DNA of 64,000 nt from Alistipes sp. Its GTDB lineage: Bacteria; Bacteroidota; Bacteroidia; Bacteroidales; Rikenellaceae. Position 1 is the first letter of the stretch. The number at the start of each line of letters is the position of its first letter. A program made the translations under genes and the position numbers. The notes beneath the pieces were generated by a model, which did no database searches, was not told the DNA's origin, and saw nothing but the letters and a program-made list of their open reading frames with translations. The DNA lies in contig JAGCMF010000001.1 in assembly GCA_017646625.1 (NCBI GenBank), positions 32,895 to 96,894 on the forward strand. The letters are read 5' to 3'. Positions 1 to 64,000 of the stretch are shown here, piece by piece.

Positions 1-31
1 CAATGACGATTGTTAAGGGTGTAATCTCCAT
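1..31 (-). CDS. Partial gene downstream of nfeD, possibly SPFH/band 7 protein
   Basis: An ATG at 31-29 on the minus strand opens a reading frame (MEITPLTIVI) that runs off the window edge, two bases after the nfeD stop. The hydrophobic start fits the N-terminal anchor of a stomatin/prohibitin-like (SPFH) protein, the usual partner encoded beside NfeD. Only ten codons are visible, so the family assignment rests on the neighbour alone. Confidence 0.4.
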   Translation of the reverse strand, partial: MEITPLTIVI

Positions 32-33
32 AA

Positions 34-468
34 CTATAGTTTTTTAACGGTTAATATTATACTATCTCGTGCTACCACCTCAACCTTCGTGCCCTTGGCT
101 AAAGGTTCATTGTCGGCAGATATGGCGCGCCAGTCTATGCCATCAATCATCACGCGACCATTGGTGTCGTTAGGCTCGATGTCGAGACATACTATGCCGC
201 GCTTGCCAATGATGGCATCGGCGTTTGTTTTCATCTTCTCACCTTTGTTGTAGAATAGGCGCTTTAGTAGTGGACGCACGCCGAGGAGTGCCAGGAGGGA
301 TACTGCGGCGAAGATGATGAACTGCATCTCTATTGATGTCTCCAATGCTGCACCTATGGCGGCACCTGCTGCACCTATGCTTATGCATATCACGGCGAAG
401 CCTGCGGTGAACATCTCGACGATGAAGAGTAGTAGGGCGGCAAGGGCCCAATAATACCAAATTTCCAT
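34..468 (-). CDS. NfeD family membrane protein
   Basis: A 144-residue protein with hydrophobic segments at about residues 5-25, 27-43 and 48-68, followed by a soluble C-terminal domain (about 80-144) with the NfeD OB-fold pattern (IIGKRGIV, then GRVMIDGIDWRA, then GTKVEVVARDSIILTVKKL). NfeD-like proteins sit in the membrane and are thought to work with SPFH proteins in membrane microdomain organisation. The length matches the short NfeD1b type without a protease domain. The start of an apparent partner gene lies two bases downstream, suggesting a two-gene operon. Confidence 0.85.
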   Translation of the reverse strand: MEIWYYWALAALLLFIVEMFTAGFAVICISIGAAGAAIGAALETSIEMQFIIFAAVSLLALLGVRPLLKRLFYNKGEKMKTNADAIIGKRGIVCLDIEPNDTNGRVMIDGIDWRAISADNEPLAKGTKVEVVARDSIILTVKKL

Positions 469-518
469 TCTCTGTAACTATTTTTTAATTAGACGGTTTA
501 ATATCTATTTTCTTCTAT

Positions 519-526
519 CAAAGTTA
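519..526 (-). promoter_or_regulatory. -7 promoter box for nfeD
   Basis: The minus strand reads TAACTTTG, matching the Bacteroidota -7 consensus TAnnTTTG, about 50 bases before the nfeD start. ATTG lies 20 bases further upstream as a weak -33 element. Confidence 0.4.
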
Positions 527-620
527 GTAATTTTTTTTGGTATCTGCAATAATAGTAATACACAAATTTTTGCTTTAAAAAAATTCTCGTTTTGATTATT
601 AAAGAATAAAAAAATAGTTG

Positions 621-628
621 TATATTTG
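621..628 (+). promoter_or_regulatory. -7 promoter box for the Dabb-hut operon
   Basis: TATATTTG matches TAnnTTTG and lies 32 bases before the Dabb start codon. No TTTG is found at the usual -33 distance, so an activator may help. It is the only clear promoter before the hut genes. Confidence 0.45.
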
Positions 629-660
629 TATGATTGAAATAAACTTAAATAAAGAACCTT

Positions 661-960
661 ATGATACGTCACATTGTTATGTGGAAGTTCCGCCGCGACA
701 TGGAGGAGACTCCTCAACAGATTGCTAACGAGATGAAGCAGCGTCTTGAGTCATTAGTGGGTAAAATAGATGGACTTGTTAATGCCGAGGTGGGTGTTAA
801 TATCAAGGAGACAGCCTCATCTTATGATGCCGTTCTTACTGCAGATTTTCTCTCTATGGAGGCCATGGAGGCATATAAGGTGCACCCCTTGCATGTTGTC
901 ATCAGCGACTATTGCAAGGAGAGACGCTTGGAGAGAGTAGATGTGGACTATCAACTATAA
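661..960 (+). CDS. Dabb (stress-responsive alpha/beta barrel) protein
   Basis: A 99-residue protein beginning MIRHIVMWKFRRD, the typical opening strand and conserved His of the Dabb family of dimeric ferredoxin-like barrels. The later VHPLHVVISDYCKE segment is the second hallmark. The family includes stress proteins and a few small cyclases; no reaction can be assigned here. It is the first gene of the histidine degradation operon, with ftcD 33 bases downstream, so it is probably co-transcribed with hut genes. Whether it has a role in that pathway is unknown. Confidence 0.85.
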   Translation: MIRHIVMWKFRRDMEETPQQIANEMKQRLESLVGKIDGLVNAEVGVNIKETASSYDAVLTADFLSMEAMEAYKVHPLHVVISDYCKERRLERVDVDYQL

Positions 961-993
961 AGCAGATAATATAGATTTAAAACTAATATAGCT

Positions 994-2700
994 ATGCAGA
1001 AAAGAATTATTGAGTGCGTACCTAACTTTTCGGAGGGTCGCAATGCCGATGTTATCAAGCAGATTACTGATGTTATCGAAGCAGCCAAGGGCGTCAAGCT
1101 CCTCGATGTTGATCCAGGTGAGGCTACAAACCGTACCGTGGTGACCTTCGTAGGTGAGCCAGAGGCTGTGTGCGATGCTGCTGTTGCTGCCATCAAGCGT
1201 GCTACGGAGCTTATCGATATGCGCCAGCATAAGGGTGCTCATCCACGTATGGGTGCTTGCGACGTATGTCCTCTTATCCCTGTTTCTGGTATCACCTTGG
1301 AGGAGTGCGCGGAGCTTGCACGTGCTCTCGCAAAGCGCATCTCGGAGGAGACAAACGTTCCTACATACTGCTATGAGGCTGCTGCCTTCAAGCCAGAACG
1401 TCGTAACCTTGCCGTATGCCGTGCTGGTGAGTATGAGGCGTTGCCCGAGAAGATGATGGACGAGGAGCGCAAGCCTGACTTTGGCGCCCGCCCATATGAT
1501 GAGGGTGTTGCGAAGACAGGTGCTACTGCCGTAGGTGCTCGTGACTTCCTTGTGGCGGTAAACTACAACCTCAATACTACATCTACACGTCGTGCTAATG
1601 CCATCGCCTTCGATGTCCGTGAGAAGGGCCGTCCTATGCGTGAGGGTAACCCTATCGTTGGTAAGATTATGAAGGATGAGAATGGTAACACCATCATGAA
1701 GCCAGGTACACTCAAGGCATGTAAGGCTATTGGCTGGTTCATCGAGGAGTATGGCATCGCACAGGTATCTATGAACATGACAAACCTCTCTGTGACACCT
1801 CTACATGTTGCTTTTGATGAGGTATGCCGTGCTGCCGAGGCTCGTGGTGTACGTGTTACAGGTGCCGAGATTGTGGGTCTTGTGCCAAAGAGTGCGTTGG
1901 TGGATGCAGGTCGTCACTTCCTCCGCAAGCAGAACCGTTCTACAGGTCTTCCAGAGAGAGAGTTGGTGCGCATAGCCATCGAGTCTATGGGTCTTGGTAA
2001 CCTTAAGCCATTCAACCCCGATGAGAAGGTTGTTGAGTATATCCTCGAGGCAGACCAGAATAAGGGTGTTAAGAAGCTCGTAGATATGACATGCACAGGC
2101 TTTGCCGAGGAGACAGCAAGCGAGTCTCCAGCTCCTGGTGGTGGCTCTATTTCGGCATACATGGGTGCCTTGGCTGCAGCCCTCGGTACTATGGTTGCTA
2201 ATCTATCGTCACACAAGGCCGGTTGGGATGATCGTTGGGAGTACTTCTCTAACTGGGCAGATAATGGCATGGCTGTGATGAATGAGTTGCTCTACCTCGT
2301 TGATGAGGATACTGCTGCCTTCAACAAGATTATGGATGTCTTCGGCATGCCAAAGGGTACTGACGAGGAGAAGGCTGCACGTGCTGCTGCCATGGAGGCT
2401 GCTACGCTATACGCCACACAGGTGCCTTTGCGCACTATGAAGGCTGCGTATAAGGCATTCGATGTTGTACGTGCTATGGCCGAGGAGGGTAACCCTAACT
2501 CTGTGTCGGATGCTGGTGTAGGTGCTTTGGCTGCTCGTTCAGCCGTTATGGGCGCATGCCTCAATGTCAAGATTAACGCTGCGGGCCTCAAGGATAGAGC
2601 TGCGGCAGAAGCCTTGGTTAAGGAGGCAGAGGAGATTCAGGCTCTCGCACAGAAGGCCGAGGCCGAGGTATTGGCTGTCGTAGAGAGCAAGATACAGTAA
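994..2700 (+). CDS. ftcD: Bifunctional glutamate formimidoyltransferase / formimidoyl-THF cyclodeaminase
   Basis: This cytosolic enzyme completes histidine degradation. The N-terminal half transfers the formimino group of formiminoglutamate to tetrahydrofolate, releasing glutamate; the C-terminal half cyclises the product to 5,10-methenyl-THF and ammonia. Residues 1 to about 330 form the two transferase domains (opening IIECVPNFSEGRN; RMGACDVCPLIPV). From about residue 355 the cyclodeaminase follows, with SPAPGGGSISAYMGALAAA. At 568 residues it matches the full two-domain enzyme seen in animals and many Bacteroidetes. hutU starts 24 bases downstream. It links histidine use to the folate one-carbon pool and explains why no hutG or hutF is present. 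Confidence 0.95.
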   Translation: MQKRIIECVPNFSEGRNADVIKQITDVIEAAKGVKLLDVDPGEATNRTVVTFVGEPEAVCDAAVAAIKRATELIDMRQHKGAHPRMGACDVCPLIPVSGITLEECAELARALAKRISEETNVPTYCYEAAAFKPERRNLAVCRAGEYEALPEKMMDEERKPDFGARPYDEGVAKTGATAVGARDFLVAVNYNLNTTSTRRANAIAFDVREKGRPMREGNPIVGKIMKDENGNTIMKPGTLKACKAIGWFIEEYGIAQVSMNMTNLSVTPLHVAFDEVCRAAEARGVRVTGAEIVGLVPKSALVDAGRHFLRKQNRSTGLPERELVRIAIESMGLGNLKPFNPDEKVVEYILEADQNKGVKKLVDMTCTGFAEETASESPAPGGGSISAYMGALAAALGTMVANLSSHKAGWDDRWEYFSNWADNGMAVMNELLYLVDEDTAAFNKIMDVFGMPKGTDEEKAARAAAMEAATLYATQVPLRTMKAAYKAFDVVRAMAEEGNPNSVSDAGVGALAARSAVMGACLNVKINAAGLKDRAAAEALVKEAEEIQALAQKAEAEVLAVVESKIQ

Positions 2701-2724
2701 TTAACCCTAACACCTTAATCTATC

Positions 2725-4740
2725 ATGACAGATTTCCAGAAAGATATATTGGCGGGTATTCCTGATCCGCTACCTGCGCCCAAGGCGTATGATGTAACTG
2801 CTAATCATGCACCAAAGCGTAAGGATATCCTCACCGATGAGGAGAAGAAGTTGGCCTTGGCAAATGCCTTGCGCTACTTCCCCGAGAAGTACCATGCGGA
2901 GCTTGCTCCCGAGTTCTTGGAGGAGCTCAAGAGATATGGTCGCATCTATATGTATCGTCTACGCCCCGACTATGAGATGCGTGCACGTTCTATAGATGAG
3001 TATCCTGCACGTTCACGTCAGGCTGCAGCCATCATGCTTATGATACAGAACAACCTCGATAAGGCTGTTGCGCAGCACCCCCACGAGCTTATCACCTACG
3101 GTGGTAATGGTGCGGTGTTCCAGAACTGGGCGCAGTATCGCTTGGCGATGAAGTACTTGGCAGAGATGACAGACGAGCAGACCCTCGTCATGTACTCTGG
3201 TCATCCCTTCGGTCTCTTCCCATCACATAAGGATGCGCCACGTGTTGTTGTGACTAACGGTATGGTCATCCCTAACCACTCGTCACAGGATGATTGGGAG
3301 CGCTTCAATGCCCTCGGTGTGTCGCAGTATGGCCAGATGACAGCTGGCTCATACATGTATATTGGCCCACAGGGTATCGTTCACGGTACTACCATCACTG
3401 TTATGAATGCTGCGCGTAAGCGTATGAAGCCTGGACAGAAGGACTTGAAGGGTATGTTGTTTGTGACAGCAGGTCTCGGTGGTATGTCGGGTGCACAGCC
3501 CAAGGCTGGTAACATCTCGGGCGTTGTGAGCATCACTGCCGAGGTTAACATTGCGGCTGCCGAGAAGCGTCATAAGCAGGGTTGGGTAGATGAGTTGTAC
3601 TCATCACTCGACGAGCTCATCCCACGTGTTAAGCAGGCTGTGCAGAACAAGGAGGTCATCTCATTTGCATATGTGGGTAATGTTGTTGACTTGTGGGAAC
3701 GTCTTGCCGAGGAGGATATCAACGTGGACCTTGGCTCTGACCAGACATCGTTGCATAACCCATGGGCTGGTGGTTACTACCCTGTGGGCTACTCATATGA
3801 GGAGTCTAACCGCATGATGGCCGAGGAGCCAGAACGCTTCAAGGAGTGTGTCCGTGAGTCGTTGCGACGTCATGTGGCAGCTGTAAATAAGCTCACAGCG
3901 CGTGGTATGTACTTCTTCGACTATGGTAATGCCTTCCTTTTGGAGTCATCACGTGCTGGTGCCGATATCATGGCCGAGAATGGTAAGTTCCGCTATCCAT
4001 CGTATGTTCAGGATATCATGGGTCCTATGTTCTTCGACTACGGTTTTGGTCCATTCCGTTGGGTGTGTACATCGGGCAAGGAGGAGGATCTTGTCACCTC
4101 TGACCGCATTGCTGCCGAGGTTCTTGACGCTATGCTTAAGGAGGCACCAGAGGAGATTCAGGGACAGCTTGCTGACAACCTACATTGGATTCGTGAGGCT
4201 ATGGAGAATAAGCTTGTCGTAGGCTCACAGGCGCGTATCCTCTATGCCGACTCCGAGGGTCGTACACGCATAGCCCTCGCCTTCAACGAGGCTATTAAGC
4301 GTGGTGAGATATCTGCTCCTATCGTACTTGGTCGTGACCACCACGACGTGTCGGGTACCGACTCACCATATCGTGAGACATCTAACATCTACGATGGCTC
4401 GAGCTTCTGTGCCGATATGGCTGTTCACAACGTCATCGGTGACTCATTCCGTGGCGCAACATGGGTATCTATCCACAATGGTGGTGGCGTAGGCTGGGGT
4501 GAGGTTATCAACGGTGGCTTCGGTATGGTTATCGATGGCTCGGAGGACTCTGCACGTCACATCAAGGATATGTTGTTGTGGGATGTTAACAATGGTATTG
4601 CGCGCCGTAGCTGGGCACGTAATGAGGGTGCTATGTTCGCCATCAAGCGCGAGATGGAACGTACACCATTGCTCAAGGTTACCCTTCCTAACATTGCCGA
4701 TATGGACCTTATCGAGAAGGTCTACAACGAGAATAAGTAG
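2725..4740 (+). CDS. hutU: Urocanate hydratase
   Basis: Catalyses the second step of histidine degradation, hydrating urocanate to 4-imidazolone-5-propionate with tightly bound NAD+ as electrophile. Supporting motifs are YGGNGAVFQNW near residue 123, YSGHPFGLFPS, the NAD-binding GLGGMSGAQPKAG near residue 250, and GGGVGWGEVINGGFG near the C-terminus. At 671 residues it is longer than the ~555-residue Pseudomonas/Bacillus enzyme and corresponds to the longer form common in Bacteroidetes and eukaryotes, with N-terminal extension and insertions. It lies 24 bases after ftcD and 24 bases before hutH in the same operon. Confidence 0.95.
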   Translation: MTDFQKDILAGIPDPLPAPKAYDVTANHAPKRKDILTDEEKKLALANALRYFPEKYHAELAPEFLEELKRYGRIYMYRLRPDYEMRARSIDEYPARSRQAAAIMLMIQNNLDKAVAQHPHELITYGGNGAVFQNWAQYRLAMKYLAEMTDEQTLVMYSGHPFGLFPSHKDAPRVVVTNGMVIPNHSSQDDWERFNALGVSQYGQMTAGSYMYIGPQGIVHGTTITVMNAARKRMKPGQKDLKGMLFVTAGLGGMSGAQPKAGNISGVVSITAEVNIAAAEKRHKQGWVDELYSSLDELIPRVKQAVQNKEVISFAYVGNVVDLWERLAEEDINVDLGSDQTSLHNPWAGGYYPVGYSYEESNRMMAEEPERFKECVRESLRRHVAAVNKLTARGMYFFDYGNAFLLESSRAGADIMAENGKFRYPSYVQDIMGPMFFDYGFGPFRWVCTSGKEEDLVTSDRIAAEVLDAMLKEAPEEIQGQLADNLHWIREAMENKLVVGSQARILYADSEGRTRIALAFNEAIKRGEISAPIVLGRDHHDVSGTDSPYRETSNIYDGSSFCADMAVHNVIGDSFRGATWVSIHNGGGVGWGEVINGGFGMVIDGSEDSARHIKDMLLWDVNNGIARRSWARNEGAMFAIKREMERTPLLKVTLPNIADMDLIEKVYNENK

Positions 4741-4764
4741 TATAACAATTAAATAGGTATATAT

Positions 4765-6255
4765 ATGATTCATTATATAAGTGCTGAGCACCTCACCATT
4801 GCTCGTGTTGAGGAGATTCTTACCAAGGGTTATAAGTTGGCGTTAAGTGACGATGCGAAGGCTCGCATCAACCACTGCCGCGAGTACCTCGACCAGAAGA
4901 CAAAGACCGTAGGTCGCCCTATCTATGGTGTGACTACAGGTTTCGGCTCGTTGTGTAACATCTCTGTTGAGGAGGAGGGTTTGTCGCAGTTGCAGAAGAA
5001 CCTCATGATGTCGCACGCCTGCGGTACAGGCCAGCGTGTGCCCTCGGAGATTGCTCGCCTCATGATTCTTCTCAAGGTACAGTCACTCTCTTATGGCCAC
5101 TCTGGTGTCCAGCTCATCACTGTAGAACGTCTTGTGGAGATGTTCAACAACAACATCATCCCTGTTGTCTATGAGCAGGGCTCGTTGGGTGCTTCGGGCG
5201 ACTTGTCACCATTGGCACACATGTGCTTGCCACTCTTGGGCTTGGGTCATGTGGAGATTGACGGTGAGGTCGTTGAGGGTAGTGTTATGATGGAGAAGAT
5301 GGGCTGGGAGCCTATCACTCTCTGCTCGAAGGAGGGTCTCGCACTGCTTAACGGCACACAGTTCATGTCGGCATATGGTGTATACTCATTGATCAATGCA
5401 CAGCGCTTGAGCAAGTGGGCAGACCACATTGGTGCTATGTCTCTCGATGCCTTCGATGGTCGCATGGAGCCTTTCGAGCACAACGTGCACGCCATCCGTC
5501 CTCACAACGGTCAGATTGAGACTGCGAAGAACTTCCGTGAGATATTGGAGGGTAGCGAGATTGGCCAGCAGCCAAAGAAGCATGTCCAGGATCCATACTC
5601 GTTCCGTTGCATCCCACAGGTGCATGGCGCATCGAAGGATACTATCGCCTATGTTGCCAGTGTCCTCGAGACAGAGATTAACTCGGCTACTGATAACCCA
5701 ACAATCTTCCCTGATACTGATGAGGTTATCTCTGCTGGTAACTTCCACGGTCAGCCTATCGCTGTGGCTATGGACTTCCTCGCTATTGCTGTTGCCGAGC
5801 TTGGTAACATCTCTGAACGCCGTACTTATAAGCTCATCTCTGGTGCTCGCAACCTCCCTAACTTCCTTGTTGCTAACCCAGGCCTCAATAGCGGCTTCAT
5901 GATTCCACAGTATACCGCTGCCTCTATCGTTAGCCAGTCGAAGGGTCTATGCTGGCCAGCGTCGTGCGACTCTATCCCATCATCACAGGGTCAGGAGGAT
6001 CATGTGAGCATGGGCTCGAATGCTGCTACCAAGCTATGGAAGGTTGTCCAGAATACAGAACGTGTCTTGGCTATTGAGCTTATGAACTCGGCACAGGCGT
6101 TGGAGTTCCGTCGTCCTTTGCGTTCGTCGGCCACTGTTGAGGCTATGTTTGAGGCATATCGCAAGGTTGTACCATTCGTGGATAACGACACTGTTATGTA
6201 TCCTCATATCGCAACATCTGTAAACTTCCTTAACGACTATGAGATTGCTCGTTAA
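4765..6255 (+). CDS. hutH: Histidine ammonia-lyase
   Basis: Catalyses the first step, non-oxidative deamination of L-histidine to urocanate. The Ala-Ser-Gly triad that cyclises to the MIO electrophile is at residues 143-145 within GSLGASGDLSPLAHM. Other family markers are YGVTTGFGSL near residue 54 and SQGQEDHVSMGSNAA near residue 410. The 496-residue length is normal. The 3' end overlaps hutI by 17 bases, so the two are translationally linked. The gene order ftcD-hutU-hutH-hutI encodes the whole route from histidine to glutamate. Confidence 0.96.
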   Translation: MIHYISAEHLTIARVEEILTKGYKLALSDDAKARINHCREYLDQKTKTVGRPIYGVTTGFGSLCNISVEEEGLSQLQKNLMMSHACGTGQRVPSEIARLMILLKVQSLSYGHSGVQLITVERLVEMFNNNIIPVVYEQGSLGASGDLSPLAHMCLPLLGLGHVEIDGEVVEGSVMMEKMGWEPITLCSKEGLALLNGTQFMSAYGVYSLINAQRLSKWADHIGAMSLDAFDGRMEPFEHNVHAIRPHNGQIETAKNFREILEGSEIGQQPKKHVQDPYSFRCIPQVHGASKDTIAYVASVLETEINSATDNPTIFPDTDEVISAGNFHGQPIAVAMDFLAIAVAELGNISERRTYKLISGARNLPNFLVANPGLNSGFMIPQYTAASIVSQSKGLCWPASCDSIPSSQGQEDHVSMGSNAATKLWKVVQNTERVLAIELMNSAQALEFRRPLRSSATVEAMFEAYRKVVPFVDNDTVMYPHIATSVNFLNDYEIAR

Positions 6256-7480
6256 AAATATAGGTGTGCTCGTTGGCATCGACGAGAGTGGTCGTCTTAA
6301 GGTCGAGGGTAAGGCTATGGCCGATATCCAGACGCTTGAGAATGCATGGCTTCTGGCCGATGACGGGCGTATCGTTGACTATGGCACTATGGAGAGGCTA
6401 CCCTCGGAGGAGGGTTGCCATCTCCTCGATGCCGAGGGTGGCTGGCTCTTTCCATCATTCTGCGACTCGCATACACATATAGTATATGCTGGTAGCCGTG
6501 AGCAGGAGTTCCTTGATAAGATTAATGGTCTGTCGTATGAGGAGATAGCAAAGAGGGGTGGTGGCATCCTTAACTCTGCCGACCGTCTCCACGACACATC
6601 GGAGGATGAGCTCTACCGCCAGGCTATGGAACGCATAGACGAGATTATCGCTATGGGTACAGGTCTTGTGGAGATAAAGTCGGGCTATGGTCTGACGTTG
6701 GAGGATGAGCTTAAGATACTGCGTGTCATCAAGCGCATACGCCAGACATCGCCTATCACCGTGCGTGCTACGTTCCTTGGTGCTCATGCCGTGGGTAGAG
6801 CATATAAGGGTCGTCAGGCAGATTATGTGGAGCATGTATGCAAGGATATGATGCCTGCTGTCGCCAAGGAGTCGCTTGCCGACTTTGTTGACGTATTCTG
6901 CGATAAGGGCTTCTTTACCGTTGAGGAGACGGCAAAGATTATGTCGGAGGGTGCGAAGTATGGCCTTCGTGCGAAGATTCACGCCAACGAGCTTGCTGTG
7001 TCGGGTGGCGTGGAGATAGGTGTCGAGCATAAGGCGTTGTCTGTCGACCATCTCGAGTCTATGGGCGACGAGCAGGTCGAGGCGTTGCGTGGTAGCGATA
7101 CTATGCCTACTATGTTGCCTGGCTGTGCCTTCTTCCTCGGCATAGGCTATCCTCCTGCGCGTAAGATGATTGATGCGGGTCTGGCTGTAGCTCTCGCCTC
7201 GGACTTCAATCCAGGCACTGCGCCATCGGGTAATATGCGTTTCGTATGCTCGTTGGGCTCTATCAAGATGAAGATGACCCCTGCCGAGGCTCTCAATGCC
7301 GCAACGCTTAATAGCGCTTGTGCTATGGGTGAGAGCCGCAACTATGGCTCTATCACACGTGGTAAGGTTGCAAACTTCTACATCACCAAGCCACTGCCAT
7401 CGTTGGCATATTTGCCTTATGCCCACCAGACGCCTATCATACGTAGGGTTGTGCTTAATGGTCAGGAGATAACTAAATAG
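6239..7480 (+). CDS. hutI: Imidazolonepropionase
   Basis: A metal-dependent amidohydrolase that opens imidazolonepropionate to N-formiminoglutamate, the substrate of FtcD. The beta-barrel metal motif CDSHTHIVYAG is near residue 78, followed by GYGLTLEDELKILR, a central HANE motif and the late SDFNPGTAPSGNM segment carrying the conserved Asp. The 413-residue length is typical. The start lies inside the end of hutH, giving a 17-base overlap. The reading frame begins MRLLVKNIGVLVG, a normal amidohydrolase opening. Confidence 0.95.
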   Translation: MRLLVKNIGVLVGIDESGRLKVEGKAMADIQTLENAWLLADDGRIVDYGTMERLPSEEGCHLLDAEGGWLFPSFCDSHTHIVYAGSREQEFLDKINGLSYEEIAKRGGGILNSADRLHDTSEDELYRQAMERIDEIIAMGTGLVEIKSGYGLTLEDELKILRVIKRIRQTSPITVRATFLGAHAVGRAYKGRQADYVEHVCKDMMPAVAKESLADFVDVFCDKGFFTVEETAKIMSEGAKYGLRAKIHANELAVSGGVEIGVEHKALSVDHLESMGDEQVEALRGSDTMPTMLPGCAFFLGIGYPPARKMIDAGLAVALASDFNPGTAPSGNMRFVCSLGSIKMKMTPAEALNAATLNSACAMGESRNYGSITRGKVANFYITKPLPSLAYLPYAHQTPIIRRVVLNGQEITK

Positions 7481-7488
7481 TATTGATT

Positions 7489-8124
7489 ATGAAGAGATTA
7501 TTTAAAAGTGTTGTTGCGCTTATTGCTGCATTCTCTACGGTGGGTTGCTGCTCGGAGGGTTGTGCTGATGCGCAGTTGTCGAAGGAGGATGCTGTGCTTG
7601 AGACCATCATGACACGTCGTTCTATCCGCGATTATAAGGCGGAGCCAGTATCGCGCGAGCAGATGGCCAAGGTTATCGAGTGTGGTATATATGCTCCAAG
7701 TGCTCTCAATCTGCAGCCATGGGCTGTGCGTGTTGTCGATGCCCCCGACTTTATCGATGGTGTTACGGCTATTGCTGTTGCGCAGCAGCCAGAGCTTAAG
7801 GATGATCCAACATTCCGTAATATCTTCCGCAATGCCTCTACCGTTGCCTTTGTGGCATGCCCCGAGGTGAGCTATAGTGGCGAGTACGACTGCGGTTTGT
7901 TGTCGGAGAATATGATGCTTGCGGCATGGAGCATGGGTATCGGCTCGTGCTGCTTGGGTAGTGTTGTGCCTATTATGATGTCTGATGAGGCAAAGCCATA
8001 CCTTGATCGTCTACAGCTCCCCGAGGGCTATAAGTTGATGGTGGGTATCGCCTTTGGCTATCCCGAGGGTGATGTGCCTACAGCGCCAGAGAGGGATGCT
8101 TCGAAGGCCTACTACGTTGAGTAA
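7489..8124 (+). CDS. Lipoprotein-type nitroreductase family protein
   Basis: A nitroreductase-fold flavoprotein: MTRRSIRDYKAEPV, then APSALNLQPWAVRVVD for FMN contact, the MLAAWSMGIGSCCLGSV helix and a GYPEGDVP end. Before the enzyme domain is an N-terminal hydrophobic segment ending TVGCC, which looks like a lipoprotein signal, so the enzyme is probably exported and membrane-anchored; most family members are cytosolic. The ATG at 7489 was preferred to an upstream TTG at 7483. It follows hutI by 8 bases, so it is probably the last gene of the hut operon. Its stop codon lies within the left end of a family C repeat. Substrate unknown. Confidence 0.85.
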   Translation: MKRLFKSVVALIAAFSTVGCCSEGCADAQLSKEDAVLETIMTRRSIRDYKAEPVSREQMAKVIECGIYAPSALNLQPWAVRVVDAPDFIDGVTAIAVAQQPELKDDPTFRNIFRNASTVAFVACPEVSYSGEYDCGLLSENMMLAAWSMGIGSCCLGSVVPIMMSDEAKPYLDRLQLPEGYKLMVGIAFGYPEGDVPTAPERDASKAYYVE

Positions 8125-8236
8125 ATAAAAAGTGTATTTTGTCGTTACGCTTGCCCTCAAAATGCTCATTTACGATTAGTAAACTCCGCTTTTTCGGGCT
8201 TCGCAAGCCTAAAACTACATCTTTTTATTCACTCTC
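8119..8236 (+). repeat. Family C palindromic repeat, copy 1
   Basis: About 118 bp whose ends are inverted (GAGTAAATAAAAAG at 8119-8132 against CTTTTTATTCACTCTC at 8221-8236). Inside, GCTTGC pairs with GCAAGC, and a small hairpin TTTAC/GTAAA differs from copy 2 only in its loop. The TAA stop of the nitroreductase gene lies in the left arm. The second copy is at 17344-17463. Both are followed by hairpin H. Confidence 0.8.
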
Positions 8237-8246
8237 TTAAGTTATG

Positions 8247-8281
8247 AAGGGCTGACTAATTTACTTTTTAGTCAGCCCCTT
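8247..8281 (+). terminator. Hairpin H, copy 1 (terminator-like)
   Basis: AAGGGCTGACTAA pairs with TTAGTCAGCCCCTT across a loop containing TTTACTTT. It ends the hut operon and also lies between convergent genes. The same hairpin recurs at 17474, 41756 and 50215. Confidence 0.7.
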
Positions 8282-8306
8282 GCTTTGCTATCTATTGCTT
8301 TACTAT

Positions 8307-8708
8307 CTATTGCTTGCGCATTGCGTACCGCACCATCAGGAAGTTGAATGGGAAGGCTACGGTGTATACTATAGGGGTTATAAGTCCGTCGTGCACGTCG
8401 AAATGCTGACACACGGAAAAGCCTACAAACTGTATGGCGAAGAATATCGCGGCAGATATGCTGAAGGCTATGGCGCGACGTAGCGAGGGGCGTGTGCGGA
8501 AGGTGAAGTAGTTTGATAGAAGGAAGTTTGTTGTCATCCATGCCACAAAACCCAATGCATAGGCTACTGATGCATTTGTACCGCAGTACAGAAGCATCAG
8601 GTATACAACATTGTGCATGAAGAAGGATGCTACTCCCGAAGCCCAGAATTTCAGGAGCTCACGAGCATGTTGTCTCCTTTTATTCTTTTTGGTGTTAGTC
8701 ATATTCAT
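8307..8708 (-). CDS. GtrA-like family membrane protein
   Basis: A 133-residue protein with four predicted transmembrane helices (about residues 20-40, 47-66, 82-102 and 110-128) and the GtrA pattern FWASGVASFFMHNVVYLMLL followed by FVAWMTTNFLLSNYFTFR. GtrA-type proteins are proposed to help move lipid-linked sugars across the inner membrane for cell-surface glycan modification. It stands alone between the hut operon and the steroid reductase cluster and is convergent with the former. No glycosyltransferase is adjacent, so the partner is unknown. Confidence 0.85.
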   Translation of the reverse strand: MNMTNTKKNKRRQHARELLKFWASGVASFFMHNVVYLMLLYCGTNASVAYALGFVAWMTTNFLLSNYFTFRTRPSLRRAIAFSISAAIFFAIQFVGFSVCQHFDVHDGLITPIVYTVAFPFNFLMVRYAMRKQ

Positions 8709-8834
8709 GACAAAGGTATTAAATTTAGTCCTATTTTCAAAGTATACATGCTATATAAATATATCTTTTTGTTGCATTAGTTGTTCTTTGAGGAATAAAT
8801 CAAACAAATTATGATGTAAACAGTTATTTTTTTG

Positions 8835-8842
8835 TATCTTTG
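8835..8842 (+). promoter_or_regulatory. -7 promoter box for the steroid reductase operon
   Basis: TATCTTTG matches the Bacteroidota -7 consensus and is followed by a leader of about 85 bases to the 5-alpha-reductase start. No TTTG lies at the -33 distance. Confidence 0.5.
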
Positions 8843-8931
8843 CGCGATTATATTCATATGTTGTGCGTGATGTGTGCGGTGGAGCATAGGATGTAGTCTG
8901 TAAATATTTATTGAACCAAACTTAAGTAGCG

Positions 8932-9714
8932 ATGTTTTCAGAGCTTATATCATTGGACTGTTATAATACATTTCTCGTTGTCATGGCGGGCATAGCCCTT
9001 GTGGTATTCATCGCCCTCTACTTTGTTGAGGCGGGCTATGGCTATCTCTTCAACCCCAAGTTCGGCTTCCCAGTACCTAATAAGGTTGGCTGGGTGCTTA
9101 TGGAGTCTCCTGTATTCTTTGCCATGGCGGCGCTGTGGTGGATGTCGGACTATGCTGTTGAGGCGGCGCCGTTGGCCCTCTTCCTAATGTTCGAGTTACA
9201 CTACTTCCAGCGTTCTTTCCTCTTCCCAATGCTCATGCGAGGCAAGTCGAAGATGCCTGTGGGCATTGTGCTTATGGGTGCGGTGTTCAACACGTTGAAT
9301 GCTGTCATGCAGGGTGGTTGGATATTCTATTACGCCCCCGAAATGGGTTACTATGATGGCTGGATGTCGAAGCCTTTCTTCTACATCGGCGCTGCTGTCT
9401 TCCTCTTCGGTATGATTACTAACATTCATTCAGATTACGTCATACGCAACCTCCGTAAGCCTGGTGACACCAAGCACTACATCCCTATGGGTGGCATGTT
9501 CCGCTATGTGTCGTCGGCAAACTATTTCGGTGAGTTTATGGAGTGGGTGGGCTTCGCCATCGCCTCATGGTCGTGGGCGGGTGTGCTCTTCGCATGGTGG
9601 ACATTTGCCAACCTCGGACCACGTTCTGCATCGCTTTATAAGCGCTACGAGAGAGAGTTCGGTGAGGAGTTTACATCGCTAAAGCGTAAGCGTATAATAC
9701 CATTCATCTACTAA
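8932..9714 (+). CDS. Steroid 5-alpha-reductase family protein
   Basis: A 260-residue multi-helix membrane protein whose C-terminal half closely resembles the eukaryotic SRD5A family: NIHSDYVIRNLRKPGDTKHY, then IPMGGMFRYVSSANYFGE, then EWVGFAIASWSW and a closing IIPFIY. SRD5A enzymes use NADPH to reduce the delta-4 double bond of 3-oxo-delta-4 steroids to the 5-alpha (allo) form. Homologues in gut Bacteroidetes have been reported to reduce 3-oxo-delta-4 bile acids on the way to isoallolithocholic acid. Here it heads an operon with an Old Yellow Enzyme reductase 27 bases downstream and then a short-chain dehydrogenase. Fold assignment is secure; the bile acid or steroid substrate is inferred from the cluster. 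Confidence 0.9.
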   Translation: MFSELISLDCYNTFLVVMAGIALVVFIALYFVEAGYGYLFNPKFGFPVPNKVGWVLMESPVFFAMAALWWMSDYAVEAAPLALFLMFELHYFQRSFLFPMLMRGKSKMPVGIVLMGAVFNTLNAVMQGGWIFYYAPEMGYYDGWMSKPFFYIGAAVFLFGMITNIHSDYVIRNLRKPGDTKHYIPMGGMFRYVSSANYFGEFMEWVGFAIASWSWAGVLFAWWTFANLGPRSASLYKRYEREFGEEFTSLKRKRIIPFIY

Positions 9715-9741
9715 AGATATTAGTTAAAAAACTATATACTC

Positions 9742-10989
9742 ATGGAGAATAAGAAGAGACTCGAGGAGTCTAAATTGTTTACCCCCTATAAGCTTGGCAG
9801 TGTGGAGCTTCGCAATCGCGTGATTCGTTCTGCTGCCTTTGAGTCTATGGGTAAGGACTTCGGTCCTACACAGGCACTTAAGGACTACCACGTAAGCGTA
9901 GCAAAGGGTGGTGTAGGTATGACTACTGTTGCCTATGCCTCAATCAACCGTAGTGGTATATCGTTCAACAAGCAGCTATGGCTTCGTGACGAGATCGTGC
10001 CACAGTTGCGCGACCTCACTGACGCAGTGCACAAGGAGGGTGCTGCGGTTGGTATCCAGCTTGGCCACTGCGGTAACATGACACACTGGTCTACAGCGGG
10101 TAGCTTCCCAGTGTCGGCATCTAATGGCTTCAACCTCTACTCGCCAACCTTCCACCGCAGAATGAGTCGTAAGGAGATTATCGAGTTCGCCAAGGACTTC
10201 GGCAAGGCTGTGGAGACGGCATACAATGCAGGCTTCGACTCTGTGGAGGTACATGCTGGTCACGGATACCTCATCTCGCAGTTCCTCTCACCATATACCA
10301 ACCACCGTCGTGATGAGTATGGCGGCTCGCTTGAGAACCGTATGCGCTTCATGAACCACTGCCTTGAGGAGGTTGTTGAGGCTGCGCGTAAGCGAGGTAT
10401 GGGTGTGCTCGTTAAGCACAATATGGAGGATGGCTTCAAGCGTGGTATCCAGGTTCCAGAGTCTATAGAGATAGCGAAGCAGATAGAGTCATTCGGTGTT
10501 GATGGCATCGTTCTCTCATCTGGTTTCGTGTCGAAGGCCCCTATGGCTGTTATGCGTGGCCGCATCCCAACAAAGACTATGGGTTACTATATGGGTTGGA
10601 ACGAGTGGCTGCAGAAGATTGTGGTTACACTCTTCGGTCAGTGGCTTATCAAGCAGTATGACTTTGAGGAGTGCTACTTCTTGGAGAATGCGAAGAAGTT
10701 CCGAGCAGCATTGAAGGGTCCATTGGTATATGTAGGTGGTTTGGTGTCACGTGAGGGTATCGAGAAGGTCCTCGATGAGGGCTTCGAGCTTGTGCAGATG
10801 GCGCGTGCTCTTGTCAACGATCCAGCCTTTGTGAATAAGCTTAAGGAGGGTGATATGGCCACACGCAGCGGTTGCGACCATCGTGACTACTGCATGGCAC
10901 GTATGTACTCTGTAGATATGCAGTGCTGCCACAACTGTAAGGAGCCTATCCCAGAACGTTTGTGGCGCGAGATAAACAAGATTAAGTAG
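9742..10989 (+). CDS. Old Yellow Enzyme family NADH:flavin oxidoreductase (candidate 5-beta-reductase)
   Basis: A 415-residue FMN TIM-barrel enzyme. It opens LFTPYKLGSVELRNRVIRSA and carries HAGHGYLISQFLSPYTN, RRDEYGGSLENRMRF and the phosphate-binding VYVGGLVSREGI with LVQMARALVNDP. The C-terminus is Cys-rich (CDHRDYC, then CCHNC) but there is no following FAD/NAD(P) domain as in the ~670-residue BaiCD/BaiH enzymes, so it is a barrel-only form. In a three-gene cluster with a 5-alpha-reductase and an SDR the likely role is delta-4 (5-beta) or delta-6 reduction of steroid or bile acid rings; this is inference. Spacing to the next gene is 9 bases. Confidence 0.88.
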   Translation: MENKKRLEESKLFTPYKLGSVELRNRVIRSAAFESMGKDFGPTQALKDYHVSVAKGGVGMTTVAYASINRSGISFNKQLWLRDEIVPQLRDLTDAVHKEGAAVGIQLGHCGNMTHWSTAGSFPVSASNGFNLYSPTFHRRMSRKEIIEFAKDFGKAVETAYNAGFDSVEVHAGHGYLISQFLSPYTNHRRDEYGGSLENRMRFMNHCLEEVVEAARKRGMGVLVKHNMEDGFKRGIQVPESIEIAKQIESFGVDGIVLSSGFVSKAPMAVMRGRIPTKTMGYYMGWNEWLQKIVVTLFGQWLIKQYDFEECYFLENAKKFRAALKGPLVYVGGLVSREGIEKVLDEGFELVQMARALVNDPAFVNKLKEGDMATRSGCDHRDYCMARMYSVDMQCCHNCKEPIPERLWREINKIK

Positions 10990-10998
10990 TAGGAAGCT

Positions 10999-11814
10999 AT
11001 GTGTTTCAAGCGTAATAGGGGCGAGGTGCCACGCGGCTCGGCATGGGCATTGGTTACGGGTGCTGCCTTGGGTATTGGCCGTCAGTATGCCGAGAGACTC
11101 GCAGAGTTGGGCTATAATGTCTTGATGGTCGACATCCTCGAGTCTATTGCTACGGAGGCTGTTGCTGTTGCCGATAAGCACAAGGTGCAGTGCGAGAGCC
11201 TTGTTATGGATCTTGCGCGTCAGGAGGCGGCATATGAGCTACATAGCTGGACTGTGGAGAGAGGCTATATCTTTGATGTAGTGATAAATAATGCTGGTAT
11301 ATTCTCATTCTGCGACACACTCAACATGCCTGTCGAGAGGATGGAACGTATGCTTTTGCTTCACGACCTCACCTTGTCGTTGATGTGTAGACTCTATGGC
11401 GAGGATATGCGTAAGAGGGGTAAGGGTCACATCCTTAATATGTCGTCATACTCGATATGGATGCCCTTCCCAGGTCTCGCTACATATAGCGCAAGCAAGG
11501 CCTATGTAAAGAGTTTCACGCAGGCCTTCGCCAGGGAGCTCCGTAAGACGGGTGTCACCGTCACAGCGATATGTCCTGCGGGTATCGCTACGGACTTGTA
11601 TGGTCTGTCGAAGGGACTACAGCGTTTTGGCGTTAAGTGGGGTATACTCATGTCGCCACGCAGCTGTGCACGTCGTGGCATTAAGGCTATGTTCAAGGGC
11701 CGAAGTGTCGTGGTGCCTGACTGGTGGTTTAGACTCTTTATACCTATATGTAAATATTTGCCAGGCTTCATCATTCGCCCTCTGCGTAACTTCACGATGA
11801 AGTGGCAAAAATAG
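10999..11814 (+). CDS. Short-chain dehydrogenase/reductase (candidate hydroxysteroid dehydrogenase)
   Basis: A classical SDR of 271 residues. The nucleotide-binding motif TGAALGIG is at about residues 20-27, NNAG at about 97-100, and the catalytic Ser with YSASK lies at about 152-169. The tail is hydrophobic and basic (WFRLFIPICKYLPG), as in SDRs that associate with membranes. It sits 9 bases behind the OYE reductase in an operon headed by a steroid 5-alpha-reductase. A 3-alpha- or 3-beta-hydroxysteroid dehydrogenase acting on the 3-oxo group is therefore the natural hypothesis; stereochemistry and cofactor cannot be read from the sequence. The AsmA-like gene follows by 15 bases. Confidence 0.85.
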   Translation: MCFKRNRGEVPRGSAWALVTGAALGIGRQYAERLAELGYNVLMVDILESIATEAVAVADKHKVQCESLVMDLARQEAAYELHSWTVERGYIFDVVINNAGIFSFCDTLNMPVERMERMLLLHDLTLSLMCRLYGEDMRKRGKGHILNMSSYSIWMPFPGLATYSASKAYVKSFTQAFARELRKTGVTVTAICPAGIATDLYGLSKGLQRFGVKWGILMSPRSCARRGIKAMFKGRSVVVPDWWFRLFIPICKYLPGFIIRPLRNFTMKWQK

Positions 11815-11829
11815 TATTAATATTGTGTT

Positions 11830-14367
11830 ATGGATGGCCAGAAGCAGGATGTCGTAGTTGATGCTGCGACAGGTGAGACAAAAGATAAGCAGAAGAGGAG
11901 AGTGTGGTGGCGCATAGTGTTGTGGTCACTCCTCGGTCTCTTTGTGCTTCTGCTGTTGTGCCTCTCGGCTGTTGTGATATGGCTCGGTCCTATTGTTGAG
12001 AGCTATGTCGAGAAGCACGATAGGGAGCTTGTGGGTCGCAAGTTGTGCATGGATAACCTCTCTATCAAGCTCTTTGATGGTAGTGTTGCCGTGGACAATG
12101 TGGTGGTCTATGAGGCGGATGATGCCGATGAGTTTGTGCGCCTTGGTCGTGCGGAGGTGGAGGTTGCACTTGGCGACATCTTCGATAGCCATATCCATAT
12201 CACGCGTGTTGCTCTATCGACGCCTACTGTTGCTGTGCGCCAGGATGCCGAGAGTTTCAATTTCGACGACATGATGGTCTTCATCACCGAGGAGTATCTC
12301 GATGATGTTGAGGAGGATGTTGATGATAAAGCCTCGGAGTGGGTTGTTAGCATTGAGAATATATCTATTGATGGCGCCGTTGTGGACTACTACGACAGTG
12401 TCATAGATAAGCAGTGGTTGCTCTCGGAGGTTAATGTTGCTACGCCAGTGGTGCTTCTTGATGGTGGCAATACGCATGTAACTCTTGCTACGACGATTAA
12501 CCAGCAGGGTAGCCTTGCTGCGGCAATCGACGTAGACCTTGCGAGCCTCGACTTCAGGGTCGAGGGTGCTGTGGAGAACTTCGACATTTCGGAGACGCTG
12601 AACTACATAACCCCCTATGCTAATGTTAGCAAGGTTGAGGGTTTAACGGCGGTGGAGTGCCTGGTAGAGGGTAATATTGAGGATATCATGGCTATGACAA
12701 TCAGCGGAAGGCTCCATGTCGATAATCTGCTTATTGAGGATGGTCGTGGCGAGAAGGTCTTTAGTGCCGAGCTATTGGAGGCTACACCCCAGGCGGTGAA
12801 TATAGCCGATGATAGCTATACGTTAAACACTTTGATTATTGATGGTTACGCCTCACGCTTTGTGCTTAATGGCGATGGTAGCACCAACTTCTCGGATCTC
12901 ATATATAGCGATCCAGAGGTCAGCATAGAGACTACTGCCGAGTCGTTGGGTGACGATATGTACGACGTCAAGGAACGTGTGACACTTACCACCGAGGATA
13001 GTGTTGCGCCATTGCGTAATGTGAGGTTGTATATCGACACTCTTAAGCTCTCGCATGGTGATTTCTATTTTGCTGACCACACCATGCACGAGCCCTTTGA
13101 GTATAGACTGCGCGATATCGCCATCGACAGCCGTAACTTCAACTTTATGGGCACAAACATCATCTCCGTGCGTGCCAAGCTACCGAAGCAGGGCTCTGCG
13201 CTGTTCCGCTGGGAGGGCTCCATGTCGGACTTCTACAACCAGAGTCTCCTTGCTGCCCTCACGAATGTAGACATGGAGGGTCTCTCGACATATGTTGAGC
13301 ACTATACGGCCTTCCCTATAGAGTCTGGTAACATGACCTTTAGAAGCCAGAATGTGGTCTCTAATGGCGAGTTGAGTGGTGTAAACCAACTCGGTACATA
13401 CAACTTTGTTGTCGGCAAGAGGGATAAGAGCCTCGATGCGGAGTATAACATACCTCTTAAGTTGGGCGTATACTTGCTAACGGATAAGGATGACCATATA
13501 GATGTGGACCTCCCTATCACAGGAAATATAGACTCTCCGGAGTTCTCATTCCGTAAGGTGCTGTGGAGAGCTTTGGGTAACTTGCTGCTTAAGGTTGCTG
13601 CTACACCTTTTTCGTGGATGAGTGCCGACAAGCAGGATACCTTCCGTAAGATAGATATCGATTTGTTGGTGTCGGGATTGAGCTCGGAGCATTATGCGCG
13701 CCTCGATGCTATGGCCGAGGCACTCAAGCAGGACTCATCTCTCAAGGTGCGTCTCACGCAGCGCATAAACTATTCGCGTGCCGTGCAGCGCATCGCCGAC
13801 CGCAACCTAAAGATAGCATACTACAATGCCACCGAGGGTAGCGAGAAGGGTTACCTCGATATGCTCGACTTCTCGAAGATTGATGATATGAAGCTCTCGG
13901 GACGCGCTGTCTCTGACTTTGCCGACTCACTACTCAGAGCCCGAGGCATTGAGCCATCACATATGTCTATCAAGGCCAAGGCTATGAGCCTCTATGGCGG
14001 TATGGTCGATGGCCAGCTCAAGTCACTCATGACCTTCCGCAATAACATCATCGCCAACTACATCGCCTTCCAGCATGCCGATATCCCTGCTGGTGCATTT
14101 ATGATTAGTGATGTGGTGCTTGAGGATACGAGGGGTTACGCGGGTAAGGATGGCTATGGTGTGACACTTATCATTGACGACGAGGAGGTTGAGATGGAGG
14201 ATGCCGCTGCCGAGGAGGATGCCACGGAGGAGGATGATGACTTTGGATTTGTGGAGGATGAAAATTCTGCAACACAGGACAATAATATGGAGAATATGGC
14301 GTTTGAGGGTGAGCCTGTGGGTGTAGAGTACCCTGCGGATGCAACAGAAGAGAATACTAAAGAGTAG
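11830..14367 (+). CDS. AsmA-like / DUF748 envelope protein
   Basis: An 845-residue protein with a cytoplasmic N-terminus of about 25 residues, one transmembrane helix at about 27-52 (RIVLWSLLGLFVLLLLCLSA), a long periplasmic part of repeated beta-rich segments typical of DUF748/AsmA, and a highly acidic tail from about residue 775. Proteins of the AsmA/TamB superfamily form long grooves thought to carry lipids between membranes. It follows the SDR by 15 bases and may be transcribed with the steroid cluster or be a separate housekeeping gene. A link to steroid handling would be speculative. Confidence 0.75.
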   Translation: MDGQKQDVVVDAATGETKDKQKRRVWWRIVLWSLLGLFVLLLLCLSAVVIWLGPIVESYVEKHDRELVGRKLCMDNLSIKLFDGSVAVDNVVVYEADDADEFVRLGRAEVEVALGDIFDSHIHITRVALSTPTVAVRQDAESFNFDDMMVFITEEYLDDVEEDVDDKASEWVVSIENISIDGAVVDYYDSVIDKQWLLSEVNVATPVVLLDGGNTHVTLATTINQQGSLAAAIDVDLASLDFRVEGAVENFDISETLNYITPYANVSKVEGLTAVECLVEGNIEDIMAMTISGRLHVDNLLIEDGRGEKVFSAELLEATPQAVNIADDSYTLNTLIIDGYASRFVLNGDGSTNFSDLIYSDPEVSIETTAESLGDDMYDVKERVTLTTEDSVAPLRNVRLYIDTLKLSHGDFYFADHTMHEPFEYRLRDIAIDSRNFNFMGTNIISVRAKLPKQGSALFRWEGSMSDFYNQSLLAALTNVDMEGLSTYVEHYTAFPIESGNMTFRSQNVVSNGELSGVNQLGTYNFVVGKRDKSLDAEYNIPLKLGVYLLTDKDDHIDVDLPITGNIDSPEFSFRKVLWRALGNLLLKVAATPFSWMSADKQDTFRKIDIDLLVSGLSSEHYARLDAMAEALKQDSSLKVRLTQRINYSRAVQRIADRNLKIAYYNATEGSEKGYLDMLDFSKIDDMKLSGRAVSDFADSLLRARGIEPSHMSIKAKAMSLYGGMVDGQLKSLMTFRNNIIANYIAFQHADIPAGAFMISDVVLEDTRGYAGKDGYGVTLIIDDEEVEMEDAAAEEDATEEDDDFGFVEDENSATQDNNMENMAFEGEPVGVEYPADATEENTKE

Positions 14368-14390
14368 ATTATATAACTTATTATTTTAAA

Positions 14391-15395
14391 ATGATGAAAA
14401 GAGTATTTACTATTGCAGCTATTGCTGCAGCTCTAGCCACAACATCTTGTGGTAGCAGCAAGTCAAACGGTCTCGACTCGATGTCGTATACCATCGGTGC
14501 TGACCTTGGTATGAACCTTAACTTTGGCATGTCGGATCTCGGCCTTAACGACGATATCGTTGTGGCTAACGTTCTCGACTTCTACGTTAACGGTGATGCC
14601 GAGGGTGAGGAGATAATGGAGCTTCGTAGCCGTATGATGGAGTTCCAGTACACACGCTTCATGCCTTATATGAATGCAAAGCGCCAGCGTGACTTTATCC
14701 AGACAGACTGCCCTGATACATTGCCAGCCCTCCCAGAGCTCTACGATGAGGAGGTGTTCACACGCGATGGCGTATCGGAGATTATCGGTAAGAATTTCGG
14801 TGGCTGGATTAAGAGCATCGACGCAGTTCTCGACTTGGAGGATGTTGAGCTCGGTATGCGTGATGCTCTCCGTTTGGAGGATATCGCACATGTAGACTCG
14901 TTGATGCTTCTCACACAGGAGCAGATGCGCACCGTGTTGAACAACTACACTGCAAGAAAGCAGGAGGAGGCACGTCTCGAGAGAGAGAAGCTTATGCAGG
15001 AGAACGCCGAGGCTTCAGCTGCATGGTTGGCAGAGGTAGAGCAGATGGATGGTGTTCAGAAGAGTGAGTCAGGTCTCTTGTATCGCATCGACCGTGAGGG
15101 TGATGGTGCGCAGCCAGCTAACGACACAGATGTTGTTACTGTAAACTACGAGGGTAAGGTTCAGGATGGCACTGTCTTCGATTCAAGCTACGAGAGAGGC
15201 GAGCCAACATCATTCCCTCTTAACCGTGTTATTGCTGGTTGGACAGAGGGTCTTAAGTATGTGAAGGTTGGTGGTCAGATTACACTCTGGATTCCTGCAG
15301 AGCTTGCTTACGGCGAGAATGGTTCAGGTGCAATCATCGGCCCTAACCAGGCGTTGGAGTTCAAGGTTGAGCTTCTCGAGATTAATGCAGAGTAA
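14391..15395 (+). CDS. FKBP-type peptidyl-prolyl isomerase, lipoprotein
   Basis: A 334-residue protein with a lipoprotein signal ending TTSC at about residue 20, an FkpA/Mip-like helical dimerisation region (about 25-210, including a charged helix rich in Glu, Arg and Lys) and a C-terminal FKBP domain (about 225-333). Domain markers are VTVNYEGKVQDGTVFDSSYE, then VIAGWTEGLKYVKVGG and IPAELAYGENGSGAIIGPN. It would assist folding of exported proteins in the periplasm. It lies 23 bases after the AsmA-like gene and a hairpin terminator follows. Confidence 0.9.
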   Translation: MMKRVFTIAAIAAALATTSCGSSKSNGLDSMSYTIGADLGMNLNFGMSDLGLNDDIVVANVLDFYVNGDAEGEEIMELRSRMMEFQYTRFMPYMNAKRQRDFIQTDCPDTLPALPELYDEEVFTRDGVSEIIGKNFGGWIKSIDAVLDLEDVELGMRDALRLEDIAHVDSLMLLTQEQMRTVLNNYTARKQEEARLEREKLMQENAEASAAWLAEVEQMDGVQKSESGLLYRIDREGDGAQPANDTDVVTVNYEGKVQDGTVFDSSYERGEPTSFPLNRVIAGWTEGLKYVKVGGQITLWIPAELAYGENGSGAIIGPNQALEFKVELLEINAE

Positions 15396-15429
15396 TAACG
15401 AGGTGTTATAGACTATACTCTATACCTAT

Positions 15430-15465
15430 GGGGGTATGTTCATCGTGATGGGCATACCTCTTTTT
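15430..15465 (+). terminator. Rho-independent terminator after the FKBP gene
   Basis: GGGGTATG pairs with CATACCTC across a short loop and is followed by TTTTT. It closes the operon that began at the 5-alpha-reductase. Confidence 0.75.
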
Positions 15466-15552
15466 CTTGTATCTTGTCTCTATGCTATTTGGTTTATAGG
15501 GCGAAATATTGAAATGTTTGTTGGCATATATGGTGTTATACTACTTTTTTAC

Positions 15553-15560
15553 TATCTTTG
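15553..15560 (+). promoter_or_regulatory. -7 promoter box for the AspT-family transporter
   Basis: TATCTTTG lies 52 bases before the start codon at 15613. No TTTG is seen at the -33 distance. Confidence 0.5.
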
Positions 15561-15612
15561 TCGCCGATTAGTGTAGTAAAACTTTTATCAATAACCCAAT
15601 ACTTTATTATTT

Positions 15613-17325
15613 ATGAACTTGGACTGGTTGAAAGTTGTTGTATGTGGTAGTGGTGACCCTGCCCACCCATCAATAGCTCACACGGTATTTGTTCTTGCTG
15701 CGGTGATTGCCTCGGGTATAGCCTTAAGCAGAATAAAGATTAAGGGCATATCACTCGGTATGACGTGGATACTATTTACCGGTATTGCCTTTGGTCACTT
15801 CCTTGATTCGGGTACTATACACCCCGATACCCTGCACTTCATCAAGGAGTTTGGACTCATCCTCTTCGTATTCTTCATCGGTTTGCAGGTGGGTCCTGGT
15901 TTCTTCTCATCACTTAAGAGTGGTGGTCTGAAACTCATTAGCCTTGCGGCACTCGTCATTCTTCTGGGTGTTGTGACTACATATGTCATTCACCTTATTA
16001 CGGGCGAGCCACTACCTACCATGGTGGGTGTGCTCTCGGGTGCTGTTACTAATACTCCAGGTCTTGGTGCTGCGCAGCAGGCGTTCCAGGACTCTGCTGA
16101 CCCCGCTATGGTAGATCAACTTGGCGATAGCATCTCGTTGGGTTATGCCGTGGCCTACCCATTGGGTGTTATAGGCATCATCATGACGATGATCTTCATG
16201 CGCTACGTCCTTCGCGTAGACTTTAAGCGCGAGGATGAGGGCTTGGCGGCAATGAGCAACGAGACAAACCTGCCACACCGCTACTCTGTGGAGTTTACAA
16301 ACGAGATGCTTGAGGGTAAGACCATCGCCATTGCGCATATGCTCATCAATCGTCAGTTTGTCGTGTCGCGTATCATGCGTAAGTCTGGCGAGATTGTCAT
16401 GGCCGATGGTAACTCACAACTATCTGTTGGTGACCGTCTGCGCATCATATGTACGGAGGAGGATAGCGAGGCTATTCTCGCATTCTTCGGTAAGCCTGTT
16501 GAGATGACGGCAGATGATTGGGGTGCTACGGCTATGCAGTCTACACCTCTTGTGTCACGACGCATCCTCATCACACGTGAGGAGATCAACGGTAAGAAGT
16601 TCTCTGACTTGCGCCTCCGCACGCGCTATGGTATCAATATCACACGTGTTCACCGTGCCGGTGTCGACCTCATCCCATATCAGGGTATGGAGTTGCAGGT
16701 GGGCGATAAGGTTATGGTCGTAGGTCCCGAGGCTGCTGTTTCACAGGCAGAGAAGGTGCTCGGCAACTCACTCAAGAAGCTTGATCACCCAAATCTCCTT
16801 CCCGTATTTATCGGTATTGCCCTTGGTGTGTTGCTCGGCTCGTTGCCTTTGATGAACATCCCACAGCCTGTGAAGCTCGGCTTGGCGGGTGGTCCTCTTA
16901 TCATCGCCATCCTTCTCGGTCGCTTTGGCCCTCACTTCCACCTTGTTACCTATACCACTATGAGTGCTAACCTCATGCTCCGCGAGATTGGTCTTGCCAT
17001 GTTCTTGGCAGCGGTAGGTATTGGCGCCGGTGATGGCTTTATAGATGCTATCGTTGGTGGTGGTTATAAGTGGATTGGCTATGGTGTCATCATCACCGTG
17101 TTGCCACTCGTCATCGTGGCACTCATCGCACGCCTACGCTTCAAACTCAACTATTACACTCTGATGGGTCTTATGGCGGGTTCTATGACAGATCCCCCAG
17201 CCCTCGGCTTTGCCAGCACATCTGCAGGTAACGATATGCCAGCGGTAGGCTATGCTACGGTATATCCTGTTGTTATGTTCCTACGTGTGCTCACGGCGCA
17301 GCTGTTGATGCTGATGGCTTTATAG
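15613..17325 (+). CDS. AspT/YidE-type putative antiporter with two RCK_C domains
   Basis: A 570-residue membrane protein of the aspartate-alanine exchanger (AAE) family. It has two halves of about five helices each, with the duplicated family motifs GAVTNTPGLGAAQQA near residue 145 and AGSMTDPPALGFAS near residue 526. Two TrkA-C/RCK_C regulatory domains lie between them at about 210-290 and 300-380. The family exchanges dicarboxylic amino acids or other anions; the substrate here is unknown. It is monocistronic, with its own promoter and a family C repeat plus hairpin H behind it. Confidence 0.85.
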   Translation: MNLDWLKVVVCGSGDPAHPSIAHTVFVLAAVIASGIALSRIKIKGISLGMTWILFTGIAFGHFLDSGTIHPDTLHFIKEFGLILFVFFIGLQVGPGFFSSLKSGGLKLISLAALVILLGVVTTYVIHLITGEPLPTMVGVLSGAVTNTPGLGAAQQAFQDSADPAMVDQLGDSISLGYAVAYPLGVIGIIMTMIFMRYVLRVDFKREDEGLAAMSNETNLPHRYSVEFTNEMLEGKTIAIAHMLINRQFVVSRIMRKSGEIVMADGNSQLSVGDRLRIICTEEDSEAILAFFGKPVEMTADDWGATAMQSTPLVSRRILITREEINGKKFSDLRLRTRYGINITRVHRAGVDLIPYQGMELQVGDKVMVVGPEAAVSQAEKVLGNSLKKLDHPNLLPVFIGIALGVLLGSLPLMNIPQPVKLGLAGGPLIIAILLGRFGPHFHLVTYTTMSANLMLREIGLAMFLAAVGIGAGDGFIDAIVGGGYKWIGYGVIITVLPLVIVALIARLRFKLNYYTLMGLMAGSMTDPPALGFASTSAGNDMPAVGYATVYPVVMFLRVLTAQLLMLMAL

Positions 17326-17343
17326 CTTTGCACAAAATTAAAA

Positions 17344-17463
17344 GAGAGTGAATAAAAAGTGTATTTTGTCGTTACGCTTGCCCTCAAAATCCTCATTTAC
17401 GCCAAGTAAACTGCGGTTTTTCGGTCTTCGCAAGCCTAAAACTACATCTTTTTATTCACTCTC
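17344..17463 (+). repeat. Family C palindromic repeat, copy 2
   Basis: The ends GAGAGTGAATAAAAAG (17344-17359) and CTTTTTATTCACTCTC (17448-17463) are a perfect 16-bp inverted repeat. The interior matches copy 1 with few changes. It begins 18 bases after the transporter stop, and hairpin H follows 10 bases later as in copy 1. Confidence 0.85.
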
Positions 17464-17473
17464 CCAACATATG

Positions 17474-17507
17474 AAGGGCTGACTAAAAACTTTTTAGTCA
17501 GCCCCTT
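17474..17507 (+). terminator. Hairpin H, copy 2 (terminator-like)
   Basis: AAGGGCTGACTAA and TTAGTCAGCCCCTT form a strong stem followed by TTCTTTTC. It lies between the convergent transporter and htpG genes and could stop both transcripts. Confidence 0.75.
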
Positions 17508-17517
17508 TCTTTTCAGC

Positions 17518-19575
17518 CTACTCTATAAGCGATATACTGCGCTGTATGAACTCTGTGAGGTTCTTACCCTTGAGCATGCCGTTAGATAGGAGTGCGAGGT
17601 CTATGATCTGACGTACCTTGCGGTTGTCACGACCAATCTCCGTGAGACGGTTGTCACGTTCTGTGCGTAGCTCCACGACGCGCTTCGAGAGTGTCTCGCG
17701 CATCTCGCGTTCCTCGGTAGTTAGGTCGGCATCACTCTTGCCCTTGATAGTCTCCTCGAAGCGGCTCTCCTCCTGCTCCGCAGCGGTAATCTTCTTGCCT
17801 ATGCTACGAAGCTTATCGCCGTAGGCACTCTCCACCTCGCCGAGGATGTCGAGAACAATAGGGTGGTTGCCATTCACTGTTATGGTGAAGTTGTCGGGCA
17901 TCTGGCCATAGAATCGGCTCATGTCACCACCACTTGTCGATGCCATCTCCTTCATGCGGCGCATAAACTCATTCTGTGTGATGACAACGGGTGCTGCATC
18001 CTTCGACATCGCCTCGAACGATACGTGGTAGTGTATCTTCTCGTCGGTAGGCATCTGGCTCTCGAACACAGGACGCATAATATGCTGCTGCTCGGTAGAG
18101 AGTGACATAGCCTCACGGTCCTGCTTGCGAATAAGGTTCTCGACAACGTCGCTATCTACACGCACGAAGCGCACCTTCTCGTGCTTCGACTCGTAGTACT
18201 GTATGTAGTGGCTATCGAGTTGTCCGTTTAGCTCAAGGATGTCGTAGCCCTTGGCCTTGGCAGCCTCCACAAAGCTGTTCTTGCCCTCCACATCGTCTAC
18301 GTATAGTACTATAGTGAAGCCATCCTTATCTGTCTGTGCCTCCTTGATCTTCTCTGTATACTCCTCTGCGGTGTAGTACTTACCCTCGATGCTCTTCCAT
18401 AGCATGAACGATGCTGCCTTCTCGGCAAACTTCTCATCTGTGAGCATGCCATACTCGATGAATATCTTCAGGTCGTCCCACTTTGCCTCGTAGTCGGGGC
18501 GCATGGTGTTGAAGAGCTCCATGAGGCGGTCGGCAACCTTGCGTGTTATGTAGCTCGATATCTTCTTTACGTTGGAGTCACTCTGTAGGTAGCTGCGCGA
18601 TACGTTGAGAGGGATGTCGGGCGAGTCGATGACGCCATGAAGCAGTGTTAGGTACTCGGGAACGATGCCTGTAACCTCGTCTGTGACAAACACCTGGTTA
18701 GAGTATAGCTGTATACGGTTGCGGTGTATGTCGAAGTTGTTGTGAATCTTTGGGAAATAGAGGATGCCGGTGAGGTTGAAGGGGTAATCTATGTTTAGGT
18801 GTATGTAGAATAGTGGCTCCTCGGCAGCTGGATATAGGTCTGCATAGAATGCCTTGTACTCCTCCTCGCTGATATCCGTGGGCTTACGTGTCCATAGTGG
18901 TGTAGTGTTGTTGATGATGTTGTCCTCATCTGTATCTACATACTTACCATCCTTCCACTCCTGCTTCTTGCCAAAGGCGATAGGTATAGGCAGGAAGTGG
19001 CAGTACTTACGTAGTAGGTTGCCTATCTCGGCGCGCTGTGCATACTCGGCGCAGTCGTCAGAGAGGTGTAGCACGATGCGCGTACCACGGTCGAGCTTCT
19101 CGTCGAGCTCCTCCATCTCGAACTCGGGTGAGCCGTTGCAGCTCCAGTGTACACTCTTTACCTCGTTGCGGTATGACTGCGAGAATATCTCCACCTTGTC
19201 TGCCACCATGAATGATGAGTAGAAACCGAGTCCGAAGTGGCCTATTATTGCCTGGTCCTTATACTTTGCCATAAACTCCTCGGCACCCGAGAAGGCAATC
19301 TGGTTGATGTAGCGGTCTACCTCGTCTATAGACATGCCTATGCCGCGGTCTGTTATTGTGAGTATCTTGGCAGCCTCATCCACCGTGATGTGAATTGTCA
19401 TGTCGCCAAGCTCACCCTCTGCCTCGCCCTTTGATGATAGTGTCTTAAGCTTCTGTGTAGCATCCACAGCATTAGATACCAACTCGCGGAGGAAGATCTC
19501 ATGATCGGAGTATAGGAACTTCTTGATTACGGGGAATATATTCTCTGTAGTAACCCCTATTTTACCATTTCTCAT
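17518..19575 (-). CDS. htpG: Chaperone protein HtpG (Hsp90)
   Basis: The bacterial Hsp90, an ATP-driven homodimeric chaperone of the cytosol. Residues 1 to about 230 are the GHKL ATPase domain, with FLRELVSNAVDATQKL, DRGIGM and GHFGLGFYSSFMVADK. The middle domain (RNRIQLYSNQVFVTDEV) and a C-terminal dimerisation domain follow. At 685 residues it is longer than the E. coli protein, as is usual in Bacteroidetes. It is transcribed alone. Its upstream region holds a cluster of TGTCA/TGACA motifs at 19657-19710. Confidence 0.96.
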   Translation of the reverse strand: MRNGKIGVTTENIFPVIKKFLYSDHEIFLRELVSNAVDATQKLKTLSSKGEAEGELGDMTIHITVDEAAKILTITDRGIGMSIDEVDRYINQIAFSGAEEFMAKYKDQAIIGHFGLGFYSSFMVADKVEIFSQSYRNEVKSVHWSCNGSPEFEMEELDEKLDRGTRIVLHLSDDCAEYAQRAEIGNLLRKYCHFLPIPIAFGKKQEWKDGKYVDTDEDNIINNTTPLWTRKPTDISEEEYKAFYADLYPAAEEPLFYIHLNIDYPFNLTGILYFPKIHNNFDIHRNRIQLYSNQVFVTDEVTGIVPEYLTLLHGVIDSPDIPLNVSRSYLQSDSNVKKISSYITRKVADRLMELFNTMRPDYEAKWDDLKIFIEYGMLTDEKFAEKAASFMLWKSIEGKYYTAEEYTEKIKEAQTDKDGFTIVLYVDDVEGKNSFVEAAKAKGYDILELNGQLDSHYIQYYESKHEKVRFVRVDSDVVENLIRKQDREAMSLSTEQQHIMRPVFESQMPTDEKIHYHVSFEAMSKDAAPVVITQNEFMRRMKEMASTSGGDMSRFYGQMPDNFTITVNGNHPIVLDILGEVESAYGDKLRSIGKKITAAEQEESRFEETIKGKSDADLTTEEREMRETLSKRVVELRTERDNRLTEIGRDNRKVRQIIDLALLSNGMLKGKNLTEFIQRSISLIE

Positions 19576-19656
19576 ATATTGTAATTTTTAGTTGTTTTGC
19601 ACCTTTTGAGGCATTATGCTTTTGGTTGTGGCAAACTATGTGCCATAGGCATAAAA

Positions 19657-19710
19657 GTGACAAAATGTCACGCTTTGTCAGTTGTGGTGTGACACGGTGA
19701 GGTGTGACAC
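19657..19710. promoter_or_regulatory. Cluster of TGTCAC/GTGACA motifs between htpG and lepA
   Basis: GTGACAAAATGTCAC at 19657-19671 is a perfect 15-bp palindrome. It is followed by TTGTCA and two copies of GTGTGACAC about 16 bases apart. The cluster lies 80-135 bases upstream of htpG and before lepA on the other strand, so it may be an operator for either gene. No known heat-shock operator (CIRCE) matches it. Confidence 0.45.
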
Positions 19711-19753
19711 TAAAAAATTGATTTGTGGATTATGAATTATCAATAGTTTTTAG

Positions 19754-19761
19754 TATCTTTG
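19754..19761 (+). promoter_or_regulatory. -7 promoter box for lepA
   Basis: TATCTTTG lies 35 bases before the lepA start codon. Confidence 0.5.
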
Positions 19762-19796
19762 CAGACTAATTTATGTAATTAAGCGATTGACACGCA

Positions 19797-21587
19797 ATGA
19801 AGAATATTCGTAACTTTTGTATTATCGCACACATCGACCACGGTAAGAGTACTCTTGCTGACCGTCTGCTCGAGAAGACAAATACGCTAAATCAGCGTGA
19901 GATGCAGGCACAGGTGTTGGACGATATGGATTTGGAACGCGAGAAGGGTATCACCATCAAGAGCCACGCCATACAGATGGAGTATAAGGCGCAGGATGGC
20001 CAGAAGTATACCCTAAACCTTATCGATACCCCAGGACACGTAGACTTCTCGTATGAGGTGTCACGTGCTATTGCATCATGCGAGGGTGCACTCCTCGTTG
20101 TCGACGCTACGCAGGGTATCCAGGCGCAGACAATCTCGAACCTATATCTCGCCCTCGGCCAGGACCTTGAGATTGTCCCTGTGCTCAACAAGATAGATTG
20201 TGAGTCGGCGATGATTGATGAGGTTAAGGATCAGATTATCGACCTTATAGGCTGCAAGGAGGAGGATATCCTCTTGGCCTCTGGTAAGACAGGCCAGGGT
20301 GTTGAGGAGGTGCTCGAGGCTATCGTGGAACGTATTCCTGCGCCCGAGGGTGATGAGAATGCACCTCTCCAGGCCCTCATCTTCGACTCTGTGTTCAACC
20401 CCTTCCGCGGTGTCATCGCCTACTTCCGTGTCTTCAATGGCACAATACGTAAGGGTGACCATGTTAAGTTCTTCAATACGGGTAGCGAGTATGATGCCGA
20501 TGAGATTGGTGTTCTCAAGCTCAAGATGAGTGAACGTGGCGAGGTCAAGGCTGGTGACGTGGGTTACATCTGTTCTGGTATTAAGAACTCAACGGATGTT
20601 AAGGTGGGTGATACCATCACCTCTGTTGCTAACCCTTGTGTGGAGTCTATTGCAGGTTTCGAGGATGTTAAGCCTATGGTCTTTGCGGGTGTATATCCTG
20701 TTGAGGCTGACCAGTATGAGGATTTGCGTGCCTCGTTGGAGAAGCTTAAGCTCAACGATGCATCGCTTACCTTCGAGCCAGAGAGCTCTTTGGCCCTCGG
20801 CTTCGGCTTCCGTTGTGGCTTCCTCGGCCTGTTGCATATGGAGATTATCCAGGAACGTCTCTATCGTGAGTTCGATATGGATGTCATCACTACCGTGCCT
20901 AACGTGTCGTACCACATAACAACGACACAGGGTGAGGAGCTCGAGGTGCACAACCCGTCGGGTCTTCCAGAGATTACCAAGGTTGCAAAGATTGAGGAGC
21001 CTTATATCCTCGCACAGATTATCACCAAGTCCGACTTCTTGGGTAATGTGCTCAAGCTATGTATCGACAAGCGCGGTGTCATGAAGAATCAGACCTTCAT
21101 CACGCAGGATCGTGTGGAGGTGAACTTCGAGATGCCTCTCTCGGAGATTGTCTTCGACTTCTATGATAAGCTTAAGAGTATCTCGAAGGGTTACGCCTCA
21201 TTCGACTACCACCGTACTGGCTATCAGCCAAGTAAGCTTGCGAAACTCGATATATTGCTCAATGGCGAGGCTGTGGATGCGCTGTCATCACTCATATATG
21301 CCGACCATGCCTACGACTTCGGTCGTAAGATGTGTGAGAAGCTCAAGGAGCTCATCCCCCGTCAGCAGTTCGATATCGCCATCCAGGCGGCTATCGGTGC
21401 CAAGATTATCGCCCGCGAGACTGTTAAGGCTGTGCGTAAGGATGTTACGGCAAAGTGTTACGGTGGTGATATCTCACGTAAGCGTAAGCTTCTTGAGAAG
21501 CAGAAGGCTGGTAAGAAGCGTATGCGCCAGATAGGTTCGGTGCAGGTGCCACAGTCTGCCTTCCTTGCTGTATTGAAGATGGATTAA
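19797..21587 (+). CDS. lepA: Elongation factor 4 (LepA)
   Basis: A ribosome-associated translational GTPase of 596 residues. G1 AHIDHGKST is at residues 10-18, the DTPGHVDF G3 motif near 80, and NKID G4 near 132. EF-G-like domains and the LepA-specific C-terminal domain follow, ending in [20 protein letters not shown]. Length and order are normal. The TAA stop is directly abutted by a family A repeat. It is apparently monocistronic. Confidence 0.97.
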
Positions 21588-21673
21588 TCTCTTGTGATAA
21601 GGGGCTATTATGACCCTGCCAAAATTTCGGCTATGGGATGTACGTGAAGTATGCCCCATCGCCGAAAAATTTT
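21585..21673 (+). repeat. Family A structured repeat, right-truncated copy (A0)
   Basis: Starts at the lepA stop codon with TAATCTCTTGTGATAAGGGG. It keeps the left hairpin and the central stem (TTTCGGC at 21625-21631 against GCCGAAA at 21661-21667) around the conserved inner GTACGTGAAGTAT hairpin, but lacks the right hairpin and right end. The fucosidase start follows 26 bases later, so the element separates two genes on the same strand. Confidence 0.8.
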
Positions 21674-21698
21674 AACTGAACTAACTAAACCTATAACC

Positions 21699-23003
21699 AT
21701 GAGAAAGATCGTATTAACACTTGTATGTGCGTTGGCGGCGGTGAGCCTCTCGGCGCAGACATATCAGCCCACGGCGGAGAATTTGAAGTCGCGTCAGGAG
21801 TTTGCCGAGGATAGATTCGGTATCTTCATCCACTGGGGTATATATAGCATCTTTGCGCAGGGCGAGTGGTACTTGCAGAATGCGCATGGCATCAATCGCG
21901 ATGAGTATGCCAAGGCGGCAGATGCCTTCTATCCCCACCGCTTCAGTGCCGAGGAGTGGGTGTCGGCCATCAAGGCATCGGGTGCAAAGTATATATGTAT
22001 CACCACACGCCACCACGATAGCTTTTCGATGTGGGATACCGAGGCGTCACCATTCAACATTGTTGATGCTACGCCTTTTGGTCGCGATATCCTCAAGGAG
22101 CTCGCTGACGAGTGCCAGAAGCAGGGTATAGCTCTGCATCTCTACTACTCGCATGCCGACTGGTCGCGTGATGACTACCCACGTGGTCGCACAGGCTGGG
22201 GTGTTAGTGGTCGCGATAGAACACAGATTAGCTGGGAGCACTACTATAACTTTATGAACCAGCAGATTACCGAGCTCTTGACAAACTATGGCCCTATACG
22301 TGCTATATGGTTTGATGGTTGGTGGGATCACGATGAGGATGCTACGCCATTCGACTGGCAGCTCGACGAACAGTATGCTATGGTGCACAGTCTGCAGCCA
22401 TCGTGCCTCGTAGCGAATAACCATCATCAGGTGCCTTTCGAGGGTGAGGATATCCAGATTTTTGAACGTGACCTTCCAGGTGAGAATACACACGGTCTCT
22501 CGGGTCAGGATATCAGCCGTTTGCCTTTGGAGACATGCCAGACGATGAACGGTATGTGGGGATATAAGGTTGTAGACCAGGATTATAAGAGTACCGAGAC
22601 GCTTGTTCGCTACCTTGTTAGTGCTGCGGGCAAGGGTGCTAACCTGCTACTCAATGTGGGCCCACAGCCTAATGGTGAGCTTCCTGCTGTTGCTGTTGAA
22701 CGCATGAAGCAGATGGGTGAGTGGATGGCAGTGAATGGTGAGTCTGTATATGGCACTGTTGCTGGCGACATCCCACAGCAGGATTGGGGTTGCACAACAC
22801 GTAAGGGTGATAGCCTCTATGTACACATCTTCGAGCTCGGCTACGACAGACTATACCTGCCTCTGGATTGCAAGGTGCTCTCTGCTACGGCACTTGCCAC
22901 AGGTGAGGCTGTTAAGTTCCAGAAGGTTGCTGGTGGCATCCTCTTGGAGGTTGGCAAGGTGCAGGATTCAATAGACTTTGTTGTTGAGTTGCGCACAAAG
23001 TAG
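21699..23003 (+). CDS. Alpha-L-fucosidase, GH29
   Basis: A secreted retaining glycosidase that removes alpha-L-fucose from host or dietary glycans. The ATG at 21699 gives a signal peptide (KIVLTLVCALAAVSLSAQ) with a probable SPase I site after residue 19. An in-frame ATG at 21651 lies inside the repeat and would block the signal. GH29 hallmarks are FGIFIHWGIYSIFAQGEWY, TTRHHDSFSMWDT and IWFDGWWDH, whose Asp is the expected nucleophile, then LLLNVGPQPNGELP. At 434 residues it has the catalytic barrel and a short C-terminal beta domain. It stands alone without a polysaccharide utilisation locus. Confidence 0.92.
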   Translation: MRKIVLTLVCALAAVSLSAQTYQPTAENLKSRQEFAEDRFGIFIHWGIYSIFAQGEWYLQNAHGINRDEYAKAADAFYPHRFSAEEWVSAIKASGAKYICITTRHHDSFSMWDTEASPFNIVDATPFGRDILKELADECQKQGIALHLYYSHADWSRDDYPRGRTGWGVSGRDRTQISWEHYYNFMNQQITELLTNYGPIRAIWFDGWWDHDEDATPFDWQLDEQYAMVHSLQPSCLVANNHHQVPFEGEDIQIFERDLPGENTHGLSGQDISRLPLETCQTMNGMWGYKVVDQDYKSTETLVRYLVSAAGKGANLLLNVGPQPNGELPAVAVERMKQMGEWMAVNGESVYGTVAGDIPQQDWGCTTRKGDSLYVHIFELGYDRLYLPLDCKVLSATALATGEAVKFQKVAGGILLEVGKVQDSIDFVVELRTK

Positions 23004-23030
23004 TCAAAAGCACTAATAGGGTGTGAAAAT

Positions 23031-23064
23031 AATCGCAGTCCATGTTTGTGGATTGCGATTTTTT
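23031..23064 (+). terminator. Terminator after the fucosidase, overlapping the secDF promoter
   Basis: ATCGCAGTCC pairs with GGATTGCGAT across a loop containing TTTG and is followed by eight T residues. The TTTG in the loop lies exactly where the -33 element of the next promoter should be. Confidence 0.75.
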
Positions 23065-23075
23065 TGCTATCTTTG
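23045..23075 (+). promoter_or_regulatory. secDF promoter (-33 TTTG, -7 TATCTTTG)
   Basis: TTTG at 23045-23048 and TATCTTTG at 23068-23075 are separated by 19 bases, the standard Bacteroidota arrangement. The leader to secDF is about 105 bases. Confidence 0.7.
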
Positions 23076-23190
23076 CGCGATTAACGCGCGAATGTTTTTT
23101 AGGCGTTGGCTCGTTAAGATGCGTAGACCGGTGTAGGTTACGAAGGACTACGAAAAACATAAACAAATAAATACATAAAACTTTTTAACA

Positions 23191-26091
23191 ATGCAGAGTA
23201 AAGGTATTATTAAATGGCTAGCAGTGCTTTTGGGCCTTGCTAGCATCTTCCAGCTCTCATTCACCTTCGTTACACGTAGTATCGAGGCAGAGGCTGCGAA
23301 GCAGGAGGATCCCCAGGCATATCTCGACCAGATGTGGGATCAGACAGTTTATGTAGGTTACACTTATGGTGAGTGTAAGGTTAAGGAGCTCAACTTGGGT
23401 CTCGACCTCAAGGGCGGTATGAACGTCATGCTTGAGATTAAGGCCGAGGATGTTATCCTTACTAATGCCTACAACAATGTAGAGGTTCGTAGCAACAACC
23501 TCCTCATGGCTAACATCGAGGCTGCTCTTCGTACAGCTTCAAAGATGGAGACTCCAAGTGCTGTTGTTGACGCCTATGTTGCAGCGTTGTCACAGGAGGA
23601 TCTCGTAGCTATCTATGGCACAGATGATGTTGCCGCTGTAGCAAGCGACCTTAAGGGTCACATCGAGGGCTCTGTAGCCAAGATGAACGAGGTGTTGGCT
23701 ACACGTATCGACCTTCTTGGTGTCGTACAGCCTAACATTCAGCCTGTAGCGGGTACTAACCGTATCATGGTTGAGTTGCCAGGTGTTAAGGAGCCAGAGA
23801 GAGTAAGTAAGCTCTTGGCGTCAACTGCAAACCTCGAGTTCTGGGAGGTATGCGAGGCTGATGATGCTAACGCCATCATGCAGGTTCTCTTCGCAGAGGC
23901 TGATGCTGCAGTTCGTGAGTATCTCTTGGCGCAGGGTGCTGACGAGATGACATTGAGCTACACACCATTGAGTGAGCTTCTTGTTGCCTCATACCCTGTT
24001 GTTGGTGCTGATGGCGAGGAGTTCGACTACCCAGTGCAGGCTCCTATTGTAGCTGCTGCTGATAAGAATGATATCAAGCTCATCAACGAGTACCTTGCTA
24101 TTGAGGCTGTTGACGCGCTTCTTCCAGCCGATGTTAAGCTCGCATGGTCAAATAAGAGCTCTACAGATGGTTCAAAGGGTACTTTCATCCTCTACGCACT
24201 CAAGGGCCGCGATGGTGCACAGCTTCCAGTGATGGATGGCTCTGGCATCACAAGCGCACGTGCGCAGGGTGGTCAGTATGGTGGCTTCGAGGTCTCTATG
24301 ACAATGGATTCGAAGACAGCCATCGAGTGGGGTAACATCACAGGTGCTAACGTAGGTAAGTCTATCGCTATCGTTCTTGATAACTACGTATACTCTGCAC
24401 CACGTGTAAATGGTCGTATCGATGGTGGCTCATCAGCTATCACAGGTAACTTCACAGCACAGGAGGCCGAGGATCTTGCAAGCGTATTGAGCTCTGGTAA
24501 GTCGCCAGCTCCTGCTACAATCATCTACTCGGAGGTTGTTGGTCCATCACTCGGTGAGAAGTCAATCAACTCTGGTCTTATCTCATTTGTACTCGCTTTC
24601 TGCCTCGTGTTGCTCTACATGGCATTCTTCTACAAGGCAGCTGGTTGGTATGCTAATATCGCCCTTATCTTCAACGTATTGTTGCTCTTCGGCGTGTTGG
24701 TATCATTCGGTGCAGTGTTGACACTCCCAGGTATTGCCGGTATCGTGCTTACTATGGGTATGGCTGTGGATGCTAACGTTATCATCTTCGAACGTATCAA
24801 GGAGGAGTTGCGTGGCGGTAAGGGCATCATGCTTGCTATCAAGGATGGTTTTGCTAACGCCTACTCGGCTATCATCGACGGTAACCTCACAACAATCATC
24901 ACAGGTATCGTTCTCTTCTTCTTCGGTACAGGTCCTGTTAAGGGCTTCGCTACAACACTTATCATCGGTATTGTCACATCACTCTTCTGCTCGATCTTCA
25001 TCACTCGCGTACTCATCGAGTCACATGTGACACGTCGTGGTGTTGTGTCATTCTCACGTAAGATTACAGAGAACTTCTTGCAGAATGTAAACTTCAGCTT
25101 CATCGCAAAGCGTAAGATCTCATACATCGTGTCGGGTGTTCTTGTTGTTGCATCTATCATCTCATTGTGCACACTCGGTCTTAACCAGGGTGTTGAGTTC
25201 ACAGGTGGTCGTTCATATGTTGTTAAGTTCAACGAGACAGTGAATGTTGAGGATGTACGTGTAAGCGTTGAGCAGGTATTTGAGGGTGTTGCTGATGCTG
25301 CTAACTCATCTGTTGAGGTTAAGCAGTTTGGTGATGACAACCAGGTACGTATCGTGACACAGTATCAGCCTGCAGAGCTCGATGGCGAGGCAGCAAACGA
25401 TGCTGTAGACCGTCTCTTGTTCGAGGCTCTCGACCAGTACTTCACTATCGATGGCTTCGGCTTCAACGAGTTCCGTACAGCTGGTGATGGTATCTCACAG
25501 TGGGGTATCGTATCTTCAGAGCAGGTTAACGAGTCTATCTCTTCAGAGATGACACAGAACTCTATCATTGCAGTTCTCATCGCACTCGTTGCTATCGGCT
25601 TCTACATCGCCATCCGTTTCCGTCGTTGGCAGTGGGCTATGGGTGCTACAGTTGCTTTGGCACACAACGCTATCCTTGTTATCGGTATCTTCTCAATGTT
25701 GTATGCTGTTATGCCATTCAACCTTGAGGTTAACCAGGCATTCATCGCTGCTATCTTGACTATCATCGGTTACTCTATCAACGATACAGTGGTTATCTTC
25801 GACCGTATCCGCGAGTATCTCGGTCTCTATCCAAAGCGTGATATCAAGTCTAACATCGATAACGCTATCTGTGCTACATTGTCACGTACCATCAACACAT
25901 CTGGTACTACTCTTGTAACACTCTTGGCTATCTTCATCTTCGGTGGTGAGACTATCCGTGGTTTCGTCTTCGCGTTGATCCTCGGTGTTATTATCGGTAC
26001 ATACTCTTCAGTATTCATCGCTACACCTATCGCTTACGACCTTCAGCGTAAGAAGGCTATTAAGGGTGAGGGTGAGGCAAAGGCTGAATAG
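23191..26091 (+). CDS. secDF: Fused protein translocase subunit SecDF
   Basis: A 966-residue inner-membrane protein combining SecD (about 1-620) and SecF (about 630-960). It uses proton motive force to help the Sec channel pull proteins to the periplasm. SecD shows LNLGLDLKGGMNVMLEI near the start and GMAVDANVIIFERIKEEL in the helix bundle. SecF shows GVEFTGGRSYVVKF and YSINDTVVIFDRIREYL. The fusion is common in Bacteroidetes. Codons are strongly biased, as in highly expressed genes. A terminator hairpin follows. Confidence 0.96.
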   Translation: MQSKGIIKWLAVLLGLASIFQLSFTFVTRSIEAEAAKQEDPQAYLDQMWDQTVYVGYTYGECKVKELNLGLDLKGGMNVMLEIKAEDVILTNAYNNVEVRSNNLLMANIEAALRTASKMETPSAVVDAYVAALSQEDLVAIYGTDDVAAVASDLKGHIEGSVAKMNEVLATRIDLLGVVQPNIQPVAGTNRIMVELPGVKEPERVSKLLASTANLEFWEVCEADDANAIMQVLFAEADAAVREYLLAQGADEMTLSYTPLSELLVASYPVVGADGEEFDYPVQAPIVAAADKNDIKLINEYLAIEAVDALLPADVKLAWSNKSSTDGSKGTFILYALKGRDGAQLPVMDGSGITSARAQGGQYGGFEVSMTMDSKTAIEWGNITGANVGKSIAIVLDNYVYSAPRVNGRIDGGSSAITGNFTAQEAEDLASVLSSGKSPAPATIIYSEVVGPSLGEKSINSGLISFVLAFCLVLLYMAFFYKAAGWYANIALIFNVLLLFGVLVSFGAVLTLPGIAGIVLTMGMAVDANVIIFERIKEELRGGKGIMLAIKDGFANAYSAIIDGNLTTIITGIVLFFFGTGPVKGFATTLIIGIVTSLFCSIFITRVLIESHVTRRGVVSFSRKITENFLQNVNFSFIAKRKISYIVSGVLVVASIISLCTLGLNQGVEFTGGRSYVVKFNETVNVEDVRVSVEQVFEGVADAANSSVEVKQFGDDNQVRIVTQYQPAELDGEAANDAVDRLLFEALDQYFTIDGFGFNEFRTAGDGISQWGIVSSEQVNESISSEMTQNSIIAVLIALVAIGFYIAIRFRRWQWAMGATVALAHNAILVIGIFSMLYAVMPFNLEVNQAFIAAILTIIGYSINDTVVIFDRIREYLGLYPKRDIKSNIDNAICATLSRTINTSGTTLVTLLAIFIFGGETIRGFVFALILGVIIGTYSSVFIATPIAYDLQRKKAIKGEGEAKAE

Positions 26092-26126
26092 TCTGCCGCC
26101 GCAAGGGTAATATATTAGAAATAGGT

Positions 26127-26160
26127 CGCAATCCATATGGGTTGCGGCTTATTTTTTTTA
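26127..26160 (+). terminator. Rho-independent terminator after secDF
   Basis: GTCGCAATCC pairs with GGGTTGCGGC across CATAT and is followed by a T-rich run. Confidence 0.8.
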
Positions 26161-26166
26161 CTTTCC

Positions 26167-26197
26167 TTTGAGGTTGTCTCTTATTTTTTTAACTTTG
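26167..26197 (+). promoter_or_regulatory. Promoter for the ybbR-like/coaE/folP operon
   Basis: TTTG at 26167-26170 and TAACTTTG at 26190-26197 are separated by 19 bases. The downstream gene starts 60 bases later. Confidence 0.65.
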
Positions 26198-26257
26198 CAG
26201 ATGTTAATGCTCGCATCGTTGTGGGTGTTTATTTAAATTAAGAATTTATTTAGAGTT

Positions 26258-26668
26258 ATGGGAAAGATAAAGTCTTTTTTTAGACGTCTTGGCAGTTACA
26301 TATCGCCTGTATATGTCACTATGCTTGTTGCTGCATTCATCCTTTGGTATATCACCAAGCTCGGTGAGACATATACCACAGACGAGCAGGTTACCGTAGT
26401 TATCGATGGCCAGGAGTATGAGGTGGACTGCACTATTAGGGGTAAGGGTACTAACCTTATAAACTATACATTGTCGTCGAAGAGAAGTAGTTTTACCATC
26501 CCCTCTACGGAGTTGTCGTTCGATAAGCAGGAGGTTGACCATGATGCTGATGTCATCAGACATCATGTCTCGTCTGTGTCGTTGCAGCAGGCTCTTGCTG
26601 CCCGCATGATAGATATCGATATCATCACCGTAGGTGTTGCCCCCACACTTGTCACCCCTTTAGAGTAG
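26258..26668 (+). CDS. Small single-pass membrane protein, YbbR/CdaR-like
   Basis: A 136-residue protein with one membrane helix at about 17-33 (SPVYVTMLVAAFILWYITKL) followed by a beta-rich segment. The position between the sec genes and coaE matches where many Bacteroidetes encode a YbbR-domain protein, and the IRGKGTNLINYTL pattern fits part of a YbbR repeat. It is much shorter than the ~300-residue relatives, so it would hold one domain. It starts an operon with coaE 34 bases after its stop. Similarity is weak; a lineage-specific protein is possible. Confidence 0.5.
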   Translation: MGKIKSFFRRLGSYISPVYVTMLVAAFILWYITKLGETYTTDEQVTVVIDGQEYEVDCTIRGKGTNLINYTLSSKRSSFTIPSTELSFDKQEVDHDADVIRHHVSSVSLQQALAARMIDIDIITVGVAPTLVTPLE

Positions 26669-26702
26669 AGGTGGTGTGAGGGAGTAGATATATTATATAT
26701 AT

Positions 26703-27302
26703 ATGTATAAGGTAGGTATTACGGGCGGCATAGGTGCGGGTAAGAGCACCTTGTGCGACATCTTGAGAGATATGGGTGTTGCTGTCTACGACTCCGACAG
26801 CCGTGCCAAGCAACTTATGAGTGACGATGAGGCGTTGCGTGATGCCCTTGTCGAGGCCTTTGGCAGTGGGGTATATACCTCGGAGGGTCTTGATAGAGGA
26901 TATCTCGCACGTTGTGTCTTTGGCGATGCCGAGGCGTTGCAGAGACTAAATGGCATTGTCCATCCTGCTGTCATCCGCGATTTCGAGACGTGGGCAGAGG
27001 CGCAGGAGGGCGACTATGTTGTCCTTGAGTCAGCAATACTCTTCGAGTCGGGACTCGATAGTAGGGTAGATGCCGTTGTTGCGGTTATGGCTCCCGAGGA
27101 GTTGAGGGTAGAACGTGCCATGCAGCGCGATGGTGCGTCGCGCGAGGATATACTACGTCGCATACGCAACCAGATGAGTGATGACCAGCGAGCTGATAAC
27201 GCCAAATATGCGGTGGTGAACATAAATAGGGAGGAGTTGGTTGAGGATGTAGAACAACTACACAGACGTTTGAGCTATGATGCTATCTCCCGCCGCCGTT
27301 AA
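26703..27302 (+). CDS. coaE: Dephospho-CoA kinase
   Basis: Catalyses the last step of coenzyme A synthesis, phosphorylating the 3'-hydroxyl of dephospho-CoA. The P-loop GITGGIGAGKST lies at residues 4-15, followed by the DSDSRAKQLM region and the lid segment with RDGASREDILRRIRNQM. The 199-residue length is typical. Its 3' end overlaps folP by 26 bases in another frame, so the two are probably translationally coupled. Confidence 0.95.
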   Translation: MYKVGITGGIGAGKSTLCDILRDMGVAVYDSDSRAKQLMSDDEALRDALVEAFGSGVYTSEGLDRGYLARCVFGDAEALQRLNGIVHPAVIRDFETWAEAQEGDYVVLESAILFESGLDSRVDAVVAVMAPEELRVERAMQRDGASREDILRRIRNQMSDDQRADNAKYAVVNINREELVEDVEQLHRRLSYDAISRRR

Positions 27303-28113
27303 CCTCGCCGATAGCCATGTCATGGCCATCGTGAATGTAACTCCCGATTCGTTCTATGGTGCAAGTCGTAGGTGCGAGTATGAGGATGTGCGTGCTGCGG
27401 TGGAGGATGCTGTTGGTGCTGGTGCCACCATTATAGATATCGGTGGTTACTCATCGCGCCCAGGTGCCGCGGAGGTGGATGTTGAGGAGGAGTGGCGACG
27501 TGTAGCTTTGGGTCTTGAGGCTGTGCGCGGTGCGCAGTGTGGCGCTGTTGTCTCTATAGATACTTTCCGTAGCGATATTGTGCGTAGGGCGTATGAGGGC
27601 TACGGTGCCTTTATTGTTAATGATATATCGGCAGGAGAGCTCGACGATGCTATGGTCGCTACTGTCGCCGAGCTATCATTGCCGTATGTGGCTATGCATA
27701 TGCGTGGCACGCCGCAGACGATGCAGCTCTCCACAGAGTACGATGGAGGTGTTGTTGCGGCTGTCGTGACATACTTCCAACGTCGCACACGCGAACTTCT
27801 TGATGCTGGCATCTTGCGAGAGAATATAATCCTTGACCCAGGTTTTGGCTTTGCAAAGAGTGTGGAGCAGAACTATGAGCTTATGCGCCATCTCGATAGG
27901 CTTCGCGCCTTGAAGTTTCCAATACTTGTCGGCGTGTCGCGCAAGTCTATGATATATAAGACTTTGGCTACGACTCCAGAGATGGCACTCCCTGGTAGCC
28001 TTGCTCTGGCATGGGAGGCGCTGGGTAGTGGTCCGGCAATACTTCGTGTTCACGATGTTGCCGAGACGATGCAGATTCTTAAGGTGAGAAACATATATAA
28101 TAGTGTGTTATGA
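27277..28113 (+). CDS. folP: Dihydropteroate synthase
   Basis: Joins p-aminobenzoate to 6-hydroxymethyl-dihydropterin pyrophosphate in folate synthesis; it is the sulfonamide target. Motifs in order are MAIVNVTPDSFYGASRR, DIGGYSSRPGA, VSIDTFRSDIVRRA, NDISAG, MRGTPQTMQ, DPGFGFAKSVEQN and VGVSRKSMIYK. The 278-residue length is normal. The start lies inside coaE, and the stop shares bases with the ABC ATPase start (28110). Folate supply is relevant to FtcD, though the genes are far apart. Confidence 0.95.
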   Translation: MMLSPAAVNLADSHVMAIVNVTPDSFYGASRRCEYEDVRAAVEDAVGAGATIIDIGGYSSRPGAAEVDVEEEWRRVALGLEAVRGAQCGAVVSIDTFRSDIVRRAYEGYGAFIVNDISAGELDDAMVATVAELSLPYVAMHMRGTPQTMQLSTEYDGGVVAAVVTYFQRRTRELLDAGILRENIILDPGFGFAKSVEQNYELMRHLDRLRALKFPILVGVSRKSMIYKTLATTPEMALPGSLALAWEALGSGPAILRVHDVAETMQILKVRNIYNSVL

Positions 28114-28763
28114 TTGAGGTAAGAGGTGTAGTAAAGCGTTTTGGTAGCCTCGAGGTGCTACACGGCGTGTCGTTGGATGTGGCACGTGGCGAGATAGTAT
28201 CCATCGTTGGTGCTAGTGGTGCTGGCAAGAGTACGCTGCTGCAGATTATAGGCTCGTTACTTGATGCTGATGCTGGTGATGTCATTATTGATGGCGTGTC
28301 GCTAAAGTCGTTACGCGACGATAGACTCTCGGACTTCCGTAACAAACATGTAGGATTCATCTTTCAGTCATACCATCTTCTTGCCGAGTTCACGGCGGTG
28401 GAGAATGTAATGATGCCTATGCTCATTGCGGGTGTTGGTCGTGGTGAGGCACGTCGCAGGGCCGAGGAGCTCCTCGACATGGTTGCCATGTCGCATCGCA
28501 GGGAGCATAAGCCCGCCACACTCTCGGGTGGTGAGCAGCAGAGGGTTGCCATAGCGCGTGCGCTGGCTAATGCGCCAAGTGTTGTGCTTGCTGATGAGCC
28601 TACGGGTAACCTTGATAGTGTCACCCGCGAGGAGATACATAGGCTCTTCTTCGAGCTTCGTGACCGCACGGGACAGACATTCGTCATCGTGACACACGAT
28701 GAGAGCCTTGCCAATAAGTCGGATAGAAAAATTGAGATGAGGGATGGAGAGATCATTCTGTGA
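28110..28763 (+). CDS. LolD/MacB-type ABC transporter ATP-binding protein
   Basis: A 217-residue ATPase with Walker A GASGAGKST near residue 33, Q-loop FQSYHLL, signature LSGGEQQRVAIARALA and Walker B VVLADEPTGNLDS. The DEPTGNLD extension places it in the LolD/MacB/FtsE group, which powers lipoprotein release or efflux rather than substrate import. No permease is adjacent; it overlaps folP by 4 bases and is followed within 2 bases by a TIGR02757 gene. A LolD role is likely but cannot be separated from FtsE or MacB by sequence alone. Confidence 0.85.
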   Translation: MIEVRGVVKRFGSLEVLHGVSLDVARGEIVSIVGASGAGKSTLLQIIGSLLDADAGDVIIDGVSLKSLRDDRLSDFRNKHVGFIFQSYHLLAEFTAVENVMMPMLIAGVGRGEARRRAEELLDMVAMSHRREHKPATLSGGEQQRVAIARALANAPSVVLADEPTGNLDSVTREEIHRLFFELRDRTGQTFVIVTHDESLANKSDRKIEMRDGEIIL

Positions 28764-28764
28764 T

Positions 28765-29535
28765 ATGAGCCACGAGGAGGTGTACGAACTTCTCGAGGTG
28801 CTACACGATAAGTATAATAATGAGGAGTTTATCGCTGCCGACCCCATCAGCGTGCCCCACTCCTTCACTGCCGAGGGCGATATTGAGATTTCTGGCTTCC
28901 TTGCTGCCACCATCGCCTGGGGCAACAGACGCATGATTGTGCAGAGTGCTCACCGTATGATGCGCTATATGGATAATGCGCCCCACGACTTTGTGCTCAA
29001 TGCCTCGGAGGAGGAGCTCGAGAGGCTATCGTCATATGTGCACCGCACGTTCAACGGTCAGGATCTGCGTGACTTTGTCATCGCCATGCGCCATATAATT
29101 GCGCAGTGGGGTAGCCTCGGTCGCTACTTCGAGGGTAGGTATGAGGAGCTTGGCGATATGCGTGGTGTCCTTGCAGCCTTTCGTCGTGACTTCCACTCTG
29201 CGCCCCACGATAAGCACTCGGAGAAGCATCTATCCTCTATCCAGCGTGGTGCCGCCTGCAAGCGTCTGTGCATGTATCTACGTTGGATGGTGCGTCATGA
29301 TAACCGTGGCGTAGACTTCGGCCTATGGCGCAAGATACCTATGTCGGCACTATATATGCCATTGGATGTACACACAGGACGTATGGGCCGTGGCATGGGC
29401 CTTCTGGGTCGTAAGCAGGATGACTGGAAGGCTGTCGAGGAACTCACCTCGGCACTACGTGGCTTCAATGCCGAGGACCCTGTGCGTTACGACTACTCAC
29501 TCTTCGGTGTGGGCATATCACGCCTCCTGGACTAA
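28765..29535 (+). CDS. TIGR02757 (DUF2400) family protein
   Basis: A 256-residue protein of unknown function, conserved in Bacteroidetes and a few other phyla. The family pattern is visible in DPISVPHSF, ISGFLAATIAWGNRRMI, LRWMVRHDNRGVDFGLW and MPLDVHTGRMGRGMGLL. The last segments resemble a helix-hairpin-helix DNA glycosylase-like helical layout, but no catalytic assignment is safe. The ATG at 28765, 2 bases after the upstream stop, was chosen over one at 28744 that would lie inside the ATPase gene. Confidence 0.85.
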   Translation: MSHEEVYELLEVLHDKYNNEEFIAADPISVPHSFTAEGDIEISGFLAATIAWGNRRMIVQSAHRMMRYMDNAPHDFVLNASEEELERLSSYVHRTFNGQDLRDFVIAMRHIIAQWGSLGRYFEGRYEELGDMRGVLAAFRRDFHSAPHDKHSEKHLSSIQRGAACKRLCMYLRWMVRHDNRGVDFGLWRKIPMSALYMPLDVHTGRMGRGMGLLGRKQDDWKAVEELTSALRGFNAEDPVRYDYSLFGVGISRLLD

Positions 29536-29541
29536 TATACC

Positions 29542-30240
29542 ATGTTTAGGTTTAAGCAGTTTACAATCTCGGATGAGGGCTGTGCCATGAAGGTGGGCAC
29601 CGATGGTGTCCTTCTTGGTGCATGGGCAGATGTCGCTGACGATGGTGTCGTCTTGGATGCGTGTACAGGTACGGGCATCATAGCCCTCATGGTTGCGCAA
29701 CGTAATGCCGAGGCGAGCATATATGCCCTCGATATTGTCCCCGAGGCTGTTGTCGAGGCTCGTGGCAATGCAGACCACTCGCCCTGGGGTGACCGTGTGA
29801 GAACCATATGCTGTGATCTGAAGGAGTATCGTGAGGATGTTAGGTTCGACCATATAGTCTGCAATCCGCCATATTTTGTCGATGCCCTCCAGGCTACTGA
29901 TGTGGCACGTAACCTCGCCCGTCATACCGTTAGTCTCGATTTTGAGAGCCTTGTGGCAGCTGCCGAGAGGCTCCTTAAGGATGGTGGCCGCTTCAGCGTC
30001 ATACTACCTACGGAGGGTGCTGCACACTTCCGACGTGTAGCCTTCTCTCGCCTATGGCTACGTAGGGTTACAGATGTAGTTACCACGGAGGGTGGTGCTC
30101 CCAAGCGTACTCTCATGGAGTTTGTGCGCTGTGCACAGCCTCTCATGCCACGCTGCGATGTGCTCACCATACATCATCGTGGTGGCGACTATACGGAGGA
30201 ATATCGTCGTCTGACTCAAGATTTCTACCTTATGTTTTGA
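29542..30240 (+). CDS. tRNA1(Val) adenine-N6-methyltransferase-like protein
   Basis: A 232-residue SAM-dependent methyltransferase of the YfiC/TrmN6 type. It opens FRFKQFTISDEGCAMKVGTDG, the substrate-side signature of the family, then has SAM motif I LDACTGTGIIALMVAQR and catalytic motif IV NPPY (in VCNPPYFV). E. coli TrmN6 methylates adenine 37 of valine tRNA; specificity here is by homology. It follows the TIGR02757 gene by 6 bases and ends the operon that began at 26258. Confidence 0.88.
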   Translation: MFRFKQFTISDEGCAMKVGTDGVLLGAWADVADDGVVLDACTGTGIIALMVAQRNAEASIYALDIVPEAVVEARGNADHSPWGDRVRTICCDLKEYREDVRFDHIVCNPPYFVDALQATDVARNLARHTVSLDFESLVAAAERLLKDGGRFSVILPTEGAAHFRRVAFSRLWLRRVTDVVTTEGGAPKRTLMEFVRCAQPLMPRCDVLTIHHRGGDYTEEYRRLTQDFYLMF

Positions 30241-30266
30241 TAGGTCTGAAATAATGAGTATCTTTG
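30236..30266 (+). promoter_or_regulatory. Promoter for the DUF4831 gene
   Basis: TTTG at 30236-30239, which includes the end of the upstream methyltransferase gene, and TATCTTTG at 30259-30266 are separated by 19 bases. The predicted transcript start is only a few bases before the ATG at 30280, which favours the ATG at 30289. Confidence 0.65.
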
Positions 30267-30288
30267 CAAGAGTAATAATATGAGAGTT

Positions 30289-31161
30289 ATGAGAAATATA
30301 CTATCTATATTGGGCATTGCCCTTGCTGCTATGGTTTGCTTTGAGGCTTCAGCACAGCAGCTCATAAAGAAGCGTATTGGTGTCTTCAAGCACGATGATA
30401 ATGTCGTTGTCGAGGAGGCAAGTAGCATACTCGTTGTCGATGTTGTTGTCGAGCATGAGGAGTTTGTTGCGGGTCCCTATGCGCGCTATGCGCAGAAGAT
30501 GCTGGGCACACGTGCCTCGCTGGTAAATAGATCTGTGTACCGCCTTGTATCTGCCGATGTGGCACTTCAGGAGCATGTAGAGTGCTATGCCGAGGATGTA
30601 GCCCCCGAGCATAATGCCTCTATATATATGGGCACCTCGCCACTACCTATTGACCGCCTAAACTCAACAGATAAGGGCGCAGAGGAGTCGGCACGTGAGG
30701 CTGCAGATGCCATCTTTGCACTACGCCGTGCGCGCCTCGACCTTATCACTGGTGAGTTTGGCGATGGCGTATATGGCGCGGGCCTTGAGAGTGCTCTTGA
30801 GGAGATTGCACGCCTCGAGGCGGCATATCTCGAACTCTTCTACGGCACACGCACCATCACCACCACATCCTCACGTATGACCTACCCGGTAGATGCATCA
30901 CAGCCCTCTACCGTCATCGCACGCTTCAATAGCGAGAGTGGTCTCTTGGCGAAGGATGACCTTGCTGGCGAGATACTTCTTCTTGTCATCAACCCTTCGG
31001 AGATGACATACCCTGCTAGCGATGTCAAGGGTGTTGTGGCATATAGATATGCAAACAATGCAGAGGTGCTTGTGAGCCTCGGTCAGGAGGTTCTCGTGCG
31101 TCGCATCTTGCCTATATATGAGTTTGGTCAGACAGTGATGTATCTTCAGCCTACACGCTAA
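30289..31161 (+). CDS. DUF4831 family exported protein
   Basis: A Bacteroidetes-specific protein of about 290 residues with a cleavable signal peptide (LSILGIALAAMVCFEASAQQ). The body has a conserved family pattern including LVNRSVYRLVSADVALQEHV and a predicted helical segment RAARLDLITGE-like at the middle. The function is unknown. The promoter directly upstream leaves little leader for the ATG at 30280, so the ATG at 30289 was used. A HEAT-like gene follows 11 bases later and is probably co-transcribed. Confidence 0.75.
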   Translation: MRNILSILGIALAAMVCFEASAQQLIKKRIGVFKHDDNVVVEEASSILVVDVVVEHEEFVAGPYARYAQKMLGTRASLVNRSVYRLVSADVALQEHVECYAEDVAPEHNASIYMGTSPLPIDRLNSTDKGAEESAREAADAIFALRRARLDLITGEFGDGVYGAGLESALEEIARLEAAYLELFYGTRTITTTSSRMTYPVDASQPSTVIARFNSESGLLAKDDLAGEILLLVINPSEMTYPASDVKGVVAYRYANNAEVLVSLGQEVLVRRILPIYEFGQTVMYLQPTR

Positions 31162-31172
31162 CACTCTTGGTT

Positions 31173-31817
31173 ATGGATAATACACAACGCATGATTGCCC
31201 TGCTGGGCCGCATACGCAAGCAGATGAATGGTGCTGTTGCCGAGAGCATGGGTACGCATGGCGTGAACTATGGTCTCAACTATGGTGTCAGCATCGCCAC
31301 ACTGCGCGAGATTGTCGCCCAGGAGAGCAAGGACTACGACTTTGCGAAGTACCTATACCGACAGCAGGTGCGTGAGCTTAAGTTATGTGCTTGCCATCTC
31401 GCTGACCCCGCAAAACTCGATACCCACGAGTTCCCCTTCTGGTCGCGTGGCATCACCAATGCCGAGCTTGCCGAGGAGCTCGCCTTTGCGCTGTTATCAA
31501 AGATTTACGATATAAACTCACTTATGGGAGTGTGGACTACCGAGAGCAATGAGCTTGTCGCCTATGCAGCCCTTATGGCAGCATCACGTAATGCCCGCAC
31601 CACCTCCGAGGTAGCCTTCATTGCTGCCGAGAAGTCTGTCAAGGCAAACCCTGCCTCCGAGTATATAGCCCATGGTGTAGTAGCCCTTATATGCCATATC
31701 GCCCAGAACGATAAGTCTGTGCCCACAGGCATCCCCTCACTCCTCGATAGTATGCCCGATTGTCCAACGAAGAGTAGGATTGTGGAAGAGCTTGATTGGC
31801 GCCTAAATTTCTTGTGA
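31173..31817 (+). CDS. HEAT-like / DNA alkylation repair-like protein
   Basis: A 214-residue all-helical protein with short helix pairs (MIALLGRIRKQMNGAV, VSIATLREIVAQE, ISKIYDI-type segments) resembling AlkD-fold proteins. AlkD removes alkylated purines; its catalytic residues could not be confirmed here, so function is open. The ATG at 31173 was preferred over TTG at 31167. The last residues (NFL) and the TGA stop are read from a family A repeat end; a TAA in another frame sits 11 bases before the stop, at the place where the repeat abuts other genes. Confidence 0.6.
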   Translation: MDNTQRMIALLGRIRKQMNGAVAESMGTHGVNYGLNYGVSIATLREIVAQESKDYDFAKYLYRQQVRELKLCACHLADPAKLDTHEFPFWSRGITNAELAEELAFALLSKIYDINSLMGVWTTESNELVAYAALMAASRNARTTSEVAFIAAEKSVKANPASEYIAHGVVALICHIAQNDKSVPTGIPSLLDSMPDCPTKSRIVEELDWRLNFL

Positions 31818-31825
31818 TAAGTGGT
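31804..31825 (+). repeat. Family A repeat relic (left end only)
   Basis: TAAATTTCTTGTGATAAG at 31804-31821 matches the left end of family A with one extra A, then runs directly into a family D array. The rest of the element is missing. Confidence 0.65.
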
Positions 31826-31826
31826 C

Positions 31827-31985
31827 ACTCTCGAGTACCAAAGGTCACAAAAGGTCATAAAAGGTCATAAAAGGTTACAAAAGGTTACAAAAGGTATGCG
31901 TTGTCTCTAACCCTTTTTGCCCTTTGTGACCCTTTCTGCCCTTTTTCACTCTCGAGTACCAAAGTCTCTCTGTCTCGTTGTCTCT
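31827..31985. repeat. Family D array D1
   Basis: Two copies of the core CACTCTCGAGTACCAAAG (about 31828 and 31948) flank tandem units such as AAAAGGTCAT and, inverted, ACCCTTTTTGCCCTTTGTG. The region between the HEAT-like gene and radA holds nothing else recognisable. The arms could pair as a long imperfect hairpin. Confidence 0.7.
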
Positions 31986-31995
31986 ACCTTAAGCT

Positions 31996-33354
31996 CTAAA
32001 AAAGCGCTTTGGGGAGTTGTTCGATGCTCGAGATGAAGACTACCTCAATATCCTTGGGCCTCTTTATATTCTTCTCTACGAAGCTCGACACCACTATGCG
32101 TTTGAAGCCGAGGCGTGCTGCCTCCAATATGCGCTGCTCGGTGCGTGGTGCTGGGCGCACCTCTCCCGAGAGGCCTATCTCACCTGCGCAGCATACACCC
32201 TGGCGTAGTGGGCGGTCGTAGTATGACGATATGATGGCTGCTACGATAGCGAGGTCCATGCCTGTATCTGCGATCTTGAAGCCGCCAGCAAAGTTTAGAA
32301 ATACATCCTTCTGGAACATCTTCATACCCACGCGCTTCTCAAGCACCGCAAGGAGCATATTCAGGCGTCGCTGGTCAAAGCCCGTAGTTGAACGCTGTGG
32401 TGTGCCATATGCCGCACCGCTAACAAGTGCCTGCACCTCGATGAGGTAGGGGCGTAGTCCATCTACGGCAGCGCCCACGGAGCAGCCAGCAAGAGGCTCA
32501 TCGTAGTGTGTGAGAAGTATCTCCGAGGGGTTATCCACGGCCTTTAGTCCAGTGTCGCGCATCTCGAAGACGCCAATCTCGAAGGTGGCACCAAAGCGGT
32601 TCTTTATACCACGAAGTATGCGGTATGTGTGGTTGCCATCGCCCTCGAACTGCAGGACAACATCTACGATATGCTCCAGTATCTTGGGGCCTGCGATAGT
32701 GCCATCCTTGGTGATATGACCAATGATGAAGATGGCTATGCCCGATGCCTTTGCCACCTTTAGGAGTGTTGCGGCGCACTCGCGCACCTGTGTGACACTA
32801 CCCGGTGATGACTCTACGAGGTCTGTAGATATTGTCTGTATGGAGTCTATGATGACAATGTCGGGGTGTAGCTCCTCTATCTGTGCTACGATATTCTCAA
32901 GCAGTGTCTCGGTATATATAGTACACTCTTGGTTGTTGATGCCTATGCGCGAGGCGCGCATCTTAATCTGCTCTGCCGACTCCTCACCAGAGACGTATAG
33001 TGTCTTGAGGTTGTTGTCTGTGAGTGCTAACTGAAGTGTCAGTGTCGACTTACCTATGCCTGGCTCGCCACCAACAAGGATGAGGGAGCCGGGTACTATG
33101 CCGCCACCAAGGACTCTATTTAGCTCCTTGTTACCCGTATCTATACGTCGTGTTGTGCTCTCCTCTATATCCTGCACCTTGCGTGGCTCGGATGTTGGCA
33201 CCGAGGCCACACGTGCCGATATAGATGTAGACTCGCGGGCTACGATATGCTCCGATATGGTGTTCCACTCGCCACATGCGGGGCACTTACCCATCCACTT
33301 TGAGGTCTCATTGCCACACGATGTGCAGAAGAATGCTCGCTTAACCTTTGCCAT
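31996..33354 (-). CDS. radA: DNA repair protein RadA
   Basis: A RecA-like ATPase that promotes branch migration in homologous recombination. It has the four-Cys zinc finger (CTSCGNETSKWMGKCPAC), Walker A GGEPGIGKST near residue 92, the RadA-specific KNRFG motif and a C-terminal Lon-like domain (about 290-452). Length 452 is normal. It is the last gene of a minus-strand operon behind rseP (7-base gap). Confidence 0.95.
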   Translation of the reverse strand: MAKVKRAFFCTSCGNETSKWMGKCPACGEWNTISEHIVARESTSISARVASVPTSEPRKVQDIEESTTRRIDTGNKELNRVLGGGIVPGSLILVGGEPGIGKSTLTLQLALTDNNLKTLYVSGEESAEQIKMRASRIGINNQECTIYTETLLENIVAQIEELHPDIVIIDSIQTISTDLVESSPGSVTQVRECAATLLKVAKASGIAIFIIGHITKDGTIAGPKILEHIVDVVLQFEGDGNHTYRILRGIKNRFGATFEIGVFEMRDTGLKAVDNPSEILLTHYDEPLAGCSVGAAVDGLRPYLIEVQALVSGAAYGTPQRSTTGFDQRRLNMLLAVLEKRVGMKMFQKDVFLNFAGGFKIADTGMDLAIVAAIISSYYDRPLRQGVCCAGEIGLSGEVRPAPRTEQRILEAARLGFKRIVVSSFVEKNIKRPKDIEVVFISSIEQLPKALF

Positions 33355-33361
33355 CGTTTAA

Positions 33362-34681
33362 CTAATTAAAGAGGCGTATGATGTCGTTGGCATTGGCGTA
33401 TACCAAGAGTAGTATAAGCAGGCCAAAGCCTATGTACTGCATTATCTCGAGGAACTTCTCACTTGGCTTGCGGCGTGTTATTATCTCCCAGAGGGTGAAG
33501 AGTGCATGTCCGCCATCGAGGCCAGGGATAGGAAGGATGTTCATCACGGCGAGGACGACAGAGAGGAATGCTGTAAGTGACCAGAAGCTATACCAGTTCC
33601 ATGTATCTGGGAAGATGCTACCTATGGCTATGAAGCCACCAACCTCCTTATAGCTCTTTGTCTCGGGATTGAAGATCATCTTGAGCTGCTGCCAGTATGA
33701 CGCTATCTTCTCACCAGCAAGGCTTATACCTGCGGGTATAGACTCGAAGAAACCATACTCGCGTGTGCGAGGCACTATGCCACGTGTCAACACACCCATG
33801 TGGCCACTCTCATCCAGGGGCACATTGAAGGTTATGGTGTCGCTTATGCCACGTATCGCTGTTATGGCCACAGTGCTATTTGCGCGTGCCTCGAGAAGGC
33901 CTTTGGCCACGAGGAAGTCATTGGCAGGGGTGCCATCTACGGCGATGACCTTATCGCCAACCTCTATGCCCGCATCACGTGCGCTATCCGAGGATATCTC
34001 ATCGATGACAAAGGGCATGTTTATATGCATGAGCTCCATGATGCTACCATCCTCGCGCATGGCAACAAGCTCCGAGAGAGGTATCACGATGTCGCGTTGC
34101 TCGCCATCATGAGATACTGTGACCGTGCGGTCATCATTAGCTACGATGAGCATCTCTCTAATATAGTTGATATTGTCTATGCTCTGACCATCTATGGCTA
34201 CTATCTTATCGCCATCCTGGAAACCATAACCCTCGCCACGTTCGCTGAAGTTATAGCCATACACAATGTCGTCGTTGTGGTAGTAGCTCTCGCCCCATGT
34301 GAACATTATCATCGAGTATAGGAACATTGCGAGTATCACATTCATGAAGATGCCGGCAAGCATAACTATTAGGCGCTGCCATGCTGGCTTGCTGCGGAAC
34401 TCCCATGGCTGTGGCTCCTGCTTCATCTGCTCCAGGTTCATAGACTCATCTATCATGCCGGCGAGTGATACATAGCCACCGAGGGGTAGCCATCCTATGC
34501 CATACTCTGTCTCTCCCCACTTACGCTTGAAGATGGTGAACCATGGGTTGAAGAAGAGGTAGAACTTCTCGACACGTATCTTGAACATACGTGCTGTGAT
34601 ATAGTGTCCAAACTCGTGGATGATGACAAGTAGGGATAGTGATGCAAAGAATTGCAGTGTCTTGATTAGTATAACTTCCAT
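33362..34681 (-). CDS. rseP: Site-2 zinc metalloprotease RseP
   Basis: An intramembrane protease of 439 residues. HEFGH at residues 22-26 supplies the zinc ligands and catalytic Glu, two PDZ-like regions follow (about 130-290), and the late PGLDGGHAL motif gives the third ligand. It cleaves anti-sigma factors and remnant signal peptides within the membrane. It lies between dxr (17-base gap) and radA, an order common in Bacteroidetes. Confidence 0.95.
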   Translation of the reverse strand: MEVILIKTLQFFASLSLLVIIHEFGHYITARMFKIRVEKFYLFFNPWFTIFKRKWGETEYGIGWLPLGGYVSLAGMIDESMNLEQMKQEPQPWEFRSKPAWQRLIVMLAGIFMNVILAMFLYSMIMFTWGESYYHNDDIVYGYNFSERGEGYGFQDGDKIVAIDGQSIDNINYIREMLIVANDDRTVTVSHDGEQRDIVIPLSELVAMREDGSIMELMHINMPFVIDEISSDSARDAGIEVGDKVIAVDGTPANDFLVAKGLLEARANSTVAITAIRGISDTITFNVPLDESGHMGVLTRGIVPRTREYGFFESIPAGISLAGEKIASYWQQLKMIFNPETKSYKEVGGFIAIGSIFPDTWNWYSFWSLTAFLSVVLAVMNILPIPGLDGGHALFTLWEIITRRKPSEKFLEIMQYIGFGLLILLLVYANANDIIRLFN

Positions 34682-34698
34682 ATTACTCTATTGTTTTC

Positions 34699-35853
34699 TT
34701 ATAGTTTCAAGTATTCATTTGCCAGACGTCGTGCCTCTATGTTTGCCTCATCGTAGTCTGCGAGTGTTGGTCGTGCCACAAACGTAGCCCTCTCTATGGC
34801 GTAGCGTATGGCGCCTACAATGTCGCTATAGGCACACTTATGTCCGAGGAAGGCTGCCACAGCAACCTCATTAGCACCATTCATCGTGCATGCTGCCGTG
34901 CCACCTCTGCGTAGCACCTCGTATGCTATGTCGAGTGCGGGGTACTTCTCGCGGTCGGGGGCTGCGAAGGTGAGTGTGGGGTAGTCGAGGATGGAGAAGT
35001 GCTCCATGGCCTCTGTGGCACGTTCGGGGTATAGCAGTGCATAGCTTATGGGCGTGTGCATATCTGCTGTGCCGAGCTGTGCCTTAACAGCACCATCTGT
35101 AAACTCCACCATGGAGTGTACTATCGACTGCGGATGTATCACCACCTTTATGCGGTCGGGCTCAATGCCGAAGAGCCAGTGAGCCTCGATGACCTCGAAG
35201 CCCTTGTTCACCAATGTCGCCGAGTCTATCGTTATCTTTGCTCCCATAGACCACTGTGGGTGCTTCAATGCCATCTCGGGTGTCACGCTGCCGAGTTGTG
35301 AGGCTGGTATGTCGCGCAATGCGCCGCCACTGCATGTGACGATTAGGTTACGTACACTCCTCATATCCTCACCCTCGAGACACTGCTTTATCGCCGAGTG
35401 CTCCGAGTCTATAGGTAGGATGTCGACACCCTTGCGTCGTGCCTCGGCCATGACGATGTCGCCACCCACAACCAATGTCTCCTTGTTTGCCAGGGCTATG
35501 CGCTTGCCACTCTCTATGGCTGCCACCGTGGGGTGTAGTCCCGAGTAGCCCACAAGGGCATTTACCACGGTGTCGCTACGGTAGCTGCGCGCTATCTGTG
35601 TTATTGCCTGCTGGCCTGCGTGTACCTCAATGTTGCTATCGGCAAGTGCCGCCTTCAGGGGTGCATAGTAGTCGCTGTTGCCTATGACGACACTCTCCAC
35701 GTCGAACTCGCGGGCCTGCGCTGCGAGCTCCTCCCAGTTGTTGTTTGCAACAAGCGATGTCACCTTGAACCTATCGCTATGGCGACGTACTATATCGAGG
35801 GTCTGACGGCCTATGGAGCCTGTAGAGCCCAGTATGCTTAACTTCTCAATCAT
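34699..35853 (-). CDS. dxr: 1-deoxy-D-xylulose 5-phosphate reductoisomerase
   Basis: Second enzyme of the MEP isoprenoid pathway, converting DXP to 2-C-methyl-D-erythritol 4-phosphate with NADPH and a divalent metal. The NADPH motif GSTGSIGRQTLDIV is at residues 8-21, with ALANKETLVVGGD and the metal site PIDSEHSAIKQCL in the centre and the flexible loop region PQWSMGAKITIDSAT after it. Length 384 is typical. The gap to the upstream LytM gene is 12 bases. Confidence 0.96.
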   Translation of the reverse strand: MIEKLSILGSTGSIGRQTLDIVRRHSDRFKVTSLVANNNWEELAAQAREFDVESVVIGNSDYYAPLKAALADSNIEVHAGQQAITQIARSYRSDTVVNALVGYSGLHPTVAAIESGKRIALANKETLVVGGDIVMAEARRKGVDILPIDSEHSAIKQCLEGEDMRSVRNLIVTCSGGALRDIPASQLGSVTPEMALKHPQWSMGAKITIDSATLVNKGFEVIEAHWLFGIEPDRIKVVIHPQSIVHSMVEFTDGAVKAQLGTADMHTPISYALLYPERATEAMEHFSILDYPTLTFAAPDREKYPALDIAYEVLRRGGTAACTMNGANEVAVAAFLGHKCAYSDIVGAIRYAIERATFVARPTLADYDEANIEARRLANEYLKL

Positions 35854-35865
35854 GCTTCCTTGGGG

Positions 35866-36717
35866 TTAGAAGAGGATGTATCGTTCGGGGTCTACGGCTG
35901 TGCCATCACGCCATAGCTCGAACTCGAGTGTTGTGTTCTGCTCCTCGGCCTCGGGGGTGTTTAGACGACCTATGACAGCGCCACTCTGCACCGTCTGACC
36001 CTTGCGCACAAGGATCTCGCCGAGCTGCTTATATACCGAGATATAACCGCCACCATGCTGTATTGTCACACTGCCTATGCCCTGACCATGCTCCACCGTG
36101 CCTATGACGGTGCCATTCTCCACAGCCATAACAGAGTCGTCGCCGTCGATGCTCATTATCGCCACGTCGTAACTCGACTCTGGGGCATCGAAGTTGCGTG
36201 TTATGGTGCCACGCATTGGAGAGCTGAACATTGCCGCCTCCGACTTCAGTGGCTTGGTGTTAGATAGCGAGTATTCACCCGTGGTGCTCTCTAGCGCTGC
36301 GCGTAGCAGCGTGTCGGCACGTGTGGGTAGTATGCGTGACTTGTCGTAGCGTATGGTGTCGGTCAATACTGTCGAGTGCACCGTTGGTGTGCTGCCACCC
36401 ATGATTGTCGCCACCGCCTCGTTATAGGCAAGTATCTCACTCATGTTGCGTTCCATGATGTCGAGACGCATGATGCTCTCACGCAAGTGTGCCTCACGCT
36501 TCTCGGCATCTGTGCGGTAGCCGGGGAGCATGTCGAGGATTGAGGTGTACGACATGAGCAGTAGCAGTGTTATGAATATGAGGATGATGAGTCCTGCGAT
36601 GCCACCCCACAGGCCTATGGGTGTGATGTTAAGGCGCCACTCCACCTCATTCTCCGTGCGACCGCGCATGACGAGCTGTCGCTTATCTGTCAACCTATCC
36701 CAAATATTGCGTGCCAT
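35866..36717 (-). CDS. M23-like (LytM) domain protein lacking zinc ligands
   Basis: A 283-residue membrane-anchored protein: a basic cytoplasmic start, a helix at about 36-56 (GGIAGLIILIFITLLLLMSY), a coiled-coil-like stretch (about 68-100) and a C-terminal LytM fold (about 175-283). The fold is clear (VENGTVIGTVEHGQGIGSVT, IQHGGGYISVYKQLGEILV). The catalytic HxxxD is replaced by SSYDV, and the HxH strand reads TLEFELW, so zinc binding looks lost. Degenerate LytM proteins such as EnvC activate amidases instead of cutting peptidoglycan. The ATG at 36717 was chosen over TTG at 36723. It heads the dxr-rseP-radA operon. Confidence 0.85.
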   Translation of the reverse strand: MARNIWDRLTDKRQLVMRGRTENEVEWRLNITPIGLWGGIAGLIILIFITLLLLMSYTSILDMLPGYRTDAEKREAHLRESIMRLDIMERNMSEILAYNEAVATIMGGSTPTVHSTVLTDTIRYDKSRILPTRADTLLRAALESTTGEYSLSNTKPLKSEAAMFSSPMRGTITRNFDAPESSYDVAIMSIDGDDSVMAVENGTVIGTVEHGQGIGSVTIQHGGGYISVYKQLGEILVRKGQTVQSGAVIGRLNTPEAEEQNTTLEFELWRDGTAVDPERYILF

Positions 36718-36745
36718 TATCAATTATCATTTAATGTATAACGTG

Positions 36746-36753
36746 CAAAGATA
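36746..36753 (-). promoter_or_regulatory. -7 promoter box for the LytM-dxr-rseP-radA operon
   Basis: The minus strand reads TATCTTTG, about 30 bases before the LytM gene start. Confidence 0.5.
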
Positions 36754-36771
36754 ACGAAATTGGTGGGATAC

Positions 36772-36802
36772 TTTGTATTTTGTAATAACTTTTTTACCTT
36801 TG
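36772..36802 (+). promoter_or_regulatory. Promoter for the nucleotidyltransferase gene
   Basis: TTTG at 36772-36775 and TACCTTTG at 36795-36802 are separated by 19 bases; the start codon follows 32 bases later. It lies back to back with the LytM operon promoter. Confidence 0.65.
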
Positions 36803-36834
36803 TGCTAATAAATTTACGAAAAAGCTATATTACT

Positions 36835-37743
36835 ATGATTAAACCTACACTCTTGGTATTGGCTGCGGGCATGGGTTCGCGCTACGGATCACTCAAGCAG
36901 ATGGATGGCGTAGGCCCTAATGGCGAGGCTATCATCGACTACTCGGTATATGATGCTATACGTGCCGGCTTCGGTAAGGTTGTCTTCGTCATTCGTCACT
37001 CTTTTGAGGCTGACTTCAAGGAGGTATTCAATGCAGAACGCTTCGGTGGTAAGATAGCTGTGGAGTATGTATTTCAGGAACTCGACTACCTCCCCGAGGG
37101 CTTTGCTGTCCCCGAGGGTCGTGTTAAGCCATGGGGTACCAACCACGCTGTTATGATGGCTGCCAAGGCTATAAACGAGCCATTTGCTGTAATCAACGCC
37201 GATGACTTCTACGGCCGTGAGGCATATGTTACTATTGGAGACTATCTACGTACCCTTGAGGGTAGTGAGGCACGCTACTGCATGGTAGGCTACGAGGTGT
37301 CGAAGACCCTTTCGGAGAATGGCACAGTGTCGCGTGGCGTATGCACAGTTGACAACAACGGTAACCTCACAGGCATGGTGGAACGTACACAGATAGAACG
37401 TGTTAATGGTACTATCCTTTTCCACGATGGCGGTGCTGATGAGCCTCTTGCCGAGAATACTCCTGTCTCGATGAATCTCTTCGGCTTCACCCCCGACTAC
37501 TTCCGCTACTCCGAGGCATTCTTCAAGGAGTTCCTTGCTGCAAACATCGAGAATCTCAAGTCCGAGTTCTTCATCCCTCTCATGGTTAATAAGGTTATCA
37601 GCGAGGGCACAGCCACTATGCGTGTTCTTCCTACCACCTCCGACTGGTTTGGCGTAACCTATAAGGAGGATAAGCCATATCTTGTTGCCAAGATTGAGGA
37701 GTTCATTGAGGCGGGGGTATATCCACGTAATCTCTGGAAGTAA
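36835..37743 (+). CDS. Sugar-phosphate nucleotidyltransferase family protein
   Basis: A 302-residue Rossmann-type NTP transferase. It opens MIKPTLLVLAAGMGSRYGSL with the GxGxR-like phosphate loop, then VFVIRHSFEADFKEVF, and the nucleotide/metal site NADDFYGREAY. The family makes NDP-sugars or related activated compounds; the acceptor here is unknown. The ATG at 36835 was chosen because the promoter lies inside the longer possible frame. Its TAA stop is directly followed by a family A repeat. Confidence 0.85.
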   Translation: MIKPTLLVLAAGMGSRYGSLKQMDGVGPNGEAIIDYSVYDAIRAGFGKVVFVIRHSFEADFKEVFNAERFGGKIAVEYVFQELDYLPEGFAVPEGRVKPWGTNHAVMMAAKAINEPFAVINADDFYGREAYVTIGDYLRTLEGSEARYCMVGYEVSKTLSENGTVSRGVCTVDNNGNLTGMVERTQIERVNGTILFHDGGADEPLAENTPVSMNLFGFTPDYFRYSEAFFKEFLAANIENLKSEFFIPLMVNKVISEGTATMRVLPTTSDWFGVTYKEDKPYLVAKIEEFIEAGVYPRNLWK

Positions 37744-37872
37744 TTTCTTGTGATAAGGGGTCGATTGCGGCCCCTAACAAAAAATTGCCGTCAATGGGAC
37801 GTACGTCAAGTACTACCCATCGACGGCATTTTTGCCGAGTGTAGCACTCGGCACCCTTCTAACAAGAAATTT
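37741..37872 (+). repeat. Family A structured repeat, copy A1
   Basis: Complete copy starting at the upstream stop codon. Outer arms are AATTTCTTGT and ACAAGAAATT. The left hairpin is GGGG...CCCC, the central stem GCCGTC (37787-37792) with GACGGC (37822-37827) around an inner GTAC/GTAC hairpin, and the right hairpin GCCGAGTG/CACTCGGC. It is nearly identical to copy A6 at 60165. Confidence 0.9.
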
Positions 37873-37995
37873 CATGTGATAAGGGGTCATTCTCGACCTC
37901 TCAATCATTCGGCTGAATGGGAAATACGCCAAGTATGACCCATCCAGCCGAATTTCTTTATCGAGGCCAAGCCTGACCCCTTCTGACAAGAAATT
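37869..37995 (+). repeat. Family A structured repeat, copy A2
   Basis: Directly joined to A1, sharing the bases around AAATTT. The central stem is TTCGGCTG (37908-37915) with CAGCCGAA (37945-37952), and the inner hairpin is ATAC/GTAT instead of GTAC/GTAC. Right hairpin AGGC/GCCT. It closely matches copy A4 behind dnaA. Confidence 0.9.
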
Positions 37996-38126
37996 GGTCT
38001 CACGCTGGGTAAGTGGTCGTCTGCAACCTCTCAATCATTACCCCGAATGGGACGTACGTCAAGTACTACCCATCGGTGGCTTTTTCATGTCAGAGCCAAA
38101 TCTGACGCCCTTCTAACAAGAAATTG
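37996..38126 (+). repeat. Family A structured repeat, copy A3 (diverged left end)
   Basis: The left end is changed to GGTCTCACGCTGGGTAAG, but the inner GTACGTCAAGTAC core, the right hairpin GTCAGA/TCTGAC and the right end CTTCTAACAAGAAATT are intact. It is followed by GGTATCACGATGGTTAGG, also found after copy A7. Confidence 0.8.
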
Positions 38127-38325
38127 GGTATCACGATGGTTAGGTAGGTCAAGACAAAGAGACAATATATTACCTTTTATGCCCTTTTATGACGTTTTAT
38201 GCCCCTTGGTACCCGAGAATGAAAAGGGCATAAAGTGTCACAAGGGGCAGAAGGGTAAGAAATATACCTTTTATTCCCTTTTATGACGCTTTATGCCCTA
38301 TTTCTCGCGTTGTCTCTCTCTTCCC
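38127..38325. repeat. Family D array D2
   Basis: A left arm of CTTTTATGCCC-type units, the core CTTGGTACCCGAGAATGA near 38206, and a right arm of AAGGGCATAA-type units, then another inverted set. GAGACAA-type sequence marks its start. No gene is present. Confidence 0.7.
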
Positions 38326-38329
38326 AAAA

Positions 38330-38368
38330 AAAGATAGGAGCACCCAACTGCAGATGGGTGCTCCTTGC
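38330..38368 (-). terminator. Terminator of the DUF6562 surface protein gene
   Basis: GGAGCACCCA and TGGGTGCTCC form a strong stem; on the minus strand it is followed by TATCTTTTTTT. Confidence 0.8.
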
Positions 38369-38437
38369 GCAACACAAATTAACAAATCTGAAAGCAATAA
38401 AGAACGATGTGTTGCTTGGTGTTAGTAGTTCGCTACT

Positions 38438-41338
38438 TTAGAGTGTATTAACAGTGAAACCCTCCTGGCAATCTACATTGTTGGCGTCAAACTTTTTGCC
38501 TGCAGCTCCAATAATATTGTACTGACTATTATCCAATGTGTTTCCTGTAGCTACCACTGTTGCATTTGCTGCATTTGAGTAAGAGGTAATGTTAACCTGT
38601 GAGTTTGTCATTACGTTGTCAACAAATGTGATGCTCTCATGTGCACTCATATATGCGTGTGCATTTGTGAAAGTATTGCCTGAAATATACAAACTCTTCA
38701 ACTCGTTCGCATTCTCGTTGTCAGAGATACCTCTGCTCCAATTTGTGAATATAGAGTTTGTGATAGTTGTGGTATAATTCCACTGTGGGCTTCCAGACTT
38801 ATCACCAAATACTACGGCGTTAGCTTTAGAATAATTACCACTGCCAATGAATGTACAATTGTCTACTACAAGTTCGTTGTGAGATGAAATTGCGCGAAGC
38901 CAGTTTCCGGGTGCAGTTGTTTCACTCATGTCAATAGTAAGATTCTGAACAACCGCAGGAGCTTCGAAACGGAATGCTGAATGATGGTTATATCCATCAG
39001 ATACCTCGCAATTGAACTTTAATGTGTTACCCATACCGTCGATAGTGATAGGCTTTGAAGTTGTTGCACCAGTATATCGACGATCCCACTTCTCTGTTAC
39101 GATAATATCGTTTTTGAGGTAGATGGTTTTGCTACCGTCGTTATTCTTCAAAGCCTCGATAAGATTCGCTGCATCAGTTACAACAACGTCTCGTGGATAT
39201 ACGAGCATGCCCTCTGCGCCTGTAAGAGTGTAAGTGCTAACAGGAAGAATTGGACTTACGCCATCCTCATACTCGTTGTAGGACAATGTTGCCTGGTACA
39301 AGCCACCTGCTGTAAGGGCGTTGTCGCCAACAAATGTCAAGTTGTAGTGACTTGTGCTTGATGTAAGCTTGCGTACACAAACAGGAATATATGCATCGAT
39401 ATCGCAGTTCTCAACTGTGAGTGATACTACTGGGCGTTGGTCACCATCTGAACGTACGCCATAACCCTCTACGTCAATTGTAGAGTTCTTGATAGTTGCG
39501 TTTGCTGTGTTGCCAAATGAGATACCACCCTTTGAATCTGTGATACGAACACCATCAATCAATACGTTGTTGTCGCAGCTCTGTGCCTGAAGTAGAGAGT
39601 GAAGGTTTGTACCAGTACAGTTAATAACGCGGAGGTTGTAGAACTGTGAGAAACGTATACCTACAACCTTTTGGCTGGCAGCTGTGTTGTTGAATGAACA
39701 GTTCTCGATAGTGATGTTGTGTGGGTACTCATTGTGTCCTGATAAGCCGCTGATGAAATCCATCTCCGCACGGTCAGTCTCGAAGTTTACATTCTTGATA
39801 ACAAGAGTGTAATTTGAAGGATATTCGTTTTCGCCATCAACAACGATAGTACCATCGAAATTGAAACCGTTACCATCAATTACAATGTTGTGACCTCTCT
39901 GTTTTACTGTAACATTACCTGCGAGGTTTTGAGTGAATGTGAATGTACCACCGTTATTGCAGATGTACTCAAGCAATGCGAATGAATCAGCATTGTTCTC
40001 AATCTCGAAGCAGTTGCCATAAACAACATCCTCCTCTACATCGCCACCCTCAACAACAACGCAACCATCGGTAGCGTCGATGAATGCAGCTGTGCTGTCA
40101 TCAGTTAGGGTAATCTCACCCTCGCCCTCAAATACGATAGTCTGACCATCAGTAAGAGTGATAAGAGCAGCGCCAGTGTTGTTCTTGTTCTCTACAGTGA
40201 TAGTATAACCGTTGAGGTCGATAGTTGTAGACTTGCTTGCTGTAGCGCGTGTTGTTGCAAGAGTTCCTGGAACACTTGAGATTGTGATGTCAGAGATGAT
40301 GATATACTCGCCACCATTATCTACAGCAGCAAAGAAGTCAGCTGCGCTGCTGATAGTCTCCTGGTAGTAAGGAGGGTTGTTAGGATTTTCTTCATTCTCA
40401 AAGTCGTCAGAAACGTCAACCTTGATGTTGTTGCCATCAGTAAGGATGTCACCTGTGATAGTTGTCAAGTAGTTACGCTTAACAGGAATCTCTGTGTTGA
40501 AGCTGTTTGTAGCTACGTTACCGTTCTCGTAAGTAACGGTCATGTCAAACTGGATAGTGCCAGTTTCAGTGCCAAAGATATAGTCTGTAAAGAGAGTAAG
40601 GCTTGTAGCGTTAGCATCTGTATAGTCGTAAACAGCTGCAAGGTTATATGCAAATGTAGCATTAGCAACTGCAGTGTTAGCAGTCTCTTTCAATGCGTTG
40701 AAGCCGCTGTATACCTTTGTCTTATACTCTACGCGAACATCTGTTGGAAGAGCATCGTATGCAAGCTCCTTGAGAGCCTCGATGTCGGTAGTAACAACGC
40801 GCAACTTACCGAATGGGCGGATAAGGTCGAGGTTGATAGACTTACCGCTGTTGTAATCCTCTACAAGAGCAACAGCAGTGTATGCATCGCGCGCCTCGTC
40901 CATTGCAAGCCACTTGCCATCAGCGATAGTCACTGCGTTAAGACCATTCTCTCCATTGTTAAGAGTGTTGTAGTAGAGGTCAGCCTCCGAGCCATTTGTT
41001 ACGAAGTCAGCCCATACTACGAAGTTGTAGTCGCGCTCTGGGATAAGGCGAACAGGGAATGAGACACTCTTTACATTTGTCTCTACTGTCTGAATGTCAC
41101 GATAAACGAATACGTCGTTCTCCTTGTCGTAAACCTCAAGGATGTAACGAAGGTCATAAGTCGCACCGTCAACATTTGCAAGACCGCTGTCTGCACTTGT
41201 AGCACGAGTAGTCTCGGTAATCGAAACGGTAACAAACGATTCAGCCTCGCCACCGACGATAACGTCGAGACCCTCTGGCTCTGTCTGACATGATGCCAAT
41301 CCAAGCATCATAGCCGCGAAAAACAAAAGTTTTTTCAT
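38438..41338 (-). CDS. DUF6562 and beta-helix surface lipoprotein
   Basis: A 966-residue protein with a lipoprotein signal (KLLFFAAMMLGLASCQ, Cys about 17), so probably surface-exposed. Residues about 35-320 match the DUF6562/fimbrillin-like domain (VTVSITETTRATS, then DLRYILEVYDKENDVFVY, then NFVVWADFV, then RPFGKLRVVTTD). From about 330 to the end are repeated short beta-strand turns of the parallel beta-helix (pectate lyase-like) type, such as NITIENCSFNN, LRVINCTGTN and TVENCDIDAY, in two blocks split near residue 740. Beta-helix proteins bind or cut polysaccharides; no catalytic residues were identified. It has its own promoter and a leader of about 270 bases. Confidence 0.8.
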   Translation of the reverse strand: MKKLLFFAAMMLGLASCQTEPEGLDVIVGGEAESFVTVSITETTRATSADSGLANVDGATYDLRYILEVYDKENDVFVYRDIQTVETNVKSVSFPVRLIPERDYNFVVWADFVTNGSEADLYYNTLNNGENGLNAVTIADGKWLAMDEARDAYTAVALVEDYNSGKSINLDLIRPFGKLRVVTTDIEALKELAYDALPTDVRVEYKTKVYSGFNALKETANTAVANATFAYNLAAVYDYTDANATSLTLFTDYIFGTETGTIQFDMTVTYENGNVATNSFNTEIPVKRNYLTTITGDILTDGNNIKVDVSDDFENEENPNNPPYYQETISSAADFFAAVDNGGEYIIISDITISSVPGTLATTRATASKSTTIDLNGYTITVENKNNTGAALITLTDGQTIVFEGEGEITLTDDSTAAFIDATDGCVVVEGGDVEEDVVYGNCFEIENNADSFALLEYICNNGGTFTFTQNLAGNVTVKQRGHNIVIDGNGFNFDGTIVVDGENEYPSNYTLVIKNVNFETDRAEMDFISGLSGHNEYPHNITIENCSFNNTAASQKVVGIRFSQFYNLRVINCTGTNLHSLLQAQSCDNNVLIDGVRITDSKGGISFGNTANATIKNSTIDVEGYGVRSDGDQRPVVSLTVENCDIDAYIPVCVRKLTSSTSHYNLTFVGDNALTAGGLYQATLSYNEYEDGVSPILPVSTYTLTGAEGMLVYPRDVVVTDAANLIEALKNNDGSKTIYLKNDIIVTEKWDRRYTGATTSKPITIDGMGNTLKFNCEVSDGYNHHSAFRFEAPAVVQNLTIDMSETTAPGNWLRAISSHNELVVDNCTFIGSGNYSKANAVVFGDKSGSPQWNYTTTITNSIFTNWSRGISDNENANELKSLYISGNTFTNAHAYMSAHESITFVDNVMTNSQVNITSYSNAANATVVATGNTLDNSQYNIIGAAGKKFDANNVDCQEGFTVNTL

Positions 41339-41523
41339 AGTGTAATATTAATTTAGGTGTAAAAAATTGTTTTTAGTCAAATCGTAAAAAAATAGAGCCG
41401 ATGAAGCACAACAACGTTATGCAACAACGACTCTCGGCCCAATCTCTTGCGGCAGTGGGCTAAATACTATATTATGTATGTTATGTGATTGTGATAAGTG
41501 TACGTAACTACTTAAGGATGAGG

Positions 41524-41589
41524 TTAAATTCCCCCCCCCTCGCGGCGCACTATGGCGCGAATGTTAGTGTATGTTACGTTTTTGCTCAT
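41524..41589 (-). CDS. Possible 21-codon leader ORF with a nine-G tract
   Basis: In the leader of the DUF6562 gene the minus strand encodes MSKNVTYTNIRAIVRREGGG then Ile and stop, starting about 30 bases after the predicted -7 box. The Gly codons fall in a run of nine G at 41539-41531. One added G would extend the frame to a stop near 41410. No family is recognised and coding is unproven. Confidence 0.3.
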   Translation of the reverse strand: MSKNVTYTNIRAIVRREGGGI

Positions 41590-41620
41590 ATATTCTGTTG
41601 GAGAATGTCAATACTTACTA

Positions 41621-41651
41621 CAAAAGTATGAAATAAAATCCAAACTGCAAA
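41621..41651 (-). promoter_or_regulatory. Promoter for the DUF6562 gene
   Basis: On the minus strand TTTG (41651-41648) and TACTTTTG (41628-41621) are separated by 19 bases. This implies a leader of about 270 bases before 41338, unusually long for the window. Confidence 0.65.
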
Positions 41652-41676
41652 ATAAATTCAAAGAAAAAAAGAGACC

Positions 41677-41697
41677 CTACCTCTTCTAACGGGAAAT
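41677..41697 (+). repeat. Family A repeat relic (right end only)
   Basis: CTCTTCTAACGGGAAATTAA resembles the family A right end CTTCTAACAAGAAATT; nothing else of the element remains. Confidence 0.4.
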
Positions 41698-41699
41698 TA

Positions 41700-41850
41700 A
41701 TTTTCGAAAAGGTCACAGTAAAAGGGCATAAAAGGTCACTCTCTTTGGTTATGGGGGGGCTGGCTATGTTACTTTTTAGTCAGCCCCTTTTATTCCCTTT
41801 TATGACGCTTTATGCCCTTTTATCTCACGTTGTCTCTCTATCCCTCTGAT
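41700..41850. repeat. Family D array D3 split by hairpin H
   Basis: AAAGGGCATAAAAGGTCA units (about 41720-41740) and TTTTATGACGCTTTATGCCC units (about 41790-41822) flank hairpin H. With D1 and D2 this shows the arms can surround different cores. Confidence 0.6.
41756..41792 (+). terminator. Hairpin H, copy 3
   Basis: GGGGCTGGCTA pairs with TAGTCAGCCCC around a loop ending TTACTTTT and is followed by TTTTATT on the plus strand. A run of seven G starts the stem. No plus-strand gene precedes it, so it may be part of the repeat rather than a terminator for a gene. Confidence 0.55.
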
Positions 41851-41858
41851 AGACTGCT

Positions 41859-42980
41859 CTATGCCTGCTGTGGCTGTTGTGCTTTGGGGAGTGTGAAGGT
41901 GAACTCCAGACCGCTACTCTTCTCGCGGTTCTTCACCGAGATATCGCCGCCATGGAAGAGCACGGCATTCTTCACGATAGAGAGGCCAAGGCCTGTGCCA
42001 CCGAGCTTACGCGAACGACCCTTATCTATGCGGTAGAAGCGTTCAAAGATGTGGTTTATGTGGTCCTCATCTACGCCGATGCCATTATCGGCAAAGGTGA
42101 GAGTATACATATCGTTGCTATCATCTATAAGTTTGATGAAGATGTCGCGACCACCCGAGTATGCTATAGCGTTGTCAGTAAGGTTCTTAATCATCGACAT
42201 TAGCAGTGTTGAGTTGCCTGTCACGGGCAGTGATGCTGGCATGTTAATGTTAACTCTCATGCGCTTATCGTCGGGCAGCATGGCGACCTCCGAGGCTATC
42301 TCATCTATGATTGCACGTAGGTCCACACTCTCGCGTTCTATGCGGCTACTACCATCCTCCATGCGTGTGATTGTCGAGACGTCGTGAAGGAGCTGTGTGA
42401 GGCGCTGGCAGTGTGTGTAGCACTTTGTGATGAAGACCTCACGTTCCTCCTCCTTCATATCCTTCGATGTTATCATCGTCTCGAGGTATCCCTGGATGGC
42501 TGCTACGGGGGTCTTAATCTCGTGGTTTATGTTGTTGGTGAGCTGTCGCTTTATGCGTAGCTTCTCCTGCTGCTCGTGCAGTGCCTTGTCGTGCTCGCGC
42601 TGTACCTCGTTTGAGGCATCACGAAGACGACCATAGAGGTCTATAATATGGCGTGATAGGTCGCCCAGCTCGTCGTTGGCAAAGGTGGGCATAGACTCTA
42701 TGTCGGCACCATTCTCCATCGCTTGAGCAGCACGTTCCAGGCTGCGTAGGTTGCGGTGTAGGCGCACGGCGAGGAGCAGTGCTATTATCATTGTGGCCGT
42801 GGCAACACCGATGATGGCGTAGAAGATGCCCTCGTCGAAGTGTACGACATTCTTGAAATGACTCACCAGCGAGTAACGGTAGATGATGAATCCACCTAAT
42901 AGGGTGACGATAAGGAGTGTCAGTAGCAGATACATGCCACCGCGGTAGCTTAATGTTTTAGCCTTCGAATCCATAGCCAT
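41859..42980 (-). CDS. Sensor histidine kinase, PhoR-like
   Basis: A 373-residue membrane kinase. Two transmembrane helices (about 14-33 and 50-68) flank a very short periplasmic loop of about 16 residues, so the signal is probably sensed in or at the membrane. A HAMP-like linker, a coiled coil, the H-box NHEIKTPVAAIQGYLETM (His near 152) and the HATPase with NLTDNAIAYS, DNGIGV and GGTGLGLSIVKNAV follow. It overlaps its response regulator gene by 23 bases. The divergent phosphate transporter suggests a PhoR role. Confidence 0.9.
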   Translation of the reverse strand: MAMDSKAKTLSYRGGMYLLLTLLIVTLLGGFIIYRYSLVSHFKNVVHFDEGIFYAIIGVATATMIIALLLAVRLHRNLRSLERAAQAMENGADIESMPTFANDELGDLSRHIIDLYGRLRDASNEVQREHDKALHEQQEKLRIKRQLTNNINHEIKTPVAAIQGYLETMITSKDMKEEEREVFITKCYTHCQRLTQLLHDVSTITRMEDGSSRIERESVDLRAIIDEIASEVAMLPDDKRMRVNINMPASLPVTGNSTLLMSMIKNLTDNAIAYSGGRDIFIKLIDDSNDMYTLTFADNGIGVDEDHINHIFERFYRIDKGRSRKLGGTGLGLSIVKNAVLFHGGDISVKNREKSSGLEFTFTLPKAQQPQQA

Positions 42981-43653
42981 ATCCTGTTCTTGTTATAATG
43001 TGATTACCATAATGTCCCAATTTCTTGCGCATGCGAGTTATGTTCACGTCTATTGTTCGGTCGAGCACCACAACATCGTCACTCCACACCTGCTTCATAA
43101 TCTTCTCGCGCGAGAGTATCGTTCCGCGGTGCGTTAGTAGCAACACGAGGATGTCGAACTCCTTGCGTGTTAGTGCTACCTCCTCGCCGTCGACGAAGCA
43201 CCTCTTATTCAGTGTGTTGACAACAAGGCTCTCGTAGCTTATTATATTCTCGTCAGGCTCCACTTCAGCCTCCACCTTACGCTGTGTGCGGCGTAGTAGA
43301 CTACGCACGCGTGCCATAACCTCGGCAACGGAGAAGGGCTTCGATATGTAGTCGTCGGCACCTATGTCAAGACCCTTGATCTTGTCGGCCTCGCTGTCGA
43401 GTGCCGAGCAGAAGATTATGGGTAGTGTCGCAGTCTCGGGGCGCTTGCGTAGTATGCGTGCCAGGCCGAAGCCACTCAACTCACCCATCATGACGTCGAG
43501 GATGGCGAGGTCTATGCCTCCGAGGTCGAGGGCCAATGCCTCCTCGGCACTCTGCACCGTAAGCACCTCATATCCCTCCTTCTCGAGGTTAAACTTGAGA
43601 ATCTCGCACAGCGACTCCTCGTCGTCGACAACAAGTATCCTAAATTTGTTCAT
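42958..43653 (-). CDS. OmpR/PhoB-family response regulator
   Basis: A 231-residue regulator: receiver domain about 1-120 with acidic pair DD near 10, phospho-acceptor in LAILDVMMGE (Asp near 52) and the Lys of YISKPF; winged-helix DNA-binding domain about 130-230 with LTRKEFDILVLLLTHRG and a terminal TRTGYGYGFE. It is encoded first and the kinase second. The Pho-box-like repeat in front of the divergent phosphate transporter is a natural target. Confidence 0.93.
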   Translation of the reverse strand: MNKFRILVVDDEESLCEILKFNLEKEGYEVLTVQSAEEALALDLGGIDLAILDVMMGELSGFGLARILRKRPETATLPIIFCSALDSEADKIKGLDIGADDYISKPFSVAEVMARVRSLLRRTQRKVEAEVEPDENIISYESLVVNTLNKRCFVDGEEVALTRKEFDILVLLLTHRGTILSREKIMKQVWSDDVVVLDRTIDVNITRMRKKLGHYGNHIITRTGYGYGFEG

Positions 43654-43687
43654 CGTAGTAAAATAAACTCTCTTTTTTCTAAACGCA

Positions 43688-43695
43688 CAAATATA
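43688..43695 (-). promoter_or_regulatory. -7 promoter box for the two-component operon
   Basis: The minus strand reads TATATTTG 35 bases before the regulator start, with GTTG 20 bases upstream of it. Confidence 0.45.
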
Positions 43696-43755
43696 TAAAA
43701 AAAATGCATGTTTTTCAACTTTTTAATGATGAAAAATGGGTTTATATGCTTAAAT

Positions 43756-43806
43756 CGTTGTTACAGATGTTACATCGACTTCATGGTTTTGTAACAATTT
43801 TGTAAC
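43756..43806 (+). promoter_or_regulatory. Pho-box-like direct repeats upstream of the phosphate transporter
   Basis: TTGTAAC at 43789-43795 and 43800-43806 are separated by AATT, the 7-4-7 pattern of a PhoB-family site, and end 10 bases before the -7 box. Upstream, two inverted copies of the motif (TGTTACAGATGTTACA) face the regulator gene. The arrangement suggests shared control of the divergent genes. Confidence 0.6.
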
Positions 43807-43816
43807 AATTAAATCT

Positions 43817-43824
43817 TATCTTTG
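43817..43824 (+). promoter_or_regulatory. -7 promoter box for the phosphate transporter
   Basis: TATCTTTG lies 19 bases before the start codon region; no TTTG at -33, where the direct repeats sit instead, as at activator-dependent promoters. Confidence 0.55.
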
Positions 43825-43843
43825 TCGAAGAAACTATATTTTT

Positions 43844-46054
43844 ATGGATTTATTTATCGTAATAACCCTGGCTCTTCTTGCCGTCATGGGTATCATCGTT
43901 GGTGTGTCTAACGATGCAGTAAACTTCCTAAACTCGGCCTTCGGCTCGAAGGTTGCTCGTAAGAATGTTATATTTGGTGTCGCTGGTGCGGGTGTGATGG
44001 TTGGTGTCATGACATCGAGTGGTATGATGGATGTGGCACGTAGTGGTGTCTTCTATCCCGAGATGTTCTCATACCAAGAGATAATGATTCTCTTCCTCGG
44101 TATGATGCTCTCCAACATCATCCTTCTGGATATCTACAACTCGCTGGGTCTGCCTACATCAACAACCGTATCTTTGGTCTTCGGCCTGCTCGGCTCGGCA
44201 ATGGCTCTCGCGTTGTACAACATATGGGGTGGTAACACAGACCATAGCCTCGGTGAGTATATCAACTCTGGAAATGCCCTTGCCATAGTGTCGGGTATCC
44301 TATTGTCGGTGTTCCTCGCCTTCATCACGGGTCATTTGCTGATGTACATATCGCGTGTAGTATTCTCATTCCGCTACAATAAGCTCTTCAACCGCTTTGG
44401 CGCCTTGTGGTGTGGTATAACCCTCGCTGGTATCATATACTTCACTGTGTTTAAGGGCCTTAAGAGCACGACGCTTATCCCTGATGTTCTCAAGGATTAT
44501 GTAAATGACAACACGGGTCTCTCACTGCTCATCCTCTGGGTGGGTAGCTCGGTGTTCCTATGGGTGTTGCAGCGCATGAAGGTAAACATCCTTCGTGTAT
44601 CCATCCTCGCGGGTACCTTCTCATTGGCCCTCGCCTTTGCGGGTAATGACCTTGTGAACTTCATTGGTGTGCCATATGCTGGCTACGACTCATACGTCAT
44701 TGCGCAGGCTGCCGAGGAGGCTCCTACATCTATGGCTGCCCTTGCCGAGCCTACGCAGGCGAACTTCTGGATTATGTGTGCTGCGGGTCTTGTGATGGTA
44801 ATCACCATCTTCACATCGAAGAAGGCTATGCGTGTCATCGAGACAGAACGTAAGCTATCGTCGCAGAGTGAGACTGTGCCAACAAACAACGATGCTACCG
44901 TCGCGGCACGTGGCATTGTGCGTGGTGCACGTGCTCTTAACGATGCACTTGCAGTAATCACGCCAAAACGTGTTAAGGAGTTTATAAATAGTCGCTTCGA
45001 GCAGCTCCCTGCCGAGGAACGTGGTGATGTTAACTACGACCTTATCCGTGCTACGGTGAACCTTACAGCTGCTGCGATACTTATATCTATAGGTACGCAG
45101 CTCAAGTTGCCACTATCAACAACATATGTAGTATTCATGGTATCTATGGGTACGTCACTTGCCGACAGGGCATGGGGTAGAGAGAGTGCCGTATACCGCA
45201 TCACGGGTGTTACAACCGTCGTCATGGGATGGTTTATCACAGCCCTCGGTGGCTTCATCATCGCCCTTGCTGTGACTATGGCACTCGTCTATGGCGGCTC
45301 TATAGCCATCATCGCCATCACTGTACTATGCTTGGGTCTCATCATCAAGAGTAACATCTCGACCAAGAAGGAGGAGAAGGCCGAGGAGGTATCTGCTGTG
45401 GCGAAGATTGGTGATGCTCTAAAGTTGAACCCCGAGGAGGCACTCATCATGTATACCGAGCATGTATGTTCATCTATGGAGAAGGTGACGATGATATATG
45501 ATCGCACCATCGTTGCTGTGTTCAAGGAGAACCGTAAGGTGCTTCGTGACATGGTGCGTGAGGCGGAGGAGTTCTACCACAGCACACGTGAGCAGAAGTA
45601 TGAGTTGCTGCCTATGCTTCGCAACCTTGAGGATAGCGACGTGAGCACGGGACACTACTATGTTCAGGTTGTAGACTACATCTCCGAGACAAGTAAGGCG
45701 TTGTTGCACATTACACGCCCATGTTATAAGCATGTTGATAACAACCACACTGGTCTATCGAAGGAGCAGATATACGACCTGAAGCGCATCAACGACCGTG
45801 TGGAGGATATCTTTGGTGATATCAACGATATGTTGCGTACACGATCTTTCGAGAGCATGGATAGGGTGCTCACCAAGCGTGACGAGATGTTCGACCTCAT
45901 AGATGAGGTTATGCAGAATCAGCTGCGCCGTCTCCGCGACACCGGTGGCTCATCATCTGCAAATATGCTCTTCTTCAATATCCTTACCGAGACAAAGACC
46001 ATGATTCTTCACTCGCGTAACATCATGAAATCGCTTGAGCACTTCGTTCACTAG
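43844..46054 (+). CDS. Pit-type inorganic phosphate transporter fused to a PhoU-like domain
   Basis: A 736-residue membrane protein. The transporter part (about 1-505) has the duplicated PiT signature: GVSNDAVNFLNSAFGSKVA near residue 20 and LAFAGNDLVNFIGVP near 262, plus LGLPTSTTVSLVFGL and LKLPLSTTYVVFMVSMG. The C-terminal part (about 525-736) is soluble and helical, like PhoU/DUF47 proteins that regulate phosphate uptake. The fusion is known in Bacteroidetes. The divergent two-component system and the repeat upstream point to phosphate-dependent control. Confidence 0.9.
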   Translation: MDLFIVITLALLAVMGIIVGVSNDAVNFLNSAFGSKVARKNVIFGVAGAGVMVGVMTSSGMMDVARSGVFYPEMFSYQEIMILFLGMMLSNIILLDIYNSLGLPTSTTVSLVFGLLGSAMALALYNIWGGNTDHSLGEYINSGNALAIVSGILLSVFLAFITGHLLMYISRVVFSFRYNKLFNRFGALWCGITLAGIIYFTVFKGLKSTTLIPDVLKDYVNDNTGLSLLILWVGSSVFLWVLQRMKVNILRVSILAGTFSLALAFAGNDLVNFIGVPYAGYDSYVIAQAAEEAPTSMAALAEPTQANFWIMCAAGLVMVITIFTSKKAMRVIETERKLSSQSETVPTNNDATVAARGIVRGARALNDALAVITPKRVKEFINSRFEQLPAEERGDVNYDLIRATVNLTAAAILISIGTQLKLPLSTTYVVFMVSMGTSLADRAWGRESAVYRITGVTTVVMGWFITALGGFIIALAVTMALVYGGSIAIIAITVLCLGLIIKSNISTKKEEKAEEVSAVAKIGDALKLNPEEALIMYTEHVCSSMEKVTMIYDRTIVAVFKENRKVLRDMVREAEEFYHSTREQKYELLPMLRNLEDSDVSTGHYYVQVVDYISETSKALLHITRPCYKHVDNNHTGLSKEQIYDLKRINDRVEDIFGDINDMLRTRSFESMDRVLTKRDEMFDLIDEVMQNQLRRLRDTGGSSSANMLFFNILTETKTMILHSRNIMKSLEHFVH

Positions 46055-46073
46055 ACGTGTTATTGATATGCAT

Positions 46074-46101
46074 ATAGCCTATCCTTGTGGATAGGCTATA
46101 T
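46074..46101 (+). terminator. Terminator after the phosphate transporter
   Basis: TATAGCCTATCC and GGATAGGCTATA form a perfect 12-bp stem with a TTGT loop, followed by TTTGTTT. Confidence 0.75.
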
Positions 46102-46167
46102 TTGTTTAGGGAAGTTTAGTAATCTATAGTAGTCCTTATTTTATCTATCCTTCTACCTCTACGTATA

Positions 46168-46201
46168 AACAATAATAGGCTGCCTTGTTAGACAGCCTAT
46201 T
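46168..46201 (-). terminator. Terminator after the phosphosugar mutase gene
   Basis: ATAATAGGCTG and CAGCCTATTAT form a stem 24 bases beyond the gene stop on the minus strand, followed there by TTGTTTATACG. Confidence 0.65.
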
Positions 46202-46224
46202 ATATATAGGGTATGAGAGCCTAA

Positions 46225-47973
46225 CTATAGGTTGAGCTCTGCCGTGATGTCCTCAATCTTCTTGTCGAGGGCTGCGAGTACCTCGTCGAACTTATCGACA
46301 CTCTCCAACCTTGCCTTAACGCCGAAGTAGAACTTAATCTTTGGCTCTGTACCCGAAGGACGCACTGACACCTTTGTGCCATCCTCTGTGAGCCACTGTA
46401 GCACGTTGCTCTTTTCGTCGATGCCCTCGATAGGCTTGCGCTCGCCGGTAGCTACGTTGAGCTCCTCGAGAGTCTTGTAGTCGAGAATCTTAACTACAGG
46501 AGAGCCAAGGAGAGACTTTGGAGGATTAGCGCGGTAGTCAACCATCATCTGCTGAATCTCGGCAGCACCATCCTTACCCTTGCGAACAACGTTTACAAGG
46601 CCCTCGCGGAAGAAGCCATACTTAACGTACAGCTGCTGCAACCACTCGTAGAGAGTGATGCCCATAGTGTCGCGCGCCCATGCTGCAGCCTCGGCAACGA
46701 GAGTGATGGCAGCAACACCATCCTTATCGCGTACGAAGTCACCTGGGAGGTAACCGAATGACTCCTCGCCACCGCCGATATACTTTGTCTTGCCCTCCTG
46801 CTCACGGATAATCTTGGCGATATACTTGAAGCCAGTGAGGCAGTTGTAGCACTTAACACCGAAGTGCTCGGCAACAGCGTCAGGCATCATTGATGTAACG
46901 ATTGTCTTAACGACAAACTCCTTGCCCGTGATCTTTCCGAGCTCCGCCCAGCGTGTGAGCTGGTAGCACATAAGAAGCACGAGTGTCTGGTTACCGTTGA
47001 GCAACACGTAGTCGCCCTTTGCTGTGCGTAGTGCCACGCCAAGACGGTCAGCATCAGGGTCTGTGGCCATAGCGAAGTCGGCACCCTCCTTCTCGGCACG
47101 TTCTATGGCCATAGCCATAGTCTTACGTTCCTCGGGATTTGGTGATGCCACTGTTGGGAAGTTGCCGTCGAGTACCATCTGCTCATCTACGCAGATTATG
47201 TTGTTGAAGCCATAGTTGCGTAGCGACATAGGCACGAGCTTTACGCCGGCACCGTGAAGAGGTGTGTATACAATCTTCATGTCGTTATACTTGGCAACAG
47301 ACTCTGGTGAGAGTGATAGCTCCTTGATAGCTGCCAAATACTTCTTGTCGAACTCCTCGCCCAGGATGTGTATATTCTCGGGATTCTTGCCAGTCAGCAC
47401 CTGCTCCATTGTCACCTTCTGCACCTCGTCGATGATGTTAACATCGTGTGGTGATGTCACCTGTGAGCCATCGTTCCAGTATGCCTTGTATCCGTTATAC
47501 TCCTTTGGGTTGTGTGATGCTGTAACCATAACACCCGACTGGCATCCGAGTTCACGGATGGCGAATGATAGCTCGGGAGTAGGACGTAGAGCATCAAAGA
47601 GGTATACTGTGAAGCCGTTAGAGGCAAAGATGTCTGCTACACGTTCTGCGAACATGCGCGAGTTGTTACGGCTGTCGTGCGATATGGCCACCTTAATCTG
47701 CTCACCAGCAAAGTTTTGCTTTAGGTAGTTTGCCAATCCCTGTGTTGCGGCACCTACGGTGTAGATGTTCATTCTGTTGGTACCCACGCCCATGATGCCA
47801 CGAAGACCTCCGGTACCGAATTCGAGGTCCTTGTAGAAACTCTCAACCAACTCATTAGGGTTGTTCTGCATAAGGAGTCTTACCTCCTGCTTTGTAGCCT
47901 CGTCGTAGTTGCCATCGAGCCATGCCTGTGCTTTAGCAACCACCTGCTTGTCCAAATCGTTTACCATAGTCAT
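46225..47973 (-). CDS. Phosphoglucomutase/phosphomannomutase family protein
   Basis: A 582-residue alpha-D-phosphohexomutase, which moves phosphate between C1 and C6 of glucose or mannose. The phosphoserine loop TASHNPKEYNGYKAYW is near residue 140, the metal loop DPDADRLGVAL near 305, the sugar-binding GGGEESFGYL near 400 and the phosphate loop VRPSGTEPKIKFYF near 537. The length suits the PgcA/PMM2-like group. Monocistronic, between two terminators and a -7 box at 48022-48029 (minus). Confidence 0.93.
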   Translation of the reverse strand: MTMVNDLDKQVVAKAQAWLDGNYDEATKQEVRLLMQNNPNELVESFYKDLEFGTGGLRGIMGVGTNRMNIYTVGAATQGLANYLKQNFAGEQIKVAISHDSRNNSRMFAERVADIFASNGFTVYLFDALRPTPELSFAIRELGCQSGVMVTASHNPKEYNGYKAYWNDGSQVTSPHDVNIIDEVQKVTMEQVLTGKNPENIHILGEEFDKKYLAAIKELSLSPESVAKYNDMKIVYTPLHGAGVKLVPMSLRNYGFNNIICVDEQMVLDGNFPTVASPNPEERKTMAMAIERAEKEGADFAMATDPDADRLGVALRTAKGDYVLLNGNQTLVLLMCYQLTRWAELGKITGKEFVVKTIVTSMMPDAVAEHFGVKCYNCLTGFKYIAKIIREQEGKTKYIGGGEESFGYLPGDFVRDKDGVAAITLVAEAAAWARDTMGITLYEWLQQLYVKYGFFREGLVNVVRKGKDGAAEIQQMMVDYRANPPKSLLGSPVVKILDYKTLEELNVATGERKPIEGIDEKSNVLQWLTEDGTKVSVRPSGTEPKIKFYFGVKARLESVDKFDEVLAALDKKIEDITAELNL

Positions 47974-48021
47974 CAGTTATTTTTATAGTTTGTAACGTCG
48001 TAACAGAAAAATTCTATTATG

Positions 48022-48029
48022 CAAATATA
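48022..48029 (-). promoter_or_regulatory. -7 promoter box for the phosphosugar mutase gene
   Basis: The minus strand reads TATATTTG about 50 bases before the gene start. Confidence 0.4.
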
Positions 48030-48150
48030 GCAAAAAATACTAATATATAAAAGTATCAAGCGGTTAAAATTTACAGCAAAAATTTGGCCGCTAAAGCCAT
48101 ATTAAAAAAAACGAATTATGCAACTCTTTTTTGGGAATATTTTAATAAAA

Positions 48151-48165
48151 TTATCCACATCTTTG
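48151..48165 (+). promoter_or_regulatory. DnaA box overlapping the dnaA promoter
   Basis: TTATCCACA at 48151-48159 is a perfect consensus DnaA box. Its last bases enter CATCTTTG at 48158-48165, a near match to the -7 consensus. Binding of DnaA there would be expected to repress its own gene. The box is single, so an origin is not shown. Confidence 0.6.
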
Positions 48166-48322
48166 CAGTGTCGAAACACCCTTATTAACGCAAGGAAATC
48201 GAGGGGGTATTAGCAAAAATAGAACGCGATTATCTAACTTATTGAGACAGAGTATTAGAACCTGTTTCGTGGGGATTGTCGCCTTAAATAAAATGTTATT
48301 AGCAACCAAAAAAAACTACGTA

Positions 48323-49723
48323 ATGGCGCAAATGGAGAGATATACCGAGGTGTGGCAAGACTGCCTCGATAGACTTCGCCTGACAATCACCGAAGAGGAG
48401 TTTGTCAAGTGGTTCCAGCCCATCCGCCCTATAGGCTTCGATGGCGCGAACCTCCAGCTACGTGTGCCCAACGAGAGTTTCATGGTTAGCATAGAACGTC
48501 GCTACTTGCAGCATCTAAAACCTATAGTATCAGAACTATATGGTGCTGAAACACAGATACATTATGCTGTGCCACGACGTTCACAACCCGCCGTTGATAC
48601 AAGCAGCTCGGCAGTGCCTCACTTTACAGCGCCTACCGACACTGCAAATATAAAAAATCCTTTTGTAATTCCAGGCCTCCGTCGTATAATGTACGACCCA
48701 CAGCTCAACCCAAACTACACCTTCGATAACCATATCGAGGGTGAGTGCAACCGTCTGGCACGTTCTGCGGGTATGGCCGTGGCAGTGACACCTGGCAACA
48801 ACGCCTTCAATCCACTATACATCTATGGCGACTCGGGTCTCGGTAAGACTCATATCGTGCAGGCCATAGGTCAGGAGGTGCGTCAGCGCCACCCCGAGCT
48901 TCAGGTGCTCTACGTCTCGATGAACAAGTTCCAGGCGCAGTTCCAGACGGCATATAAGAATGGCGAAATTACCGACTTCATACACTTCTATCAGATGGTC
49001 GACGTGCTCATCATCGACGACATCCAGGAGCTCACAGGTAAGACCGGTACCCAGAATGCCTTCTTCAATATCTTCAACCATCTGCAGCTCGCTGGTAAGC
49101 AGCTAATCCTCACATCCGACAAGCCCCCTGTGGAGCTTAAGGATATAGAGCAGCGTCTACTCACTCGCTTTAAGTGGGGTCTGTCGGCATACTTGAGTGT
49201 CCCCGACTACGAGACAAAGGTTAAGATTATACGTGCCAAGGCACAGCGCCATGGCGCTAATATCCCCGAGGAGGTTGTCGCATACCTTGCCGAAAACATC
49301 TCGGCGAATGTGCGCGAGATTGAGGGTGCCCTATCATCCCTCATCGCCAATGCCTCATTCCTCGGCCGCAAGATAACAATCTCGCTGGCGAAGGATATCC
49401 TCAAGGTATATGTCAAGCTCACGCAGCGCGAGATTACTATAGACCATATTGTCAAGACGGTATGCGACTACTATAACATCGAGCTTGACACCTTTAACTC
49501 GGCAAAGCGAACACGCGATGTTGCACAGGCACGCCAGGTTGCTATGTATCTTGCAAAGCAGCATACCAAGGCACCACTGACAGTCATAGGCTCATCTATA
49601 GGTGGTCGTAACCATGCCACCGTACTCCATAGCTGTAAGGCTGTTGCCGATATGATTGATACTGACAAGCAGTTTAAGGGGCAGATAGATGAGATAGAGA
49701 GGATTGTGCTCGGCAAAAACTAA
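48323..49723 (+). CDS. dnaA: Chromosomal replication initiator protein DnaA
   Basis: The AAA+ initiator of replication, 466 residues from the ATG at 48323. Domain I (about 1-80) has YTEVWQDCLDRLRLTI, a short linker follows, the AAA+ domain carries Walker A GDSGLGKTH near residue 172 and Walker B VLIIDDIQ near 232, and the C-terminal domain IV ends with the DnaA signature IGGRNHATVLHSCKAV. An earlier in-frame ATG at 48293 and a TTG at 48242 precede this start; 48323 was chosen by alignment to known N-termini. The TAA stop abuts a family A repeat. Confidence 0.95.
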   Translation: MAQMERYTEVWQDCLDRLRLTITEEEFVKWFQPIRPIGFDGANLQLRVPNESFMVSIERRYLQHLKPIVSELYGAETQIHYAVPRRSQPAVDTSSSAVPHFTAPTDTANIKNPFVIPGLRRIMYDPQLNPNYTFDNHIEGECNRLARSAGMAVAVTPGNNAFNPLYIYGDSGLGKTHIVQAIGQEVRQRHPELQVLYVSMNKFQAQFQTAYKNGEITDFIHFYQMVDVLIIDDIQELTGKTGTQNAFFNIFNHLQLAGKQLILTSDKPPVELKDIEQRLLTRFKWGLSAYLSVPDYETKVKIIRAKAQRHGANIPEEVVAYLAENISANVREIEGALSSLIANASFLGRKITISLAKDILKVYVKLTQREITIDHIVKTVCDYYNIELDTFNSAKRTRDVAQARQVAMYLAKQHTKAPLTVIGSSIGGRNHATVLHSCKAVADMIDTDKQFKGQIDEIERIVLGKN

Positions 49724-49849
49724 TTTCATGTGATAAGGGGTCATTCTCGACCTCTCAATCATTCGGCTGAATGGGAAATACGTATAGTATGTCCCATCCA
49801 GCCGAATCTCTTTATCGAGGCCAAGCCTGACCCCTTCTGACAAGAAATT
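49721..49849 (+). repeat. Family A structured repeat, copy A4
   Basis: Starts at the dnaA stop codon (TAATTTCATGTGATAAGGGG). The central stem is TTCGGCTG (49762-49769) with CAGCCGAA (49799-49806), the inner hairpin ATAC/GTAT with loop GTATA. It is almost identical to A2, 12 kb away. Confidence 0.9.
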
Positions 49850-49954
49850 GGTCTCACGATGGCGAGGTTGAAAATATTTGAGCTCTTCAATCAAAGCCAC
49901 CAATGGGACGTACGTCAAGTACTACCCATCGGTGGCAATTTCTTTATCGAGGCA
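49850..49954 (+). repeat. Family A structured repeat, copy A5 (truncated)
   Basis: Lacks the standard left end and stops inside the right hairpin, where family D sequence begins. The central stem is GCCACC (49896-49901) with GGTGGC (49931-49936) around the GTACGTCAAGTAC core. Confidence 0.8.
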
Positions 49955-50200
49955 GAAAGGGCAAAAGGGTCAGAAGGGTCAGAAGGGTTAGAAGGGTCAG
50001 AAAGGTTAGAAGGGTCAGAAAGGTTAGAGACAGAGATAACACCTTACCTTTTATGACGCTTTATGCCCCTTGGCGCTATAAATAGCAATGTCAGCGACAA
50101 CGTCTAACCTTTTATGACGCTTTATGACGTTTTATGCCCCTTGGTACCAGAGAACGAAAAAAGGTCAGAAAGGTCAATTTAAACCGGGCCATGCTACAAC
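49955..50200. repeat. Family D array D4
   Basis: Nine-base units of the type AAGGGTCAG / AAGGGTTAG run in tandem at about 49956-50025, followed by inverted CCTTTTATGACG units and the core TTGGTACCAGAGAACGA near 50140. No gene is visible between dnaA and dsbD. Confidence 0.75.
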
Positions 50201-50214
50201 CTCCCCAAAATATG

Positions 50215-50248
50215 AAGGGATGACTAATTTACTTTTTAGTCATCCCTT
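50215..50248 (+). terminator. Hairpin H, copy 4
   Basis: AAGGGATGACTAA pairs with TTAGTCATCCCTT; relative to copies 1 and 2 a C-G pair has become A-T on both sides, so pairing is kept. It lies between convergent dnaA and dsbD. Confidence 0.7.
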
Positions 50249-50272
50249 CTCTGTTATGATATGCTGTGACGA

Positions 50273-52192
50273 TTACATCGCAGCCTTTGCACCGTTGAGG
50301 AACTCAACGAAGGCGTCGATGTCGGTGTCGTAGCCACGAGGACCTGCGAGTACGGTCTCACCATCAGGAGTGAGAAGGATGTATGCAGGCTGTGCGTTTA
50401 CTGACCAACGGTCCTGTGCGAACTTTGAGTTCAACGAGCCGAGACGACCACCCTCAACCTTGGTGTTATCGTCAACATAGAGTGCGCATACAACGAAGTC
50501 GTTACGCAAGATAGGCAATACGCGGTCGTTGCTCCATACCTTTGTCTCCATCTCACGGCAGTTGTTACATGCGTGACCTGTAACGTCGATGAAGATAGGC
50601 TTATTCTGCTTCTTTGCAGCCTCAACAGCCTCGTCAAAGTCGAAGTAGCCCTCGAGCTGGTGTGGGAGGTGGAGGAAGTCAGCATACTTACGGTTAGCAT
50701 TTACGTTCTCAACACGGCCATTTACCTGGTAGTCCTGTGTGCTCATAGGAGGAATGTAACCAGAGATGCCGTTGAGTGGTGCGCCGAACATACCAGGGAT
50801 GAGGTATACTACGAATGAGAATACCGCAATTGCGAGAGTAAGACGGAATACAGATACGTGCTTAACCTCGTCGTCGTGTGCGAAGCGGAGCTTACCAAGG
50901 AGGTAGAGACCCAAGAGTGAGAATGTTACGATCCAGATGGCGAGGTATACCTCACGGTCGAGCAAGCCCCAGTGCATTGTCTGGTCTGCTGTCATGAGGA
51001 ACTTCAAGCCGAGGGCCACCTCGATGAAGCCGAGGACAACCTTCACAGAGTTCAACCAACCACCACTCTTTGGCATGTTCTTAAGCAATGATGGGAACCA
51101 AGCCAATACAGTAAATGGAAGAGCAAATGCAATTGCAAAGGCTGCCATAGTGATAATTGGCATCCACACACCGCCGCTTGTAGAGCTGATGATAACTGAA
51201 CCTACGATAGGACCTGTACAAGAGAATGACACGAGTACGAGTGTGAGTGCCATGAAGAAGATACCGATCAAACCACCCTTATCAGCACCTGCGTCACTCT
51301 TGTTAACGAGCTTCGAAGGCATAGTGATCTCGAATGCACCGAAGAATGATGCTGCGAAGACCATGAAGATGATGAAGAAGATAAGGTTAGGAATCCAGTG
51401 TGTACCGATGGCGTTGAAGATGTCACCAGCCACGTTTGTGCCGAAGGCGTTAGATAGAAGCACAAGGATGGCGATAGGCAACACGTAGAGGGCAACGATG
51501 AAGAAGCCGTACATCATGGCGCGGAAACGACCCTGTGCTGGCGACTGTGAACCCTTAACGAAGAATGACACTGTCATAGGCACCATAGGGAATACGCAAG
51601 GTGTCAGCAACGCTGCAAAACCCCAAAGGATGGCAGTGATGATTGAGCTCCAATCAAGTGGAACAGCTGTACCTGTAGTGTTCTCGGTTGTAGCCTCATT
51701 GACAACAGCCTCACCAGGCATTACGATAGAGAATGTAGCGGGGTTTGAAGTACACTGGTTAGTGTCGTTTGTGCAGATAGTTGCGCTAATGTAACCAGTT
51801 ACCTGCTTGCCAGCAGCTGCCTTGATGGTGTGAACATAGATAGCCTTGTTGTAATAGATAAGTGAAGGCTCACCAGTAAGCTCGTCGATGCCATGCTCCT
51901 CGGGTGTAAGTGTCTCAACGATGTCGCCAACAACCTCGGCGTTGTCGAACTCGAAGTAAGGTGCCGAGAAGTCTGTCATAGGATAGCCGTGGAAGCCGTC
52001 AGCGATAGTAGCCTCGAGGGTTACGGCGAAATTGCCGTCCTCCAGCTCCTCGGCGCTGATAGCCCACTCAACAGGCGCACCCTCATTCTCATTCACCACA
52101 GAGCCTGTAGTCTTCGCAGCATCCTGTGCAGATAGTGCGAATGGGAGCATAAGTGCAATAGAGAGCACAAATGTCTTAAAAAGTTTTTTCAT
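50273..52192 (-). CDS. DsbD-type thiol:disulfide interchange protein
   Basis: A 639-residue inner-membrane protein that carries reducing power from cytoplasmic thioredoxin to the periplasm. After a signal peptide (FVLSIALMLPFALSAQ) comes a DsbD-alpha/DsbC-like domain (about 20-155), then the eight-helix core with paired Cys in FAALLTPCVFPMVPM and SFSCTGPIVGS, and a C-terminal thioredoxin-like domain with CNNC at about 542-545. Codons are biased as in highly expressed genes. An AraC-type regulator gene lies 50 bases upstream on the same strand. Confidence 0.92.
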   Translation of the reverse strand: MKKLFKTFVLSIALMLPFALSAQDAAKTTGSVVNENEGAPVEWAISAEELEDGNFAVTLEATIADGFHGYPMTDFSAPYFEFDNAEVVGDIVETLTPEEHGIDELTGEPSLIYYNKAIYVHTIKAAAGKQVTGYISATICTNDTNQCTSNPATFSIVMPGEAVVNEATTENTTGTAVPLDWSSIITAILWGFAALLTPCVFPMVPMTVSFFVKGSQSPAQGRFRAMMYGFFIVALYVLPIAILVLLSNAFGTNVAGDIFNAIGTHWIPNLIFFIIFMVFAASFFGAFEITMPSKLVNKSDAGADKGGLIGIFFMALTLVLVSFSCTGPIVGSVIISSTSGGVWMPIITMAAFAIAFALPFTVLAWFPSLLKNMPKSGGWLNSVKVVLGFIEVALGLKFLMTADQTMHWGLLDREVYLAIWIVTFSLLGLYLLGKLRFAHDDEVKHVSVFRLTLAIAVFSFVVYLIPGMFGAPLNGISGYIPPMSTQDYQVNGRVENVNANRKYADFLHLPHQLEGYFDFDEAVEAAKKQNKPIFIDVTGHACNNCREMETKVWSNDRVLPILRNDFVVCALYVDDNTKVEGGRLGSLNSKFAQDRWSVNAQPAYILLTPDGETVLAGPRGYDTDIDAFVEFLNGAKAAM

Positions 52193-52242
52193 AAATTAAA
52201 TTGGTTTAAAATTATGTTGATTGATTGTTTGTTGTTACGTTG

Positions 52243-53214
52243 CTACTCTTTGTCACACGCTATGGCGTTGCTGTACTCCTCGAGTGTCGAGGCGAAGTCG
52301 GCATTTGCGAGGCTATCCTCTGTGCGACCATCCCATATCTTGTAGCGTGATGGCGATACTCCTACGCGCTGCTTGAAGTACTTGCCGAAGAAGGACTGCG
52401 ATGCGAAGTTGAGCTTTATGGCTATCTCGCGGATGCTCAATCCCGAGTACTTTAGTAGGCGCTTTGCCTCGTATACCACAGCCTCGTCTATGAGCTTCGA
52501 GGCGTTGCGGCCACTCTTCTTCTTGAGTATCAGCGACAGATACTTGGGTGTTATGCCCATCTTCTGTGCGTAGAACTCCACGCTACGTTCTGTGCTGCAG
52601 TGCTCGCGCAGAAGGTCGAGGAAGAGGTTGAAGAGCTCGTCTGTGCGGTTGCTCACCGATACGTTGCCTGGTAGGGTATGCTTCTGTAGTATGCCCATCA
52701 CGTAGTGGAACATCGCAGCGAAGAGTGAGCTTATTATCTTCTCGCGGTTTGCTGTTGGGGCATAATCACATAGCACCGAACGCATGAGCTTCGATATGTC
52801 GTGTATGTATGCCGCCTCCTCGGGTGCCACCTGTACGCATGGCTCGTCGAGGAATCCATGATATATAGATATCAGGTCCTGTGTATCTACGTGTATGCTG
52901 TTGAGATACTGACGTGAGTATGTCACCATGTATCCCGAAGAACGTATCGAGGCCTTCACCTGCTCAATCACGGTGTTCTCATTGAATATGAACAGCGTGT
53001 TTGGGCGTAGCTCGTGTAGCTTGCCGTTAATCTTTATCTTTGCAGTACCACTCACTGTGACACCTATCGACACACCCTGTATTAGTGCTGTCAAGTCGTC
53101 AAGTTCGCGGAACATGACAAGCGGTGTTATGACCATGTCCTCCGAGTAGTATGATGTCTCGAATCGTGATTTGAGCTTATCTATCGAAGCTCTCTTTATA
53201 CCATCCTGCTTCAT
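52243..53214 (-). CDS. AraC-family transcriptional regulator
   Basis: A 323-residue regulator. An N-terminal cupin-like sensing domain (about 30-110, with IKINGKLHELRPNTLFIFN) precedes a C-terminal AraC HTH pair (about 195-295), with KMGITPKYLSLILKKKSGR and IREIAIKLNFASQSFFGKYF followed by VGVSPSRYK. A short acidic tail follows. The ligand is unknown. It lies just before dsbD and after a purine-rich spacer behind the diacylglycerol kinase. Confidence 0.9.
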   Translation of the reverse strand: MKQDGIKRASIDKLKSRFETSYYSEDMVITPLVMFRELDDLTALIQGVSIGVTVSGTAKIKINGKLHELRPNTLFIFNENTVIEQVKASIRSSGYMVTYSRQYLNSIHVDTQDLISIYHGFLDEPCVQVAPEEAAYIHDISKLMRSVLCDYAPTANREKIISSLFAAMFHYVMGILQKHTLPGNVSVSNRTDELFNLFLDLLREHCSTERSVEFYAQKMGITPKYLSLILKKKSGRNASKLIDEAVVYEAKRLLKYSGLSIREIAIKLNFASQSFFGKYFKQRVGVSPSRYKIWDGRTEDSLANADFASTLEEYSNAIACDKE

Positions 53215-53345
53215 CTCTATCCTTCTCGCTACTTTCTTTTTACACTCTCAATTGATATCTCTCATTATCTTTCTATCTCTCCGTGTCTTCCACTCCGTGT
53301 CTCCTATCTCCCAACTCCTATCTCCTATCTTCCGTCCCAGTCTCG
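53215..53345 (-). other. Polypurine spacer upstream of the AraC gene
   Basis: The minus strand is almost all purine (GGAGATAGGAG, GGGAGATAGGAGACACGGAG, GAGAGATAGAAAGAT), with a GGAGATAG-like unit repeated several times. No gene or promoter consensus is visible. It may act as leader with multiple ribosome-binding-like stretches or simply be a repeat relic. Confidence 0.4.
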
Positions 53346-53363
53346 CCCCTTCTGGCTAACCAG

Positions 53364-54215
53364 TTAGCATCGCACCTTTAGGGCGTTGTGCAGACAGCGT
53401 ATTGACATAGGGAATGTAGGTCCTGGTTGTCCATCTACGTCTGTCGGCTCATGTAGCTCGGTGTGGAGTGTTATCTCTGCACTGCGTAGGTAGTGTACTG
53501 CCTGTGACTTGTGACCCATGAGGTAACGCATCATGTTCCATATTGTCGTGGCAGGGTTGTTGTAGTCAAGGATGACTATGTCGAGCATGCCATCATCAAC
53601 CTTGGCATCAGGTGCTAACCTAAACTGCCCGGCACTCTTGCCGTTGAAGGCGAGAAACATTGCGGCATCCATACTGTGCTCCTCGCCGTTTATGCGTGCG
53701 AAAAGCGGTATGCGGTGCATCGTGAAGATGTCGCGCGCGCCAACACGTATGTAGGCTAACTTTCCCACAAGGTGCTTCTCTATGTCGGGTGTGTGCTGCG
53801 ATGTTGTCGTCAACACTCCAAAGCTCAACACGTTGACGAAGTAGCTGCCATTCACCTCTCCACAGTCCACCCTGCGTTCTGTGCCTGTGGCTATCTGGCG
53901 TGCTGCGGCCATCATTCGGCGCTTCATGCCTATTGCTGCCGCAAAGTCATTTGCCGTGCCTGTGGGTATTATCCCCAGTGTCGGTGCTATGCCCTTTGCG
54001 AACATGCTGTTTACCACATAGTTTATTGTGCCATCGCCACCACATATAACCGCCAACTCCGTATCCTCGGCACCCTCAAAAGGGTTCTCCGTGAAGGATA
54101 TCTGGCGTGGCTGTAGCGCTATGCCGTGCTCTTCAAATATCGCCACTATGCGCGCTATGCGACGTGCTATACGTCCTTTGCCCGCCTTGATGTTATATAG
54201 CAGTAGAGCCTTCAT
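53364..54215 (-). CDS. Diacylglycerol/lipid kinase family protein
   Basis: A 283-residue DAGK-catalytic protein: LLYNIKAGKGR at the start, AVICGGDGTINYVVN near residue 58 for ATP binding and GIIPTGTANDFA near 85. Members phosphorylate diacylglycerol or related lipids; the exact lipid is unknown. The ATG at 54215, 4 bases after the apbE stop, was chosen; longer frames would overlap apbE. Confidence 0.9.
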   Translation of the reverse strand: MKALLLYNIKAGKGRIARRIARIVAIFEEHGIALQPRQISFTENPFEGAEDTELAVICGGDGTINYVVNSMFAKGIAPTLGIIPTGTANDFAAAIGMKRRMMAAARQIATGTERRVDCGEVNGSYFVNVLSFGVLTTTSQHTPDIEKHLVGKLAYIRVGARDIFTMHRIPLFARINGEEHSMDAAMFLAFNGKSAGQFRLAPDAKVDDGMLDIVILDYNNPATTIWNMMRYLMGHKSQAVHYLRSAEITLHTELHEPTDVDGQPGPTFPMSIRCLHNALKVRC

Positions 54216-54219
54216 CCTG

Positions 54220-55227
54220 TTACTCAAATATCTCGGAACATACAACCTCGTAGCCATCCTCGCCTGCGAAGATGAAGTAGTAGCTCCAGCCATACTCCCT
54301 TTCACACTCCTGGGCAAGTTCTACTGCATTACCCTCGGAGCCTATCGACATGAACATCGTCGCTGCGGCATCCGCCTCGGCACATGTTGGCGCTATGATG
54401 GTCACCGATAGAAGGTCACTCACTGCGCTATGGCCTGTGCGTGGGTCGAGGGTGTGTGCCACCTTACGACCATCCTCTGTGAGGTAGAAGCGGCGGTAGT
54501 TTCCCGATGTCGCTACGGCAGCATCCTTCACCGCTATTATCTTCTCGAAGGAGTCCATCGCCATGTTGCCATCGTAGGGTGTCTCTATGCCTATCGACCA
54601 TATCTCGCCGCGGCTGTTTACTCCACGACAGCGTATCTCGCCGCCGATGTTTACCATGTAGTCCTCAATGCCCAACTCCTCGAGATGCGACGCCATCACA
54701 TCCACGACATAGCCCTTGGCTATCGAGTTGAGGTCTATCTGCACTCGTGGGTCCTGCTTGACAAGACGCATTCCGTCGATGGCAATCTTGTCGTAGCCCA
54801 CGAAGGTGAGTATAGAGTCGATGTTGGGGTTGTCATGTGCATCCTCAATGCCGAATCCCCACGCATCTGTCAGCGGCTTTATTGTTATGTCGTATGCGCC
54901 ATCACTCATTTGAGTGAAGCGCCCCGCAAGCTCAATGTTGAATGCCAGGTGGCTGTCGAGACTGTCGGTGTCGTTGCTGTTCAGGCGAGCAATGCGCGAG
55001 TCAGCATTGAATATCGACATCGATACCTTTGCTTCGCTGTCCACTTGGGCTATCATCTGGCGGATATCACTCTCTGGGGTAGAGGTGTTACATTTTACTT
55101 GTACGAATGTTCCGAGTGCTGTGCCCTCAATGGTCATGTAGCGTTTGGGTGACGTACATCCTGCAGTTAGGATTGCCGCCATGAGGAGTGTTGCGATGAA
55201 TAAATTTTTGGTAAGCACCTTCGCCAT
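54220..55227 (-). CDS. apbE: FAD:protein FMN transferase, lipoprotein
   Basis: A 335-residue ApbE protein that attaches FMN covalently to a Thr of exported redox proteins such as Nqr/Rnf subunits. A lipoprotein signal ends TAGCTS (Cys near 24). The family pattern follows: IEGTALGTFVQVK, ITIKPLTDAWGFG, QIDLNSIAKGYVVD, NIGGEIRCRG and DPRTGHSAVSDLLSVTII. It heads a minus-strand group with the lipid kinase. Confidence 0.93.
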   Translation of the reverse strand: MAKVLTKNLFIATLLMAAILTAGCTSPKRYMTIEGTALGTFVQVKCNTSTPESDIRQMIAQVDSEAKVSMSIFNADSRIARLNSNDTDSLDSHLAFNIELAGRFTQMSDGAYDITIKPLTDAWGFGIEDAHDNPNIDSILTFVGYDKIAIDGMRLVKQDPRVQIDLNSIAKGYVVDVMASHLEELGIEDYMVNIGGEIRCRGVNSRGEIWSIGIETPYDGNMAMDSFEKIIAVKDAAVATSGNYRRFYLTEDGRKVAHTLDPRTGHSAVSDLLSVTIIAPTCAEADAAATMFMSIGSEGNAVELAQECEREYGWSYYFIFAGEDGYEVVCSEIFE

Positions 55228-55252
55228 TGTAACAAAATGTTAATCTGAAGAG

Positions 55253-55260
55253 CAAAGGTA
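55253..55260 (-). promoter_or_regulatory. -7 promoter box for apbE
   Basis: The minus strand reads TACCTTTG 26 bases before the start codon, with GTTG 18 bases upstream. Confidence 0.5.
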
Positions 55261-55550
55261 GTAAAAAATCACAATTTTCAACCATCTTTACCTTAAAAAA
55301 ATGCTTATTCGTAGAAAATAAGTTGAATTGCAGTTGTGTGTACTCTGCAAATATTGTCATGTAGTGGGGTAGTATTGCTGTTTATTAAGATTAAAAATGT
55401 GGTATTTAGAATAAAATACTAAACTAAAAATATCATCTTTTCATTTTAAATATCGTTTTTATTGAGTGGTTTTAATGCATCAGCTGTGGCTGCTGCGGTA
55501 TGCTTATTGTGCTAAATATTATCTTTTTTATCTTTTTCTATGAAAAAGGG
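55261..55550. other. AT-rich divergent spacer between apbE and rpsO
   Basis: About 290 bases without a gene. It is AT-rich and holds the far upstream part of both promoters; no repeat, hairpin or RNA gene was recognised. Confidence 0.5.
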
Positions 55551-55581
55551 TTTGTGGTGTCAAAAAAAAAGCGTATCTTTG
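55551..55581 (+). promoter_or_regulatory. rpsO promoter
   Basis: TTTG at 55551-55554 and TATCTTTG at 55574-55581 are separated by exactly 19 bases. Confidence 0.75.
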
Positions 55582-55586
55582 CCGCA

Positions 55587-55690
55587 CGCTCCGGCAGGAT
55601 TATCAGGTAAGGATAATCTGTCGTGGAGTGGAACCAGGGGCGTACTCCTCGGGAAATGAGAAGGAGGCGCACCATAAAACACTAAATTTT
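55587..55690 (+). ncRNA. Structured rpsO leader, candidate S15 autoregulatory RNA
   Basis: Two stems lie between the promoter and the start codon. The first pairs CTCC with GGAG and GATTATC (55600-55606) with GATAATC (55614-55620) around AGGTAAG. The second pairs GCGTACTCCT with AGGAGGCGC around a purine loop (about 55639-55671). Several bacteria control rpsO by S15 binding to such leaders; this one is not recognised as a known class. Confidence 0.5.
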
Positions 55691-55960
55691 ATGTATTTGA
55701 CACCTGAAAAGAAGCAGGAGTTGTTTGGCCAGTACGGCAAGTCTACAACCGACACAGGTTCACCCGAGAGCCAGATCGCGTTATTCACCTACCGTATCAA
55801 CCACCTTACCGAGCACATGAAGAGCAATCGTCACGACTACGGCACACAGCGTTCGTTGTTGCGCCTCGTAGGTAAGCGTCGTAAGTTGCTTATGTACTTG
55901 AAGGAGGTTGATATCGAGCGCTACCGTGCGATCGTTAAGACACTCAATCTCCGTAAGTAA
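55691..55960 (+). CDS. rpsO: 30S ribosomal protein S15 (uS15)
   Basis: An 89-residue primary 16S rRNA-binding protein. TGSPESQIALFTYRINHLTEHM, HDYGTQRSLLRLVGKRRKLL and the final YRAIVKTLNLRK are diagnostic. The ATG at 55691 gives the canonical MYLTPEKKQELF start; a GTG at 55628 in frame falls inside the structured leader. pnp follows behind a hairpin, the classical rpsO-pnp order. Confidence 0.97.
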   Translation: MYLTPEKKQELFGQYGKSTTDTGSPESQIALFTYRINHLTEHMKSNRHDYGTQRSLLRLVGKRRKLLMYLKEVDIERYRAIVKTLNLRK

Positions 55961-55974
55961 GAGTGTGCAAAGAA

Positions 55975-56003
55975 TGAAGGCAACACTTCGGCGTTGCCTT
56001 CAT
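55975..56003 (+). terminator. Hairpin between rpsO and pnp
   Basis: GAAGGCAAC pairs with GTTGCCTTC around ACTTCGGC. There is no long T run, so it may be a processing or partial termination site. Confidence 0.65.
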
Positions 56004-56070
56004 TTGCAGTGAAATCAACAATTTGATTGATATATTTGACGACAATTTTTTAGAGGTTTTTAGAATTTTT

Positions 56071-58305
56071 ATGGAAGTTAACAAGTTGTACAATGCTGTA
56101 CAGAAGACAATCACTCTTGCCGATGGTCGCGAGATTATGATTGAGACCGGTAAGCTCGCAAAGCAGGCTGATGGCTCGGTGGTTGTACGTATGGGCGACA
56201 CAATGCTTTTGGCTACTGTTGTTGCCGCAAAGGATGCCAAGGAGGGTACTGACTTTATGCCATTGCAGGTGGAGTATAAGGAGAAGTATGCCTCATGTGG
56301 CCGTTTCCCTGGTGGTTTCATGAAGCGTGAGGGTAAGGCTGGTGACGCAGAGATTCTCGTTGCACGTCTTATCGACCGTGCCTTGCGTCCACTATTCCCC
56401 GCAGACTATCATGCCGAGGTCTTTGTAACCGTAAATCTTATCTCGGCAGAGAAGGATATCCAGCCTGATGCATTGGCTGGTCTTGCTGCCTCTGCAGCAC
56501 TCGCCGTATCTGACATCCCATTCGGTGGTCCTATTTCGGAGGTTCGCGTAGCGCGTATCGGTGGCGAGTATGTCATCAACCCAGGCTTCGAGGCTATGAA
56601 GGATGCCGACCTCGACATCATGGTTGGTGGTACTATCGACAACATCCTCATGGTTGAGGGTGAGATGAATGAGGTATCGGAGGAGGTTATGCTCGGTGCC
56701 ATCATGTTTGCTCACGAGGAGATTAAGAAGCACTGTGCTGTGCAGATTGAGCTTATGAAGGAGCTCGGTAAGGATGTTAAGCGTACTTACTGCCACGAGA
56801 CTAACGATGAGGAGCTTCGTCAGACAATCATCGCAGAGCTCTACGACAAGGCATATGCTATCGCTACAAGCGGTACTATGAAGCACGAACGTCAGGATGC
56901 CTTCGATGCTTTGGAGGCGGAGTTCGCAGCTCGCTATACAGAGGAGGAGCTCGAGGAGAAGGCTCCACTCATCCACAAGTACTTCCACGACGATGTTCAG
57001 AAGAAGGCTATGCGTAACATGATCCTCGATGAGGGTAAGCGTCTTGATGGTCGCCGCACAGATGAGATTCGTCCTATATGGTGCGAGATCGACTACTTGC
57101 CATGTGCACACGGCTCGGCAATCTTTACACGTGGTGAGACACAGTCACTCACAACTGTAACTCTCGGCACGAAGCTCGATGAGAAGCAGAAGGATGAGGT
57201 GCTGGTTCAGGGCAGCGAGCAGTTCGTATTGCACTACAACTTCCCTCCATTCTCTACTGGCGAGGCGCGTCCAGCACGAGGTTTGAGCCGTCGTGAGATT
57301 GGTCACGGTCACCTCGCATGGCGTGCGTTGAAGCCTATGGTGCCACTTGGCGAGGAGAACCCATACGCAGTACGTGTAGTATCAGATATCTTGGAGTCTA
57401 ACGGCTCATCGTCTATGGCCACAGTATGTGCTGGTACACTTGCACTTATGGATGCTGGTGTTAAGCTCCGCAAGCCAGTGTCAGGTATCGCCATGGGTCT
57501 TATCTCTGACTCGGAGACAGGTCGTTGGGCAGTGTTGTCTGATATCTTGGGTGACGAGGATCACTTGGGCGATATGGACTTCAAGGTTACAGGTACACGT
57601 GACGGTATCACAGCTACACAGATGGATATCAAGGTTGACGGCCTCTCATATGAGGTGTTGTCAAAGGCTTTGGAGCAGGCACGTCAGGGTCGTCTCCACA
57701 TCCTCGACAAGCTCGTTGAGACTATCGCCGAGCCACGTGAGGACTACAAGCCATTCGTGCCACGCATCGTGCAGATTAGCATCCCACAGGAGTTCATCGG
57801 TGCTGTCATCGGCCCTGGTGGTAAGGTTATCCAGGAGATTCAGAAGACTACAGGTACTACCATCACCATCACAGAGGTTGAGTCGAAGGGTATCGTAGAC
57901 ATCTTCGGCCAGAATAAGGAGGCGTTGGATGCTGCCTTGGCACGTATTAAGGGCATCGTTGCTGTTCCAGAGATTGGTGAGACATACAACGGTAAGATTC
58001 GTTCTATCGTCGACTTCGGTGCTTTTGTTGAGATTCTTCCTGGCAAGGATGCGTTGCTGCACATCTCGGAGATTGACTACAAGCGTTTCGAGACTATGGA
58101 GGAGACAGGTCTTAAGGAGGGCGATATGATAGATGTTAAGCTCATCGCCAAGGACCAGAAGACCGGCAAGCTCAAGCTCTCACGCAAGGTTCTTCTTCCC
58201 AAGCCCGAGGGTTGGGTAGAACGTGAGCCTCGTGAGCCTCGCGAGCCACGTGATCGTAAGCCTCGCGAGGGTGAGAAGCGCGGTCCACGTCGTGATCACA
58301 AGTAG
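56071..58305 (+). CDS. pnp: Polyribonucleotide nucleotidyltransferase (PNPase)
   Basis: A trimeric 3'-5' phosphorolytic exoribonuclease of the RNA degradosome, 744 residues from the ATG at 56071. Two RNase PH-like domains ([16 protein letters not shown]; the catalytic [20 protein letters not shown] region near 510) are followed by a KH domain ([15 protein letters not shown]) and an S1 domain ([18 protein letters not shown]). The basic tail rich in REPREPRE is typical of Bacteroidetes. Earlier in-frame ATG at 56023 lies close to the hairpin and is less likely. Confidence 0.96.
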
Positions 58306-58315
58306 TAATGATATT

Positions 58316-58357
58316 CGTCGTGTACCCTATATATAATATGTATGGTGCACGGCGATG
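58316..58357 (+). terminator. Hairpin after pnp
   Basis: TCGTCGTGTACC pairs with GGTGCACGGCGA around an AT-rich loop. The following bases contain a T run about 15 bases later. Confidence 0.5.
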
Positions 58358-58412
58358 ATTAAGAGTGATAATTTTTTTACAATAATTTACTAACAAAACT
58401 TTTTTGACATTT

Positions 58413-60167
58413 ATGAAAAATCTTTTGAAAGTGAGTGCAGTACTCGCAGTTGCGGTATTGACCCTCTCAAGCTGTAATTGCTTCAAGAAGATGGCCAAGA
58501 ACCGTGATGATGTGCAGCTTACATGCACTCCTGAGGTTTTGGTACTTAACAACGGCGTCGTTGAGGCTGATGTTACTGTGAACTTCCCAGTTAAGTACTT
58601 CAATGCCAAGGCAGTATTGAAGGTTACTCCCGTTATGGTATTCGAAGGCGGCGAGGTAGCAGGCACAACACAGTATTTCCAGGGTTCAAAGGTTGATGAC
58701 AACTACACAGTTATCGACAAGAACAATGGTGGTACATACACTATGCACGTATCATTCCCATACGATGCACGTATGGCATGCAGCCAGCTCCAGCTTCGTG
58801 CGGAGATTAAGTGCCCAAAGGGTGGTTGCAAGGAGTTCACATTGGTTAACTTGAACACAGGTGCTATTCCTACAAAGGATGAGGCAGCTATCTTGGCAGC
58901 TGGTGGCGACGATGCATTGGCATTGAAGCGTGCTTTCGGTTTGACTATCGCCGAGGGTGTTAACACATTGCAGTCAGACCTCGACTATGCCTCTGCAATG
59001 CAGAACATGGCATCTGGTTATAAGAATGTTATCACCGAGGTGACACGTGCTAACTACATGTATGCTATCAACTCATCACGTCTTGCACGTAGCGCAAAGT
59101 CAAGCGACGAGCTCACAGCATTCCAGCAGTTGGCAGCAGATCAGATGTCTAACGATCGCATCGCACAGCACATCTACGTAAACGGTTATGCTTCACCTGA
59201 TGGTCCAGAGAAGTTCAACGATCGTCTTGCTGCTGCACGTAGCGAGTCAGGTCGCAAGGCTGCAGAGGAGTTGCTCAGCGAGATTGGCTTGTCACTCGAC
59301 GCTGCATCTTATGGTGAGGACTGGGAGGGCTTCAAGGCTCTTGTTGCTGCTTCAGACATCGAGGACAAGGAGCTTATCCTTTCAGTGTTGAACAGCTATG
59401 AGTCATCATCAGAGCGCGAGGAGCAGATTAAGAATATGTCACAGGTATTCGAGGCATTGAAGCGTGACATCCTTCCACAGTTGCGTCGTGCACAGCTCGT
59501 TAACTCTTCAGACATCACAGGTAAGACTGACGATGAGATGGCTGCTTTCGTACGTGAGGGTAACTTCGCAGCTTTGGATGAGAAGGAGATGCTTCACATC
59601 GCCTCTACAGACAAGCTCACATTGAACGAGAAGATCGCCGTTTTGGAGGCTGCAGCAAACGAGTATAAGAGTGCTACTGCTTACAACAACCTTGGTGTAG
59701 CATATGCCGAGGCTGGTGAGGGCGAGAAGGCAGCTGCTGCTTTTGCTTCAGCGGTAAATGCTGGTGGCAATGCATCAGAGCTCAACAACAACCTTGCACT
59801 TGTTAACCTTATGAACGGTAACACAGCTGCTGCGAAGGCATACACAGCAAATGCTTCAGTCGAGGCACGTGCTCTTGCTGCTGCTGCCGAGGGTAACTAC
59901 GCACAGGCGCAGTCACAGCTCTCTGGCTACAACGCTGCTATCGCTGCTACCATGAACGCTGACTACACAGCTGCAAAGCAGTTCATCGCAAACGACACTA
60001 CTGCCGAGGCTGACTACCTCCGTGCTGTTATCGCATCAAAGCAGGGTGACATGGCTACTGCCGAGGCACAGCTTAAGAGTGCTATTGCGAAGGATGCGTC
60101 ATACGCAGACCGTTGCCGTCAGGATGTAAATCTTCGTGGTTACATTGGTAAGGAGATCAACCTTTAA
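58413..60167 (+). CDS. OmpA-like/TPR lipoprotein
   Basis: A 584-residue protein with a lipoprotein signal (VSAVLAVAVLTLSSC, Cys near 21). A beta-rich N-terminal part (about 30-160) is followed by an OmpA-like peptidoglycan-binding pattern (IYVNGYASPDGPEKFNDRLAAARSE shortened: YVNGYASPDG then RLAAARS). The C-terminal third is helical with TPR-like repeats (AYNNLGVAYAEAGEGEKAAA). Codon use indicates high expression. It may tether the outer membrane to the cell wall; relatives are common in Bacteroidetes. Its stop codon abuts a family A repeat. Confidence 0.8.
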   Translation: MKNLLKVSAVLAVAVLTLSSCNCFKKMAKNRDDVQLTCTPEVLVLNNGVVEADVTVNFPVKYFNAKAVLKVTPVMVFEGGEVAGTTQYFQGSKVDDNYTVIDKNNGGTYTMHVSFPYDARMACSQLQLRAEIKCPKGGCKEFTLVNLNTGAIPTKDEAAILAAGGDDALALKRAFGLTIAEGVNTLQSDLDYASAMQNMASGYKNVITEVTRANYMYAINSSRLARSAKSSDELTAFQQLAADQMSNDRIAQHIYVNGYASPDGPEKFNDRLAAARSESGRKAAEELLSEIGLSLDAASYGEDWEGFKALVAASDIEDKELILSVLNSYESSSEREEQIKNMSQVFEALKRDILPQLRRAQLVNSSDITGKTDDEMAAFVREGNFAALDEKEMLHIASTDKLTLNEKIAVLEAAANEYKSATAYNNLGVAYAEAGEGEKAAAAFASAVNAGGNASELNNNLALVNLMNGNTAAAKAYTANASVEARALAAAAEGNYAQAQSQLSGYNAAIAATMNADYTAAKQFIANDTTAEADYLRAVIASKQGDMATAEAQLKSAIAKDASYADRCRQDVNLRGYIGKEINL

Positions 60168-60293
60168 TTTCTTGTGATAAGGGGTCGATTGCGGCCCCTA
60201 ACTAAAATGCCGTCAATGGGACGTACGCCAAGTACTACCCATCGACGGCATTTTTGCCGAGTGTAGCACTCGGCACCCTTCTGACAAGAAATT
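60165..60293 (+). repeat. Family A structured repeat, copy A6
   Basis: Begins at the upstream stop codon. The central stem is GCCGTC (60209-60214) with GACGGC (60244-60249), the inner hairpin GTAC/GTAC with loop GCCAA. It is nearly identical to A1, 22 kb away. Confidence 0.9.
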
Positions 60294-60421
60294 TAATTTC
60301 TCGTGATAGCGGCGCATCTGCGACGCTTCAATCAAACGCCAGAATGGAATGTACGTCAAGTACTATCCATCCTGGCTTTTTTCATGTCAGCGCCACATCT
60401 GCACCACTCTGACAAGAAATT
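60294..60421 (+). repeat. Family A structured repeat, copy A7
   Basis: Directly follows A6 with ends AATTTCTCGTGATAG and CTCTGACAAGAAATTG. The central stem is GCCAG (60338-60342) with CTGGC (60372-60376); the adjoining GGG/CCC pair is GGA/TCC here, again keeping pairing. The left hairpin is GCG-CGCA/TGCG-CGC. Confidence 0.88.
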
Positions 60422-60424
60422 GGT

Positions 60425-60795
60425 ATCACGATGGTTAGGTAGGTCAAGACAATGAGACACAGCGACCCAGAGACAATGCATTACCTTTTATGCCCTTTTA
60501 TGACGTTTTATGCCCTTTGCTACCCGAGAATAAAAAGGGGCACAAAGGGCACAAGGGGCACAAAGGTTAGAGACAATGAGACAGTTAGACATAGCGACCA
60601 AGAGACAATGTATTACCTTTTATGCCCTTTTATGCCCTTTTGTGCCCTTTGGTACCCGAGAATGAAAAAAGGGCAAAAAGGTCACAAGGGGCAGAAAGGT
60701 TAGAGACAATGAGACAGTTAGACATATCGACCAAGAGACAATGTATTACCTTTTATGCCCTTTTTTGACCTTTTGTGCCCTTTGTCCGTGTAGTA
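60425..60795. repeat. Family D array D5, three tandem units
   Basis: Units of about 124-133 bp begin at about 60446, 60570 and 60703 with GAGACAATGAGACA. Each has ATTACCTTTTATGCCC arms, and the first two keep the core TACCCGAGAAT and AAGGGGCACAA arms. The rest of the gap to 61008 holds only a weak -7 box (TATCTTCG at 60854-60861) and a leader of about 145 bases. Confidence 0.8.
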
Positions 60796-61007
60796 AGGGG
60801 GAGGTATAGACGATTTTTCTTACACTTTTTTCGTCAATATAGAATTTTTTGTTTATCTTCGCATCGAAAATGCGCGTGTGTCTAATTACGTATTATAGAT
60901 GCTGAATGATATTCTATTGCGTCATGGATATGTGCGTTAGGAGGGTATAATTAATTGGTATATTAATATAGATAACTTTACTTTATAATCACTAATTTTT
61001 AAACACA

Positions 61008-62387
61008 ATGAGAAAGTTTTTTTCAATGATGGTAGCTTTGGCTGCCGTATTTACATTCGCTGCGTGTGAGAATGGTACTCCAGAGGAGCCAACTCCTTCA
61101 AAGGGTACAAAGATTGCTACTCCACAGGTAGAGATCTCTGACGTAGTTGAGGATGGTTTCACTGCAAAGTGGGGTGCTGTTGAGAACGCAAAGAGCTACT
61201 CTGTAGTTTTGTCAAAGGCTAACAGCTCAAAGACAGAGACACAGAATGTTACTGAGACATCTGTTACATTCTCTGGCCTTGGTATTGGTACTTACACTGT
61301 AAGTGTTAAGGCTATTGCTAACGAGGGTTACAAGGATTCTGACTACGCAAAGGCTACTACAGCTGTTGAGGGTGCTACTTCTGCAGAGTGGTTCGAGCTT
61401 TCAGTATTCGTTACTAATGACTATGCGTCAAAGGGTTACTACTCTTACAACTCAGTGTTCTACACAATGAAGGGTACAAATGTCACTTCTGTAAGCGTAA
61501 TGATTACAACAGCCGAGATCGCTGCAAGCTACACAACTGATGAGATTTTGTCACAGCTCCAGCCTATAGGTGCTGACGGCATTGCATCTATCAACACTGC
61601 AGAGGGTCTCTTCAGCGTGGTAGAGCCTTGCCCAGCAAATACGGAGTTTGTTTTCTATGCTTTGGCAGAGAATGCTGATGGTGCATCTGTATTTACTCAC
61701 AAGACTACAAAGACTACAGAGGTCGTTGTTCCTGAGGCATTTAAGCCATGGATTGGTACATACACTGCTTCATACACTAAGTTGGTATCAGGTGATGGTA
61801 CTATCACTGATACTACTGGCGAGTTCACATTGATCATGGATTATGATCCAGCAAATGATGCTCTTGCTGTTGGCGGTATTAGCGCAGCATTTGGTGTTAC
61901 TGCTCCTACACTCGCTTGGTTTAACGATGAGGGTACACTCGAGATTTATGCTGGTATCGGACTTGGTACAGTTCAGGGTTATGAGGTTAAATCAGCAATC
62001 TTTGGTAATTGGAGTGATTGGGACGAAACAACGCAAGCATGGATTTTGGATGAGCAAGGCCCATATGTCTTCGACGATTTCTGGCCAGCTTATAGTGTAG
62101 TTAAGGCTGCTGATGGCGCAATCACTGCAGAGCCATTGTCTATTGGATATGAATATCAGAATGAAGCAGGTGAGGCTTTAAAAGCTAAAATCGATGTTCT
62201 TTCTATAGGTCTCTTTGGCTTTAATGCTGAAGGTGTCGCTGCATGGGATAAAACATTCTACTCAGGTTCATGGAATCTCGTAAAGACTTCAGATGAAGTT
62301 ATTATTCCTGAGGATCCTGAGACCGCTGCATGCTCATACAATGCTGTTGAGACTATCTCTGTTGCAAAGAAGTCACTCGTATTCTAA
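61008..62387 (+). CDS. Fibronectin type III lipoprotein
   Basis: A 459-residue surface-type lipoprotein (signal MMVALAAVFTFAACE, Cys about 20). Residues about 38-125 form one fibronectin type III domain (VEISDVVEDGFTAKW, then YSVVLSK, then LGIGTYTVSVKAI). The remainder is beta-rich and unrecognised. From about residue 325 the codon choice changes from almost only GAG/AAG/CAG to many GAA/AAA/CAA. Such proteins often sit on the surface of gut Bacteroidetes and bind glycans or proteins; function is unknown. Confidence 0.75.
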   Translation: MRKFFSMMVALAAVFTFAACENGTPEEPTPSKGTKIATPQVEISDVVEDGFTAKWGAVENAKSYSVVLSKANSSKTETQNVTETSVTFSGLGIGTYTVSVKAIANEGYKDSDYAKATTAVEGATSAEWFELSVFVTNDYASKGYYSYNSVFYTMKGTNVTSVSVMITTAEIAASYTTDEILSQLQPIGADGIASINTAEGLFSVVEPCPANTEFVFYALAENADGASVFTHKTTKTTEVVVPEAFKPWIGTYTASYTKLVSGDGTITDTTGEFTLIMDYDPANDALAVGGISAAFGVTAPTLAWFNDEGTLEIYAGIGLGTVQGYEVKSAIFGNWSDWDETTQAWILDEQGPYVFDDFWPAYSVVKAADGAITAEPLSIGYEYQNEAGEALKAKIDVLSIGLFGFNAEGVAAWDKTFYSGSWNLVKTSDEVIIPEDPETAACSYNAVETISVAKKSLVF

Positions 62388-62407
62388 TCTAATTAGATTG
62401 CATATAA

Positions 62408-62442
62408 TGAGGCTGCTGGGCATTGCTCGGCAGCCTCTCTTG
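62408..62442 (+). terminator. Terminator after the fibronectin-type lipoprotein
   Basis: GAGGCTGC pairs with GCAGCCTC across a loop of about 14 bases and is followed by TCTTGTTT. Confidence 0.75.
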
Positions 62443-62506
62443 TTTCCTATTGTCACTAAAAAATGTAAAAAGTGGGTTAGTTGTTGTATTATTGATGAAA
62501 AATTTG

Positions 62507-62514
62507 TATATTTG
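62507..62514 (+). promoter_or_regulatory. -7 promoter box for deoC
   Basis: TATATTTG lies 22 bases before the deoC start; GTTG is present 20 bases upstream of it. Confidence 0.5.
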
Positions 62515-62536
62515 TAGTTAGAAAAAACGTGTGACT

Positions 62537-63412
62537 ATGGATTACGTTAAAGAGTTAGAGAAATATGCTCCCGCACATACCGAGGCTCAAGTGGCCAAGG
62601 AGGTAGCAAAGATTAAGATGGCGGCTAATCGCAATGGTAATGTCGATGTATATAAGTTCTGTTATTCGGCAATCGACCTTACTACATTGTCGTGCAACGA
62701 CTCGCAGGAGTCTGTTCAGGCATTTGTGCGAAAGGCTGTGGACTTCTACGAGAAGTATCCCCACATCCCTAATGTTGCCTCTATATGTGTCTATCCTCCA
62801 TTTGTTGAGACTGTAGGTCTTGAGGTTGATGGCACACCCATGCGTATAACAAGTGTTGCAGGTGCATTTCCCGCGTCGCAGAGCTTCATCGAGGTGAAGG
62901 CTCTCGAGGTGGCTATGGCCATAGAGAATGGTGCCGACGAGATCGACATCGTACTCACCCCTGGCATGATGCTCTCGGGTCACGAGGCGGAGGCTGCGGG
63001 CGAGGTGGCATTGCTCCGTGAGGAGGCGAAGGATGTAGTCCTCAAGGTCATAATAGAGTCGGGTGCTTTGAAGACCCCCGAGCTAATACGTCGCGCATCA
63101 CTAATATCTATGTTTGCGGGTGCCGACTTTGTTAAGACATCTACAGGTAAGATTGATGTTGCGGCCACTCCCGAGGCTGCCTTCGTGATGTGTCACGCTA
63201 TCAAGGACTACTACAATATGACAGGTCGTAAGGTGGGTTTCAAGGCTGCTGGTGGTGTTAAGACTCCCGAGGATGCAGCGTTGTACTATACTATCGTTGA
63301 GGAGGTTCTCGGCGAGGAGTGGCTAACAACAGACCTCTTCCGTATCGGTGCCTCGTCGGCCGCAAATAACCTAATCTCGGCTATCGAGGATAAGGATATA
63401 AAGTACTTTTAG
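62537..63412 (+). CDS. deoC: Deoxyribose-phosphate aldolase
   Basis: Cleaves 2-deoxyribose 5-phosphate to glyceraldehyde 3-phosphate and acetaldehyde in nucleoside salvage. The Schiff-base Lys lies in GADFVKTSTGKI, and the second Lys in GFKAAGGVKTPEDA; EIDIVLTPGMML carries the acidic residue. At 291 residues it is the longer class. The ATG at 62537 was preferred over GTG at 62531. No deoA or deoB is adjacent. Confidence 0.93.
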   Translation: MDYVKELEKYAPAHTEAQVAKEVAKIKMAANRNGNVDVYKFCYSAIDLTTLSCNDSQESVQAFVRKAVDFYEKYPHIPNVASICVYPPFVETVGLEVDGTPMRITSVAGAFPASQSFIEVKALEVAMAIENGADEIDIVLTPGMMLSGHEAEAAGEVALLREEAKDVVLKVIIESGALKTPELIRRASLISMFAGADFVKTSTGKIDVAATPEAAFVMCHAIKDYYNMTGRKVGFKAAGGVKTPEDAALYYTIVEEVLGEEWLTTDLFRIGASSAANNLISAIEDKDIKYF

Positions 63413-63494
63413 TGTCGTCTCTCCCTTCGTGGGTGGAGGTTTGGTATGTGCGAATGTGCAGCGCAAATGTGCTGCCATTCGCTTTTTTTTTGTG

Positions 63495-63715
63495 GTAAGG
63501 AGAGAGGCAGAGGGACACAGCGAGGTTGGGTATCAAAGGGCATAAAACGTCATAAAAGGGCACAAAAGGTGGGGCGTTGATGCGGACTTTTGTTTTTACC
63601 TTTTCTGACCCTTCTGCCCTTTGTGCCCTTTGTGCCCTTTTCATTCTCGGGTGTCAAGGGGCATAAAACGTCATAAAAGGTATCGCATTGTCTCTTTGTC
63701 TCAATACTGCCCCCG
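63495..63715. repeat. Family D array D6
   Basis: TCAAAGGGCATAAAACGTCA and CTTTTCTGACCCTTCTGCCC type arms surround a middle segment; a core TTCTCGGGTGTCAAGGGG is at about 63643. Sequence ends with CATTGTCTCTTTGTCTC, the inverse of the GAGACAA boundary. Confidence 0.7.
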
Positions 63716-63728
63716 CCATATAAAAACA

Positions 63729-63760
63729 CTAAAGGCGGCCCGAAGGTCGCCTTTAGTATT
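63729..63760 (-). terminator. Terminator after the DUF4295 gene
   Basis: CTAAAGGCG and CGCCTTTAG form a strong stem with a CCCGAAGGT-type loop, 30-60 bases beyond the gene stop on the minus strand. Confidence 0.7.
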
Positions 63761-63786
63761 AGTGCCACGAGGGCAGCTAATCCAAA

Positions 63787-63945
63787 TTATTTCTGTGCGA
63801 AGAAGTTCTTAATCTCCTCGTCATCCAAGATATTCTGTGACTGGAAAACGTATGCACCTGTCTTCTCTGACTTAACCATCTTGATGCACTTTGTGTACTT
63901 CTTTGCATTACCCGTCTTAAGGGTTGCAACTACTTTCTTTGCCAT
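63787..63945 (-). CDS. DUF4295 small basic protein
   Basis: A 52-residue Lys-rich protein, MAKKVVATLKTG at the start and NILDDEEIKNFFAQK at the end. DUF4295 proteins are specific to Bacteroidetes and are encoded directly behind rpmB-rpmG, as here, which suggests a ribosome-associated role; that role is not established. The gene is 20 bases behind rpmG. Confidence 0.88.
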   Translation of the reverse strand: MAKKVVATLKTGNAKKYTKCIKMVKSEKTGAYVFQSQNILDDEEIKNFFAQK

Positions 63946-63965
63946 ACTTTACCTACTTGTTAAAA

Positions 63966-64000
63966 TTACTTAATCTCACGGTGTAAAGTTACTCGCTTCA
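63966..64000 (-). CDS. rpmG: 50S ribosomal protein L33 (bL33), C-terminal end only
   Basis: The last ten codons (KRVTLHREIK, then stop) are visible; the rest lies beyond the window. The ending matches bL33 of Bacteroidetes, and the following DUF4295 gene supports the assignment. Confidence 0.75.
   Translation of the reverse strand, partial: KRVTLHREIK

Follow-up and report, generated by a model that had tools for sequence, protein, structure and literature searches.

Dispersed repeats at stop codons of Alistipes and its relatives carry a structure selected on the bottom strand

A stretch of 64,000 nucleotides from Alistipes sp., hereafter the window (positions 32895-96894 of contig C18 in the source genome, G000), contains eight copies of a repeat of about 130 bp, called family A. 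The question raised by this locus is what such a repeat is selected for, on which of its two strands, and how copies of it came to lie behind several genes. In the initial annotation, the copies were described as sharing inverted ends and three hairpins with covarying stems, which was taken to mean that a structure in RNA or in single-stranded DNA is selected. The analysis confirmed the repeat and showed its pairing to be selected. What that reading missed is that the selected structure is the one of the opposite strand, where it is mostly a single long hairpin, and that the copies lie at stop codons and have a genus-wide spread.

Copies in the window and in the source genome

The source assembly measures 1.865 Mb in 37 contigs and is 90.7% complete. 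All eight copies were present in the window at their annotated positions, each on the + strand; the gene names used here and below (dnaA, lepA, dnaJ and homoserine dehydrogenase) rest on Pfam. At the lepA stop codon (21585-21587), a partial copy (21585..21673) comprised the left arm and the core hairpin followed by an A/T run, without a right arm, and scored 48.7 bits with model R2, which was built with the bottom-strand structure described below. An array of three copies started at the TAA of an open frame ending at 37743: the first (37741..37871) belonged to a class with three hairpins on the + strand, the second (37868..37995) had both arms and formed one long hairpin, and the third (37994..38125) was a mosaic with the right arm, no left outer arm and a mismatched core stem. 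Behind dnaA, a copy with both arms (49721..49849) began at the TAA stop (49721-49723) and was followed by a second unit (49850..49945) made of the core hairpin only, without outer arms. The remaining array began at the TAA of an open frame ending at 60167 and consisted of a copy of the three-hairpin class (60165..60293) and a second unit that formed one long hairpin (60294..60422), each with both arms.

When these copies were compared with their earlier description, inverted ends were confirmed in 37741, 37869, 49721, 60165 and 60294, where both outer arms were present, whereas the right arm was missing from 21585, the left one from 37996 and both from 49850. Three hairpins were found in the minimum-energy + strand fold of 37741 and 60165 only; the copies at 37867, 49721 and 60291, which also have both arms, folded on the + strand into one long hairpin. 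The central stem did covary, but its pairing, thought to hold in every copy, was not universal, as each of the six pairs was broken or gapped in 2-5 of the 35 own-genome copies, for example in the mosaic copy 37996 (ACCCCG vs GGTGGC). The covariation of the inner GTAC/ATAC hairpin was borne out by a wider alignment, with G-C in 44 and A-U in 31 of 75 copies.

A genome-wide search revealed that the copies were not confined to the window. The core ATGGGACGTACGTCAAGTACTACCCAT was matched 35 times in the whole assembly at up to 3 mismatches, compared to 0 matches of the reversed control, and the fetched loci contained 37 core places when up to 6 mismatches were allowed. As several copies lay near the ends of contigs (C13, C14, C23, C24, C25, C31, C32 and C34), the copy number in the assembly is probably an underestimate. 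In alignment A2, the left and right core arms did not match in the mosaic copies at 37994-38125, C8_119824, C13_64541 and C17_11841, which look as if they had been recombined inside the conserved core.

Structure of the bottom strand

For the structural analysis, 184 places were collected, 51 from the source genome (not every model match in it), 29 from genus relatives and 104 from named contigs; some of them are one copy met twice (e.g. L084 and L125), and not every weak match was taken. The stretches found with the core pattern were metagenome assemblies labelled Alistipes sp. or Rikenellaceae, and the host, where given in the title, was a ruminant (80 listed of at least 112). The outer-stem register was present in 146 of the 184 places, and seven copies with an R1 match on the other strand were reoriented by hand using the arm motif. 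From 143 unique sequences, 82 clusters were obtained, the representatives of which are related by descent and so not independent; of the 82, 78 passed the length limit, and 75 of these 78 entered alignment A6, the omitted ones being L281:1446-1575, L085 and L110, the last of which is one of two that fold better on the + strand. Alignment A7, which mixes both strands of palindromic matches, was left out.

When the + strand alignment of the 35 own-genome copies was folded with RNAalifold, only the central hairpin was obtained, with 15 pairs, 9 of them with double changes, whereas the - strand alignment of 75 copies yielded 34 pairs, 28 of them with double changes. After four outer pairs had been added by hand, the resulting 38-pair structure had 93.8% of its cells paired in the 75 copies, compared to 71.8% in shuffled alignments, with compensatory double changes in 31 of the 38 pairs and a score of 0.578 against 0.183 after shuffling. 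Pairing fell to 40-50% when the partner was slid by 1-3 columns, and the observed value of none of five measures was reached in 500 shuffles.

Most full copies form a single imperfect hairpin of ~130 nt on the bottom strand, that is, antisense to the upstream gene. The fold energy was better on the - strand in 80 of the 82 representatives with RNA parameters (mean -68.5 vs -53.4 kcal/mol) and in all 82 with DNA parameters, and the - strand folds among those listed were strikingly uniform, with one long hairpin; the two representatives that folded slightly better on the + strand were both of the three-hairpin class. The mismatches pointed in the same direction. In the outer two helices of the 82 representatives, + strand mismatches were A-C in 70 cases and G-T in 14, and are therefore wobble pairs on the - strand. 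Over the whole structure, the bottom strand had 292 G-U and 36 A-C cells among 2843, with G-U commoner in 20 columns and A-C in 7; column pair 60/91 supplied 67 of the 292 G-U cells, and without it the values were 225 and 35. In core pairs 4-15, however, the + strand had 43 G-T and 33 A-C, so that the core has no strand bias or a slightly inverse one, and the strand signal is due to the arms and column pair 60/91.

Continuing selection was assayed with sister pairs, for which 142 unique copies were grouped into 61 disjoint pairs, 75-99.5% identical. Single stem changes on the bottom strand were between Watson-Crick and G-U pairs in 78 cases and between Watson-Crick and A-C in 23 (p = 4e-8; 61 sister pairs), in a test whose structure was derived from the same copies; a further 52 changes were between Watson-Crick pairs and other mismatches, and 105 were double changes from one Watson-Crick pair to another. 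The G-U excess was present both from G-C (40 vs 12) and from A-U (38 vs 11) and thus cannot be explained by a C-to-T bias on one strand. Pairing between arms could also be maintained by templated repair, that is, by quasi-palindrome correction instead of selection, and a few copies do have perfectly matched outer arms (22/22 in L169 and 18 paired in a row in L012). Such repair would be blind to the strand, yet the single changes favoured G-U on the bottom strand, and mismatches persisted at two positions (unpaired in 71 and 78 of 91 non-redundant copies), which makes this explanation very improbable. The bottom-strand structure is therefore under continuing selection, and the strand folding, the covariation and the sister-pair changes together strongly support the earlier claim that structure is selected, be it in RNA or in single-stranded DNA.

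The hairpin begins with an outer helix of ~10 bp, the sequence of which changes freely (column 6: GC 34, CG 26, TA 20 and AT 8 of 91), followed by a 3x3 loop, most commonly CAG opposite ATC, and a helix of ~9 bp. This helix is followed in many of the copies by a tandem G-A internal loop (ATCT is present in both + strand arms in 41 of 91), and beyond it lie further helices and then the core. In the tip stem of the core, UAC/GUA, the U-A and A-U pairs were identical in 75 of 75 copies; the search pattern for the tip stem required TA, and its invariance rests on A6, with copies found by core-containing models. The terminal loop was mostly of 5 nt, e.g. GTCAA on the + strand, and one G-U pair was nearly fixed (62 of 75). 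The class of 37741 and 60165 has two local side hairpins instead.

Copies with other interiors were also met. In L254 and L257, both behind lepA, and in L293-L297, a different core hairpin (CTCATTTACG...AGTAAACT.CG and variants) was found within similar arms or beside a copy, as if interiors had been exchanged as modules. L293, L294, L296 and L297 belong to a dispersed composite that is larger (~250-330 bp), has ends similar to GAGAGTGAATAAGAAG / CTTTTTATTCACTCTC and includes both a variant copy of family A and another hairpin.

Position at stop codons

The position of the copies was analysed in 143 elements with unique flanks and an outer stem, 129 of them first in their array, a status partly based on a short motif list; open frames of at least 240 nt were considered. 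In 99 of the 129 first-of-array copies, the upstream frame had its stop codon inside the outer stem or no more than 6 nt ahead of it, exactly one stop-codon register was shared by 56 of the 129, and 9 of the 129 had no such frame within 320 nt. In L018 and L166, from two genomes, the stem overlapped the coding end and enclosed the stop, and its right arm matched this coding end. The copies are thus located at stop codons and, consequently, in a fixed orientation to the upstream gene, a placement that could be due to selection instead of targeting. The next downstream open frame was convergent in 60 cases and co-directional in 59, and the contig ended first in 20.

These counts bear on the possibility that the bottom strand is transcribed and that the copies are structured antisense RNAs, the hairpin of which would work in place, e.g. 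as a target of RNase III or of a protein at the 3' end of the upstream gene, with the spread as a by-product. G-U wobbles and tandem G-A loops are usual in RNA. Accordance with this role was found in the G-U cells (292 of 2843), in the nearly fixed G-U pair, in the tandem G-A loops and in the strong covariation. However, convergent downstream frames were no commoner than co-directional ones, and so are not a general source of bottom-strand transcription; no promoter-like sequence common to the copies was seen in their right flanks, which differ (the motif counted there, GG(T)NGTG within 28 nt of the right end, was present in 34 of 138), and some copies are truncated. Taken together, we regard an antisense RNA as somewhat improbable.

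On the + strand, at least 5 T were present in the 8 nt after the core in 123 of 160 unique cores, compared to 67 of 160 on the - strand, and the excess was smaller for runs of at least 4 T (69 of 160 vs 42 of 160). The copies may therefore act as gene-end terminators, as predicted from these T-rich stretches. An explanation confined to this function would have them as portable gene-end elements kept for the benefit of the host. The + strand core hairpin and the T-rich stretch would then form an intrinsic terminator, and the outer arms would merely result from the way in which such terminators are copied between genes. It agrees with the stop-codon position and with the T-rich stretch after 123 of the 160 cores; when inspected by eye, the relatives G022 and G017, which have no copy behind dnaA, showed an ordinary hairpin plus T-run after this gene, and some truncated copies retained the core and a T run. 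It gives no reason, however, for arms that are kept pairable on the bottom strand, and only 69 of the 160 cores have a run of at least 4 T behind them, so that we consider it unlikely as the whole account.

Dispersal, mobilising enzyme and known elements

In the source genome, 43 pairs of copies were at least 95% identical, and their left flanks had a median identity of 0.58 compared to a background of 0.57; 6 of the 43 pairs lay inside the larger composite and shared left flanks (0.65-0.80). Behind dnaA, an R2 match was detected in 4 of the 10 closest genomes, own included, and in none of 20 less closely related genomes (30 loci); behind lepA, in 6 of the 9 closest genomes, one of them partial, and in 0 of 21 others (30 loci), often with a different interior. 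DnaA ends in ...GKN in G000 as well as in two relatives without a copy. As the left flanks of almost identical copies are dissimilar and a copy is present in some close relatives but not in others, the element disperses, and the comparison of both loci indicates a turnover of position as well as of content. Neither a target-site duplication nor an exact empty site could be demonstrated from flanks inspected by eye, with one genome per species.

Model R1 matched 19 of 37 genus genomes (own included), 0 of 24 others and 0 of 148 other genomes elsewhere in the order. With R2, matches were obtained in 67 of 101 genus genomes, with up to 34 candidates scored per genome, and in 1 of 197 genomes from the rest of the order, with 17 candidates scored in each. 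This single genome, from another family, had tandem units of differing sequence, the best of which started at the dnaJ stop codon and had the same long bottom-strand fold (-65.5 vs -44.6 kcal/mol); a unit on another contig lay ~4 nt behind the homoserine dehydrogenase stop. No R2 match was found in 394 genomes from the rest of the phylum, a search of low sensitivity with 8 candidates scored per genome, and searches of viral contigs with exact patterns gave 0 and 0 copies. The spread is therefore limited to a clade.

The window had been said to lack a RAYT, a transposase and a reverse transcriptase, and no Y1/RAYT or reverse transcriptase was detected in the whole 90.7% complete assembly either. 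Y1 transposase (PF01797) was found in 0 of 37 genus genomes, which are incomplete assemblies, compared to 19 of 24 other genomes of the order. Reverse transcriptase (PF00078) was absent from 14 of the 19 R1-positive genus genomes, the source genome included, and present in the other 5 and in 9 of the 24 R2 carriers among the 37 genus genomes. An incomplete assembly could hide an enzyme in one genome, less easily in all of them.

The explanation that we prefer, and to which we would give an even chance, is that family A is a non-autonomous mobile hairpin which acts through its folded bottom strand and doubles as a predicted gene-end terminator. The dispersal and the strand-specific selection suggest the folded bottom strand as the substrate, which a trans-supplied enzyme would recognise by its shape and not by its terminal sequence. 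The element would be copied into other sites, where its left end would lie at a stop codon or adjacent to one, through a single-stranded intermediate that is more likely to be DNA than RNA, because most of the carrier genomes tested were without reverse transcriptase. On the gene strand, the core hairpin, often followed by the T-rich stretch, would allow an inserted copy to end the upstream transcript, and this terminator role would explain why insertions at gene ends are tolerated.

Recombination sites of integrons were considered as a further possibility, in which the copies would resemble attC sites, located behind genes, folded as bottom-strand DNA and used by a tyrosine recombinase. Sites of the attC type lie directly behind open reading frames, as family A does. 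The palindromic structure of attC sites is conserved without conservation of the sequence, and it is their bottom strand that functions, folded as single-stranded DNA (PMC4792948). The geometry of family A is similar. The integron integrase model TIGR02249 matched 60 of 61 genomes, in 59 of them only below the cut-off, and also matched all 14 controls; the sub-cut-off matches seem to be ordinary tyrosine recombinases, and enzymes of this kind thus seem to be present. However, 0 of 37 genus genomes had an integrase over the cut-off, and the sole genome that did lies outside the family; no AAC triplet occurred in the invariant or nearly invariant columns of A6; the upstream genes include dnaA and lepA and are not cassettes, and tandem units follow each other without intervening genes. 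We therefore judge a relation to integrons highly unlikely.

A comparison with other known systems was also made. As for the earlier statement that the repeat belongs to no known family, it holds for Rfam, where no match reached the gathering score in the window. In a permissive Rfam search of 37700-38400, the matches on the repeat were far below the cut-offs; the better-scoring ones were miRNA-type models on neighbouring 10-bp repeats and were rejected. The structured RNAs of Bacteroidales in Rfam likewise have a covarying structure, but family A has no gathering-score match. No published account of these repeats was found in a limited search of the open-licence literature.

Like ERIC, YPAL, RUP and Correia elements, family A is non-autonomous, non-coding, shorter than 200 bp and present in many intergenic copies, the transcripts of which would be highly base-paired (PMC2229807). 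For YPAL, filled and empty sites have been reported (PMC2229807). In most of these elements, the terminal inverted repeats have a fixed sequence, the ends are TA and the target site is duplicated, whereas the terminal sequence of family A varies with compensation, as in column 6, and its copies start at a stop codon, in one orientation, with the bottom strand selected. REP and REPIN sequences are also dispersed imperfect palindromes and are thought to be moved as single-stranded hairpins (PMC2817692, PMC6006769). REPs measure 21-65 nt, have GT[AG]G at their foot and are associated with a Y1 transposase (PMC6006769, PMC2817692), whereas in family A no conserved GT[AG]G foot was seen by eye in A2 or A6, GTAG being present only inside the core of one class, and the Y1 transposase was the one missing from the genus genomes. 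Family A thus differs in at least one defining feature from ERIC/YPAL/RUP, from REPIN and from attC, and agrees only with the broad MITE-like description of a short dispersed palindrome.

Tentatively, the mobile hairpin could represent a novel class of element, with a bottom strand recognised by shape, insertion at stop codons and an enzyme unrelated to Y1 transposases, reverse transcriptases or integron integrases, and its age could exceed that of a single bacterial family. Bacteria commonly carry small palindromic repeats, and the movement of most of them is an open question. In family A, the strand-specific selection reveals a functional single strand and the stop-codon register reveals the destination, and both make the mechanism testable. 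If insertion does target stop codons, it would amount to a safe-harbour strategy, by which genes would at the same time be provided with terminators.

Other repeats were observed around the copies. The GG(T)NGTG motif near the right end was followed in places by short G-rich tandem repeats, e.g. TTAGGGAGA. A second repeat family with 9-10-bp steps (CCTTTTATGCCC... / AAGGGGCA...), forming in places tandem units of 132-133 bp, was present behind the arrays and elsewhere in the window (38158-38320, 50037-50160, 60469-60801, 31825-31945 and 63520-63681). A repeated hairpin (GGGCTGACTAA...TTAGTCAGCCC) was located at 8243-8278, 17470-17505, 41751-41786 and 50211-50246, and a similar hairpin was found beside the composite L297.
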